Source: Candidatus Thorarchaeota archaeon
Lineage (GTDB): Archaea > Asgardarchaeota > Thorarchaeia > Thorarchaeales > Thorarchaeaceae
Direction: 5' to 3'
Length of the DNA: 41,714 nt
Assembly: GCA_016839245.1 (NCBI GenBank)
Contig: JAEOUN010000063.1
Location: forward strand, 1-41,714
The notes under the pieces are model-generated. The model was not told the origin of the DNA, searched no databases, and saw only the letters and a program-made list of their open reading frames with translations. Both the position numbers and the translations under genes were made by a program. Shown here in pieces: positions 1 through 41,714 of this stretch (the stretch's first letter is position 1; each line of letters begins with the position of its first letter).

Positions 1-1
1 T

Positions 2-466
2 GCATCCAAGGAGAGATGGCGACGGTCGCCTGAGCTTCTTGAAGATGCGTATTCTGCTTGGAAAAAAGAAGGTGGAACGCTAAATCCCAGTTCTATCGTG
101 GCTACTGTTGATGAAGATGGGTCACCACGAGTTGCTCCCTTTGGAAGTCTGCGAGCTGTAAATCCACATCTACTCCGATTCATAGCTCATAGATATCATG
201 ATACACTAGCTAATATCAAACGTGAATCTCGTGTAATGGTCTCTATGATATGTCCCCCTGATATTGCTGTAAGTGTTCGTGGTCGGGCACGGATAGTTGA
301 GGAATCCTTCTCAATCGATAACAATTATGCATTGATAGAGATAGATATCGAAGAAGTGAAGAATGATATGCCAGTCAAAATCGGAATTGACTCTGGTATT
401 TCTATTTCGCCAAGTGGACCCTTCGTTCAATGGTGGAATACCATCTGGAAACAGATGGAGTCCTAG
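2..466 (+). CDS. Pyridoxamine 5'-phosphate oxidase-like flavin split-barrel protein (5' truncated)
   Basis: The frame is open from the left window edge to the stop at 464-466, so the gene begins outside the window and about 154 C-terminal residues are seen. The segment IVATVDEDGSPRVAPFGSLR followed by HRYHDTLANIKRESRVMV and SVRGRARIV is the usual pattern of FMN-binding split-barrel proteins (PNPOx-like): a strand reporting on small-molecule substrates, a loop that holds flavin phosphate, then the second barrel half. A GTG at 98 could be taken as a start, but it lies inside the first barrel strand and the in-frame sequence upstream is coding-like (PELLEDAYSAWKK), so it is rejected. The substrate is unknown; members include flavin or F420 reductases and heme-degrading enzymes. 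Confidence 0.7.
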   Translation, partial: ASKERWRRSPELLEDAYSAWKKEGGTLNPSSIVATVDEDGSPRVAPFGSLRAVNPHLLRFIAHRYHDTLANIKRESRVMVSMICPPDIAVSVRGRARIVEESFSIDNNYALIEIDIEEVKNDMPVKIGIDSGISISPSGPFVQWWNTIWKQMES

Positions 467-536
467 AGTTATCCAAGATATACATACAAATCCTTGCAGA
501 ACCCTTAACACAGTGTAATCAAATCACACAATTGCC

Positions 537-1064
537 ATGGATTGTGAAGTTACGATGAATAGCGACTCTAATAGCTTCTCTTGGAAAGGACTAACCGTAC
601 TCATAGTAATTCTCATCATTGTGAGTATAATCGCTTTCATCCTATCCAGCATAGAGGGCTTCCTTGCAGGCGTTGTTGTCATCTTTATAGGATTCCTAAT
701 CAGCTTCTTCCGAGACGATTTGAAACGGGCTCTCGGACTCTCAGCTCAACGGAAGGAATCTACTCCTGTCGCTGAAATTGAAGAAGCCCCTCTTGACAAA
801 CTGAACAAAATGATTAGCATGGATTTGGATAGAAAAATTGCTAAAGAAAGACAAAGTATTGCGAAGACAATCGCAAAATATAACGAGAAACCTAACAAAC
901 AGCGAAAGACTGCTCTCGAGATTGTTGAAGAAGCAACTGCTCTGCTTGCATTACTCGATCAAGCGAAATCGCAGGCTATTCAATCTGGAAATTCTGATCT
1001 GGTTACACATTACGACCAAATAGCCTCAGAAATGGAAGAAATCCGTGAGAAATATCTTCAATAA
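537..1064 (+). CDS. Small membrane-anchored protein with cytoplasmic coiled-coil-like tail
   Basis: 175 residues, not recognised. Residues about 18-36 and 40-60 form two adjacent hydrophobic segments (a hairpin), followed by the basic stop-transfer stretch FFRDDLKRALG and a charged, Ala/Lys/Glu-rich helical tail of about 110 residues that would lie in the cytoplasm. The first ATG (537) has no Shine-Dalgarno; the ATG at 555 (MNSDSNS) is an alternative start. The gene ends just before the 3' end of the oppositely oriented tRNA. The tail looks like a protein-interaction helix, but no function can be assigned. Confidence 0.6.
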   Translation: MDCEVTMNSDSNSFSWKGLTVLIVILIIVSIIAFILSSIEGFLAGVVVIFIGFLISFFRDDLKRALGLSAQRKESTPVAEIEEAPLDKLNKMISMDLDRKIAKERQSIAKTIAKYNEKPNKQRKTALEIVEEATALLALLDQAKSQAIQSGNSDLVTHYDQIASEMEEIREKYLQ

Positions 1065-1071
1065 AAAGTGG

Positions 1072-1174
1072 TGGGCCCGGGGCGACTTGAACGCCCGGCC
1101 GACAGGTTATGAGCATCAACACACTAGAGAAATTCTTGGTGTTCTGCTGCTCTACCAAGCTGAGCTACGGGCCC
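1072..1174 (-). tRNA. tRNA with CAU anticodon (Met elongator or Ile2), with a 29-nt intron
   Basis: Reading the minus strand from 1174, the acceptor GGGCCCG pairs with CGGGCCC. The D stem is GCTC/GAGC and the T arm is GGGCG-TTCAAGT-CGCCC. The anticodon loop CTCATAA gives anticodon CAU. Discriminator A is at 1072 and CCA is encoded at 1071-1069. The 5' strand of the anticodon stem (GCAG+G) is contiguous with its partner CCTGT only after removal of 1143-1115. The mature tRNA would be 74 nt. CAU is read by elongator tRNA-Met and, after agmatidine modification, by archaeal tRNA-Ile2; the GGGCCC acceptor does not settle which. It is not the archaeal initiator, whose acceptor differs. Confidence 0.9.
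1115..1143 (-). other. tRNA intron at non-canonical position 30/31 with strict BHB motif
   Basis: On the minus strand the exon helix is GAG/CTC and the central 4-bp helix is CAGC/GTTG (one G-U). The 3-nt bulges are AGA and ATG, each cut after its second base, and the intron helix is ACAC/GTGT around a 14-nt loop. Cutting gives exon 1 at 1174-1144, a 29-nt intron, and exon 2 at 1114-1072. The join completes the anticodon stem GCAGG/CCTGT. Most archaeal tRNA introns sit at 37/38, so this site lies within the anticodon stem instead. Confidence 0.85.
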
Positions 1175-1198
1175 GCAAATGCTTTGCAAAGCTTTTGC
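1175..1198. repeat. 24-bp inverted repeat directly upstream of the CAU tRNA
   Basis: The two 12-nt arms pair at 11 of 12 positions around the core GCTTTGCAAAGC. The repeat abuts the first base of the tRNA at 1174, so it would lie in the 5' leader of the precursor or act as a DNA site near its promoter. A TATA-like GTTAATATT on the minus strand lies at 1211-1219. Confidence 0.5.
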
Positions 1199-1256
1199 CT
1201 TTGCTCTGGAATATTAACATTGCGAAATGAAGTATTCAACTATCTTTGTTTTTTGG

Positions 1257-1268
1257 TATATATAAAAA
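1257..1268 (+). promoter_or_regulatory. TATA box candidate for the thioredoxin-like gene
   Basis: TATATATAAAAA is a strong archaeal box A match. It lies about 100 bp before the ATG at 1360, so transcription would start near 1290 and leave a leader of about 70 nt containing the Shine-Dalgarno at 1344-1349. Confidence 0.4.
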
Positions 1269-1359
1269 TCAAGAATATCCAACAACTTTCATCGCTGTTT
1301 TTCTCCGACTTTAAATTGATACATCAAAACTCAGAGAAAACGTTGAGGATTTGCCGTGC

Positions 1360-1710
1360 ATGATTTTACTCTTCACCTCTGACCACTGTACTTGGTGTGA
1401 TGTTATCAGGAAAATGCTAGAGGAAGAGGCTGAGGAACTTGGCACACTCCCGGATATCTTTGAGGTGAATGTTGATAGATACCAGAATATTGCAGAGGTG
1501 TACAATATCCTAGTAGTACCAACTTTGGTCTCTGGCATGCAACAGATTACAGGAGTTCCTACACAATCTGACTTACGGTCATTCATACTCCAGATAAGTA
1601 CAGGAAAACATGCTGAGACATCCTCAAGAAATCCCAAATCCTTGTTATGTTTCGTCAGAAAGATTCAAACTACGCAATCTGAGAAGCAGTCAGTGATTCG
1701 AACAGCATAG
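1360..1710 (+). CDS. Thioredoxin/glutaredoxin-like redox protein (CTWC)
   Basis: About 116 residues beginning MILLFTSDHCTWCDVIRKML. A first beta strand leads into a CxxC redox site (Cys-Thr-Trp-Cys) at the start of helix 1, followed by VNVDRYQNIAEVYNILVVPTL, which holds the cis-proline strand (VPT) that defines the thioredoxin fold. The ATG at 1360 is chosen over the TTG at 1351 because the Shine-Dalgarno TGAGGA (1344-1349) touches the TTG but has workable spacing to the ATG. The C-terminal 30 residues after the fold are polar and unlike known family members. It probably reduces disulfides of an unknown partner; the adjacent genes are tRNAs and give no clue. Confidence 0.7.
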   Translation: MILLFTSDHCTWCDVIRKMLEEEAEELGTLPDIFEVNVDRYQNIAEVYNILVVPTLVSGMQQITGVPTQSDLRSFILQISTGKHAETSSRNPKSLLCFVRKIQTTQSEKQSVIRTA

Positions 1711-1730
1711 ACAAGGTCCTCTGCGGAATC

Positions 1731-1737
1731 TTAATAA
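1731..1737 (+). promoter_or_regulatory. TATA-like element of tRNA-Glu
   Basis: TTAATAA lies about 30 bp before the first base of the tRNA at 1766, the distance expected for an archaeal TATA box driving a tRNA with a very short leader. Confidence 0.35.
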
Positions 1738-1765
1738 CTACTTGACAAAGTTCGCTTCAAAGACT

Positions 1766-1840
1766 GCCCCGGTAGTGTAGTCCGGCCCAGCATCTGAGGT
1801 TTTCGACCTCATGACCCGGGTTCGAATCCCGGCCGGGGCA
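1766..1840 (+). tRNA. tRNA-Glu (UUC)
   Basis: Acceptor GCCCCGG pairs with CCGGGGC. The anticodon stem TGAGG/CCTCA closes the loop TTTTCGA, with UUC at positions 34-36. The T arm is CCGGG-TTCGAAT-CCCGG. The discriminator is A at 1840 and CCA is encoded at 1841-1843. No intron is present. A T-rich run (1859-1864) follows and may terminate transcription. Confidence 0.95.
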
Positions 1841-1870
1841 CCACCATCTTCTGGACATCTTTTTATCTTC

Positions 1871-2728
1871 TTAACTTAAGGAAAGCCGCATATTGAAGTC
1901 TACAGATTCATATGAATGTGTCAGTGAACCGGAAGATATCACATCGATCTGGTTACGAGCATAGTCTTTGATGTTTTCCTCAGTTATTCCACCTGAAACT
2001 TCAAGGATGACCTTGCCAAACAGTTTCTCGCTCTTAAGAACCTCGATTACTCCGCCAATATCTTTTGGTTTGAAGTTATCAAGGAGGATGATATCAGCTC
2101 CTTCGCTGATTGCCTCTAGAGTTTCTTGTAAAGTACGTGCTTCACACGAAATCTTCTTACTGAATGAAACCGCTTCTTTCGCAGCACTTACAGCCTCACG
2201 AACTCCACCTGCTGCAGTAATATGATTGTTCTTGATAAGGACCATGTCATCCAGCGCATAGCGATGAGGATCTCCTTCGCCAATAACTACTGCACGCTTT
2301 TCGAAGAATCTGAAACCTGGAGTGGTCTTTCTTGTGCATGCTACCCTGATTTTCGGATTCACTTCTCGAGCAAGGCTCACCATCCTGTAGGTCTTTGTCG
2401 CAATGCCACTCATTCGCTGTATTATGTTAAGGCACACTCGTTCGATAGTCAGGAGTGTTCGTGCAGAACCCTTTAATCGCATCACAGGCTCTCCTGGATT
2501 CACCCAGTTTCCTTCAAAGGCTAGAATCTCATGTGTGAGGTTCGAGAACTCAGCAATAGCTGCCACTTCTTTAATTCCAGCAAGCATTGCTTTCTCTCGC
2601 GCATAGATTGTAGCAATTGCTCTCTTATCTTCGGGAATAGTCACCTGTGTTGTTATGTCCCCAGATCTCACATCTTCTTCAATGAACTTCTTTAGAGTTT
2701 CGATAATACTAGGAGGAAGTGTATTCAT
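1871..2728 (-). CDS. nadC: Nicotinate-nucleotide pyrophosphorylase (quinolinate phosphoribosyltransferase)
   Basis: Makes nicotinate mononucleotide from quinolinate and PRPP with loss of CO2 (EC 2.4.2.19), the step that feeds de novo NAD synthesis in the cytoplasm. Hallmarks in order are EEDVRSGDITT near the N-terminus, LNIIQRMSGIATKT, RVACTRKTTPGFR (basic residues for the carboxylates and phosphate), GDPHRYALDDMVLIKNNH, and the C-terminal barrel strands ILLDNF and ILEVSGGI. About 285 residues is the usual length. The ATG at 2728 is preferred over the one at 2746 because GGTGAT sits a few bases upstream of it and the longer form would overlap the preceding gene. It follows the AMMECR1 gene at 11 bp, so the two are probably cotranscribed. 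nadA and nadB are not in the window. Confidence 0.95.
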   Translation of the reverse strand: MNTLPPSIIETLKKFIEEDVRSGDITTQVTIPEDKRAIATIYAREKAMLAGIKEVAAIAEFSNLTHEILAFEGNWVNPGEPVMRLKGSARTLLTIERVCLNIIQRMSGIATKTYRMVSLAREVNPKIRVACTRKTTPGFRFFEKRAVVIGEGDPHRYALDDMVLIKNNHITAAGGVREAVSAAKEAVSFSKKISCEARTLQETLEAISEGADIILLDNFKPKDIGGVIEVLKSEKLFGKVILEVSGGITEENIKDYARNQIDVISSGSLTHSYESVDFNMRLSLS

Positions 2729-2739
2729 TGTATCACCAA

Positions 2740-3372
2740 CTAACACATTTTGGGATGTTTCGGGTCTCGAACAATATTACCTCTAGGTTGCTCTTCACCA
2801 AAGATTTCAGCTTGAAAAGACATGAACTCTGTCCTTTTATCCTTCCATGCATCTTTCGGGAGTCCAGCTTTATTGCAAGTATGTTCGAGAAACTCTTTCG
2901 TATTCCATTTCCATTCTACTGGTACCTGTGGAAGCAATAGACCTCGCCACATATCTCTGATAGCAATGAGCCCGTCTCGACCAATCTTCACAAGTTCTAG
3001 TAGGTCTTCTGGTTTTGCATACTCGATTTTCTTGGGTGGTGTGAGAACGCTTATCTCTAGCAGAATTGAATCAAGTTCTTTTGGCGACACTGGGCGAAAT
3101 CGTGGATCATGTACTGCTGCATCTATTGCTGAATCAATTGTGGCCTCGATAAGTGGTTGGTTGGGATATGGTCTACCAATACACCCTCGTAATGACACAG
3201 TGTTTCCATCTATGATATTTAGAGTCACAAAAACACCAGACTTTTCTTTCAAACGTTCAGATTCGACTTCTGGTTGTTCAAGCTTTATCTTCTGTGTAAC
3301 ATACTGGTCTATAGTGCTTCTAGCTAATTTTGCAAGGAAGATGCCTTCCTCGTCAGAGTATGCATGAGACAC
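2740..3372 (-). CDS. AMMECR1 domain protein
   Basis: 210 residues. LRGCIG at residues 61-66 is the invariant AMMECR1 motif, followed by RPYPNQPLIEATIDSAIDAA and DPRF, the usual archaeal pattern; the domain fills nearly the whole protein, as in other archaea. The start is GTG at 3372. The biochemical role of AMMECR1 is unsettled; the conserved Cys and Arg of the motif suggest catalysis, and in many archaea and bacteria the domain is linked with MEMO proteins, but no MEMO gene is seen here. It lies directly upstream of nadC. Confidence 0.9.
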   Translation of the reverse strand: MSHAYSDEEGIFLAKLARSTIDQYVTQKIKLEQPEVESERLKEKSGVFVTLNIIDGNTVSLRGCIGRPYPNQPLIEATIDSAIDAAVHDPRFRPVSPKELDSILLEISVLTPPKKIEYAKPEDLLELVKIGRDGLIAIRDMWRGLLLPQVPVEWKWNTKEFLEHTCNKAGLPKDAWKDKRTEFMSFQAEIFGEEQPRGNIVRDPKHPKMC

Positions 3373-3426
3373 AATACATCAACTCGATTATATCTTTAAA
3401 CCTGCACCGTTATTTGTTTTACAGTA

Positions 3427-4740
3427 CTACCCTCTTTGTATCGGGACACGTCCAGCAATCCCTGGTCCTACCATGAATTTCCCCTCATTATACACAATTA
3501 CTCCCCCTACAATTGTTGTAACTGGACGAGCAAGAACACGACGTCCCTCAAAAGGTGTTATTTTAGCCTTTGAGAAAAACTCTGATCCCAGAATCCACCT
3601 CTCCTCCTTGCGTACAAGTACGATATCCGCATCAAAGTCCTTTGCGAGTATTCCCTTATTGGAGATTCCAAGAATAGTTGCTGGTCCCGAACAACAGCAC
3701 TTTAGATAATCTACCCATGATAGTCTTCCCTCAAACACTTCCGTAAGCAATAGTGAGAGGGTGGTTTCAAGTCCAGGAAATCCCGAGGGGGCCTCAAGAA
3801 ATGGTTTGGTCTTTTCAAGGGCGGTATGAGGTGCATGATCTGATGCAACGCAGTCTATTGCACATTGTTTACAGAGTGCATGTGATAGCATATTAGCATC
3901 ATACGGTGATCTTAGTGGAGGCAATACCTTCGCAGAGCCATTATCGTGCGAAAATTGGTCCCCTGATAGAAACATATGGTGAGGTGTGACTTCTGCAGTG
4001 AGTGTCTGTTCAGCTCTATGTTCCAAAATCAACCTAGCTGTTGCTGCGCAGCTTACATGACAGACATGAAGTCTTGCCTCGTACTCATCTTTTGCATCTA
4101 GGAATGTTTGAAGTGATTTAACTTCACTCTCACAGCTATGTATCTGAAAGAACTCCTCTCTATTCTGTGGGATATCTGTTCTTTTTGATGCATCTGGATG
4201 GAATAGAAGTGGCAGATTATGATTTTTTGATATCTCAAAGCACTTTCTTATTCTAGTTTTATCGTACTCGATATCTCCTGCTAAAGGAGCATGAGGATAG
4301 ACCTTTAATCCTAGAATGTCTGGTATCATTCTAACATCAAAATTCTTGGGATTCTTAGGAATTCCAGCATAGAATCCTACATTCACATAACGCTTCAATG
4401 TTGCACTTTGGATTTTTTCATTCAATATTTCCCGAGAAAGAACTGGCGGATTTGAATTTGGCATATCGACAACAGTTGTCACGCCACCAGCCGCTGCCGC
4501 CATTGTCCCTGTTGAATAATCCTCTTTCTCTGTCTGATTGAGATCACGCAAATGAACATGCATATCAATTAGCCCAGGCAGAATGTATAACCCTCTGCAG
4601 TCGATTACCTTTCTAGCTTCAGGTTCATTATCGTGTTTGTACAATCCCTCTATTTTACCACAATCAATAGCTATAGATTGGATTGTTTCTTTATCATTCA
4701 CAATAGTGATACCATCTCTGAGGACCATATCCACAGTCAT
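3427..4740 (-). CDS. pyrC: Dihydroorotase (class I amidohydrolase)
   Basis: 437 residues. Catalyses reversible cyclisation of N-carbamoyl-aspartate to dihydroorotate in pyrimidine synthesis (EC 3.5.2.3). The N-terminal metal motif is DMHVHLRD (His61, His63), followed by the family segment GGVTTVVDMPNSNPP. The likely carbamylated lysine is in LGLKVYP, further metal histidines are near HVCHVS and the catalytic Asp is in ASDHAPHT. The C-terminus returns to the small beta sandwich (GRRVLARPVTTIVGGVIVY). Allantoinase and hydantoinase are close relatives, but the LRD after HVH and the archaeal context favour dihydroorotase. No Shine-Dalgarno precedes the ATG, so the message may be leaderless. It stands apart from other pyr genes. 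Confidence 0.85.
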   Translation of the reverse strand: MTVDMVLRDGITIVNDKETIQSIAIDCGKIEGLYKHDNEPEARKVIDCRGLYILPGLIDMHVHLRDLNQTEKEDYSTGTMAAAAGGVTTVVDMPNSNPPVLSREILNEKIQSATLKRYVNVGFYAGIPKNPKNFDVRMIPDILGLKVYPHAPLAGDIEYDKTRIRKCFEISKNHNLPLLFHPDASKRTDIPQNREEFFQIHSCESEVKSLQTFLDAKDEYEARLHVCHVSCAATARLILEHRAEQTLTAEVTPHHMFLSGDQFSHDNGSAKVLPPLRSPYDANMLSHALCKQCAIDCVASDHAPHTALEKTKPFLEAPSGFPGLETTLSLLLTEVFEGRLSWVDYLKCCCSGPATILGISNKGILAKDFDADIVLVRKEERWILGSEFFSKAKITPFEGRRVLARPVTTIVGGVIVYNEGKFMVGPGIAGRVPIQRG

Positions 4741-4784
4741 TTAATGCACACGCCAATGCAGCTTGCCCATCAGTATGAGTTGTT

Positions 4785-5603
4785 TTATTGAGTTTCTTCC
4801 GGAACCTTAAACTTGTTTGCCACAAAACGGGTCAAGTCTGTAGCACTAATCATGCCGATGAGTCTGTTACCTTTTTCTACTACAGGAAGTGTATTCAATT
4901 TTGCCTCATTCATCTTGGTTACTGCAACAGTAATAGAATCATCTGGCGAAACGAGGGGTGGTTGTTGGAGCATTGCATCCACAACGCGAATTTGCCTTAC
5001 TTGATTTGAACGGTGTTTATCTGGGACCTCTACTGTAAAGCGAGCCATTGCTTCGGCAACCATTCTCTCAGTGATAAGTCCGAGAACACGACCACCATCT
5101 GTGACTGGAAGACCAGAATAGCCTGCTTCTAGCATATCTCCTCTAGCTTTAATCAAGCGTGTCACCGGATTGACCTGAAGGATATCGCCTTTGGTCATCA
5201 AATCCGATACCTTGACCTTCTCGAAACGCTCGACGAGTTTAGAAATCTCTGTTTTTGTGATGACCCCAACAAGGGTTCCCTCCGAATTCACAACAGGGCA
5301 ACCACTCATTCCTCGTTCTACCATCAATTGAGCCACGTCAGTTACTTCGTCATCCTGACTAACTGTGATCACAGTATCGGTCATTGCACTGGATACATGG
5401 AGTCTCTTTATTGAAAGTTCAACTACCTTACTCACACCAAGTCTATCAGCAATATCCGCATAGGTTATGATACCACTGATATCTCCATTTTGGGAAACAA
5501 TGAGTCTGTCAACTCCCTTTTTCCCAAGTAGTTCAAGAGCTCTTGATAGTCTCTCATCTTTATCAATAGTAACTGGTTCTGTCATAATCTGACTTACTTG
5601 CAT
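4785..5603 (-). CDS. Four-CBS-domain protein
   Basis: About 272 residues made only of four tandem CBS motifs, that is two Bateman modules, each recognisable by a V..IM/AM..P start and a G(V/L)IT or GMISATD core strand (SGIITYADI, VGVITKTEI, LGLITERMV, IGMISATDL). Bateman modules usually bind AMP, ATP or S-adenosylmethionine and regulate a partner. No catalytic domain is present, so this is a stand-alone ligand sensor. The ATG at 5603 is preferred to the one at 5609 because AGGAGG lies only two bases before the latter. The gene follows the other CBS gene by about 45 bp, and the two probably form an operon. Confidence 0.85.
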   Translation of the reverse strand: MQVSQIMTEPVTIDKDERLSRALELLGKKGVDRLIVSQNGDISGIITYADIADRLGVSKVVELSIKRLHVSSAMTDTVITVSQDDEVTDVAQLMVERGMSGCPVVNSEGTLVGVITKTEISKLVERFEKVKVSDLMTKGDILQVNPVTRLIKARGDMLEAGYSGLPVTDGGRVLGLITERMVAEAMARFTVEVPDKHRSNQVRQIRVVDAMLQQPPLVSPDDSITVAVTKMNEAKLNTLPVVEKGNRLIGMISATDLTRFVANKFKVPEETQ

Positions 5604-5649
5604 TTCCATTTCCTCCTAATGTGACCTGACGATTTTGAATGAATCTATG

Positions 5650-6237
5650 TCATTCCTCTTCTTCCCAACTTTCGCGACAGGATTCACAAAGATACTCGCC
5701 ATCTTGTAAGATTAGGTCGGTAGAATATTCACCACAGCTAGAACATTCTCCACCATACGCAATAAGGTCTTCGTCCTCTTCACTCATTACATCTCTAGAT
5801 GACTCTTCATCTCGAAGCCTCAATGACTCGACAAGAATATCGATAAGTTCAGGAGACCAGCGAAGAATATCCCTTGATGTTATAATGCCAGCAAGGGAGT
5901 TATTTTTCAAAACAGCAACTCGCCTAATATTACTCTTTGCCATTACCCTCATTGCATCGGTGAGTCCGGTCCCTGGCTCGACATGGATAATTGGAGATGA
6001 CATGATATCTGATGCCTTTGTTTTCTTCACATCTCTCTCTTCCGCAATCACCCGTCGTACAATATCCGCCTCTGTAATTATGCCAACAGGTTTATCGTTA
6101 ATAGTGACAATTACTGAGCTAATATCCATCTCTGACATGGATTTTGCCACTTCGAATACAGAGGCATCAGGAGGCATCGTTACAACGTTAACAGCCATGA
6201 TATCTCTTACAAACATTGAGTGCGAGGGGTCGGACAT
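5650..6237 (-). CDS. CBS-pair protein with C-terminal zinc ribbon
   Basis: 195 residues. One Bateman module (residues about 8-130) contains PVGIITEADIVRRV and LAGIITSRDILRWSPE. A linker follows, then an acidic stretch and a four-cysteine ribbon near the C-terminus (CSSC...CESC), which should bind one zinc. The start ATG at 6237 has GGAGAT just upstream. CBS plus zinc ribbon is a common archaeal architecture thought to couple adenylate sensing to a protein or nucleic-acid partner; the partner is unknown. It lies upstream of the four-CBS gene. Confidence 0.85.
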   Translation of the reverse strand: MSDPSHSMFVRDIMAVNVVTMPPDASVFEVAKSMSEMDISSVIVTINDKPVGIITEADIVRRVIAEERDVKKTKASDIMSSPIIHVEPGTGLTDAMRVMAKSNIRRVAVLKNNSLAGIITSRDILRWSPELIDILVESLRLRDEESSRDVMSEEDEDLIAYGGECSSCGEYSTDLILQDGEYLCESCRESWEEEE

Positions 6238-6364
6238 TATTTGATCTCCATATGATAGTTACTTGACAATTGGCTGAGTGTCTTCTCAAGCTCAACACCC
6301 TCTCGTTGGATTTTAAATCTGTTGAATCTATCATATTTTGTGCAAATTCAAAAAATGAGATGCC

Positions 6365-8392
6365 TTACACTGAATTCTTGGTCAAAACTCGTCCATCTCC
6401 TGTTGGAAGGATACGTATGATGTCTTCTTGAGGAATTTGAGAGATCAAACTGGTTTGATCTTCTGGAACTAACTGCTTTAATTGATATATTATGTCTTTG
6501 ACCAACTGACCTTTTTTGTTTTCCCCGGGAACTATACGAACCGAATATTCAGTCTGCGACTCAATCGCTGAAGGAGGTCCAGAAACGGGTATTGCAAACT
6601 CTTCCTCAAGAATAATTCCCACAGAGAGTTGTATGGATACATTCCTAATGTAGTTCTTCGTACCATAAAGCATGACAGAACCTGATGGAAGATATTCTCC
6701 AGATGGAGGTGTAAAACTAACTTGTTCGGGATTCACCCAAAATGCGTCGCCACTAGTAAGTCCATCTTGCCAAGCTCTTGAGAAAGTCACTGCAAATTGA
6801 GCTGCTTCATCTAGAGTTTTTTCACCCGGTGCCCTGTCTTGTACTTTGATGATTGTGTAAGGCGCTCCATGAATAGATGCATGAAGGAAGATATCATTAG
6901 GACTCATATGTTTCTTAGCAAGATTCTCGTTGCTTCTTGCATCTCTTCCTCCTAAAACCATGAATCCTTCTGAGGATTCAAACCAACGGAACTTCTCATA
7001 CCAGCGTTTCTTCCTGATTTTAATAGGCCCTCGTTTCTCCTCAGGTTCCGTGACGTTTACATCCAATTTTTCAAGTTTGCTCTTTGTCTTTTCAATCTGC
7101 AATTGAGCTCCCTTAACTTTTGCCTCTGCTTTTTTGGCTTGATCATAGGCTCTTGATGCATTATCTTGAGCTGTGAGTCTAATATCCAGAGTCACGGATG
7201 TATCATTTAATCGAGCGATAATCTGTCCTTGGGATGGAAATATTCTTTCAATCCGTTTAGCTGATTCAATACCTCTCTCTTTTCCTTCATCAATTTTCTC
7301 AATAATATTGTCCCATGAAACACCACTACTTCTTGCTTGAGTGATTGTTTCAAGAACTTCTTGAATGAGGCTGAAATGAGAGTATATCAACTCGCCAACT
7401 TGTCTCATTTTTTCAGCCTTTGTCTGAAGATTCTCAATTCCTTCTTTCTGTTTGCTAATGATTGTTTCTAGACGCTGTCGCTCTTTGGATAATGCGTCTT
7501 GATACTGTTCGTCTTCAATCTCATTCTCACTGACTCCAAAGAATTCATCAATTGCACTGCTAAAGGTCTTGAATGTCTGACTTGGTAACTCTCTATATAA
7601 TTCAAATTGAAATGGTAAAAATGTCACATAGTTGGAATCATCATCTTCTACTGGTTCATCGTTAATAACGACATTGGGTTGAGATATACCTGTCTTAAGA
7701 AGGTCAGAAAATTCTGCAAAACCATGTCTAAGATCCGTCAGAGTTTGATTATCCATCTCTGAAGTCATTAATGTTGGAGAAACATGAGAACGTGCACAAA
7801 TCTCTTCGCAGCTCAATGAGTCAAGATTGAGTCGACTTGAAAGGGTTCTCACAATGTTTGCACTAGAGTCTGAAATTAGATTCTCAAGAGCGTCTGCATT
7901 GATACTAAAGATGTCTTCTCCCCTTAACGGTGGGAAGACATACTGTGCTTTGGGTACAATATCACGATCACGCATCTTTTTGTAATGTAGAGCTATGAAA
8001 ATAGTATCATTTGGGTCCAAGAGCAAGAGGTTTCCAGAACCAAACAATTCAGCAACGAGTTTGTAGCTCTCATTATCGTCTCCGACTTCGATGATGACAA
8101 TTCTATCAAAGTCATGCTGACTTATTGATAAGACTCGTTTATCTCGTAGATATTTCCTTAAGACAGTACAGAAATGGGGTGGTTGTCGTGGGGCTTTTCG
8201 TGCATACTCAGTTAGGTGAACACGTCTTCCTGGTTGAATGAGTAGATTCCCAGTTCCTCCACCGGGTTGATAGAGCTTGAGAACGAAGATATCTGAATAT
8301 TGATATACATTTTTGATAAATGCTCCATCTGCAACTTCACGTAACTCAGGCATAATAAGATGGATGTCAATATTACTCATCGAGTCTTTCAT
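6365..8392 (-). CDS. rqcH: RqcH / NFACT-family ribosome quality control factor
   Basis: About 675 residues. Homolog of bacterial RqcH and eukaryotic Rqc2/NEMF, which bind obstructed large ribosomal subunits with peptidyl-tRNA and add C-terminal tails to stalled chains. The N-terminal NFACT-N domain begins MSNIDIHLIMPELREVADG and contains the conserved Asp-Arg pair in HDFDRIV that is needed for tailing in RqcH. The middle (about 300-450) is a long coiled-coil arm. The C-terminal NFACT-R domain has WYEKFRWFESSEGFMVLGGR and later GDAFWVNPEQVSFTPPSGEY. A GTG at 8410 is possible, but the TATA-like TTATAA on the minus strand places the transcription start near it, so the ATG at 8392 (or 8380) is more likely. 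Confidence 0.9.
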   Translation of the reverse strand: MKDSMSNIDIHLIMPELREVADGAFIKNVYQYSDIFVLKLYQPGGGTGNLLIQPGRRVHLTEYARKAPRQPPHFCTVLRKYLRDKRVLSISQHDFDRIVIIEVGDDNESYKLVAELFGSGNLLLLDPNDTIFIALHYKKMRDRDIVPKAQYVFPPLRGEDIFSINADALENLISDSSANIVRTLSSRLNLDSLSCEEICARSHVSPTLMTSEMDNQTLTDLRHGFAEFSDLLKTGISQPNVVINDEPVEDDDSNYVTFLPFQFELYRELPSQTFKTFSSAIDEFFGVSENEIEDEQYQDALSKERQRLETIISKQKEGIENLQTKAEKMRQVGELIYSHFSLIQEVLETITQARSSGVSWDNIIEKIDEGKERGIESAKRIERIFPSQGQIIARLNDTSVTLDIRLTAQDNASRAYDQAKKAEAKVKGAQLQIEKTKSKLEKLDVNVTEPEEKRGPIKIRKKRWYEKFRWFESSEGFMVLGGRDARSNENLAKKHMSPNDIFLHASIHGAPYTIIKVQDRAPGEKTLDEAAQFAVTFSRAWQDGLTSGDAFWVNPEQVSFTPPSGEYLPSGSVMLYGTKNYIRNVSIQLSVGIILEEEFAIPVSGPPSAIESQTEYSVRIVPGENKKGQLVKDIIYQLKQLVPEDQTSLISQIPQEDIIRILPTGDGRVLTKNSV

Positions 8393-8471
8393 TATCTTCA
8401 ACTCTTCCACTAAACCGACATGATTATAACATAGTCGATTGAACCATCAGTAACCAAGCAGGTGAGAAACT

Positions 8472-8840
8472 ATGAATCTAACTCCACTGAAGAATATTTT
8501 CAAACGAATGTTTGGCAGATGGGAAGACTCACCAAACGACCAGCAGTATTATGTGAAGATCTTCTTTGCGTTTGTTGCGGCCATAGTCTGTGGAATCGGT
8601 GGGCAGATGTTTGCTGGCACGCGTGGAGTTCTCTTTGGTTTTCTTGTCTACATTTTGAGTCTCTATGTCATTCGATATCTCTTAGACATCGAACCTTCAC
8701 AACTTGGTGGCATGCAGAAGATGATTACAAACTCTTTGTTCTCATATCTCATGTTATGGGTCGTAATCTGGACTCTCTTGTATGCTTTCTCAATTCCATC
8801 ATCTATTCTGGAGTCAATCAATATCGTCACAACGACTTGA
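8472..8840 (+). CDS. EMC6-like three-helix membrane protein (putative insertase partner)
   Basis: 122 residues with three hydrophobic segments (about 29-48, 51-71 and 88-108). The first two are joined by a tight Gly-rich turn (GIGGQMFAGTRGVLFGFLVY), and the last reads LFSYLMLWVVIWTLLYAFSI. This pattern, especially LF-Y--LW---LY in the last helix, resembles EMC6, the small subunit of the eukaryotic ER membrane complex that pairs with the YidC-like EMC3. The match is by eye from memory of the family and is moderate. A Shine-Dalgarno (GGTGAG) precedes the ATG by 6 bases. The gene is divergent from rqcH, so both neighbours may touch nascent-chain biology. No EMC3/DUF106 gene lies in the window. 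Confidence 0.5.
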   Translation: MNLTPLKNIFKRMFGRWEDSPNDQQYYVKIFFAFVAAIVCGIGGQMFAGTRGVLFGFLVYILSLYVIRYLLDIEPSQLGGMQKMITNSLFSYLMLWVVIWTLLYAFSIPSSILESINIVTTT

Positions 8841-9011
8841 GAAAATTGCAAAATTCTTATATCGTGGACTATATTTTTTGCCGTTTCTTAGTGAAATTCT
8901 CAAAATTATGGTAATATGTTGCGAATCGCACAAAAAATCCTTAATAACCTACTAGAGAAGATATGTAATCGCGCAATCACACTCCTGACGAATAAGGTGG
9001 TTATCTAGACA

Positions 9012-9482
9012 ATGGACCAGTTAGATCGAGATTTAATTCGTATCTTGCAGAAGGATGCAAAAAAGCCATTCACTCAGATTGCAGAGGAATTGAACCAACC
9101 GGATACCACAATTCACTTTAGAACCCGAAGACTCAAAGACAATAATATAGTGACTCGTTTCTCTGCATTGGTCCGTCCTGAAGCTTTAGGATACACTACA
9201 TCTGCCTTCCTGCATATTGAGATTGGAGGACACATTCTACCAGATATCAGTAAGGACAGAACACAGACATTTGCGCAGGAACTTGCCCAAGAAGAGCATT
9301 TCCTTTTCGTTGCAATAGATAACAAACCGATGTTAATCCATGCTATAATGATGGGTACTAGTAACGAAGACTTGCTCGAACGTATCGAAACTCTGAAGAA
9401 ATCTCCGGACATAGTCAACGTTTCCTTTGACTCGTTGAATCACATTGTGAAAGGATGGGAAATTGGTGGAAATCCTGATTGA
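9012..9482 (+). CDS. Lrp/AsnC-family transcriptional regulator
   Basis: 156 residues. The N-terminal winged helix-turn-helix begins MDQLDRDLIRILQKDAKKPF, with QIAEELNQPDTTIHFRTRRL as the recognition unit. The rest is an alpha-beta RAM/AsnC ligand-binding fold (ALGYTTSAFLHIEI ... MLIHAIMMGTSNEDL). The usual family role is amino-acid or metabolite-responsive control, often including its own promoter. The KaiC-like gene starts 15 bp downstream on the same strand, so the two are probably one transcript. Confidence 0.85.
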   Translation: MDQLDRDLIRILQKDAKKPFTQIAEELNQPDTTIHFRTRRLKDNNIVTRFSALVRPEALGYTTSAFLHIEIGGHILPDISKDRTQTFAQELAQEEHFLFVAIDNKPMLIHAIMMGTSNEDLLERIETLKKSPDIVNVSFDSLNHIVKGWEIGGNPD

Positions 9483-9497
9483 AGAGATGACAAATAG

Positions 9498-10235
9498 ATG
9501 AACCGAACAAAGACTGGAATTTCTGGTTTTGATGAACTAATAGGCGGCGGATTGATAGAAGGAAGTACAGTTTTAGTATCAGGAGGCGTTGGGACTGGAA
9601 AGACGATTTTTGGTCTACAGTTTTTGTATAACGGTGCGTCTAAATTCAATGAACCGGGTGTTTTTGTAACTCTGGAAACGCGTCCTTGCGATTTAAGACT
9701 TGAAGCAAGACAATTCGGATGGGACTTGGAAGAGCTTGAGAAGCGGAAAGTTCTCATCATAATCGATGCTGCTTCAAGCAAAGCTGGATTACCAACTTCA
9801 GAGAAATATGCACTACGTCGAGGATTTGATGTTAGTACATTGGCTGAAGAAATCTATAGAGCGATAGATGAATCAAAGGCAAAGCGTCTTGTCATTGATT
9901 GTATCTCTGCCCTTGGGATTAAATACACCGAACCTCTGGATATTCGTAATGAGCTATTCAGAATCAGTGCTTTATTGAATGAACTAAAAATAACCTCTCT
10001 CCTACTAAGTGAAAGTATTACTAATGACGTCCAGAGTAGAGCCGGGGTTGAGGAATTTGTTACTCAAGGATTAATATCATTGAATCTCGTTCAAGAAAAA
10101 GATCTTCTGACAAGAGAGATGCTTATCTGGAAGATGCGCCAGACACCTCATAGTATGAATAAGCATAAGTTCACGATTGGAAAAAAGGGCATTGAACTTG
10201 TGTCAAAGGGGAAGTCAACTTCGAAGACTCATTAA
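9498..10235 (+). CDS. KaiC-like RecA-fold ATPase
   Basis: 245 residues and a single KaiC domain. It begins TGISGFDELIGGGLIEGS, the family signature before Walker A GGVGTGKT (residues 29-36). VFVTLETRP follows, then Walker B in RLVIDCISALG (about 131-141). Single-domain archaeal KaiC homologs act as signalling or motor-assembly ATPases, FlaH/ArlH being one example. Here the partners are unclear, although a prepilin-peptidase-like gene overlaps its 3' end by 4 bp on the other strand. It is likely cotranscribed with the Lrp regulator. Confidence 0.85.
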   Translation: MNRTKTGISGFDELIGGGLIEGSTVLVSGGVGTGKTIFGLQFLYNGASKFNEPGVFVTLETRPCDLRLEARQFGWDLEELEKRKVLIIIDAASSKAGLPTSEKYALRRGFDVSTLAEEIYRAIDESKAKRLVIDCISALGIKYTEPLDIRNELFRISALLNELKITSLLLSESITNDVQSRAGVEEFVTQGLISLNLVQEKDLLTREMLIWKMRQTPHSMNKHKFTIGKKGIELVSKGKSTSKTH

Positions 10236-10717
10236 AAAAGGGCCAATAGTTGTAGTAGAAGATACGCTACAAGTAGAAAAGGAATCAAGGGAATTGGTTT
10301 CTTTCTCTCTTGCCAATTCATAATCTTCGAGTATCCATAGCCCCCTACTAGCGTCATTATTATCTGCAAACCAGCTATTAGTACAGCTTCGAGCACTGGA
10401 TTCTCCCAGGAAATAAACTCCAGGCCAGGGCTTACAATGGAAACAAGTATGACAATCTTGACATCTGCACCACCAAAGGAGCCTATACGAAAGAGTGCAT
10501 AACCTACAACCATCATAAAGAGAATGGACGTCACATGAAGTATCATATCTTGCAAGAGGTGTCCTGAGAAGATCACGACAATAAATCCAATGAGTCCTCC
10601 TGCAAGTACTAATCGGTTTGGAATTTGTTGATTACAAATGTCCAAAATGGAGTACCCGCCTAATAATATCGAAGTTACCATACAGACTAGGACTGCTGAA
10701 ATCGTGATTTCTATCAT
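10232..10717 (-). CDS. A24-family prepilin peptidase-like aspartic protease
   Basis: About 161 residues with roughly five or six membrane helices. The two catalytic aspartates of the GxGD-type family are seen: Asp in YSILDICNQQIPNRL, with the conserved IPN, and Asp in GSFGGADVKI, where GGAD replaces the classic GxGD as in many archaeal members. It would cleave class III signal peptides of archaellin- or pilin-like proteins at the membrane. The GTG at 10753 overlaps the promoter region, so the ATG at 10717 (MIEITIS), preceded by GAGGAG, is chosen. No pilin is encoded nearby. Confidence 0.75.
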   Translation of the reverse strand: MIEITISAVLVCMVTSILLGGYSILDICNQQIPNRLVLAGGLIGFIVVIFSGHLLQDMILHVTSILFMMVVGYALFRIGSFGGADVKIVILVSIVSPGLEFISWENPVLEAVLIAGLQIIMTLVGGYGYSKIMNWQERKKPIPLIPFLLVAYLLLQLLALF

Positions 10718-10758
10718 CTTGGATTTTCTACTCCTCTTACAATCGTTAGTCACTACAA

Positions 10759-10764
10759 TATATA
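10759..10764 (-). promoter_or_regulatory. TATA box of the prepilin-peptidase gene
   Basis: TATATA on the minus strand predicts a transcription start near 10736, just upstream of the Shine-Dalgarno and the ATG at 10717. This placement supports the shorter protein. Confidence 0.45.
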
Positions 10765-10867
10765 GTCACCATGGTTGAACAGCAACACAGATTAGACAAT
10801 CTTTTTTGCTCGATAGTGTTAGATAAAAAATCATTCTCCTCTAAAACGCAATCCAGAAGTTGATCAG

Positions 10868-11755
10868 ATGAAAGATTCTTACCAAGTAATTCATGATACT
10901 ACATATCGTCTACTTACAAAGGCTGCTACGGTGCTTCCCAAGGATGTGGAACATGCACTGAGAGCCGCTCATGAACGAGAGACAAATGACACTGCAAAGA
11001 CCCAACTTGCTGCAATCCTTACAAATATTGAGATAGCAAAGACTGGTGTTCCAATGTGCCAAGACACGGGTATCATGATCTTTTATGTAAAAGTTGGAAA
11101 CAAATTTCCCTTCATCGGAGAAATCAAAACTGCTCTTGCAGACGCAACAAAGAAGGCGACAAAAAATATCCCTCTTAGACCAAATGCAGTCAATCCAATT
11201 GTTGGTGGTAATTCTGGTGACAATACTGGTGTGAAAATTCCTTGGATTAACTGGGAGATTGTCGAAGGAGATTCCCTTGAGATCACTGTATTCCCAAAGG
11301 GCGGTGGTAGTGAGAATGTTAGCATTATTGGAATGCTTAAACCAGGTGTTGGTCTTACAGGTGTGAAAAAACTTGTAGTAGACAATGCGATGAGCTATAT
11401 GGGAAAGGCATGTGCTCCAAATATCATCGGTGTCGGAATTGGAGGTGGTTCTGATATTGCCATTAAGATTGCAAAACAACAGCTTTTGAGACCACTTGAC
11501 GACAAACATCCTGAACCCGAAGTTGCCAAAATTGAGGAAGAGATTATGGAAGCTATCAATACAACTGGTATTGGTCCAATGGGATTGGGCGGAGACACAA
11601 CTGTACTTGGAGTCAAGGTTGATTATGCTATGCGACATCCTGCAAGCCTCCCAGTTGGTGTTGCCGTACAATGCTGGGCTGCACGTCACAGTACCGCCAT
11701 AATATCAAAAGATCTCGATATCGAATACATCACACACCCCGTGGAGGAAAACTAG
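10868..11755 (+). CDS. fumA: Fumarate hydratase class I, alpha subunit
   Basis: 295 residues. With the beta subunit it interconverts fumarate and malate (EC 4.2.1.2) using an oxygen-sensitive [4Fe-4S] cluster. The three cluster cysteines are visible as Cys64 (MCQDTG), Cys182 (ACAPNIIGVGIGGGSD) and Cys269 (QCWAARHSTAI). Other family segments are NPIVGGNSGDNTG and FPKGGGSENVS. The length is standard for the split archaeal enzyme. The beta-subunit ATG follows the stop codon by one base, so translation is coupled. The next genes encode a fumarate reductase, giving a malate-fumarate-succinate branch. Confidence 0.95.
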   Translation: MKDSYQVIHDTTYRLLTKAATVLPKDVEHALRAAHERETNDTAKTQLAAILTNIEIAKTGVPMCQDTGIMIFYVKVGNKFPFIGEIKTALADATKKATKNIPLRPNAVNPIVGGNSGDNTGVKIPWINWEIVEGDSLEITVFPKGGGSENVSIIGMLKPGVGLTGVKKLVVDNAMSYMGKACAPNIIGVGIGGGSDIAIKIAKQQLLRPLDDKHPEPEVAKIEEEIMEAINTTGIGPMGLGGDTTVLGVKVDYAMRHPASLPVGVAVQCWAARHSTAIISKDLDIEYITHPVEEN

Positions 11756-11756
11756 A

Positions 11757-12365
11757 ATGACAGAATATCACTTAACCACACCAATCTCTGAAGAAGATGC
11801 TCGGAAGCTCAAGATTGGAGATATCGTCTATGTTAGTGGTAAACATGTCTATACCGCTCGTGATGAAGCCCATGAACGTGCTTTGAAGCTGTTTGAAAAA
11901 GGTGAAAAACCTCCAGTCGACTTTGCAGGTAGTGTTGTTTATCATGTAGGTCCAGTTGCCTGGCAAAAAGAAGGCAAATGGATTATTGTATCTGCAGGCC
12001 CTACTACTAGTGTGAGAATGGAGCTCTTTGAAGATGAGTTTCTTAGAAAATACAAGGCTAGGATTATAGTTGGAAAAGGTGGAATGGGTAAAAAGACACT
12101 TGGTGCTCTAAAGGAAGTAGGTGCAGTCTATTGTAGCTATACAGGAGGCTGTGGGGCTCTTGCTGCAAAGGGTCTGAAAGAAGTGACTGCCTATCTTTGG
12201 TCTGATCTTGGTATGCCTGAAGCCCTGTGGGTGATCACAGCTGAAGAATTTGGTCCGCTTCTTGTCACCATGGATTCACATGGGAATAGCATGCATGAAG
12301 AAATGGATAAAATCGTAGCAGAGAGAAAAGCTGCAGTCTATTCTAAGATTGGTATTAAAGAGTGA
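11757..12365 (+). CDS. fumB: Fumarate hydratase class I, beta subunit
   Basis: 202 residues. This is the swivelling beta domain of class I fumarase. HLTTPISEEDARKLKIGDIVYVSG is the standard start, followed by YHVGPV and GPTTSVRMELFE. The segment IVGKGGMGKKTLGALKEVGAVY-YTGGCGAL and EAFWV-like EALWVITAEEFGPLLV complete the family pattern. GGAGGAAAA at the end of the alpha gene serves as its ribosome site. Tartrate dehydratase is the closest alternative, but the flanking fumarate reductase favours fumarase. Confidence 0.95.
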   Translation: MTEYHLTTPISEEDARKLKIGDIVYVSGKHVYTARDEAHERALKLFEKGEKPPVDFAGSVVYHVGPVAWQKEGKWIIVSAGPTTSVRMELFEDEFLRKYKARIIVGKGGMGKKTLGALKEVGAVYCSYTGGCGALAAKGLKEVTAYLWSDLGMPEALWVITAEEFGPLLVTMDSHGNSMHEEMDKIVAERKAAVYSKIGIKE

Positions 12366-12511
12366 AAATGAGCGCAGATTTGTTTCATATCCTATTGCAC
12401 TCCATTTCAATGTCAACACATTTCATTTTTGAAACGCACCCAACAGTAAGTCTTAAACGTGTGGTGCTGACTCGACGATAAACGAATGGACAGTTTTCTG
12501 GAGGAAGTTAG

Positions 12512-14200
12512 TTGGACTATAAGACAATTATGTGCGATGTTCTCGTTGTTGGTGCTGGTGGTGCTGGATGCCGTGCTGCAATAGAGGCTGCATCGCATAA
12601 TCTTGACGTGATAATGCTCAGTAAGGAACTCCTCGGTAAAGCTCATACTGCAATGGCTGAGGGAGGTTATAATGTATCCTTAGGAAATGTCGACCCAGAC
12701 GATAATCCTGAAACCCACTTTAAAGACACAATTGTTGGAGGTAACTATCTGAATAACCAGAAACTAGCACAAGTACTGGTTGACGAAGCACCTCAGAGAA
12801 TCTTTGATCTCGAAGACATGGGTGCAGTCTTTGATCGTACACCGGAGGGCAAGATTGCCCAGAGACCCTTTGGAAAGCAAAGTTGGCGTCGAACTGCCTA
12901 TGCATCTGATAGAACTGGATCAGAGATTATGGTGACCTTGACAGAGGCAATCAGGAAGACCTCTGTACGAGTATTTGATGAGATATTTGCTACAAAGCTC
13001 CTTGTTACTGATGGTAAGATTGCAGGTGTTTGTGGAGTCGACCTGAAATATGGTGACTATCTTGTGTTTCGTGCAAAATCGGTAGTGATGGCCACTGGTG
13101 GAGCTGGTAGAATCTTCCAAGTCACAAGTAATGCCCAACTTGATGTTGGCGATGGTTATGGCATGGCATACGAAGCCGGATGTGATATGGTTGACATGGA
13201 GATGGTCCAATTTCATCCTACAGGTATGGTCAAACCAGAATCAGCAAAGGGCAAATTGGTAACCGAGGCGGTCCGCGGCGAAGGTGGAATTCTTCTCAAT
13301 AACAAAGGTGAACGATTCATGAATCGCTACTATCCTGAAGTCATGGAGCTTGCTGGAAGAGACCAAGTTGCTAGATCTATTATGACTGAGGTCCTAGAGG
13401 GAAGAGGTAGCCCGGATGGAGGCGTCTATCTTAGTATAGCTCACCTACCAAGATCCATTGTTGAATTTCGTCTTGAGAGTATGATTGAGCAGTTTGAAGA
13501 CACTGGAGTTGATATTCGTGATCAACCCATGCAGGTGTCTCCCACAGCTCATCATTTCATGGGTGGTATACGGATTGATGAGCATGCTGCTACAACAATT
13601 CCTGGATTGTTTGCATCAGGTGAATGCACTGGTGGAGTTCATGGTGGAAATAGACTTGGAGGTAATGCCTTGGCTGACACTCAAGTCTTTGGTGCTATCT
13701 CTGGAGATAGTGCAGCAATGTATGCTAAGGGAACTAAGCATTTAGGTATCAATCGGGATAAAGCCGTACAAGAATTCAATCGCTTAGAGGCTATGCTCAA
13801 CAGAAAGGATGGCATCTCTCCTGCTGATGCTCGAGCCGAACTTACCAAGCTTATGTGGGAAAAGGTGCAAATTTTCCGAAAGGAAGAGGATATGCAATAC
13901 GCTGTGAAAGAGCTGCGTAGAATTGAGAAAGAAGTTGTACCTAACATAAAGGTTGATGTTTCTGTCAAACGGTTTAATCCTGGATGGCATCAAGCAATTG
14001 AATTTGCACACATGGTCACTACTGCAAGGATGGTAGCAGAAGCTGCTGTGATTCGAAAAGGTAGTAGAGGTGCGCACTATAGAGTTGATGCTGATCCAAA
14101 TGACAAAGGCTACTATAATATTGTAATTCGAAGGGGAAAGGACGGTAGTATGGAACTAAGAAAAGAAGATCTTGTGATTACCAAAATCACACCGCCATAA
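12512..14200 (+). CDS. tfrA: Fumarate reductase / succinate dehydrogenase flavoprotein subunit, TfrA-like
   Basis: 562 residues. The FAD-binding Rossmann motif is GAGGAGCRAA (from residue 14), and GKAHTAMAEGG has a histidine (His45) where covalent-FAD members carry theirs. The active-site segments QFHPTG, EAVRGEGGILLNNKGERFM and HHFMGGIRIDE, and the C-terminal FAD segment GECTGGVHGGNRLGGNAL, are intact. The start is TTG at 12512 with GAGGAAG just upstream. Its partner gene (16 bp downstream) is a SdhB-HdrD fusion. This makes the pair most like thiol:fumarate reductase, which reduces fumarate with thiol cofactors, rather than a quinone enzyme. No membrane-anchor gene follows. Confidence 0.9.
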   Translation: MDYKTIMCDVLVVGAGGAGCRAAIEAASHNLDVIMLSKELLGKAHTAMAEGGYNVSLGNVDPDDNPETHFKDTIVGGNYLNNQKLAQVLVDEAPQRIFDLEDMGAVFDRTPEGKIAQRPFGKQSWRRTAYASDRTGSEIMVTLTEAIRKTSVRVFDEIFATKLLVTDGKIAGVCGVDLKYGDYLVFRAKSVVMATGGAGRIFQVTSNAQLDVGDGYGMAYEAGCDMVDMEMVQFHPTGMVKPESAKGKLVTEAVRGEGGILLNNKGERFMNRYYPEVMELAGRDQVARSIMTEVLEGRGSPDGGVYLSIAHLPRSIVEFRLESMIEQFEDTGVDIRDQPMQVSPTAHHFMGGIRIDEHAATTIPGLFASGECTGGVHGGNRLGGNALADTQVFGAISGDSAAMYAKGTKHLGINRDKAVQEFNRLEAMLNRKDGISPADARAELTKLMWEKVQIFRKEEDMQYAVKELRRIEKEVVPNIKVDVSVKRFNPGWHQAIEFAHMVTTARMVAEAAVIRKGSRGAHYRVDADPNDKGYYNIVIRRGKDGSMELRKEDLVITKITPP

Positions 14201-14215
14201 GGGAGGTCCAGAAGA

Positions 14216-15775
14216 ATGGCACAGATACTAAAAGTAAAAGTTCACCGGTATAATCCTGACAAAGATGATGAACCATATTTTCAAGACTTTGATGTGGAAT
14301 ACGAACCTGGAATGACGGTGCTTGACGTTTTGCTGTATATTCAAGACAAGTATGATTCAAGTCTGGCTTTTCGTTGGGAGTGTCGCAGTGGTCAGTGTGG
14401 TTCCTGTGCAGTGCGTGTAAACAAGACTGCACGTATTGCATGTCGGACAAAGGTACAACCTGACAATGACCTCGTCCTTGAGCCGCTTGAGAAGATGCCC
14501 ATTATCAAAGATCTTGTCACTGATATCTCTCAAGTTACTTATCGCCTCAGACGAATTAGACCCTACGTCGCTCGTGATAAACCAGTTCAACACCCAGAGA
14601 TTATCCATGCTGAAGAGATAGAAAAGCTACGAGAGATTCGGAAATGCATCGAATGTAGTGCTTGTCTTTCAAATTGCCCCATTGTCCATGAAACTTGGGA
14701 CTATCCCGGTCCTATGATAATCCGTCAGCTTGCGCGACTCGAATTAGATCCACGCGATGTTGAGGATCGCATTGCAATGGCGATGAATGAGATGGTCTAT
14801 AGCTGTACAACCTGTAAAATGTGTGAGGATATCTGTCCAAAGAACATCAAGATTCCCTCTCTCGCCGTTGAGCTTCTCAGGGCAAAAGCTGTTGAAGCTG
14901 GTTACCCTCTTGCAGAAGGTCAACAGGGATTTGTGGATCAAATCAACGCTACTGGTCGGTCGGTCCCTGAAAAAGACACACCTCTTCTAAAAGAGATACC
15001 ACATGAAGAGTTTCTAGTAGAGAATCCACGAGGTAGAGTGGCTTTCTTCACAGGTTGTTTAATTGATTATAGGATGCAGAACACTGGAAAGGCTCTCATT
15101 GAAGTCTTGAATCGTAATCACATTGATGTGATTGTTCCAAGAGAACAATGGTGCTGTGCTTCTCCTGCTTTCAGGACCGGTGATCTCAAGACTGCACATG
15201 CAGCAGCAGAAAGAGTCACCGAAATCTTTGAAACAATAATGGAAAAGTATGATTTGGACACAGTCGTCGTTGCATGTGCTGGATGTGGAAAGACTCTCCG
15301 TGAAGACCATCGTCCACTCATCGAAGAGAAACGTGGAACTCCTCCGAAGTTCAAGGTCTATGATCTTGCAGAATACCTCCTCGATATTGTTGGTGAAGAG
15401 AACATAGTTCCTCCCAAGGGAAAAATCGACCTTAAGGTGACATATCATGAACCATGTCATCTTGGTCGGGGACAGGGTGTGGTGGAGCAACCAATCAAAT
15501 TGCTAAAGATGATTCCCGGTGTGAAATACATAGATGATCCAATGAAGAATCGCTGTTGTGGAGCTGGTGGTGGTGTTCGAGCCGGTCAACGTGAATTATC
15601 ACAGATGATAGCGAAGACGAAGAAGGAATACATCGAAGCAACCGGTGCTGATATGGTCACTACTGAATGTCCCTTCTGTACTATACAGATCAATGATATG
15701 ATGAAGGATACTGCTATGAAGGTACGGTATATTCCTGATCTCCTTGCAGAGTCATACAAGAAAGGTGATGAGTAG
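14216..15775 (+). CDS. tfrB: Iron-sulfur/heterodisulfide-reductase fusion subunit, TfrB-like
   Basis: 519 residues in two parts. The N-terminal half is SdhB-like: a [2Fe-2S] ferredoxin with Cys56, Cys61, Cys64 and Cys76, then two [4Fe-4S] motifs, CIECSACLSNCP (144-154) and CTTCKMCEDICP (197-207). The C-terminal half has two cysteine-rich CCG domains (FTGCLIDY ... QWCCASP, then YHEPCHLGRG ... NRCCGAGGG) as in HdrD/GlpC. This fusion is the design of TfrB of methanogen thiol:fumarate reductase. CoM and CoB are the known thiols there; in a non-methanogen the thiol is unknown. It is cotranscribed with tfrA and ends before a strong terminator. Confidence 0.9.
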   Translation: MAQILKVKVHRYNPDKDDEPYFQDFDVEYEPGMTVLDVLLYIQDKYDSSLAFRWECRSGQCGSCAVRVNKTARIACRTKVQPDNDLVLEPLEKMPIIKDLVTDISQVTYRLRRIRPYVARDKPVQHPEIIHAEEIEKLREIRKCIECSACLSNCPIVHETWDYPGPMIIRQLARLELDPRDVEDRIAMAMNEMVYSCTTCKMCEDICPKNIKIPSLAVELLRAKAVEAGYPLAEGQQGFVDQINATGRSVPEKDTPLLKEIPHEEFLVENPRGRVAFFTGCLIDYRMQNTGKALIEVLNRNHIDVIVPREQWCCASPAFRTGDLKTAHAAAERVTEIFETIMEKYDLDTVVVACAGCGKTLREDHRPLIEEKRGTPPKFKVYDLAEYLLDIVGEENIVPPKGKIDLKVTYHEPCHLGRGQGVVEQPIKLLKMIPGVKYIDDPMKNRCCGAGGGVRAGQRELSQMIAKTKKEYIEATGADMVTTECPFCTIQINDMMKDTAMKVRYIPDLLAESYKKGDE

Positions 15776-15791
15776 TTCCTAATCAGATTAG

Positions 15792-15825
15792 GGAGAGGAT
15801 GTTACCTCTCCATTCTCTCTTTTTA
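15792..15825 (+). terminator. Hairpin plus T-run terminator after the fumarase-TfrAB block
   Basis: GGAGAGG and CCTCTCC form a perfect 7-bp stem around a 6-nt loop (15792-15811), followed by CT-rich sequence and TTTTT (15820-15824). It lies 17 bp after the tfrB stop, at the junction with an oppositely directed gene ending at 15823. Confidence 0.7.
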
Positions 15826-17094
15826 TCTATTCTTTAGTTGTTCTCTAAGAAATCTATGAACCTGAAGTGCTGCGACTGGTTCTGTTATTAGTCCATTATC
15901 TACAAGACCCCAGACAGCTTGAGTAAATATAATCGGGTGTGCAGTTTCAATATCTCCATATATAGCACTCAGTCCATATTGAAGAGTTCGTACGATTGAC
16001 CAATCGGTATCTTCAAGCTTTATTATATCATTTTCAAATGAAGCAGACTTACGGTCTATCATTGAATTCCATAGATGCCCATGTTCCGAGGAAAACCACT
16101 CCCTAACAACACTTGAGCTGGGAAGGCTGATGTCTTTTGGTATTGTGTCCCAATCAGTTCCCATCGTCTTTTTAATTAAGTCGTGAGTTGTGGTATTGGT
16201 TAGATTGACTATCTCTGAACCAATATTCCTTTGAAGCATTCTAAGAAGCCATTGAATGGTCTTAGAATTCACAAGACCTAACCGTGCTGCTTCAGATATT
16301 CTATGAGCAAATATTGCGTTGTGTCCTAAAACGCCATATTTGACTACTGCATTAGTAAACAAGTTTTTTTCTTCTGTAAGATCTGTTGGCTTTGCATACT
16401 TACCTATCTTCTCATCCATGCTAAAACCATCCGCAGCCTTTGATGGTATCTTTCTTACCAGGAATTCTGTAAGATGCCATAATGTCGCCATATGAGGTCT
16501 AGTGTATTCTGCTGTCGGAAGTTCTGTGACAAGTGATACTGGCATGATGAATGTGTGTCCCAATTTATCGGGCTCCTCTGCAGCGATTGATGCAGTAGCA
16601 CGAACTAGCATAGTCAGATCATCGCGTGCCCCAAGAACTGCTGCAGCCTTGAGGGCACTCATCTGTACTTTTTCTCTGATTGATTGGACATAGATTTGCA
16701 CGGCATTTCCTCTTGAGTCTAAACGAGTTTCAATATCATAACGTGGTCCCTGTTCGAATCGCCAATGATCTGTATCTGCCAGATGATATGCTAGGTGTTC
16801 AATAAGAACCTCTTGAAGCAGCGTCTTTTTTTCTTCAGGAACATCGATCACTTGCTGCACAACAGGGTTCTCTTCTACAAGAGTTGAATGTGCTCCAACA
16901 CTCTCAATCATCCGATGAACTGCATACACAGAAATTGTCGCATGTGACGTGTCAAAAGAATGCTCTTCATGCCAGGCTGCGCCATGCATAATGATAGCCC
17001 AGATTGCGGAGGTACGAACTGAAGGCAACATTGATTTTACTGATTTTACTGCAGCTCTTCCATTTGCATGTAGGCATGCTTCAAGAAAGTCCAT
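15823..17094 (-). CDS. Uncharacterised helical protein with histidine-rich N-terminal region
   Basis: 423 residues, not recognised. No signal peptide or membrane segment is evident and the sequence looks all-helical. Clusters of His and acidic residues recur: MHGAAWHEEHSFDTSHATI and VHRMIE near residues 36-65, EHLAYHLADTDHWRF, and later LGHNAIFAHRISEAARLG. Such spaced histidines could bind metal, and the pattern faintly recalls questin-oxidase-like helical proteins, but this is not strong enough to name. The ATG has AGGTGAT at good spacing. It starts 21 bp after the end of the winged-helix/zinc-ribbon gene, so the two are almost surely one operon. Confidence 0.75.
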   Translation of the reverse strand: MDFLEACLHANGRAAVKSVKSMLPSVRTSAIWAIIMHGAAWHEEHSFDTSHATISVYAVHRMIESVGAHSTLVEENPVVQQVIDVPEEKKTLLQEVLIEHLAYHLADTDHWRFEQGPRYDIETRLDSRGNAVQIYVQSIREKVQMSALKAAAVLGARDDLTMLVRATASIAAEEPDKLGHTFIMPVSLVTELPTAEYTRPHMATLWHLTEFLVRKIPSKAADGFSMDEKIGKYAKPTDLTEEKNLFTNAVVKYGVLGHNAIFAHRISEAARLGLVNSKTIQWLLRMLQRNIGSEIVNLTNTTTHDLIKKTMGTDWDTIPKDISLPSSSVVREWFSSEHGHLWNSMIDRKSASFENDIIKLEDTDWSIVRTLQYGLSAIYGDIETAHPIIFTQAVWGLVDNGLITEPVAALQVHRFLREQLKNR

Positions 17095-17115
17095 CGGGAT
17101 AGATCACCTTGATTT

Positions 17116-17658
17116 TTATGAAATAATGAATGACTCTCTACAGACAGAACAGGTAATGGTTTCACCTTTTACAGCAACTCTATCAAGTTCAGCTCTGCAG
17201 TATGGACATCCATGTATTGTCTTTGGAGCTGGACCTGTGCCTGTCCCAAGAATGAAATCACCCGAATCATGGTCAATCCTACCTGATAACTCTCTGCCAT
17301 CAAGAAGATCACTCAGAATCTTCATGACATTGTGTGTTGAAACGCCAGACTCCTGTGAAATTCGTTCAATGGAAATTTTCCTCATTGATTCTACAGTTCT
17401 CTTAACAGCTGTCACTGGGTCAACTGTGGCTTTCTTTTCTGGTGGACGTGGATGCAGTTTTGCGGCTTGAAGGTCGGATGGCTCTATCTTTCGAGTGACT
17501 GGACTCTCTATGGGAGCACCTCCAGCTTGGACAAGATTTTCTCTTAACTCAGCTATTCGTTCTCTATACTCGTCCTCTGATACTAATCCGCGCATATAAT
17601 CAAGATCTAAATCTTTAATCGCAGCTTGAATCTTTGCGATATTATCACTAAATTCCAT
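17116..17658 (-). CDS. Winged-helix protein with C-terminal zinc ribbon
   Basis: 180 residues. Residues 1-45 are a charged helix (YMRGLVSEDEYRERIAELR), a short-coil motif often found in archaeal membrane or regulatory proteins. After a Pro-rich linker, about 85-135 form a helix-turn-helix/winged-helix unit (ISIERISQESGVSTHNVMKILSDLL ... SGRIDHDSGDFIL), similar in layout to the wing of PCI-type domains. The C-terminus is a four-cysteine ribbon (CPYC ... CSVC). GGAGATGA precedes the ATG. It is likely a regulator or a scaffold for RNA or protein binding, cotranscribed with the downstream histidine-rich gene. Confidence 0.75.
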   Translation of the reverse strand: MEFSDNIAKIQAAIKDLDLDYMRGLVSEDEYRERIAELRENLVQAGGAPIESPVTRKIEPSDLQAAKLHPRPPEKKATVDPVTAVKRTVESMRKISIERISQESGVSTHNVMKILSDLLDGRELSGRIDHDSGDFILGTGTGPAPKTIHGCPYCRAELDRVAVKGETITCSVCRESFIIS

Positions 17659-17753
17659 CTTGTCATCTCCAAGATTCAGGTACCTGTTACAAATACGAAT
17701 AATCCATCAATATAAGCGGAGCTATGTCATAGTCTTTTCATCAAGATACTGGA

Positions 17754-18359
17754 TTATTCAGGCAGTCGATGCCCTTCTGGTAGTTCATCAAGGAGAATCC
17801 CTTCCTTTTCAGCTTGAGAAACGGCCTTCTTACCTTTAGCAATCCCAATGTTTTCAAGAGCTCCCGCAGCAGTCTGTCTCACAAATATAGATTCATCATG
17901 AAGGGATTCAATAAGTGCATCAACTGCCATACGGTCCTTTCTCTCTCCTAATTGTGCAGCAACTTGAATTCTAACCATATGTCTTGGGTCCTTTAGTCCA
18001 TGAATTAAAATCGTGGTTGCTCTGGGATCCTTCATTTTTCCAAGACGACCAACTGCGCCAAAACAGACCTGTTCGTCATCACTTGCTAATTCAATTTCAA
18101 GCTCTTTTAGTATTTCATTATCTTTTGTACTAGTGAGCTGTTTTTTCTTTGTGAGTTTCTTTGCTTTTGGTTTTGTTTCCGTCTTTTTGCTTGGTGCCTT
18201 GACAGTTGTCCCTTTGACCATGGACGATTTGGTCTTCACCTTTGCTGACTCTTTCGTTTCTGTTTTCTTTGTCTTGGTTTTTATTGGAGTTGCTTTCTTT
18301 TCAGCACCTTTTTTCTTTGACTTTTCCTCTTTCTTCGTTCCCTTTTTTGCCTTGGACAC
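17754..18359 (-). CDS. HEAT-repeat protein with lysine-rich N-terminal tail
   Basis: About 201 residues. The first roughly 85 residues are almost only Lys, Thr, Glu, Ser and Ala (KKGTKKEEKSKKKGAEKK and similar) and must be disordered and strongly basic. The rest holds about three HEAT/PBS-lyase-type repeats, such as ATTILIHGLKDPRHMVRIQV and AVDALIESLHDESIFVRQTA. The GTG at 18359 (MSKAKKG) is preferred because TTAGGAG lies eight bases upstream; the longer frame from 18398 adds a hydrophobic stretch with no ribosome site. The tail suggests nucleic-acid or ribosome binding; the partner is unknown. Confidence 0.75.
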   Translation of the reverse strand: MSKAKKGTKKEEKSKKKGAEKKATPIKTKTKKTETKESAKVKTKSSMVKGTTVKAPSKKTETKPKAKKLTKKKQLTSTKDNEILKELEIELASDDEQVCFGAVGRLGKMKDPRATTILIHGLKDPRHMVRIQVAAQLGERKDRMAVDALIESLHDESIFVRQTAAGALENIGIAKGKKAVSQAEKEGILLDELPEGHRLPE

Positions 18360-18491
18360 GATAACAACTCCTAACACTGTTACTCTATATTCACGCATTT
18401 AACACTGAATCATATAAAGTGTCTGAGTGAACGAGACCATAACGGAAATGCCTTAACAGGCATGATTCCAACGAAATATTGGTGTCATAAT

Positions 18492-18884
18492 TTGCATGAA
18501 TTCTCAGCTGCATGCTCAATTGTCGATACAGCTCTGGAAGCTGCGCGAAATTACAATGCAGTCAAGGTTAAAGTTGTTAATGTAGAGGTTGGTGAATTTA
18601 CTTTTCTAATCCCTGAACAGCTTATTTTCAACTTTGAAATTGCAACCAAGAATACCATTGCAGAAGATGCTGAATTACGAATTAAGACCATCAAAGGTCG
18701 ATTAGCATGCAGCGATTGTGGCTATGAGGGTGAATCTAAAGTTGATCCTGACATTCCTCCTCAGATAGCTGTATTTGCTCCTATGAAATGTCCAAATTGT
18801 GGTAGTAGTGCAACGATAATAACAGGGGGCAAAGATTTCATTATTTCTAACATTGAAGCTGAAGTTGCAGATACCTCTGCATAG
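18492..18884 (+). CDS. hypA: Hydrogenase nickel-incorporation protein HypA
   Basis: About 130 residues. HypA delivers nickel to [NiFe]-hydrogenase with HypB. The family starts Met-His-Glu-Phe-Ser, where the amino terminus and His2 bind nickel. That sequence occurs here only if translation starts at TTG 18492, and GGTGT lies about eight bases upstream. The longer frame from the ATG at 18462 would bury His2 inside the chain. The zinc site is intact as CSDC and CPNC in the C-terminal half. hypE is nearby (19452) with rps8e in between on the other strand; no hydrogenase structural gene is in the window. Confidence 0.9.
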   Translation: MHEFSAACSIVDTALEAARNYNAVKVKVVNVEVGEFTFLIPEQLIFNFEIATKNTIAEDAELRIKTIKGRLACSDCGYEGESKVDPDIPPQIAVFAPMKCPNCGSSATIITGGKDFIISNIEAEVADTSA

Positions 18885-18917
18885 AGATATCTTGATCCTA
18901 TACTAACCGACTATAAT

Positions 18918-19295
18918 TCAGATTAGGACTGCATTCAAAATTCCGTTCTGTCCTGGGCGGCTTGTCACTTTAGCTCTACCCTTTGATGTCTTGATGATTG
19001 TACCTCTTGTGATGACTTTTCTTCTCTGGTAGTCCATATTTGCAGGATTCATCTCAACATCTTGGATTTCAGCACGAACTGTGACGCCCTTAGTTGGATC
19101 GGTTACATTGACATATTGTACTTTTAGAGCGGGTCTCTTCTTGCTCTTACCTTTACTATCGATTGATCTTCTCTTTGTTTCTCCCATCACTGTTTCTGTA
19201 GGAGTACGACCCATCTCGTATTTTCTTTTACTTCTGAATCGTTTTAATCGAGCGCCTGTATTTGTGCGTGTTGATCTTCTGTGCCATATGGCCAT
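18918..19295 (-). CDS. rps8e: Ribosomal protein S8e
   Basis: 125 residues. Archaeal/eukaryotic small-subunit protein eS8. The basic N-terminus MAIWHRRSTRTNTGARLKRF, the segment KRKYEMGRTPTETVMGETKR and the end RGTIIKTSKGRAKVTSRPGQ match the archaeal family in length and order. GGAGGT lies about 12 bases before the ATG, and a TATA-like ATTTAAAA (minus strand, about 19343-19350) sits upstream. Confidence 0.95.
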   Translation of the reverse strand: MAIWHRRSTRTNTGARLKRFRSKRKYEMGRTPTETVMGETKRRSIDSKGKSKKRPALKVQYVNVTDPTKGVTVRAEIQDVEMNPANMDYQRRKVITRGTIIKTSKGRAKVTSRPGQNGILNAVLI

Positions 19296-19451
19296 TGTGG
19301 ACTACCTCCTCTGAGGTCAATGAGTGACTCTGCAGAGTGGTTTTAAATCTTGCTTAGTGACAAACTCATTATTCTGTCATTATGTCCAAACCAGCCCCTT
19401 CAAATACATCGAGAAATAGTAATTTTACATACCCAATCTGGGGAATGATAT

Positions 19452-20465
19452 ATGCCAAAGATAGAGTCTGCACACGGTGCTGGTGGAAAGATTATGCAAC
19501 GTCTCATTGAAGACATCATAATCCCATCTTTTGACAGAAGAAAGATTGGGACAATCGGTCTTGATGAGATGGATGATGGTGCAACCTTACAGATTGGTGA
19601 CACTCGACTGATAGTATGTACCGATGCCCATACAGTTCATCCCATCTTTTTTCCAGGTGGAAACCTAGGAACTCTGTCTGCATGTGGTACCGTGAATGAT
19701 ATCGCAGTCATGGGAGCTCGTCCAATTGCTATGACGAACACAGTCATAGTTGAAGAGGGAACAGAGATTGAAACCCTTCATATGATTCTAAAGTCTGTTA
19801 ATGAAATCATAGAACCTCTAGGAATTGCAATGATTGCTGGTGATACCAAGGTCATGCCACCTGGGGCACTAGATGGAATAGTCATGTCCACAACTGGTAT
19901 TGGGGAAGTCTATTTGGATAGACCTATTGCCGACAGTGGTGCCCAACCCGGTGATGATCTCATTATCTCCGGTCCAATTGGTGATCATGGTACCGTTCTT
20001 CTTGCCCATCGTGAGGGATTACAATTCGAAACCGACTTGATCAGTGATGTAGCACCTCTCTGGAATCCTATTCGTGCCTGCCTTGATATCGGTGGAGTAC
20101 ATGCTATGAAAGATCCTACGAGAGGAGGTACTGCTGTGGCATTAAATGAAATCGCATCAAAATCCAGAGTAGAAATTGAACTCCAAGAGCGAGAAATCCC
20201 TGTACGCCCTCAGGTGCAATCATTATGTGATGTACTTGGACTAAATCCTCTTCATATGAGTTCTGAAGGTCGTTTTGTTTTGGCAGTCGATTCAAATCAT
20301 ACTGATGGCATCTTGCAAGAGCTGCTGCAATTTAAGACAACCAAGGATGCCAAAGTCGTCGGGTCAATTAAGAAAGGAACACCACGAGTCATCATGAGAA
20401 CTGCTATTGGTGGTAGAAAAGTCATCCAGGTCCCTTATGGCGAACCAGTTCCCAGAGTGTGCTAA
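19452..20465 (+). CDS. hypE: Hydrogenase maturation protein HypE
   Basis: 337 residues. HypE converts the carbamoyl group transferred by HypF to its own C-terminal cysteine into a thiocyanate, the cyanide donor for the Fe(CN)2CO centre of [NiFe]-hydrogenases. It has the PurM/AIR-synthetase-like fold: AHGAGGKIMQRLIE at the start, DAHTVHPIFFPGGN, GTVNDIAVMGARP, IAGDTKVMP and MKDPTRGGTAVALNEI. The protein ends VPRVC, the required terminal Cys. Its stop overlaps that of scpB on the opposite strand by 4 bp. Confidence 0.95.
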   Translation: MPKIESAHGAGGKIMQRLIEDIIIPSFDRRKIGTIGLDEMDDGATLQIGDTRLIVCTDAHTVHPIFFPGGNLGTLSACGTVNDIAVMGARPIAMTNTVIVEEGTEIETLHMILKSVNEIIEPLGIAMIAGDTKVMPPGALDGIVMSTTGIGEVYLDRPIADSGAQPGDDLIISGPIGDHGTVLLAHREGLQFETDLISDVAPLWNPIRACLDIGGVHAMKDPTRGGTAVALNEIASKSRVEIELQEREIPVRPQVQSLCDVLGLNPLHMSSEGRFVLAVDSNHTDGILQELLQFKTTKDAKVVGSIKKGTPRVIMRTAIGGRKVIQVPYGEPVPRVC

Positions 20466-21028
20466 AGAAAGTCCTGCGCTGTCGCTATACTCTCAGACTC
20501 AGCTTGGTCATCCAAAATCTTTCTCATCTTATATTTGAGTTGAGCTTTTAATTTGATACGATCACTCTCAAGCCCAAAATAGTCTGCGAATAACTGGGTC
20601 GTTGTAAGGATTCTAGACCTTCCCTCAGGGACTGCCTCAACAAATTTCTTCTCTACTAATTCCTTTATGTGATCATAACAATGTGTTCCTCTTTGGTTTA
20701 CAAGATCCGATTGAAGGATAGGTTGTTTCAAAGCAATAAAGACCAAAGTCTGCAGAGTTGCATAGGAGAGAAGTCCTCCAGGTATGAGTTTTCCCACTCT
20801 TGGAGTAAGCTCTGGTTTCAATTGTAATGCATAACGATCCCGTGGAAGTGCAACAACCTCCAAAGCACCTTCTCGTTTATTATATTCAAAACTCAATTCA
20901 TCTATCAATTTTTGAGTATTAGCCTGTGATTTTCCAATTATATCCGCCAATTCTTCAAGAGTCATAGCTCTACCTGAAACATAGAGTGCGGCTTCAAGGG
21001 TCACTATATCTTCATCCATTTTAACCAC
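20462..21028 (-). CDS. scpB: Segregation and condensation protein ScpB
   Basis: 188 residues. Winged-helix kite subunit that binds ScpA in the SMC complex. The start VTLEAALYVSGRAMTLEELADIIGKS and the segment LSYATLQTLVFIALKQPILQSDLVNQRG are typical of ScpB. It is the last gene of smc-scpA-scpB and its start overlaps the scpA stop by 8 bp. Confidence 0.9.
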   Translation of the reverse strand: MVKMDEDIVTLEAALYVSGRAMTLEELADIIGKSQANTQKLIDELSFEYNKREGALEVVALPRDRYALQLKPELTPRVGKLIPGGLLSYATLQTLVFIALKQPILQSDLVNQRGTHCYDHIKELVEKKFVEAVPEGRSRILTTTQLFADYFGLESDRIKLKAQLKYKMRKILDDQAESESIATAQDFL

Positions 21029-21740
21029 CCTGACTCTTTATCTCAGGTTTAATCTCTTCTTCTCTCTCTCGACTCTCTATTGCTGGATGATCTACTAGTT
21101 TTACCCAGATTACATTTTCTTCCATCCATATATCGACAAGAGCTCTTGCATAGAGGTAGAGTAATGAAAAGAACACCCGAACAATCTCTGTTCGTGTAGT
21201 ATTCATCAATATCTCAGTGAACTTAGATGCCTCTCCGATTTTTAGAATCCGTTGGAGGTCTGCATATACATCAGCTATGGTCTCTTCAATATTAGCCTGA
21301 TCTATATTCACAGTAAATGTGATTGGGTCGTCTTTTGTTCTGTATTTTTGTTTCTTTGTGACTTGTCTAACACGTGTCTCCTTGTTCAATACTTGATCCA
21401 TAGCTACGAGTAACTCCTCTATAGTTACCCGACGATTGGTAAGTCTAAAGGGTGGTCGAATGAGCGGAATTTGAATCTCATCTTCATCCTCTTCATCTGG
21501 TGGTAAGATTCCAAGTTGGACTAATTCTCGGGTCTTTCGCATGAATATCACTGATGCAGAATAGAGTGCATTCCCTGATATTCTAAAATCAATATCTCCG
21601 AGTCTTTTCATTTCATTTAGAAATCCCACAACGAGTTTGCCTACGTCTACATTCCACGGATTTACCTTATCCAACTGGAGTACATCAGTAAGAAGTATGT
21701 ATGGTGGAGTTGCCCAAAATGGAGACTCATCATCCATCAT
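21021..21740 (-). CDS. scpA: Segregation and condensation protein ScpA (kleisin)
   Basis: 239 residues. Kleisin that bridges the SMC head domains. The N-terminal segment (LLTDVLQLDKVNPWNVDVGKL) and the helix with SAVIF-like SASVIFMRKTRELV resemble archaeal ScpA. The C-terminal winged helix (TRTEIVRVFFSLLYLYARALVDIW) would bind the SMC cap. The ATG overlaps the smc stop in ATGA, which indicates translational coupling. Confidence 0.9.
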   Translation of the reverse strand: MMDDESPFWATPPYILLTDVLQLDKVNPWNVDVGKLVVGFLNEMKRLGDIDFRISGNALYSASVIFMRKTRELVQLGILPPDEEDEDEIQIPLIRPPFRLTNRRVTIEELLVAMDQVLNKETRVRQVTKKQKYRTKDDPITFTVNIDQANIEETIADVYADLQRILKIGEASKFTEILMNTTRTEIVRVFFSLLYLYARALVDIWMEENVIWVKLVDHPAIESREREEEIKPEIKSQGG

Positions 21741-24700
21741 GCTTCAGATGCAACCTCCTCTAAATCAACAGAGACGATCTTTGATATTCCATCTTGATTT
21801 GATACTCCAATGAGTAGATCAGCTTTTCTAACCGTCGTATCCCGAAGTGATACCACAATAAATTGCGATGCTTTTGACATATCCGAAATTAGTAATGCGA
21901 CATTATGGGCATTCACATTGTCAAGTGCAGCATCAATCTCATCAAAAATGTAAAAGCTTGTTGGATTATACATCTGGATTGCAAAGATAAGTGCGAGACC
22001 AGTCAGGGTCTTTTCACCACCACTCATGGCATCTAAGGTCACTAATTCCTTACCCCTTGGTTTAGATCGTACAGTGATGCCCCCCATGAGCGGGTGTTCA
22101 GGATTCTCAAGCATTAAGTTTGCTTCCCCGCCAGGAGAAAGTTGTGCAAATACACGTGAAAAATTGTCTGCAATTTCATTGTAGACAGTCAAGAATTTCT
22201 GAGTCTTCTCAGCCTCCAACTCTTCCATAAACGTGAGAATCTCTTTTCGTTCTTCTTCGAGATGAGTCTTCTTGTCTACAATCTCATCATATTTTTCGCG
22301 TTCTAGGTCATAGTCTGTCAACGACTTTAGATTCACAGGGCCCATTGCCTCAAGTTCTCTCTCAATCTCCTTTATTTTCTCCTCGAACTCTTCAAGCTCT
22401 TTGTATGTTGGTTCTCTCTCTTCTTTTCGTTCTGCAAGAGCATCATCAGCATCTGTTAGATTTCCAAGTTCTGCTTGAAATGCTACAATATCTGTCTCGA
22501 GTCTGTTCTGTTCCGTCTGTAGTCTATATACTGCCTTTTCATTTGCTGTCTGTGCTTCTCGTATCTCTTCCTGCCTTAACCTAAAGTTTCTCTGCTGTTC
22601 TCTTAGTTCCAATTGACGAACGCGTTTATCCTTGACTGCATCATCAATTCGTTCTCTCTCTTCTTTCAGCTTGACGAATTCTTTCTCTCTCTCGGAGAGG
22701 CCTAGTTCAAGCCGTTTCACTTCCTCTTCCAGTCCCGGACGTATCGCTTCTAATTTCTGTATCTTTGACTCAATCTCAATTGCCTTGGGTCCAAGTCTTT
22801 CATCAAGGGCAACTCTCAGAGATGTAAGATCAGTCTGGAACTTCTCTCGCTGTCTCTGATATTGTTCCAGTACTTCCTTCAAATCTTTCATATCTTGAAT
22901 CAATTTTGAGGAGTCTGCCTTTGCTAAGTCCTCATTACACTGATCTCGTTGTGCCATTACTCTCTCGCGTTGTACCGTTAGCTCCTCATCTCGCTCTGAT
23001 AGACTCTTAACCTGCACTTCAAGTTCTGAGATTGTAAGGGTGGCCTTCTCAATACGTTGTTCAAGGGTTTTCTTTTTATTCTCTTGTTCTTCTTGACGTT
23101 CTTCAAGTTTTTCAAGTTCCACTCTCTCTCGATAATTCGTCTTAGAGAGATTCTGGACTTCTCGATCTAATTCAGTTCTCTGTTCTCTTAGGGTCATCTG
23201 TCTCTTCCGGAGATTACTCAAAATTGTTTCAAGTCCTTCAAGTCGCTTTTCTATCTCTGGGCTAGTATCTTCAACCTGAAGTGATAGGCCTACTGCAGTT
23301 TTTTGATAATAACCTCCTGTTATTAGACCTGACCTCTCAACTAATTCTCCCTCAAGTGAAACCGCTCGTTGACCACGGAATCCGAGTCGTTTGGCTGTTG
23401 CAAAATCCCGTGTGACAATAGTATCTGAGAAAACAAATTCAAAGGCTGGACGCATCTTCGGTTCGAATTTTACCAAATTCAATGCAAAATCAATTACACC
23501 ATCCTCTTTTGGAAGGTTCTTTGGTGGTTGGGACTTAATCTTATCAAGTGGGATGAATGACGCCCTACCTGCCTTATCTCGTTTTAGAGCTTCAATACAC
23601 TCTGTTGCAGTACTCTCATTCTCTACAACAATATAGGATAATCTATTACCACCAGCAATCTCCATGGCAATAGCATAATCTGGATCAATCGTACCCAATT
23701 CTGCAACTGTTCCCTGTATACCTGTTATCTCTCCACTGTCCCTAAATTCTAATACTCGCGCGACTGCACGCCGTCTCTTTAGAAATGTATCTTCTGCCTC
23801 TTTGAGTGCATCCTGTCGTGCTTGAACTTTGATCAATTCTTCTCTTGTGTCTGAAACAATTTTAGCACTCTCAGCTACTTCATTATCTATTGTTGCGAGT
23901 TGTATGGAGACATCATCCATTTCTTCCTTCAGAGATTCTTCAAGTTTCTCAGATTTTTCAAGTGCATCCTTTTTCTCAGGAATAATTTGAACCAATTCCG
24001 TGAGATCATCCTGAGATCTTTTCATGCTCTCTGTTGAATCTCTCAACTCCTCATAGGCTAAACCAAGTTCTCTATTATCAGATTTTACCGCAGAGCGTAC
24101 CTCTGACACTCCTTCATCTAATGCCCTCAATTGATTATTCAAATCTTGAAGACGGAGCGTAGTTTCATAATATGTCGTTTGCTCGCGTTGAGCAATCTCT
24201 TCCATTCGAATGATCTGAGCGCTTGTTTCACTTATCTCCTCTTCCAGTCTATTGTGTCCCTCTTCTTTTTCTTTGATTGCTCTCTCAGCCTTTGTAATTT
24301 CATCTTGAATCTCTTCTAACCCATCAATCAGTGAAGTTTTCTCATTCGAAATTTTATCATATTCTGCTTGAGATCTCTCAAGATCTGAGCGTACATGACT
24401 GACTGCTGCAGACACAATTCCGTATTGTTCTGATATTCTTGCAGAATCGCCTCCAGTAATCTGATCGATTTCATGGTCAATAGTGTCAATCTCTGTTTCA
24501 GTGGAAGTTATTCCTGTTTCAACTTCAACTAATTCTTTCATCAGCTGCGTAACTTCATCCGCACGTTGAGCAAGAGTTTCATTGATTGTGTTTACTCTTG
24601 CTTTTCCTTTGATGACACTCCATGCTAAGATACTGATTTTGTGTTTTCGAATCTCCTCATTGAGCCCTTTATATCGTAACGCGTCAGACCTTTCCTCCCC

Positions 24701-25327
24701 TAGTTTCTCTAACTGGCGTCTTCGTTCCTGAAGTTGTGCATCTACTTTGCCAAGATTACTATCACTCTCGGCAAGCTTTTTGAGAGCTCTGTCCTTTTGT
24801 TCATCGTATGCAGAAATTCCTGCTATCTCTTCGATGAGTTTTCTGCGTTCATTCGGACTGGCCTTAACCATTTGAGCTATTTCACCTTGGAGTACCAAGT
24901 TGTATCCATTAGGATCCACCCCAATGGCGCCAAGTACATCAATAACTGAAGTTCGTGTAACGACTTTTCCATTTATTCGACAGACGGATTTTCCTGTATC
25001 GTCTAGCTCCCTCTCAATCACAACTCTATCTGCTTCTACCTGTAGTTTTCTATCCTTGTTATCAAAGTGAAGTTCAACAATAGCTGACTTTGCCTTTGGC
25101 GGCATATTTGGTTTAGGGGGAGAATAGAGTAAATCTGAGAAAACCGTTGCCCGTAAGGTTTTAGCACTTAATTGTCCTAAGACAAAGAGAATTGCATCAA
25201 TTACATTTGATTTTCCTGAACCGTTTGGACCAACAATACAAGTAAAACCCGGATTGAATTTGATGGTAACGGGGTCTCTACCAAATGATTTGAAGCCCTT
25301 GCATACTAGCTTCTCTATGTAGACCAA
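21737..25327 (-). CDS. smc: Chromosome segregation ATPase SMC
   Basis: 1196 residues, full length. The Walker A motif is GPNGSGKS at 33-40 in the N-terminal head. Two long coiled-coil arms flank a hinge at about 535-670 (ITGIQGTVAELG ... RSGLITGGY). The C-terminal head has the signature motif MSGGE (1101-1105) and Walker B FYIFDEIDAALD (near 1126-1136). The protein forms the ring that organises and separates sister chromosomes with ScpA and ScpB, encoded by the next two overlapping genes. The gene is the first of the operon; upstream to 25513 there are 186 bp of noncoding sequence. Confidence 0.97.
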   Translation of the reverse strand: MVYIEKLVCKGFKSFGRDPVTIKFNPGFTCIVGPNGSGKSNVIDAILFVLGQLSAKTLRATVFSDLLYSPPKPNMPPKAKSAIVELHFDNKDRKLQVEADRVVIERELDDTGKSVCRINGKVVTRTSVIDVLGAIGVDPNGYNLVLQGEIAQMVKASPNERRKLIEEIAGISAYDEQKDRALKKLAESDSNLGKVDAQLQERRRQLEKLGEERSDALRYKGLNEEIRKHKISILAWSVIKGKARVNTINETLAQRADEVTQLMKELVEVETGITSTETEIDTIDHEIDQITGGDSARISEQYGIVSAAVSHVRSDLERSQAEYDKISNEKTSLIDGLEEIQDEITKAERAIKEKEEGHNRLEEEISETSAQIIRMEEIAQREQTTYYETTLRLQDLNNQLRALDEGVSEVRSAVKSDNRELGLAYEELRDSTESMKRSQDDLTELVQIIPEKKDALEKSEKLEESLKEEMDDVSIQLATIDNEVAESAKIVSDTREELIKVQARQDALKEAEDTFLKRRRAVARVLEFRDSGEITGIQGTVAELGTIDPDYAIAMEIAGGNRLSYIVVENESTATECIEALKRDKAGRASFIPLDKIKSQPPKNLPKEDGVIDFALNLVKFEPKMRPAFEFVFSDTIVTRDFATAKRLGFRGQRAVSLEGELVERSGLITGGYYQKTAVGLSLQVEDTSPEIEKRLEGLETILSNLRKRQMTLREQRTELDREVQNLSKTNYRERVELEKLEERQEEQENKKKTLEQRIEKATLTISELEVQVKSLSERDEELTVQRERVMAQRDQCNEDLAKADSSKLIQDMKDLKEVLEQYQRQREKFQTDLTSLRVALDERLGPKAIEIESKIQKLEAIRPGLEEEVKRLELGLSEREKEFVKLKEERERIDDAVKDKRVRQLELREQQRNFRLRQEEIREAQTANEKAVYRLQTEQNRLETDIVAFQAELGNLTDADDALAERKEEREPTYKELEEFEEKIKEIERELEAMGPVNLKSLTDYDLEREKYDEIVDKKTHLEEERKEILTFMEELEAEKTQKFLTVYNEIADNFSRVFAQLSPGGEANLMLENPEHPLMGGITVRSKPRGKELVTLDAMSGGEKTLTGLALIFAIQMYNPTSFYIFDEIDAALDNVNAHNVALLISDMSKASQFIVVSLRDTTVRKADLLIGVSNQDGISKIVSVDLEEVASEA

Positions 25328-25513
25328 GTCCCGTTCCCTTCCCGGCAGTTTTAATCAGTTAAGGCGTGTCTGTTTGTGTGTTATTCCGATGTTACAGAGT
25401 CCTAAATATCGTTGGTATGACCCAGGTAATACCACAGCTACATTAGGATATCTCTGAGCTAGTTAAATGCCCGTTACATGTGTAAAAAAGTCTAACTCTG
25501 GTGCTGTTTTTGC

Positions 25514-25879
25514 TTATTTTAGCATTGATAGCAAGGCTCTTCGTAGAGCTAATAGAAGAAGTCCAACTGATTCTCGTGCACCTTCTCCTGCAACAGCAGC
25601 CATGACGATCTTTACATCACCCATAATAATTATGAAACCGTGGTCTGAAGAGATATTTACTTCTTTGAGACCTCCTTTGTCCAGACCTGCACTCAGTTGA
25701 GATGAATTAGCTGCAATCTTCACTGCAAGAGCCGCCACATCTGAATGCTTGATTCCTCCGGTGATTGTATGTCCAAAGAGTACGTTACCCTTTGCATCAC
25801 ACACGATCATTCCCTGTAGGTCTGCATTATCTGCCATTGTTTCAGTTACAATTTTTTCAATTTTCTCTTTGTCTACCAT
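25514..25879 (-). CDS. Roadblock/LC7 domain protein A
   Basis: 121 residues. A single Roadblock/LC7 fold: helix EKIEKIVTETMADNADLQ, strand GMIVCDAKGNVLFGHTI, the long helix SDVAALAVKIAANSSQLS, then KEVNISSDHGFIIIMG and a last helix. These proteins dimerise and serve as platforms or activators for small GTPases (MglB-MglA in bacteria, Ragulator-Rag in eukaryotes). AGGAGG precedes the ATG. A TATA-like run (ATAAAATATATAG, minus strand) lies at about 25935-25950. It is divergent from the VWA gene and 3.2 kb from the GTPase gene. Confidence 0.85.
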   Translation of the reverse strand: MVDKEKIEKIVTETMADNADLQGMIVCDAKGNVLFGHTITGGIKHSDVAALAVKIAANSSQLSAGLDKGGLKEVNISSDHGFIIIMGDVKIVMAAVAGEGARESVGLLLLALRRALLSMLK

Positions 25880-26071
25880 TATCGGGTTTCCTCCTAAGAG
25901 GTCTCAATTATCTATCTTCGTGATTGTACCTGATGTCTATATATTTTATCCGTTAGACATCTCTTTAACTCTTAGATAAAAAGTCACTTTTCAATGATAT
26001 AAGAAGCAGTCGATTGACTTAAATTTCTTCATGCGAAAGGTGGCTGAATAATTTTGGAGGCGAATAATTAG

Positions 26072-27700
26072 ATGCCTATGTTGAGAACTAGCTCAGAGGC
26101 TTTTCCCGCATCGAAAGACGTTCTGAGCGACATTCCATATGTCTTACGTGTGGAGTTTGGTCATCTCGCACACGAAACCACAAAAATCGTAGGGAAACCA
26201 ATAGCATGCCACAAATGTAATGGCTTCCTACTTAGTGTAGACCAAATTCAGGAAGACCCTAAAGTTGGTAGACATTTTATTTGCTCTTTCTGTGGTACCC
26301 TGAATATCATTGAAGGTGAGATTGTAGTTGCCGGTGATGATACTGACTTTGTAATAGAACCTCCGAAGACAACATCTGATACGGGTAAAGGTTCTGTATC
26401 CACTGGTGGTAGGTCATTCTTGGCGCTTATTGATGTCTCAGGTTCCATGGGTGGAGCGAACCTATCTGCTGTAAAACGAAGTCTCAATACATCCATAGAT
26501 AGTCTTGCAGCTAATGCGCCAGATACAATGTTTGGGCTCGTTGAGTTTGAGAGTAGTGTTCTCGCCAGAAATCTAGAAACTGGAGAACCAATTCAACTAC
26601 CTCATGAATCCTTTGCCAGTCTGAAAGCTATCATGGAATCAACCAAAAAGATGCTTGACAAGATCAAGCTTGTTGCTGTTGGAAAGAATGCAAAGAAGCT
26701 CAAAGAACATGTTCAAGATCTCCGAGATCAAGGTGGTACTGCCCTTGGTCCGGCTGTAGCCATGGCCTATGTCATTGCTAAACATCGCGATGTTGGTCGA
26801 ATTGTCTTACTCACTGATGGTCTTGCTAACGAGGGAATTGGCGCCCTTGAGGGTTATCAGGTGACTCCAGCAAACAAGTACTATGAAGACTTGGGAAAGA
26901 TGTTCTTAGATATTGGTGCAGCAGTTGATGTAGTAGGTATAGCCTCAGGAGCTGGCATGGAGCTGAAGACTCTTGGTCTTCTTCCAGAGGCTACTGGAGG
27001 ACAGATGTATTATGTCACTCCTAATGAACTTGATAGGAGTATTTCAGAACTGGCAGGTGCATCACTTCTCGGTCGTGATGTTGAGGTTCGTCTTGTAACA
27101 CCTCCTGGCATCTCTATCAAAGATGCATCTGGTGTGTCTCGTACTGTTGTTGATACTCTAAAGAAAAAGAGTGAGAGTAAGGTTGGAGTCGTAGGTGCAG
27201 ATCATGAGATCTATTTTGAGGTTGCTCCTGAGAAGGAGATCAAGACACCCGAGGTTCCAATTCAAGTCCAAGTCACCTATACCGATGAAGAAGGAGCTCG
27301 ACGAGTTCGAGCAGTCACTACAAAACTCAGGGTCTCTAAAAAGGAGGATGAGATCATGGCGACTCTAGATCCAACAGTTGGAGCGACTTTTGTCACGCAG
27401 AAGGCTGGTGAAGAGTCATTCGGAGGTGACCGCGAGAAGGGTAGGGCACGCATTGCATCTTTCAGGTCCGCAATGAAAAAGAAAGCAGATGCTGCGCCTA
27501 AGGCTGTACAGGCAATGCTTGACAAAGCTGATCGAGCTCTCGAAAGCGAGGAGAAAGAGATTCAGCGTCAGGAGGAAGCAATGAAGATGGCTCCTGCTGC
27601 TGCTCCATCTGGAGTTGCTGATGAGGCCTTCACAGAGAACTTGGCACAGATGAAGCGAAGCTCGAAGACTCTCTTCAAGAAAGACAAAGACGAAGAGTAA
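26072..27700 (+). CDS. VWA-domain protein with N-terminal zinc knuckle
   Basis: 542 residues. The N-terminal ribbon has CHKC (46-49) and CSFC (71-74). A von Willebrand A domain follows, with the MIDAS motif Asp121-Val-Ser-Gly-Ser125, the second metal position in GGTALGPAV and the third in LLTDGLANEG. A beta-sandwich segment comes next (about 340-430), then a helical charged tail rich in Lys, Ala and Glu. No signal peptide or membrane segment is seen, so it acts inside the cell. GGAGG precedes the ATG. It lies among Roadblock genes, suggesting a scaffold or metal-regulated adaptor of that system, which is inference. A clear hairpin terminator follows. Confidence 0.85.
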   Translation: MPMLRTSSEAFPASKDVLSDIPYVLRVEFGHLAHETTKIVGKPIACHKCNGFLLSVDQIQEDPKVGRHFICSFCGTLNIIEGEIVVAGDDTDFVIEPPKTTSDTGKGSVSTGGRSFLALIDVSGSMGGANLSAVKRSLNTSIDSLAANAPDTMFGLVEFESSVLARNLETGEPIQLPHESFASLKAIMESTKKMLDKIKLVAVGKNAKKLKEHVQDLRDQGGTALGPAVAMAYVIAKHRDVGRIVLLTDGLANEGIGALEGYQVTPANKYYEDLGKMFLDIGAAVDVVGIASGAGMELKTLGLLPEATGGQMYYVTPNELDRSISELAGASLLGRDVEVRLVTPPGISIKDASGVSRTVVDTLKKKSESKVGVVGADHEIYFEVAPEKEIKTPEVPIQVQVTYTDEEGARRVRAVTTKLRVSKKEDEIMATLDPTVGATFVTQKAGEESFGGDREKGRARIASFRSAMKKKADAAPKAVQAMLDKADRALESEEKEIQRQEEAMKMAPAAAPSGVADEAFTENLAQMKRSSKTLFKKDKDEE

Positions 27701-27728
27701 TTTACAAGTATATCAATGACAAACGTGC

Positions 27729-27766
27729 AGCCGTGTAGTGTTTTTGCACGGCTCACTACTCTTTTT
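27729..27766 (+). terminator. Hairpin plus T-run terminator after the VWA gene
   Basis: AGCCGTG and CACGGCT form a perfect 7-bp stem around an 11-nt loop (27729-27753), followed by TTTTT at 27762-27766, 29 bp after the VWA stop. It separates the VWA gene from the Roadblock genes. Confidence 0.65.
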
Positions 27767-27905
27767 ATAACGTAACACAACCTCAAATATGTTTAAAATG
27801 CGCAATTTGTTATATTGCATGGCAACATATCTCCACAAGTCTAAAATAGTCAACTGCGGCGTAGTTGTTGTCAGTGCACAGTTGAAGTAGCGGGGAATCC
27901 GTACA

Positions 27906-28205
27906 GTGATAACACAAGAAAAACTCCAAACCATCTTGGCAAGACTCAAGGCACAGGAAGGTGTACGTGGAGTCGTAGTAACTAACATGGAGGGTCTTCC
28001 ACTCAGTAGTGATCTTGACCCTGATACTACGGAAAACGTCGCTGCTATCATCACCTCTCTCGTTGGAAAAGCCCTCGACGCAGTGAGGGAACTTCGTGAG
28101 GGGTCGCTGTCCTTTCTGACCCTAGATACAGCTAAGGGTCAAATTAATATCGCACCAGACGTAACCGAGGGACTAATATTAGTAGTCCTCAAGAATAATC
28201 AGTAG
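27906..28205 (+). CDS. Roadblock/LC7 domain protein B
   Basis: 99 residues from a GTG start. The minimal Roadblock fold is complete: LQTILARLKAQEGVRGVVVT, NMEGLPLSSDLDPDTTENVA, a long helix ending VRELREG, then LSFLTLDTAKGQINIAPD and a closing LILVVLKN strand. The short length leaves no extension. A TATA-like GTTTAAAA near 27788 and a leader with inverted CAACTG/CAGTTG repeats precede it. The intron-containing Roadblock gene starts 43 bp downstream, so the two probably form one transcript. Confidence 0.85.
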   Translation: MITQEKLQTILARLKAQEGVRGVVVTNMEGLPLSSDLDPDTTENVAAIITSLVGKALDAVRELREGSLSFLTLDTAKGQINIAPDVTEGLILVVLKNNQ

Positions 28206-28248
28206 ATAAGATAAATGGGTAACTAACAACTCTGAGGTGGAAAGAATA

Positions 28249-28751
28249 ATGAGTACATCGGACCCGAAGGTCTTTGATCGCATTCTCACAGAGATAATAC
28301 GACAGGACAAGGGCATAAAAAAGGTGATTCTCGTAGATAAGACAGGTTTGACCATCGCTAATGTTAGCAAGCTAAGTTACTATCCAGTAGATTGCAGTCT
28401 GTGATTTCCACTCACTGCCTACAAGTGGATAGTATCGGTGCCATTGCAAGCGCTGTCTTCTGTGCAAGTGAGGAGCAGGGCAAGAACCTGCAGATTGGGG
28501 AGCTTGAGATAGTCACTTCTGAATTCTCGGAGGGCAAGATCTTCGCCTCCGCCTGTGGAAAAGGTGTACTCTGTGTAGTTTCCGAAGCAGAGGTCAATAT
28601 TGGTCTTATCCGGCTTGTAATGAAGAAGCAAGGTGTACAGCTTGCTGATGAACTTGACAAATTCTTGGCCGTCGAACCATTATCTCCAAAGGATAGTGAA
28701 CTCGATGAGGAAGACCTCAAGTCTGCACTGGCTGAGCTCGAGCGTGTATGA
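28249..28751 (+). CDS. Roadblock/LC7 domain protein C, interrupted by a putative 32-nt BHB intron
   Basis: Exon 1 (28249-28392, 48 codons) and exon 2 (28425-28751, 108 codons plus stop) lie in different frames. Read through, the first frame stops at TGA 28402-28404 after 51 residues. Joined at the predicted splice sites, the gene encodes one 156-residue protein, with GIKKVILVDKTGLTIANVSK, then SYYPVD joined to VDSIGAIASAVF, then EEQGKNLQIGELEIVTSEF and VNIGLIRLVMKK. This is a continuous Roadblock fold with an acidic C-terminal tail (SELDEEDLKSALAELE). The start ATG has GAGGTGG upstream. Both halves keep coding character, so it is not a decayed pseudogene. It precedes the GTPase gene. Confidence 0.85.
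28393..28424 (+). other. Protein-coding intron with strict bulge-helix-bulge motif (32 nt)
   Basis: The exon helix TACTATCCA (28378-28386) pairs with TGGATAGTA (28426-28434), 9 bp. The central helix GTAG (28387-28390) pairs with CTAC (28419-28422), 4 bp. The bulges are ATT (28391-28393) and AAG (28423-28425). The intron helix GCAGT (28394-28398) pairs with ACTGC (28414-28418), 5 bp. Cutting after the second base of each bulge, as archaeal tRNA endonuclease does, removes 28393-28424. 32 nt is not a multiple of three, and its removal restores the reading frame exactly at GAT-GTG. No mispairing occurs in the three helices. Confidence 0.85.
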
Positions 28752-29112
28752 CCTAGAGACCACCTCTATTTCCATGGGTTGCACTACTTATCCCCGTAGC
28801 ACCAGTCTGATTAGTAAATACTCCGATTCAAACCTAAGTGTGCTGTGTGTGAGTCCCAAGGCATCTCTTTGCCACTCCAGTGAACACTATCCAATACGTT
28901 TGCTTAAAGTATCTCTCCTACTCCTTCTTTCCAAAATAACTCGGGATAATACTCGCATATTATAAGTAAGACGTAGTCTGAAACATTAGGCTAAGAGATT
29001 CTTGTCCCACAAAGGCTTTTATGAGACATAATTTCTTACTCAATTAATCTCCCATCACAGGACCAAAGTCTCGAAGGCATACCATCCTCGGGTAGAGTCA
29101 TGACAAAATGAG
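28752..29112 (+). other. 361-bp intergenic region upstream of the GTPase gene
   Basis: No convincing gene is seen; the one long frame overlapping its left part is out of frame with protein C. It holds two TATA-like elements, ATATTATAAG (28957-28966) and CTTTTATG (29016-29023), either of which could drive the GTPase gene with a leader of about 70-120 nt. No tRNA-like fold or repeat was found. Confidence 0.4.
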
Positions 29113-29685
29113 GTGTTTACGATTCGCAAAGACGACAAGGGCAGAATTCATCTGAAACTGGTCTTCTATGGTCCCAGTCTCGGCGGTAAGACCACAGCCC
29201 TCAGATGGCTCTATGGAAAAGTAGAAGGTCTACAGAAGGGAGAGTTCACTGCTATCGAAGACGAGACCAATCGTACGCTGTTTTTTGACTACGTGCCCTT
29301 AGCAGCTGGAGGTAGAGTACTCTTTGACGTATTCACCGTAGCTGGTCAGAAGCGTCACAGACACCAGCGAAAAGTGGTGCTACAGGGTGCAGATGGTATC
29401 ATCTTTGTGGCTGACTCCTCACCGGACCAGCGTGATGAGAACACAGAGAGCTTCGAAGAGTTGAAATTATTCTTGGGTGATGCTCTTGGGCGTGAGATTC
29501 CGATAGTCGTCATGCTTAACAAGAGAGACCTACCGAATCGAATGTCACGTGACGAGATGCTTGACCTTCTAGGTCTTGGCAGCAATGTGGCTATCTACGA
29601 GTCCATTGCAGTGCAAGGCGTAGGAGTTAAGAGGGCGTTCCAAGCAATAGCACGAGAAGTCATACTGAAAAGGATGTACCGCTAG
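29113..29685 (+). CDS. MglA/Ras-superfamily small GTPase
   Basis: 190 residues from a GTG start. The G1/P-loop is GPSLGGKT (20-27), with the extra Gly-Gly spacing of MglA-type GTPases. The G3 region is TVAGQ (75-79) in place of DTAGQ, as in bacterial MglA, whose catalytic geometry depends on a partner. G4 is NKRD (136-139) and G5 is probably ESIA. No C-terminal cysteine or lipid site is seen, so it is soluble or recruited by partners. Roadblock genes lie on both sides, which matches the MglA-MglB and Rag-Ragulator logic in which Roadblock dimers bind the GTPase. Confidence 0.9.
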   Translation: MFTIRKDDKGRIHLKLVFYGPSLGGKTTALRWLYGKVEGLQKGEFTAIEDETNRTLFFDYVPLAAGGRVLFDVFTVAGQKRHRHQRKVVLQGADGIIFVADSSPDQRDENTESFEELKLFLGDALGREIPIVVMLNKRDLPNRMSRDEMLDLLGLGSNVAIYESIAVQGVGVKRAFQAIAREVILKRMYR

Positions 29686-29710
29686 AAAAATAATAGACAG
29701 GTGAAGAAAA

Positions 29711-30082
29711 ATGGGAGAGTCCCGTGAAAATACGCTTGAAGGTGTTCTGAACGAACTGCAGGGAAGTATTCCCGAGATAGAAGCCTGTGCAATTGTGAGT
29801 GTGGAAGGCTTACCTATTGTATCAGCTCTTCCAACAGATGTTGACGAGGCAAAGGTTGCCGCTATGACTGCAGCGATGCTGACGCTTGGTGAGAAGGCAT
29901 CCATTGAGTTAGGAAAGGGAAACCTTGAACAGGTAAACATCAAGGGCATTGATGGCTGGCTCTTGGTCGTGCAGGCTGGGATGAATGCCTGCCTGACTGT
30001 CTCAACAACTGCGAATGCTAAACTCGGTCTCATCTTTCTTGACATGAAACGTGCCGCTGAGAAGATTGCTCAGATGATTTAG
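29711..30082 (+). CDS. Roadblock/LC7 domain protein D
   Basis: 123 residues. Roadblock fold: LEGVLNELQGSIPEIEACAIVSVEGLPIVS, a long Ala-rich helix (EAKVAAMTAAMLTLGEKASIE), then LEQVNIKGIDGWLLVVQAG, LTVSTT and the closing helix. It is MglB-like in length. It starts 25 bp after the GTPase stop with AGGTGAA in the gap, so the two are probably cotranscribed, and it is the best candidate for the GTPase's direct partner. Confidence 0.88.
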   Translation: MGESRENTLEGVLNELQGSIPEIEACAIVSVEGLPIVSALPTDVDEAKVAAMTAAMLTLGEKASIELGKGNLEQVNIKGIDGWLLVVQAGMNACLTVSTTANAKLGLIFLDMKRAAEKIAQMI

Positions 30083-30155
30083 TGCATTCGCCCCCACAAC
30101 GCCAAACCTATATGGGGTATATTTCAGAATACTGTCAATACAGAGGGTATTGTCT

Positions 30156-30923
30156 TTGAATATCTCAGGTCCTGTCTATCGGCTATACGAATATTTTCTC
30201 TACAGGCAGTTAGACAAGGATGCAGCACCTCGCCATGTAGGTATCATTCTTGATGGCAACAGACGGTATGCGAGAAAACACGGTATGGAGGTTCCGTGGT
30301 TTGGACATCAGAAAGGTGCAGCCAAGGTGATGGAAGTCCTGCGAATTCTCTGGGAGGCGAATGTAAAGGTCTGTACGCTCTATGCCTTTTCCATTGAGAA
30401 CTTCCAACGACGGAAGGAAGAGGTCGAAGAGATCATGTCTCTTGCAAAGGAGAAGTTCTCCGAGGTTGTTGGGAATCCTGACGTTCACAAGCACAAAGTA
30501 CGTATCCAAGCAATAGGTAGAGTTGATCTGCTCCCTGAAGACGTACAGATAGCTATTCATGCTGCTGAAGAGGAGACCAAGGACTACTCTGACCATATCC
30601 TCAATGTTGCCATCGGGTACTCTGGACGGACAGAGCTTGTCGATGCAGTGAAAGCAATCGGTGAAAAGATTGAGTCTGGTAAGATGCACCCCTCTGATGT
30701 GACTGAAGATGTAATTGAGAGTCATCTCTACACAAACGGGATTCCAGATCCGGACCTCATCATACGAACCTCAGGTGAGGAACGACTCTCTGGGTTTCTT
30801 CTCTGGCAGTCTGCTTATTCCGAACTCTATTTCGCTCAGATCTATTGGCCTGCAGTTCGAAGAATTGATATCTGGCGAGCTCTTAGGTCCTACGGTCAAC
30901 GATCAAGAAGATACGGTAAGTAA
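30156..30923 (+). CDS. uppS: cis-Polyprenyl diphosphate synthase (UPP synthase family)
   Basis: About 255 residues. Elongates a prenyl diphosphate with isopentenyl diphosphate in cis, giving the lipid carrier used for N-glycosylation in archaea. The family signature GIILDGNRRYARKHG holds the catalytic Asp and Arg; then WFGHQKGAAK, TLYAFSIENFQRRKEEVE, and the C-terminal RTSGEERLSGFLLWQSAYSELYF follow. Starts at TTG 30150 or 30156 are possible; the second sits at better distance from GAGGGT. It follows the Roadblock/GTPase pair and is 72 bp before the next unknown gene. Confidence 0.93.
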   Translation: MNISGPVYRLYEYFLYRQLDKDAAPRHVGIILDGNRRYARKHGMEVPWFGHQKGAAKVMEVLRILWEANVKVCTLYAFSIENFQRRKEEVEEIMSLAKEKFSEVVGNPDVHKHKVRIQAIGRVDLLPEDVQIAIHAAEEETKDYSDHILNVAIGYSGRTELVDAVKAIGEKIESGKMHPSDVTEDVIESHLYTNGIPDPDLIIRTSGEERLSGFLLWQSAYSELYFAQIYWPAVRRIDIWRALRSYGQRSRRYGK

Positions 30924-30995
30924 TACTCTCTCATATTATGACACAGTCTTTTATATGCCAAAAGGTCTGTTCAACACATAGGAGACTATGAGACA

Positions 30996-32213
30996 TTGGC
31001 TAGAACCCCAGTTGATGTCTATCGAGGTCTCATTCATATACGACTCGATGACACAATCCCTGCACAGGTTGACTCAGTCGTAGCTAGGTTTACAGATTAT
31101 ATTTTTGCAGGAGAAAGACTATCCATTCATCTCAGACGTTTCCTTACTCTAACCACACAGCTGATTCCACTTATAGATTCGAGAGAAAAAGCTGAGTCCT
31201 CCGACCTTACAATGGCAGTTGATCTCCTGGATTACGTCACATCGACATCAAAATGGTGGACCTTATCTCGCGAAGAGCCTGGCTTTGTCTTGAGACCTCC
31301 ATCACGTGACGCACGTGAGTTCATCAAATCGATTGCAGACCTCCATGTTGGTGGAACCACCCTGCAACGGATTTCAAATGCGACTGACAAACTGTCCCGC
31401 TTTCTTGAAGACCATGAGATCAAGGCATCTACCGGGATAGAAGGTCTCTGTAATGGAATAATCTCTGCATGGATTCTATTGAGTGCTTTTTCATGTAAAG
31501 GTCAAGGGCGGAATGTGACTACAGAGAAAGATTTCGAAACTGCATATGATTTTGTACGGATTCTCTTGTTCTATGCAGATTTTCTTGATTTTGAGGCACT
31601 TACAGTGGTTCGTCAATTAGGTAGTCATCCAATTCTCCCACGGGCTGCTAGTGTAAATTTCTCTCCAGGCTTTGAAAAGTTACTGAATGCTTCTGTAGCT
31701 GCGAATCTTGAGAAGATGCATGGGGCTCATCTTGTCAGCATGACAAAGGCAACATCTGGTGCATCTCGTTCCATATTGACTAATTCATTGAAATTACTCG
31801 GTCAGATTCAAGCAGTAAACATGGGTATTGGCCGTCTTGAAGAAGAGCACTATGATTCAATCATAGTAGGCGCATTAGAAATGATTGAAAAAATAGGTCT
31901 CTCCTCTGACTTCTTACAGGATGAAGCCGCAGCAATTGTCATCTTTAAAGGCCTACGTTCTGGTAAAGGTGTCGATGAACGGATCCAATTATTGGTAAGA
32001 AGACTTGAGAGTCTAATTGTTGACACTACTGGAAACAAAGATTTCCTCCTTCAGTATGCTCGTCTCGTACCAAGACTTACCGCTCTACTATTACTCATCG
32101 CTAGTAAGGCAAAGAAGTCCCCAGCCGCTCCAATCGAGGACTCAGATATTAAGAGAGGCCTGATTCTTCTCTATAGACTCATTGATAACTCGACAATCAG
32201 TTTGAACCACTAA
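30996..32213 (+). CDS. Uncharacterised helical protein
   Basis: 405 residues from a TTG start preceded by GGAG. Not recognised. The sequence is mostly helical with no membrane segment or signal peptide. It has several charged-aliphatic repeats (FTDYIFAGERLSIHLRRFL, LVRRLESLIVDTTGN) and no Walker, zinc or catalytic motif that can be named. It is in line with uppS (72 bp) and its 3' end overlaps the end of acdB on the other strand by 17 bp. Lineage-specific scaffold or adaptor is the most that can be suggested. Confidence 0.7.
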   Translation: MARTPVDVYRGLIHIRLDDTIPAQVDSVVARFTDYIFAGERLSIHLRRFLTLTTQLIPLIDSREKAESSDLTMAVDLLDYVTSTSKWWTLSREEPGFVLRPPSRDAREFIKSIADLHVGGTTLQRISNATDKLSRFLEDHEIKASTGIEGLCNGIISAWILLSAFSCKGQGRNVTTEKDFETAYDFVRILLFYADFLDFEALTVVRQLGSHPILPRAASVNFSPGFEKLLNASVAANLEKMHGAHLVSMTKATSGASRSILTNSLKLLGQIQAVNMGIGRLEEEHYDSIIVGALEMIEKIGLSSDFLQDEAAAIVIFKGLRSGKGVDERIQLLVRRLESLIVDTTGNKDFLLQYARLVPRLTALLLLIASKAKKSPAAPIEDSDIKRGLILLYRLIDNSTISLNH

Positions 32214-32922
32214 TCAGAATTCTCGCATCTACAACTAAGGCGCCTTTGCCTTTTTCATAGATAAAAGTCGGATTGCAATCCAACTCCGTGATCTCCGGAT
32301 TTTCTTCTATCATTTTTGAAACTGATAACATAATTTTGACAAGTGCATCTATATCTCTGGGGGCTTCGCCGCGTATTCCCTCAAGTATCTTGTATGCTTT
32401 GAGTTCCTTCAACATCTCTCTAGCATCAGCTTCAGTGAAAGGAATCAGACGAAATGATACGTCTTTTAGCACTTCGACAAAGATGCCTCCAAGTCCTGCC
32501 ATAAGGGCATGACCAAATTGAGGGTCTTTTGTTACACCAACAATCATCTCGGTTCCCATATCCGCAAATGCTGATATGAAGACTCCATGGCTCAAATCAA
32601 CATCGATACCTTTCTCTTTTCCATACTCCTTTGCATTCTCCATTATTGTACCGAAGGCTTTACGAACCTCGTCCTCGCTCTTGAGATTAACTTTAACCCC
32701 ACCTGCATCGGACTTGTGTAGAATGTCTTTGGAAAGAATCTTCAGCACCACTGGGAATCCAATCTCTTTTGCTTTGATTGCAGCTTTATCAGCTGTCGTT
32801 GCTGTACCATAAGGAGGTATTGAAATTCCATAGGCCTTCATTATGTCCTTTGCTTCGTTTTCTAATACAAATGTCCTACCCTCTTCAAGAGCAGTCTTGA
32901 AGATTTTCTTTGCATCTTTCAT
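32197..32922 (-). CDS. acdB: Acetate-CoA ligase (ADP-forming), beta subunit
   Basis: 241 residues, an ATP-grasp domain of the ADP-forming acyl-CoA synthetase. With the alpha subunit it makes ATP from acetyl-CoA or another acyl-CoA, ADP and phosphate. VLENEAKDIMKAYGISIPPY, the lysine strand GFPVVLKILSKDILHKSDAGGV and the ATP-grasp metal site region ITELDCNPTFIYEKG are diagnostic. The length matches the separate beta subunit of archaea. It lies 43 bp downstream of acdA in one operon. Confidence 0.93.
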   Translation of the reverse strand: MKDAKKIFKTALEEGRTFVLENEAKDIMKAYGISIPPYGTATTADKAAIKAKEIGFPVVLKILSKDILHKSDAGGVKVNLKSEDEVRKAFGTIMENAKEYGKEKGIDVDLSHGVFISAFADMGTEMIVGVTKDPQFGHALMAGLGGIFVEVLKDVSFRLIPFTEADAREMLKELKAYKILEGIRGEAPRDIDALVKIMLSVSKMIEENPEITELDCNPTFIYEKGKGALVVDARILISGSN

Positions 32923-32965
32923 CGTCTTATTGGCCTCGCTTAATTCCTGACTCTACTAGTTCCTT

Positions 32966-34417
32966 TTATGGTTTATCAGAGCTCAATGTCTTGTTGAATT
33001 TATCGCCATATTTGATTTCACCATATTTTGCAAGTCCTTTTGCTGCAAGTGCGGCTTTTTCACCTGTCGCATAGGTCGGGACGCCCATTAGTTCCATAAT
33101 CTCCCCGGCTTTTGTTGTGAATCCACCACCCATAGAAACTACAATGAAAGGTAGACCAGATTGTCGTTGATAATTAGCAATGACATTTGTTATGTCCATT
33201 CCTAGGCTTGGTGTCTGGAGCAGCATACCCACAACAAACATATCATATTCTCCACTCGCAATTGCTTCTTGGAGTACTATATCATATCGAGAAGCATCAG
33301 TATCACCGACCACATCAATTGGATTACCAACAGCACAATAACCCGGAAGGCGTTCATGAAACCGTTTTTCAAGATCCTCTGAGGGACTTGGAATTGCTAG
33401 TCCGATAGCTTCGAGGGCATCAGTAGTCATGACACCTAAGCCACCACCATTGGTGACCATGAGAACTCTATCACCTTTTGCAGGTGGTTGCATTGCAAGA
33501 GCTTTTGCCATATCGAACATGTGCTCGAAATTATCAACTCTGATTACTCCTGCCTGTTTGTATGCCGCGGCTGCTATATTATCTGAGCCTGCAAGAGACC
33601 CAGTGTGTGAACTTGCAGCAGCTCTCGCTCGTTTTCCTCTACCTGATTTCACAACAAGGATTGGTTTATGAGGTGTGACATCTTTTGCTGTATCAAAAAA
33701 TGTTCTTCCCTTTCCTGAATCATAGCCTTCAGTATAATAACAGATAACCTGTGTAGTGGGATCATTTGCTAGATAACAGAGTAAGTCATCATCATCCACA
33801 TCGCATTTATTTCCCAGACTGATTAGCTTGCTAATTCCGATTCCTAACTCTGCAGTCCAGTCAGAGATTGCTGCAGCAAAGGCACCAGATTGAGAGACTA
33901 ATGATATATTTGCAACATTGCTTGGTTTAGGTCTCCCACATCTATACTCCGGCAGGAAGAACGTATCAATATGACTATGTGTGTCAATGACTCCAACGCA
34001 ATTTGGTCCAATAACTCGAATTTCAGCCTTCTTTGCTATGGCTACAATTTCGTCTTCTAGTTCTGCACCTGCAGGTCCAGTCTCAGAAAAACCTCCTGAG
34101 ATGATGATAGTTGCTTTTACTCCTTTAGCCGCAATATCTTCGAAGACTCGGGGGGTTATTCGAGCTGGGACTGCTACAACAACAAGATCCACAGGCTCCT
34201 TGATGTCCTGTAAGGTTGGAAAGCAAGGAATGCCAAGGACTTGATTGTACTTTGGATTGATTGCATAGACCTTTCCAGTGTATTGAGGTTTGATAAAATT
34301 TTGAATGATTGCTTGCCCTACACTATTTTGACTTGTCGATGCACCATATATTGCAACGCTCTTTGCATTGAAAAACAGACTCAATTGCTCCGTTGAACCA
34401 CAAGACACAGTTAACAC
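32966..34417 (-). CDS. acdA: Acetate-CoA ligase (ADP-forming), alpha subunit
   Basis: 483 residues. It has a CoA-binding Rossmann domain (SVAIYGASTSQNSVG) followed by two ligase-CoA flavodoxin-like domains. The phosphorylated catalytic histidine is in SSHTGSLAGSD (about residue 270). The later segments TNGGGLGVMTTDALE and GNPIDVVGD match the family. With acdB it yields ATP by substrate-level phosphorylation from acyl-CoA, typical of fermentative archaea. Its substrate range (acetyl, phenylacetyl, other) cannot be read from sequence. Confidence 0.95.
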   Translation of the reverse strand: MLTVSCGSTEQLSLFFNAKSVAIYGASTSQNSVGQAIIQNFIKPQYTGKVYAINPKYNQVLGIPCFPTLQDIKEPVDLVVVAVPARITPRVFEDIAAKGVKATIIISGGFSETGPAGAELEDEIVAIAKKAEIRVIGPNCVGVIDTHSHIDTFFLPEYRCGRPKPSNVANISLVSQSGAFAAAISDWTAELGIGISKLISLGNKCDVDDDDLLCYLANDPTTQVICYYTEGYDSGKGRTFFDTAKDVTPHKPILVVKSGRGKRARAAASSHTGSLAGSDNIAAAAYKQAGVIRVDNFEHMFDMAKALAMQPPAKGDRVLMVTNGGGLGVMTTDALEAIGLAIPSPSEDLEKRFHERLPGYCAVGNPIDVVGDTDASRYDIVLQEAIASGEYDMFVVGMLLQTPSLGMDITNVIANYQRQSGLPFIVVSMGGGFTTKAGEIMELMGVPTYATGEKAALAAKGLAKYGEIKYGDKFNKTLSSDKP

Positions 34418-34535
34418 GCTCTAGTAGTCTATGATAAGTACTCTGAAATGGAAAATAAACAGTACTTGTTCTTTGTCATGTGGTACATAGGTAATAATAA
34501 TAACAAAAATCGGCTCAGCAATATGAGGTTCTACA

Positions 34536-35543
34536 TTGGGATTTGACATTCTTGCAGATGGTCAAGCTATTCTCAATGCATCTACTGGTGAATTTACAGA
34601 GTGGATGAATAAGGCATTTGCCGCGAGAATGACCAACTTTGGAAGTGCTTTACTATGCTATAGTCCTACAGCATATCCCTATAGAGTCCAAAATCACAGT
34701 CAGTCTTCCGCTCATAATTTTCTCTCGTTAAGTGTCACTGGAAATTCCTGTTCCTTACACTGTGAGCACTGCGATGGGCATCTTTTGAAAGGGATGGAAT
34801 CTACACCTACCCCAGAAGCATTATTCAGACGTTGTAAAGAAATTCAGGAATCAGGTGGCGAAGGAGTCCTGATTAGTGGTGGGTCTACATCAAATGGTTA
34901 TGTACCCTTGGAACGTTTCGGAGAGGTTATACGACGAATCAAAGAACAACTTGATCTACTAGTTGTGGTTCACACTGGTCTTGTCACTCATGAAACTGCA
35001 TCTCAACTTGCGAAAGCAGGTATTGATGCAGCAATGCTTGACATAATTGGTGATAAGGATGTATCATCAAGAGTCTATCACATTCAAGATGGTCCTTTAA
35101 AGATGAGGAGATCTCTTGACATCCTTGAGGAACACAATATCCCTACAGTCCCTCATGTCCTCGTTGGTCTTGATTATGGGCATCTCAAAGGCGAACTTGA
35201 AGCTCTCGATATAATTGCTCAGGGCGCTCCATCAGCTCTCGTTATTATAGCACTTACTCCTGTTCGTAAAACGCCCATGGAAAATGTTACGCCGCCGGCT
35301 CCAGAGAGTATTGGTAGAATCATGACGGCTGCCAGACTTGGTTTTACACACATTCCCCTCCTACTTGGATGTGCTCGTCCAATTGGTCAACACAAGATCG
35401 ATACTGACCTATATGCTCTCAAAAGTGGTGCAAATGGCATAGCAATGATTAGTCAGGAGGGTGTTGATGCTGCAAGAACTATGGGGCTTAAACCAATTTT
35501 CAGGGATGTCTGCTGTAGTCTTGCATATCAAGAACTATCTTGA
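34536..35543 (+). CDS. Radical SAM protein, biotin-synthase-like
   Basis: 335 residues from TTG 34536, with GAGG seven bases upstream. The [4Fe-4S] motif CxxxCxxC is at Cys72, Cys76, Cys79 (SCSLHCEHCDG). SAM-binding strands follow: GVLISGGSTSNGY (the GGE-like motif) and VVVHTGLVT. The C-terminal region holds two adjacent Cys (RDVCCSL). It resembles the archaeal 'uncharacterised homolog of biotin synthase' group, which has been linked to archaeal two-part lipoyl synthases; assignment to lipoate is only a guess. The 3' end overlaps the next membrane-protein gene, on the opposite strand, by 16 bp. Confidence 0.75.
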   Translation: MGFDILADGQAILNASTGEFTEWMNKAFAARMTNFGSALLCYSPTAYPYRVQNHSQSSAHNFLSLSVTGNSCSLHCEHCDGHLLKGMESTPTPEALFRRCKEIQESGGEGVLISGGSTSNGYVPLERFGEVIRRIKEQLDLLVVVHTGLVTHETASQLAKAGIDAAMLDIIGDKDVSSRVYHIQDGPLKMRRSLDILEEHNIPTVPHVLVGLDYGHLKGELEALDIIAQGAPSALVIIALTPVRKTPMENVTPPAPESIGRIMTAARLGFTHIPLLLGCARPIGQHKIDTDLYALKSGANGIAMISQEGVDAARTMGLKPIFRDVCCSLAYQELS

Positions 35544-36079
35544 AGTTTCTTCATGGACCATCCTGTCAATTCATAGCCAGCATCAAAGATCCATAGTCCC
35601 ACTGCAGTAGGTAACAGTGCTGACCATAGTAACGTTAGCAATACCACTGAAATCTTCATTGTAAATCTAAATCGGAAAAATCTGTGTGCCCGTGGTGAAA
35701 TATTCTGATCAGCCCAGTCATTCCCTTTTTCATCAATGACTGCTGCAAGAAACATAATGAATACCAAGGTAATCCAGTCTAGCCAGATAGTAGTAGTGGG
35801 TAATCCCATTATTGCAACTACTACAAAGATTAGCACAAATCCAACAGAGAATTGAGGACGATTTACTTTTCCTGATGCAAGTACTCCTATAATGATGCTA
35901 ACTAGTAATGCAAAATCGTATTCTGATATAGTCATTAACAATCCAAAGAGTAATCCTGAGAGCGTCAATGGAAGCCATGCAAAATCTGGTCTTTCTAGCT
36001 CATCAAGAAAGTCATCTCCCATCTTGAGTGTCAATCCCGCTAGAAAATAAGCTGAAAAATACGCTACCCACTCTATCAT
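35528..36079 (-). CDS. Integral membrane protein with two acidic motifs
   Basis: 183 residues, about five or six hydrophobic segments. Two acidic clusters (GDDFLDELERPD near residue 21 and DEKGNDWAD near residue 117) lie at similar places in the two halves and recall the Asp-rich motifs of membrane prenyltransferases. The protein is shorter than UbiA-family enzymes (about 280), so the resemblance is weak. No other family is recognised. GAGAGA precedes the ATG. Confidence 0.65.
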   Translation of the reverse strand: MIEWVAYFSAYFLAGLTLKMGDDFLDELERPDFAWLPLTLSGLLFGLLMTISEYDFALLVSIIIGVLASGKVNRPQFSVGFVLIFVVVAIMGLPTTTIWLDWITLVFIMFLAAVIDEKGNDWADQNISPRAHRFFRFRFTMKISVVLLTLLWSALLPTAVGLWIFDAGYELTGWSMKKLQDSS

Positions 36080-36232
36080 TCTCTCTTCATCCAGAAATAA
36101 CTCATGGTTTTTAATGGTGGCCCCTCAGCTTAACTATGACTCGTAATCGGACTGTTCAGCCCTACGATAGCCAATCACATCACTGGAGCCATATGAACAT
36201 CCAATGAAGTATTGATAAAACTTCGTGAAGTC

Positions 36233-36517
36233 CTATACAAGAGTGACAGGAGTACCAATTGCCTGACCTGGAAGGTTAGTTCGGAATTTTGCTCGGACAG
36301 CACCACTATTTCCATGTGGTCCGAGAACTTTTCCTAATATCTCACCCTCTTCATCTATAGTCCATTTAACCTTCCGACCAACAAGAGCTGAGGCCTCTGA
36401 TCTAGTCTTAACATCATTAAAAACTAGAATTACTTGATTAGGATGCTGTATATGCTTTCCTCTACGATAGCTTGCGACGACGCCTTTTTGGCCAGTTATT
36501 GTTGTCTTCGTGGACAT
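36233..36517 (-). CDS. rpl35ae: Ribosomal protein L35Ae
   Basis: 94 residues. Large-subunit protein eL33. The strands VVASYRRGKHIQHPNQVILVF, ALVGRKVKW and GKVLGPHGNSGAVRAKF match archaeal L35Ae in order and length. The Shine-Dalgarno GGAG (minus strand, 36527-36530) is one arm of a 12-bp palindrome CTCCTATAGGAG (36527-36538), which could mask it in a small hairpin and allow feedback control; this is inference. Confidence 0.93.
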   Translation of the reverse strand: MSTKTTITGQKGVVASYRRGKHIQHPNQVILVFNDVKTRSEASALVGRKVKWTIDEEGEILGKVLGPHGNSGAVRAKFRTNLPGQAIGTPVTLV

Positions 36518-36599
36518 ATGGTTTCTCTCCTATAGGAGTTCGCGTTCACCCCTGTGGAACTGGATATAAGACTTACTGAATGAACTCTATTTTTTTGAC

Positions 36600-37229
36600 T
36601 CAACTAATTTCGGGGCCACTATCTGTTTCAGGAGTGTCTTGACCTGATTTCTGTCTGAGTATCCGTGCCTCTTCTTCTTTTCCTTTCTCTATCAAGACAT
36701 CTTTTATTGCCCAGCCTACTTGGTCTCGTCTCTGAGCAAGTTTGAACAGAGCAAACCATGTTCTTCCATCGCCCATTGGCCCTTGATGATAAAGCTCATC
36801 TATCATCCTTTTAGCAACACCAATCTTATCGCTTGAGGTCTTAATTGACGTGATGATTCTTGTTTCAGTATCATTAATCTCCTTGATTCGCCATGAATGT
36901 TGTATTGTGCTTATTAATGATAAAAACACGATAATGAGAATGATTGGAATTGACTGTATCAATAGTTCCATAGTGAATATCATTAATCCCAATTCTACAA
37001 CCGATACCATGAGAATGAAGATGAACATGAATCCCTCAACAATTCCATTTGCAGAACGCTCCACACGCCAGTTATAGTATTTGGATAATGTTGATGATGG
37101 TGTTCTGAACCTCATAATGTCTTGAAGGTACTTGTCTCGAGAAATACGTCCGATAAGGAGCCACAGTGCCTGTAATAGTAATGCTAGTAACACTATAACA
37201 ACTGTAACTGTACTGACCAAGCTCTGCAT
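36600..37229 (-). CDS. Membrane protein with cytoplasmic tail
   Basis: About 209 residues, not recognised. Residues about 3-22 and a pair of segments near 68-105 are membrane helices (VTVVIVLLALLLQALWLLIG; LMVSVVELGLMIF and SIPIILIIVFLSLI). The C-terminal half is charged and helical with RMIDELYHQGPMGDGRTWF. The ATG at 37229 is preferred to the TTG at 37244: GGGGGGT sits just before it and a TATA box at 37254-37263 leaves no room for a leader to the TTG. Confidence 0.65.
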   Translation of the reverse strand: MQSLVSTVTVVIVLLALLLQALWLLIGRISRDKYLQDIMRFRTPSSTLSKYYNWRVERSANGIVEGFMFIFILMVSVVELGLMIFTMELLIQSIPIILIIVFLSLISTIQHSWRIKEINDTETRIITSIKTSSDKIGVAKRMIDELYHQGPMGDGRTWFALFKLAQRRDQVGWAIKDVLIEKGKEEEARILRQKSGQDTPETDSGPEIS

Positions 37230-37253
37230 ATGATGACCCCCCAAGTATTTTCG

Positions 37254-37263
37254 TTTAAATATA
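37254..37263 (-). promoter_or_regulatory. TATA box of the 36600-37229 membrane-protein gene
   Basis: TATATTTAAA on the minus strand, about 30 bp before the ATG at 37229, predicts an almost leaderless transcript and supports that start. Confidence 0.5.
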
Positions 37264-37394
37264 TGGAATAACGCTAATCAGTAATACTTTCGGTTTCCTC
37301 TCTTGGATGTCCGCGTCTGCTTTAACTGATGAACTCCTGTAATAATACTTTACCAATAATCGCATACTCATAATGATGGGTTTATTCTGGATTG

Positions 37395-37435
37395 CGCGGG
37401 CCCAGGCGTTGCCCTCCCGGAATTCTGCCTGGACT
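37395..37435. other. GC-rich hairpin element upstream of deoxyhypusine synthase
   Basis: An unusually GC-rich block in AT-rich surroundings. GGGCCC (37398-37403) is a palindrome, and CCAGGC (37402-37407) pairs with GCCTGG (37427-37432) around a 19-nt loop. On the minus strand the loop holds CCGGGAGG, a GNRA-type tetraloop closed by two G-C pairs, followed by GCAAC. This resembles a structured RNA, for example an SRP S-domain-like hairpin, but it is too short and no flanking helices were found. Function unknown. Confidence 0.35.
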
Positions 37436-37504
37436 CGCCTCCTTCCTTCTTCTTACAGAATGACTTATCATGGAATGAGATTTTCTTCAGTTGTGGTGAC
37501 AATC

Positions 37505-38422
37505 TTGCATAGAGTACATCACATTGATCCTATCAAATCGCGTGATATATCATCATTTCTTAGTTCGATGAACACAGTTGGAGTCCTTGGAGCAGGTCGA
37601 CTAGGTAGAGCTAGTTCCATTGTCCAGCGAATGTTTGAAGATCCCGATTGCTTCACCTACCTGTCTATGTCAGGACCAATGATACCTGGAGGACTCAGAA
37701 ATGTCGTCTGTCATCTTGTCCATTACAAATATGTTGATGCAATAGTCACTAGTGGCGCGAATATAGTTCACGATTTGATTGAGGCTTATGGAGGTGCTCA
37801 TTATCGGGTTCCTCAAGGGAAAGATGACTATGAACTTCGGGAGGCTGGAATGGGTCGTATAGCTGATATTTATGTAAAAGAAGAGGATTTTGAGAAATTT
37901 GAGAAGGGTGTCTATAATTTTCTCGATGGTCTTCCCCAAGAAAAGATGGTGGGACTTGCTCCAAGTGAATTTTTGCACGAACTTGGATTGAGTCTGGATG
38001 ATAAGGCGTCGTTTGTTTATCAGGCTGCTTTGAATAATATTCCTATCTTCTCTCCTGGATTGATGGACTCAATGCTCGGATTTCACCTCTATACATACAG
38101 CACTACAAAGAAACTATCTCTAGACTTTGTCAAAGATCTTCGAATTCTTGGTGAGATTGTGACTCAGACTAAGAAGAGAGGCGCAATCATGCTTGGTGGA
38201 GGTCTCACAAAGCATTTCACCATGGGTTCCACTATTCTAAAAGGAGGTCTTGACATGGCCGTACAGGTCACGCTCGATCGACCTGAAGGTGGAAGTCTTG
38301 GAGGTGCTCCATTGGTAGAAGGGGTTTCCTGGCAGAAGGTGCAGACTGATGCAAACTTTGAGTCTGTAATTGGTGATGCTACAATCATCTTTCCACTTCT
38401 AATATTAGGTGTTTTACCGTAG
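37505..38422 (+). CDS. dys: Deoxyhypusine synthase family protein
   Basis: 305 residues if translation starts at TTG 37505 (MHRVHHIDPIKSRDI), with GGTGAC six bases upstream; the longest frame (from 37373) would add 44 residues that run through the GC-rich hairpin and match no family member. NAD-dependent transfer of the aminobutyl group from spermidine to the hypusine lysine of aIF5A (EC 2.5.1.46). FLSMSGPMIPGGLRNVV, VDAIVTSGANIVHD, GGAHYRVPQGKDDYELREAG and GGSLGGAPLVEGVSWQKV (catalytic Lys278) match the family. Homospermidine-type synthases are related and cannot be fully excluded. Confidence 0.88.
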   Translation: MHRVHHIDPIKSRDISSFLSSMNTVGVLGAGRLGRASSIVQRMFEDPDCFTYLSMSGPMIPGGLRNVVCHLVHYKYVDAIVTSGANIVHDLIEAYGGAHYRVPQGKDDYELREAGMGRIADIYVKEEDFEKFEKGVYNFLDGLPQEKMVGLAPSEFLHELGLSLDDKASFVYQAALNNIPIFSPGLMDSMLGFHLYTYSTTKKLSLDFVKDLRILGEIVTQTKKRGAIMLGGGLTKHFTMGSTILKGGLDMAVQVTLDRPEGGSLGGAPLVEGVSWQKVQTDANFESVIGDATIIFPLLILGVLP

Positions 38423-38479
38423 ACGCTAGATTTATTTGATTTTTTAACAATGGTTAACATCATTATAGAGAGTGATAAA

Positions 38480-38872
38480 ATGAGCGTAAAATTACCGTAT
38501 CGGAAAGACTCTGTATATTTTCAGTATTATGTCACTGACTTTAGTCGTGCAAGGAATTTCTATAGTGAGATTCTAGGATTCAAGAGTGCCTGGGATATGG
38601 GCGATGAGGTTGGTTGGATAGAATTCCATCTTCCTGTGAAAGGTGCAAAGATTGGTCTGAATCTCGTCACAAAAGACAAACTCAAGCGTGGCTCTGCCAA
38701 GCTCACTTTAGAAGTCACAGATCTTGTGAAGATGAAGGAGTATCTCACAGGGAAAGGTGTCAAGAGTGATGAAATCACAGATGTACCTAACATGGTATCT
38801 TTCTTCAACATCAAGGACCCGGATGGTAATCCAATCCAGATTGTATCAGAACCTCGAGTGAAGAATGAGTAA
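38480..38872 (+). CDS. VOC-family (glyoxalase/dioxygenase fold) protein
   Basis: About 130 residues with two beta-alpha-beta-beta-beta modules. The first has VYFQYYVTDFSRARNFYSEI then WIEFHLP; the second ends FFNIKDPDGNPIQIVSE, where the Glu and the conserved DPDGN are family marks. The ATG at 38480 (MSVKLPY), after GAGTGAT, is preferred over the one at 38450. Metal-dependent isomerase, dioxygenase or resistance proteins all share this fold; the reaction is unknown. Confidence 0.8.
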   Translation: MSVKLPYRKDSVYFQYYVTDFSRARNFYSEILGFKSAWDMGDEVGWIEFHLPVKGAKIGLNLVTKDKLKRGSAKLTLEVTDLVKMKEYLTGKGVKSDEITDVPNMVSFFNIKDPDGNPIQIVSEPRVKNE

Positions 38873-38876
38873 TTCT

Positions 38877-39095
38877 TCAGTTCTTGTACTTGATAGATAT
38901 GATGAGTCCGACTAGCATGATTAGGGCACCAATGTAGAGGTGGTGTAGCTGGAATCCTGCTAAAAGATATGGGTCAAAATCTGGTAAAAAGTGTAGAAAA
39001 TCTATCCCTGCCACAAAGTCATGCAAGTCATCAACAAATAATACCAATCCAATTAAGAAAGCGAGAATACCAACAACTAAGCCTTTCTTTCCCAT
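38877..39095 (-). CDS. Small two-helix membrane protein
   Basis: 72 residues with two hydrophobic segments (about 5-22 and 50-67) separated by an Asp/His/Phe-rich loop (DDLHDFVAGIDFLHF, LPDFDPY). AGGAGA lies nine or so bases before the ATG, and the gene is convergent with the VOC gene (4 bp apart). No family recognised; the good ribosome site and clean topology make it likely real. Confidence 0.6.
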   Translation of the reverse strand: MGKKGLVVGILAFLIGLVLFVDDLHDFVAGIDFLHFLPDFDPYLLAGFQLHHLYIGALIMLVGLIISIKYKN

Positions 39096-39240
39096 CTTAT
39101 TCTCTCTCCTATTTCTTGTCCTGCACCCACCATCTTCTTTGCATATTCACAGAATATGTTATCAATGATTGCAATTATCTAATCCATGCCATACCCTTAA
39201 AGAGAACTGTTCGATGAAGAAATAGTAGTTGGAGTAATAA

Positions 39241-39711
39241 ATGTCTGATTTGGCTGAGCGGCTCAATGAGAAGTACGTCATTTTGATTATGGTTCTAGTG
39301 ACAGTGATATCGCCCTTCACTACCCTACTATCTAGTTTTGGAGGACATGATCACCATGTAAGTATATCAATCAACGCTCTCTTCTGGGCGATATTTCCCT
39401 CTGAGTTCTCTTTTGGTGGACTACAGGTCTTGAACCTTATCTCATTATCTTTTGGAATTCCACTTGGCTTCTTCAACATTGTCTTTGCATTTCAGGTCGT
39501 ACGCTATTTCAGAGGCGAAACAAGCAAAAGACGCACGTTTCTGGCTGGTATCTCGACCTTAATCATTCCATTTGCCTCTCTGATAATGGCATTACCACTT
39601 ATGATCTCCTCTGGCTGGTATGTCTACATTGGTCCGATTCCAGTGCAGCTCGTTACTGGTCTTATCCTAGTGTACTTTGCAGGTCCGAAAGAATCTACTT
39701 CCCCCTGGTGA
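39241..39711 (+). CDS. Four-helix membrane protein, paralog of 39800-40546
   Basis: 156 residues with about four hydrophobic segments. The segment VFAFQVVRYFRGETSKRRTFLAGIS followed by WYVYIGPIPVQLVTGLIL is closely similar to VFAYQMVRLYQGKSTMKQTLLVGLF and LYLIHIPIPILLLAAIIM in the neighbour at 39800-40546, so the two share a domain. GGAG precedes the ATG by six bases. Function unknown. Confidence 0.65.
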   Translation: MSDLAERLNEKYVILIMVLVTVISPFTTLLSSFGGHDHHVSISINALFWAIFPSEFSFGGLQVLNLISLSFGIPLGFFNIVFAFQVVRYFRGETSKRRTFLAGISTLIIPFASLIMALPLMISSGWYVYIGPIPVQLVTGLILVYFAGPKESTSPW

Positions 39712-39799
39712 AGAACCAGTAACTCTATTGTCTTCAGTCTAGAGTTTCTCTGTATTAGATACTTTCAGTCGAGAAATGCTCTCTCTCTCAATTTACATA

Positions 39800-40546
39800 T
39801 TATTTCTTTGTTGGAAGTGTCATGAGGTATAGGATTCCCGTAATTAGAATATAACTTGGCAATGCTTGTCCATAGAATGCTTGAAACTGCCATGAACCAA
39901 CAATAGCCACAATCAAACCTCCAAAGATGAGAAGGATGATTTCTGCTATCAGTATTGTTTCCAGAACCTTGTTAAGCGTCACACCTCTAAGATCTCTTGT
40001 CTTAGCAATAATTTTCTTCTCTACATCCAACCAGTCTGAGTGTTCTTGTTCATCCTCCACCCAAGACTTTGTTCTTGGTGAAGGCGGCTTATATCTCATC
40101 ATAATGATTGCTGCAAGGAGTAAGATTGGAATTGGTATATGGATCAAGTATAATCCACGATGCATTATCAATATCATTGGAATATCAATAATGAGTGTTT
40201 GTAGCTCAATGAATAGACCCACCAAAAGAGTCTGTTTCATGGTTGATTTGCCTTGATACAATCGTACCATCTGATATGCAAACACCGGTCGAAGAAACGT
40301 GTACATTATTGAGTTAGCAATGATGAAAGGTAACCAATAATTATCAAAGTACCATCTCCCATATTCTGAGCTATAATAAAGCTCCCATATCATCCCCCAC
40401 ATTTCAAATGAAGGATTACTTGGTGGAAACCACCACATGAGTAGAAATGCCGGACCAAAGACAGCAAGAAGAGTGAAGTAGAATGCTACCAATCTGGCAC
40501 TCACTGACTCTCCTTCAGCAGGCAGTCCCTTACTCTCCACACTCAC
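39800..40546 (-). CDS. Polytopic membrane protein sharing a domain with 39241-39711
   Basis: 248 residues with about six hydrophobic segments. The middle carries the motif FAYQMVRLYQGKSTMKQTLL seen in the neighbouring protein. A charged cytoplasmic loop (residues about 152-190, with SWVEDEQEHSDWLDVEKKI) joins the last helices. No recognised family, signal peptide or catalytic motif. Confidence 0.65.
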   Translation of the reverse strand: MSVESKGLPAEGESVSARLVAFYFTLLAVFGPAFLLMWWFPPSNPSFEMWGMIWELYYSSEYGRWYFDNYWLPFIIANSIMYTFLRPVFAYQMVRLYQGKSTMKQTLLVGLFIELQTLIIDIPMILIMHRGLYLIHIPIPILLLAAIIMMRYKPPSPRTKSWVEDEQEHSDWLDVEKKIIAKTRDLRGVTLNKVLETILIAEIILLIFGGLIVAIVGSWQFQAFYGQALPSYILITGILYLMTLPTKK

Positions 40547-40691
40547 TCACGAATCCACCATGTAATCATGCTGATGTAGACTTAGTGTTTAAGCTTTTCT
40601 AGACCAGGAAAGGTATTATCTCAATATGTAGTAAAGAATCGCATCATGACCTACTCTTCTATTCTCAACTATTATCTAACAACTAAATACT

Positions 40692-41312
40692 CTACCAATC
40701 ATCATCATCGATTTCTGTTTGACCCCAATCTTCTCCTTCAGGGATCCTGATAACACCTAGGTTGAGCATACGCTTCAAAACTTTGTCTGCAGCCTCTGGT
40801 ATCTGTTCTTCAAATTTTGCTCCAGTGATGACAAGCTTTCCTGAACCGAAAATTAGAACGACTACTTTCGGGTCGCGCATTCTATAAATCAGACCCGGAA
40901 ACTGCTCTGGCTCATAAAGTGTATTCTCTAGCTTCATCGCGGCAAGTTCAAGATTGACATCTGCCCCCAGACTTGCACTTGCGACAATATTCTGAACTGT
41001 AATGATTGGTTTCTTGTTTACTCTGATACCTGCATCGTTCAAGTTTCTTACAATCTTATGTACTGCACGTATAGATTCTTTTGCTGACTTTGCACCTGTA
41101 CAGACCATCTTACCGGTCGTAAAGACAAGTGTTGCTGTCTTTGGTTTCTTGATTCGGTACACAAGTCCTGGAAATTGTTCAGGATCAAATTCGACATTGG
41201 GCATCGTTGCAGCTATCTCATTCAAGTCGAATGATTGGTTGAAGACAACTGATGCAACGACATTTTCTATTGCTATATGAGGTTCTGGATATTGAATGTC
41301 TGTCTCCTCCAT
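40692..41312 (-). CDS. tbp: TATA-box binding protein
   Basis: 206 residues. Two direct saddle repeats are seen: IAIENVVASVVFNQSFDLNEIA ... EQFPGLVYRIKKPKTATLVF with GKMVCTGAKS, and ITVQNIVASASLGADVNLELAA ... EQFPGLIYRMRDPKVVVLIF with GKLVITGAK. The phenylalanines that intercalate in the TATA box are present. The C-terminus is acidic (EIDDDDW), as in many archaeal TBPs. The protein recruits TFB and RNA polymerase at promoters. The message is probably leaderless, since a TATA box lies about 23 bp before the ATG. Confidence 0.97.
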   Translation of the reverse strand: MEETDIQYPEPHIAIENVVASVVFNQSFDLNEIAATMPNVEFDPEQFPGLVYRIKKPKTATLVFTTGKMVCTGAKSAKESIRAVHKIVRNLNDAGIRVNKKPIITVQNIVASASLGADVNLELAAMKLENTLYEPEQFPGLIYRMRDPKVVVLIFGSGKLVITGAKFEEQIPEAADKVLKRMLNLGVIRIPEGEDWGQTEIDDDDW

Positions 41313-41332
41313 TCATAATGAATTGGTTGGTG

Positions 41333-41338
41333 TATAAA
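41333..41338 (-). promoter_or_regulatory. TATA box of the tbp gene
   Basis: TTTATA on the minus strand, about 23 bp before the ATG at 41312, predicts a leaderless tbp transcript. Confidence 0.5.
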
Positions 41339-41416
41339 CGACCTCGAAAATTACCATAAATGTGATGTATTATCCAAAATTGCCCCAAAACAACCAGAGG
41401 CATGAAAAGCCATTAA

Positions 41417-41665
41417 TCAGGATGAGTATCGTTCCTCTTTCTGCTTCATCCTAGATAACCCCTCCAACCGGTTGTGGTCGTAGTGTTGCTTAGAGCCTTT
41501 TTCTTCGACTTGGAAAGACATTTTCCTTCCCATAATATCTTGTATGAAATGTTCTTTCTCAGAGAACGTATACAAGATACCAGTCCCAATCAAGAGTTCC
41601 TCTCGCACAAGATAATACCAAATTGAGGGTTTTATCTCCCTATAATCTCCATTCACGGTATCCAT
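41417..41665 (-). CDS. Hypothetical small protein
   Basis: 82 residues: a mixed hydrophobic/aromatic N-terminal half (SIWYYLVREELLIGTGILY) and a charged C-terminal half. AGGATT lies about eight bases upstream of the ATG. No family is recognised and there is no partner context; it may be a real small protein or a chance frame. Confidence 0.35.
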   Translation of the reverse strand: MDTVNGDYREIKPSIWYYLVREELLIGTGILYTFSEKEHFIQDIMGRKMSFQVEEKGSKQHYDHNRLEGLSRMKQKEERYSS

Positions 41666-41714
41666 GCCATAATCCTTTTATTGGAACTTCAAGGCTTCAC
41701 GATGAGTCTAACCA

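What the first reader, a model, noticed from the sequence alone, without database searches (positions are those of the whole stretch)
28249..28751. Protein-coding BHB intron in a Roadblock/LC7 gene
Seen directly: two frames that together spell one Roadblock protein are separated by 32 nt. The flanks form a perfect bulge-helix-bulge: 9-bp exon helix 28378-28386/28426-28434, 4-bp central helix 28387-28390/28419-28422, 3-nt bulges 28391-28393 and 28423-28425, 5-bp intron helix. Cuts at the standard sites remove exactly 28393-28424 and join PVD to VDSIG in frame. Known: archaeal mRNA introns of this type are rare, the best-known case being cbf5 in Crenarchaeota. Inference: an Asgard mRNA for a GTPase-platform protein is spliced by the tRNA endonuclease and ligase. 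Without splicing only 51 residues are made, so splicing could control the dose of this protein.
Basis: partly seen in the sequence, partly recalled or inferred. Interest (0 to 1): 0.95.

Follow-up and report, generated by a model that had tools for sequence, protein, structure and literature searches.

The report
Split Roadblock gene with tRNA-type intron
In this Asgard-type archaeal DNA a gene for a small GTPase-helper protein is interrupted by a 32-letter insert lying in the RNA fold that tRNA-splicing enzymes cut, so its messenger RNA is likely spliced by that machinery; unrelated inserts sit in the same gene of other Asgard genomes, which suggests that this gene has gained introns repeatedly.

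Summary
28378-28434 can fold as a perfect canonical bulge-helix-bulge (9-bp exon helix, 4-bp centre, two 3-nt bulges, 5-bp intron helix), and this is its minimum-energy fold. The standard cut sites remove 28393-28424, the only tested deletion that restores the conserved peptide. The joined 156-aa Roadblock protein matches uninterrupted Thorarchaeota homologs at up to 99%; 80 of 80 GTDB orthologs examined lack the insert. An assembly accident is unlikely: a 49-aa protein cluster from other contigs (P0129) ends with the same intron-encoded tail. Scanning 227 Asgard genomes found four more split orthologs with unrelated 31-32-nt inserts: G059/G080, 2 nt away, and G113/G211 at a second site; each restores its clade's peptide. 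Kin genomes mostly carry two EndA genes, the catalytic one with the Crenarchaea-type lysine loop, and RtcB. The known kind is the archaeal pre-mRNA BHB intron, known from crenarchaeal cbf5; my paper searches listed no Asgard case. Splicing is inferred: no RNA data. Dose control is untested. Verdict: real, predicted EndA-spliced mRNA introns, recurrent in one Asgard gene.

The parts
28249..28392 (+). Exon 1 of the Roadblock/LC7 gene (48 codons)
   Evidence: homologs
28393..28424 (+). 32-nt intron TGCAGTCTGTGATTTCCACTCACTGCCTACAA (splicing predicted)
   Evidence: BHB cut rule; only tested deletion that restores the peptide
28425..28751 (+). Exon 2 (108 codons and stop)
   Evidence: 98-100% protein identity to loci L001-L010
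28378..28386 (+). Exon helix, 5' strand
   Evidence: 9 of 9 pairs versus 2-8 in 27 uninterrupted orthologs
28426..28434 (+). Exon helix, 3' strand
28387..28390 (+). 4-bp central helix, 5' strand
28419..28422 (+). 4-bp central helix, 3' strand
28391..28393 (+). 5' bulge ATT; predicted cut between 28392 and 28393
28423..28425 (+). 3' bulge AAG; predicted cut between 28424 and 28425
28394..28398 (+). Intron helix, 5' strand
28414..28418 (+). Intron helix, 3' strand
27906..28205 (+). Upstream Roadblock/LC7 gene, same strand (start codon not settled)
   Evidence: Pfam PF03259; synteny
29113..29685 (+). Downstream Arf/Ras-like GTPase gene (uninterrupted control)
   Evidence: Pfam PF00025/PF00071
29711..30082 (+). 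Third Roadblock/LC7 gene of the cluster
   Evidence: Pfam PF03259; synteny

Best explanation
Window 28249-28751 is one Roadblock/LC7 gene split by a 32-nt intervening sequence (28393-28424) that lies in a canonical bulge-helix-bulge, and it is predicted to be cut from the pre-mRNA by the host's tRNA-splicing endonuclease, with the exons likely joined by RtcB. Shown by sequence: the pairing, the exact restoration of a conserved protein, the uninterrupted kin, the same intron-encoded tail in other contigs, and unrelated inserts at two sites of the same gene in other Asgard genomes. [quoted passage not shown] The intron is young or often lost, because close relatives lack it. Unspliced transcripts would give a 51-aa fragment, so splicing would be required for the full protein; whether it is regulated is unknown.
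For: Structure and cut. Joined protein has a Roadblock/LC7 domain across the junction (PF03259, residues 17-100, 1.8e-9) and is 92-99% identical to the 19 homologs aligned with it. 80 of 80 GTDB loci uninterrupted. Same intron-encoded tail elsewhere: P0129 ends ...YYPVDCSL; cluster of 8 member sequences, 3 contigs, different N-terminus. Other inserts: G059 and G080 (31 nt, 2 nt downstream), G113 and G211 (32 and 31 nt at a second site), each restoring the peptide of its clade; uninterrupted close kin of G059/G080 are G073, G096 and G225. G059 against G080: exons differ at 44 synonymous and 3 nonsynonymous codons while 30 of 31 insert bases agree; G113 against G211: 68 and 9, with the insert stem rewritten but still paired in the predicted folds. 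EndA: two genes in 25 of 27 Thorarchaeota-group genomes and in 8 of 9 others; RtcB in 27 of 27. EndA alpha of G006 is closest in the PDB to 3p1z (4.9e-43), with K49-P50-K51 aligned to K44-P45-R46 (that 3p1z is Aeropyrum pernix EndA is and recall); 15 of 15 alpha subunits looked at, from 15 of the 36 genomes searched, keep K-P-K/R and the Tyr-His-Lys triad.
Against: No RNA evidence of splicing. The window's own genome is not held, so its EndA and RtcB are unseen. The same-intron claim for P0129 rests on a translated tail of three residues plus stop, not on DNA, and not every member of that 90%-identity cluster need have it. In one search no exon-2 fragment with the intron-encoded N-terminus stood among the 120 listed of 398. 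The intron core was found in 0 of 99 kin genomes. The inserts of the other four genomes are not canonical BHBs: in G059/G080 the minimum-energy fold is an internal-loop form, and a BHB with 3-nt and 4-nt bulges is 1.4 kcal/mol less stable; G113/G211 have a 3-nt 5' bulge but a looped 3' side, and their borders are ambiguous by 2 nt.
Confidence: 0.9

Rival explanations
1. The 32 nt are an assembly or sequencing error, or a chance insertion, in a normal gene.
For: Near-identical kin lack it; DNA-level evidence from this window alone; no genome held for it.
Against: The same intron-encoded tail occurs in a protein cluster from other contigs with a different N-terminus. An error would hardly make a perfect 9+4+5-bp BHB whose cut sites are the only tested peptide-restoring borders. 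Comparable splits recur in the same gene in two pairs of other genomes; none was seen among the listed rows for the adjacent GTPase gene.
Confidence: 0.04
2. The gene is a pseudogene: the insert killed it and there is no splicing.
For: Reading frame interrupted; intron-less copies exist in kin; no spliced RNA seen.
Against: Both exons keep the conserved sequence. The insert-bearing pairs diverged mostly at synonymous codons: 44 against 3 and 68 against 9, though how long each pair has carried its insert is inferred. No second copy of this gene was seen in the window.
Confidence: 0.03
3. Ribosomes hop over the 32-nt hairpin (translational bypassing, as in T4 gene 60, recalled).
For: A short non-coding gap with a strong hairpin.
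Against: Bypassing needs matching take-off and landing codons (recalled). Take-off would be GAT; the triplet before the restart GTG is CAA (sequence). A hop from GAT to the next GAT would drop two residues that the 19 aligned homologs keep as VD or TD. In G059/G080 ATT and AAT differ too (read). The window's fold fits the EndA rule exactly.
Confidence: 0.01
4. The BHB is cut but the exons are not joined: EndA processing lowers the mRNA, as may happen to one Haloferax mRNA (PMC7714728).
For: Haloferax EndA cuts an mRNA in vivo and in vitro (passages).
Against: Removing the insert restores the clade's peptide in all five split genes, with the predicted cut among the possible borders; a pure degradation switch needs no such match.
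Confidence: 0.02

Closest known systems
Crenarchaeal cbf5 pre-mRNA intron (PMC2738675; abstract and section 8 read)
   Different: Other gene (Roadblock, not pseudouridine synthase), other lineage (Asgard). The cbf5 motifs newly predicted there are mostly unconventional BHBs, the window's is canonical. For cbf5 one ancestral intron is inferred; here at least three unrelated inserts in orthologs. I did not align the introns with each other.
Archaeal tRNA BHB introns (Asgard tRNA introns: PMC11291895, passages)
   Same: Same fold and predicted enzymes; 92-95% of tRNA genes in three Asgard genomes hold introns, often at non-canonical places.
   Different: Interrupts an mRNA, with no tRNA body as scaffold.
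Haloferax mRNA cleaved by EndA (PMC7714728, passages)
   Same: An mRNA substrate of the splicing endonuclease.
   Different: Not described, in the passages seen, as a split reading frame restored by exon joining.
Eukaryotic HAC1/XBP1 mRNA splicing (PMC4090602 passages; details recalled)
   Same: mRNA spliced by a tRNA-type route outside the spliceosome.
   Different: Cut by Ire1, not EndA, and under stress control (recalled).

Membership tests
Archaeal BHB (EndA-type) introns | 4-bp helix between two 3-nt bulges at the exon-intron borders, with flanking helices | tested here: met
   Window. The four other genomes have relaxed forms
Archaeal BHB (EndA-type) introns | Cuts between bulge residues 2 and 3 give the true exon borders | tested here: met
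   Only tested peptide-restoring deletion equals the predicted one; uninterrupted homologs
Archaeal BHB (EndA-type) introns | Host encodes EndA and a ligase | tested here: inconclusive
   Window's genome not held; EndA and RtcB in 27 of 27 kin genomes
Archaeal BHB (EndA-type) introns | EndA cleavage in vitro | not testable with these tools
Archaeal BHB (EndA-type) introns | Spliced RNA seen | not testable with these tools
   no RNA reads at hand
Crenarchaeal cbf5 intron | Lies in the cbf5 gene | tested here: not met
   Gene is Roadblock/LC7
Self-splicing group I or II introns | Ribozyme core recognised by family models | tested here: not met
   32 nt long; the only Rfam match in the window at gathering threshold is a tRNA
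Translational bypass element | Identical take-off and landing codons | tested here: not met
   GAT against CAA in the window (sequence); ATT against AAT in G059/G080
(alpha-beta)2-type EndA with Crenarchaea-specific loop, in kin genomes | Sequence marks: two PF01974 genes; alpha with Tyr-His-Lys and loop K-P/V-K/R; beta without the catalytic His | tested here: met
   Two genes in 25 of 27 and 8 of 9 genomes, one gene in G001, G013 and G210; loop and triad in 15 of 15 alpha subunits looked at; beta of G006 has Asn where 1a79 has His (one beta aligned)
(alpha-beta)2-type EndA with Crenarchaea-specific loop, in kin genomes | Assembles as a heterotetramer with relaxed specificity | not testable with these tools
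   needs purified protein

The most novel reading that the evidence does not exclude
The Roadblock gene of Asgard archaea is a landing site where tRNA-type introns are still being born: EndA and RtcB reverse-splice or re-insert small introns into mRNA hairpins of this gene, so the archaeal kin of eukaryotes show mRNA intron gain, loss and perhaps splicing-controlled dose of a GTPase-platform protein in action.
Probability: 0.3. Interest if true: 0.95.

Novelty: new member of a known kind. Interest (0 to 1): 0.87.

Why it matters
In the papers I saw, archaeal introns in protein-coding genes are documented for cbf5 of Crenarchaeota. Here such introns are predicted in Asgard archaea, the closest known archaeal relatives of eukaryotes, in a gene of the Roadblock/small-GTPase set, with intron-less and intron-bearing copies in close relatives and at least three unrelated inserts in orthologs. 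That would make intron birth and loss by the tRNA-splicing route directly testable, warns that gene callers truncate such genes, and gives a defined RNA substrate for Asgard EndA.

Tried and rejected
Exact intron in viral contigs: none. Intron core with up to 3 mismatches in 99 kin genomes, to find a tRNA-intron donor: none. G059 insert core: one copy each in G059 and G080, none in three kin, so no donor found. Exon-2 fragment search for sister alleles: nothing above the uninterrupted homologs among the 120 listed of 398. ORF-joining BHB scan of 88 sequences (0.9 Mb, G-U allowed outside the centre, exon helix at least 5): 68 candidates, the window's the strongest by summed helix length; the other 67 were not followed up. 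All-against-all search for split genes (939 ORFs, 129 sequences, 1.08 Mb): 28 groups, 8 of them this Roadblock gene (five genes, three of them listed twice); the other 20 are supported by at most 6 query ORFs and were not checked one by one; several come from ORFs antisense to the conserved genes. That set is biased, because the loci were fetched for this gene. Neighbour GTPase control (223 of 227 genomes with a match, row list cut): among the listed rows three begin well inside the protein; two are contig ends, one lacks the N-terminus with no exon recognised upstream. Phylum scan: 218 of 227 genomes had a match, but genomes whose best match was weak were looked at only in part (29 genomes, 17, overlapping), so four split orthologs is a lower bound. 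On the tree the intron label is not clustered (5 changes, 4.9 in shuffles), which speaks for separate events but also leaves loss and transfer open. P0132, a 67-aa protein that shifts frame after YY, looks like a deletion and was not followed. Group I/II introns rejected on length and lack of Rfam match. Searches failed because 'of' needs a G handle. Confidence was lowered from 0.91 to 0.9 after refolding G059/G080.

Full report
What is there. The window lies in Thorarchaeota-like DNA: the best held loci are syntenic and about 73-77% identical over kilobases, and the joined Roadblock protein matches Thorarchaeota proteins at up to 99%. A cluster of Roadblock/LC7 genes (27906-28205, 28249-28751, 29711-30082, with a further match below cut-off at 25514-25879 on the other strand), an Arf/Ras-like GTPase (29113-29685) and a Sec23-like protein (26072-27700) are read. 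The second Roadblock gene is split in two frames by 32 nt.

All helices and bulges are at the stated places; the minimum-energy fold is the BHB. It is the only strict BHB in the window with both outer helices at 4 bp or more; that threshold is met by chance about once in two one-strand shuffles, but none of 40 shuffles reached 5/5, and this site is 9/5. Of the deletions tested, one restores the conserved peptide, and it is the one that the BHB rule predicts. The nine exon positions are fully paired in the window, against 2-8 Watson-Crick pairs in 27 uninterrupted Thorarchaeota-group orthologs and 2-6 in 53 others, so codon choice fits the helix better than in any of these 80; one uninterrupted ortholog (L018) already reaches 8.

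Kin without the intron. The 19 homologs aligned with the joined protein are uninterrupted, and so are 80 of the 80 loci kept out of 111 GTDB matches. The nearest proteins differ in about 1-3% of residues.

The same intron elsewhere. A search with the 51-aa exon-1 product, whose length window excludes full-length homologs, returned 7 proteins. One, P0129 (8 member sequences, 3 contigs, ENA), ends ...SKLSYYPVDCSL, the window's intron-encoded tail and stop, behind a different N-terminus. The other six end otherwise. So the intron very likely exists in separate contigs of a related strain or species; their DNA could not be read here.

Other inserts in the same gene. A protein scan of 227 Asgard genomes (218 with a match) and follow-ups showed split orthologs in G059, G080, G113 and G211; weak-match genomes were inspected only in part. 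G059 and G080 carry a 31-nt insert (one base differs, and a pair is kept) whose junction lies 2 nt downstream of the window's; removal gives YYPVDIDGIGAIAS as in kin G073 and G096 (G225 has YLPVDIDGIGAIAS), which are uninterrupted. Their minimum-energy fold is not a BHB; a form with a 9-bp exon helix, CGAC/GTCG centre, 3-nt and 4-nt bulges and a 5-bp intron helix is 1.4 kcal/mol less stable and its cuts AT|T and AA|TG give the right borders. G113 and G211 carry 32- and 31-nt inserts at a second site; removal restores SCGPKGVLTLISDP, and SCGPKGVL stands in 30 of the 41 orthologs listed. Their insert stems differ in sequence yet both pair; the 3' side is looped. Borders are unique in the window, ambiguous by 1 nt in G059/G080 and by 2 nt in G113/G211. 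A tree of 88 orthologs puts the five intron rows in three separate groups and needs 5 changes, 4 of them forced by well-supported branches; with unrelated sequences and two sites this means at least three gains, with loss or transfer possible within groups.

Selection and control. Between G059 and G080 44 synonymous and 3 nonsynonymous codons differ while the insert keeps 30 of 31 bases; between G113 and G211 it is 68 and 9. The neighbouring GTPase gene, searched in the same 227 genomes, showed no comparable split among the listed rows.

Machinery. Two EndA-family genes were found in 25 of 27 Thorarchaeota-group genomes (one in G001 and in G013) and in 8 of 9 others (one in G210), including all four intron-bearing ones; RtcB in 27 of 27 (partial in G002). 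The alpha subunit of G006 is closest to 3p1z, with K49-P50-K51 aligned to K44-P45-R46 of the Crenarchaea-specific loop; 15 of 15 alpha subunits looked at keep K-P-K/R and the catalytic triad. Passages of PMC12397907 describe this loop and lysine as important for relaxed substrate recognition; section 8 of PMC2738675 ties cbf5 introns to hetero-oligomeric EndA. The window also holds a tRNA-Met with an insert of about 29 nt, so the organism likely splices tRNAs.

How it most likely works. The pre-mRNA would fold into the BHB, EndA would cut after 28392 and 28424, RtcB would join the exons and perhaps circularise the intron. Pairing, borders and comparative pattern are shown; transcription, cutting and joining are inferred. 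Splicing would be needed for the full protein; regulation of dose is possible, but the patchy presence of the intron speaks against an essential switch.

Known or new. Passages of PMC7714728 count one mRNA with a BHB before that study and add one Haloferax mRNA. My eight paper searches listed no paper on an Asgard mRNA intron by title or abstract start; of the listed Asgard papers I looked inside one (PMC11291895, passages), and subscription papers are not held, so this is not proof of absence. It is a new member of a known kind, in a new phylum and gene, with an unusual history of repeated gain.

Noticed in passing
window 1072-1174, minus strand: tRNA-Met (CAT) with an insert of about 29 nt in the anticodon arm, missed by the default scans and found by ARAGORN with introns and by permissive Infernal (46.8 bits). 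I infer a non-canonical position near 30/31; the fold is not a clean BHB.
   Followed up: partly
window 25514-30082: Roadblock genes, an Arf/Ras-like GTPase and a Sec23/Sec24-trunk-like protein (PF04811, 2.1e-10) lie together, with the same order in most of the Thorarchaeota loci compared.
   Followed up: partly
protein P0132: 67-aa Roadblock protein (jgi) that shifts frame right after SKLSYY; looks like a deletion near the same spot.
   Followed up: no
protein P0122: Roadblock protein with a Lokiarchaeota-like first third and a Thorarchaeota-like remainder; recombinant or chimeric contig.
   Followed up: no
G113:C56 (L126) and G211:C60 (L127): Inserts share place and flanks but not stem sequence, and their hosts are not sisters in the tree: repeated loss, transfer or repeated gain within Lokiarchaeota.
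   Followed up: partly
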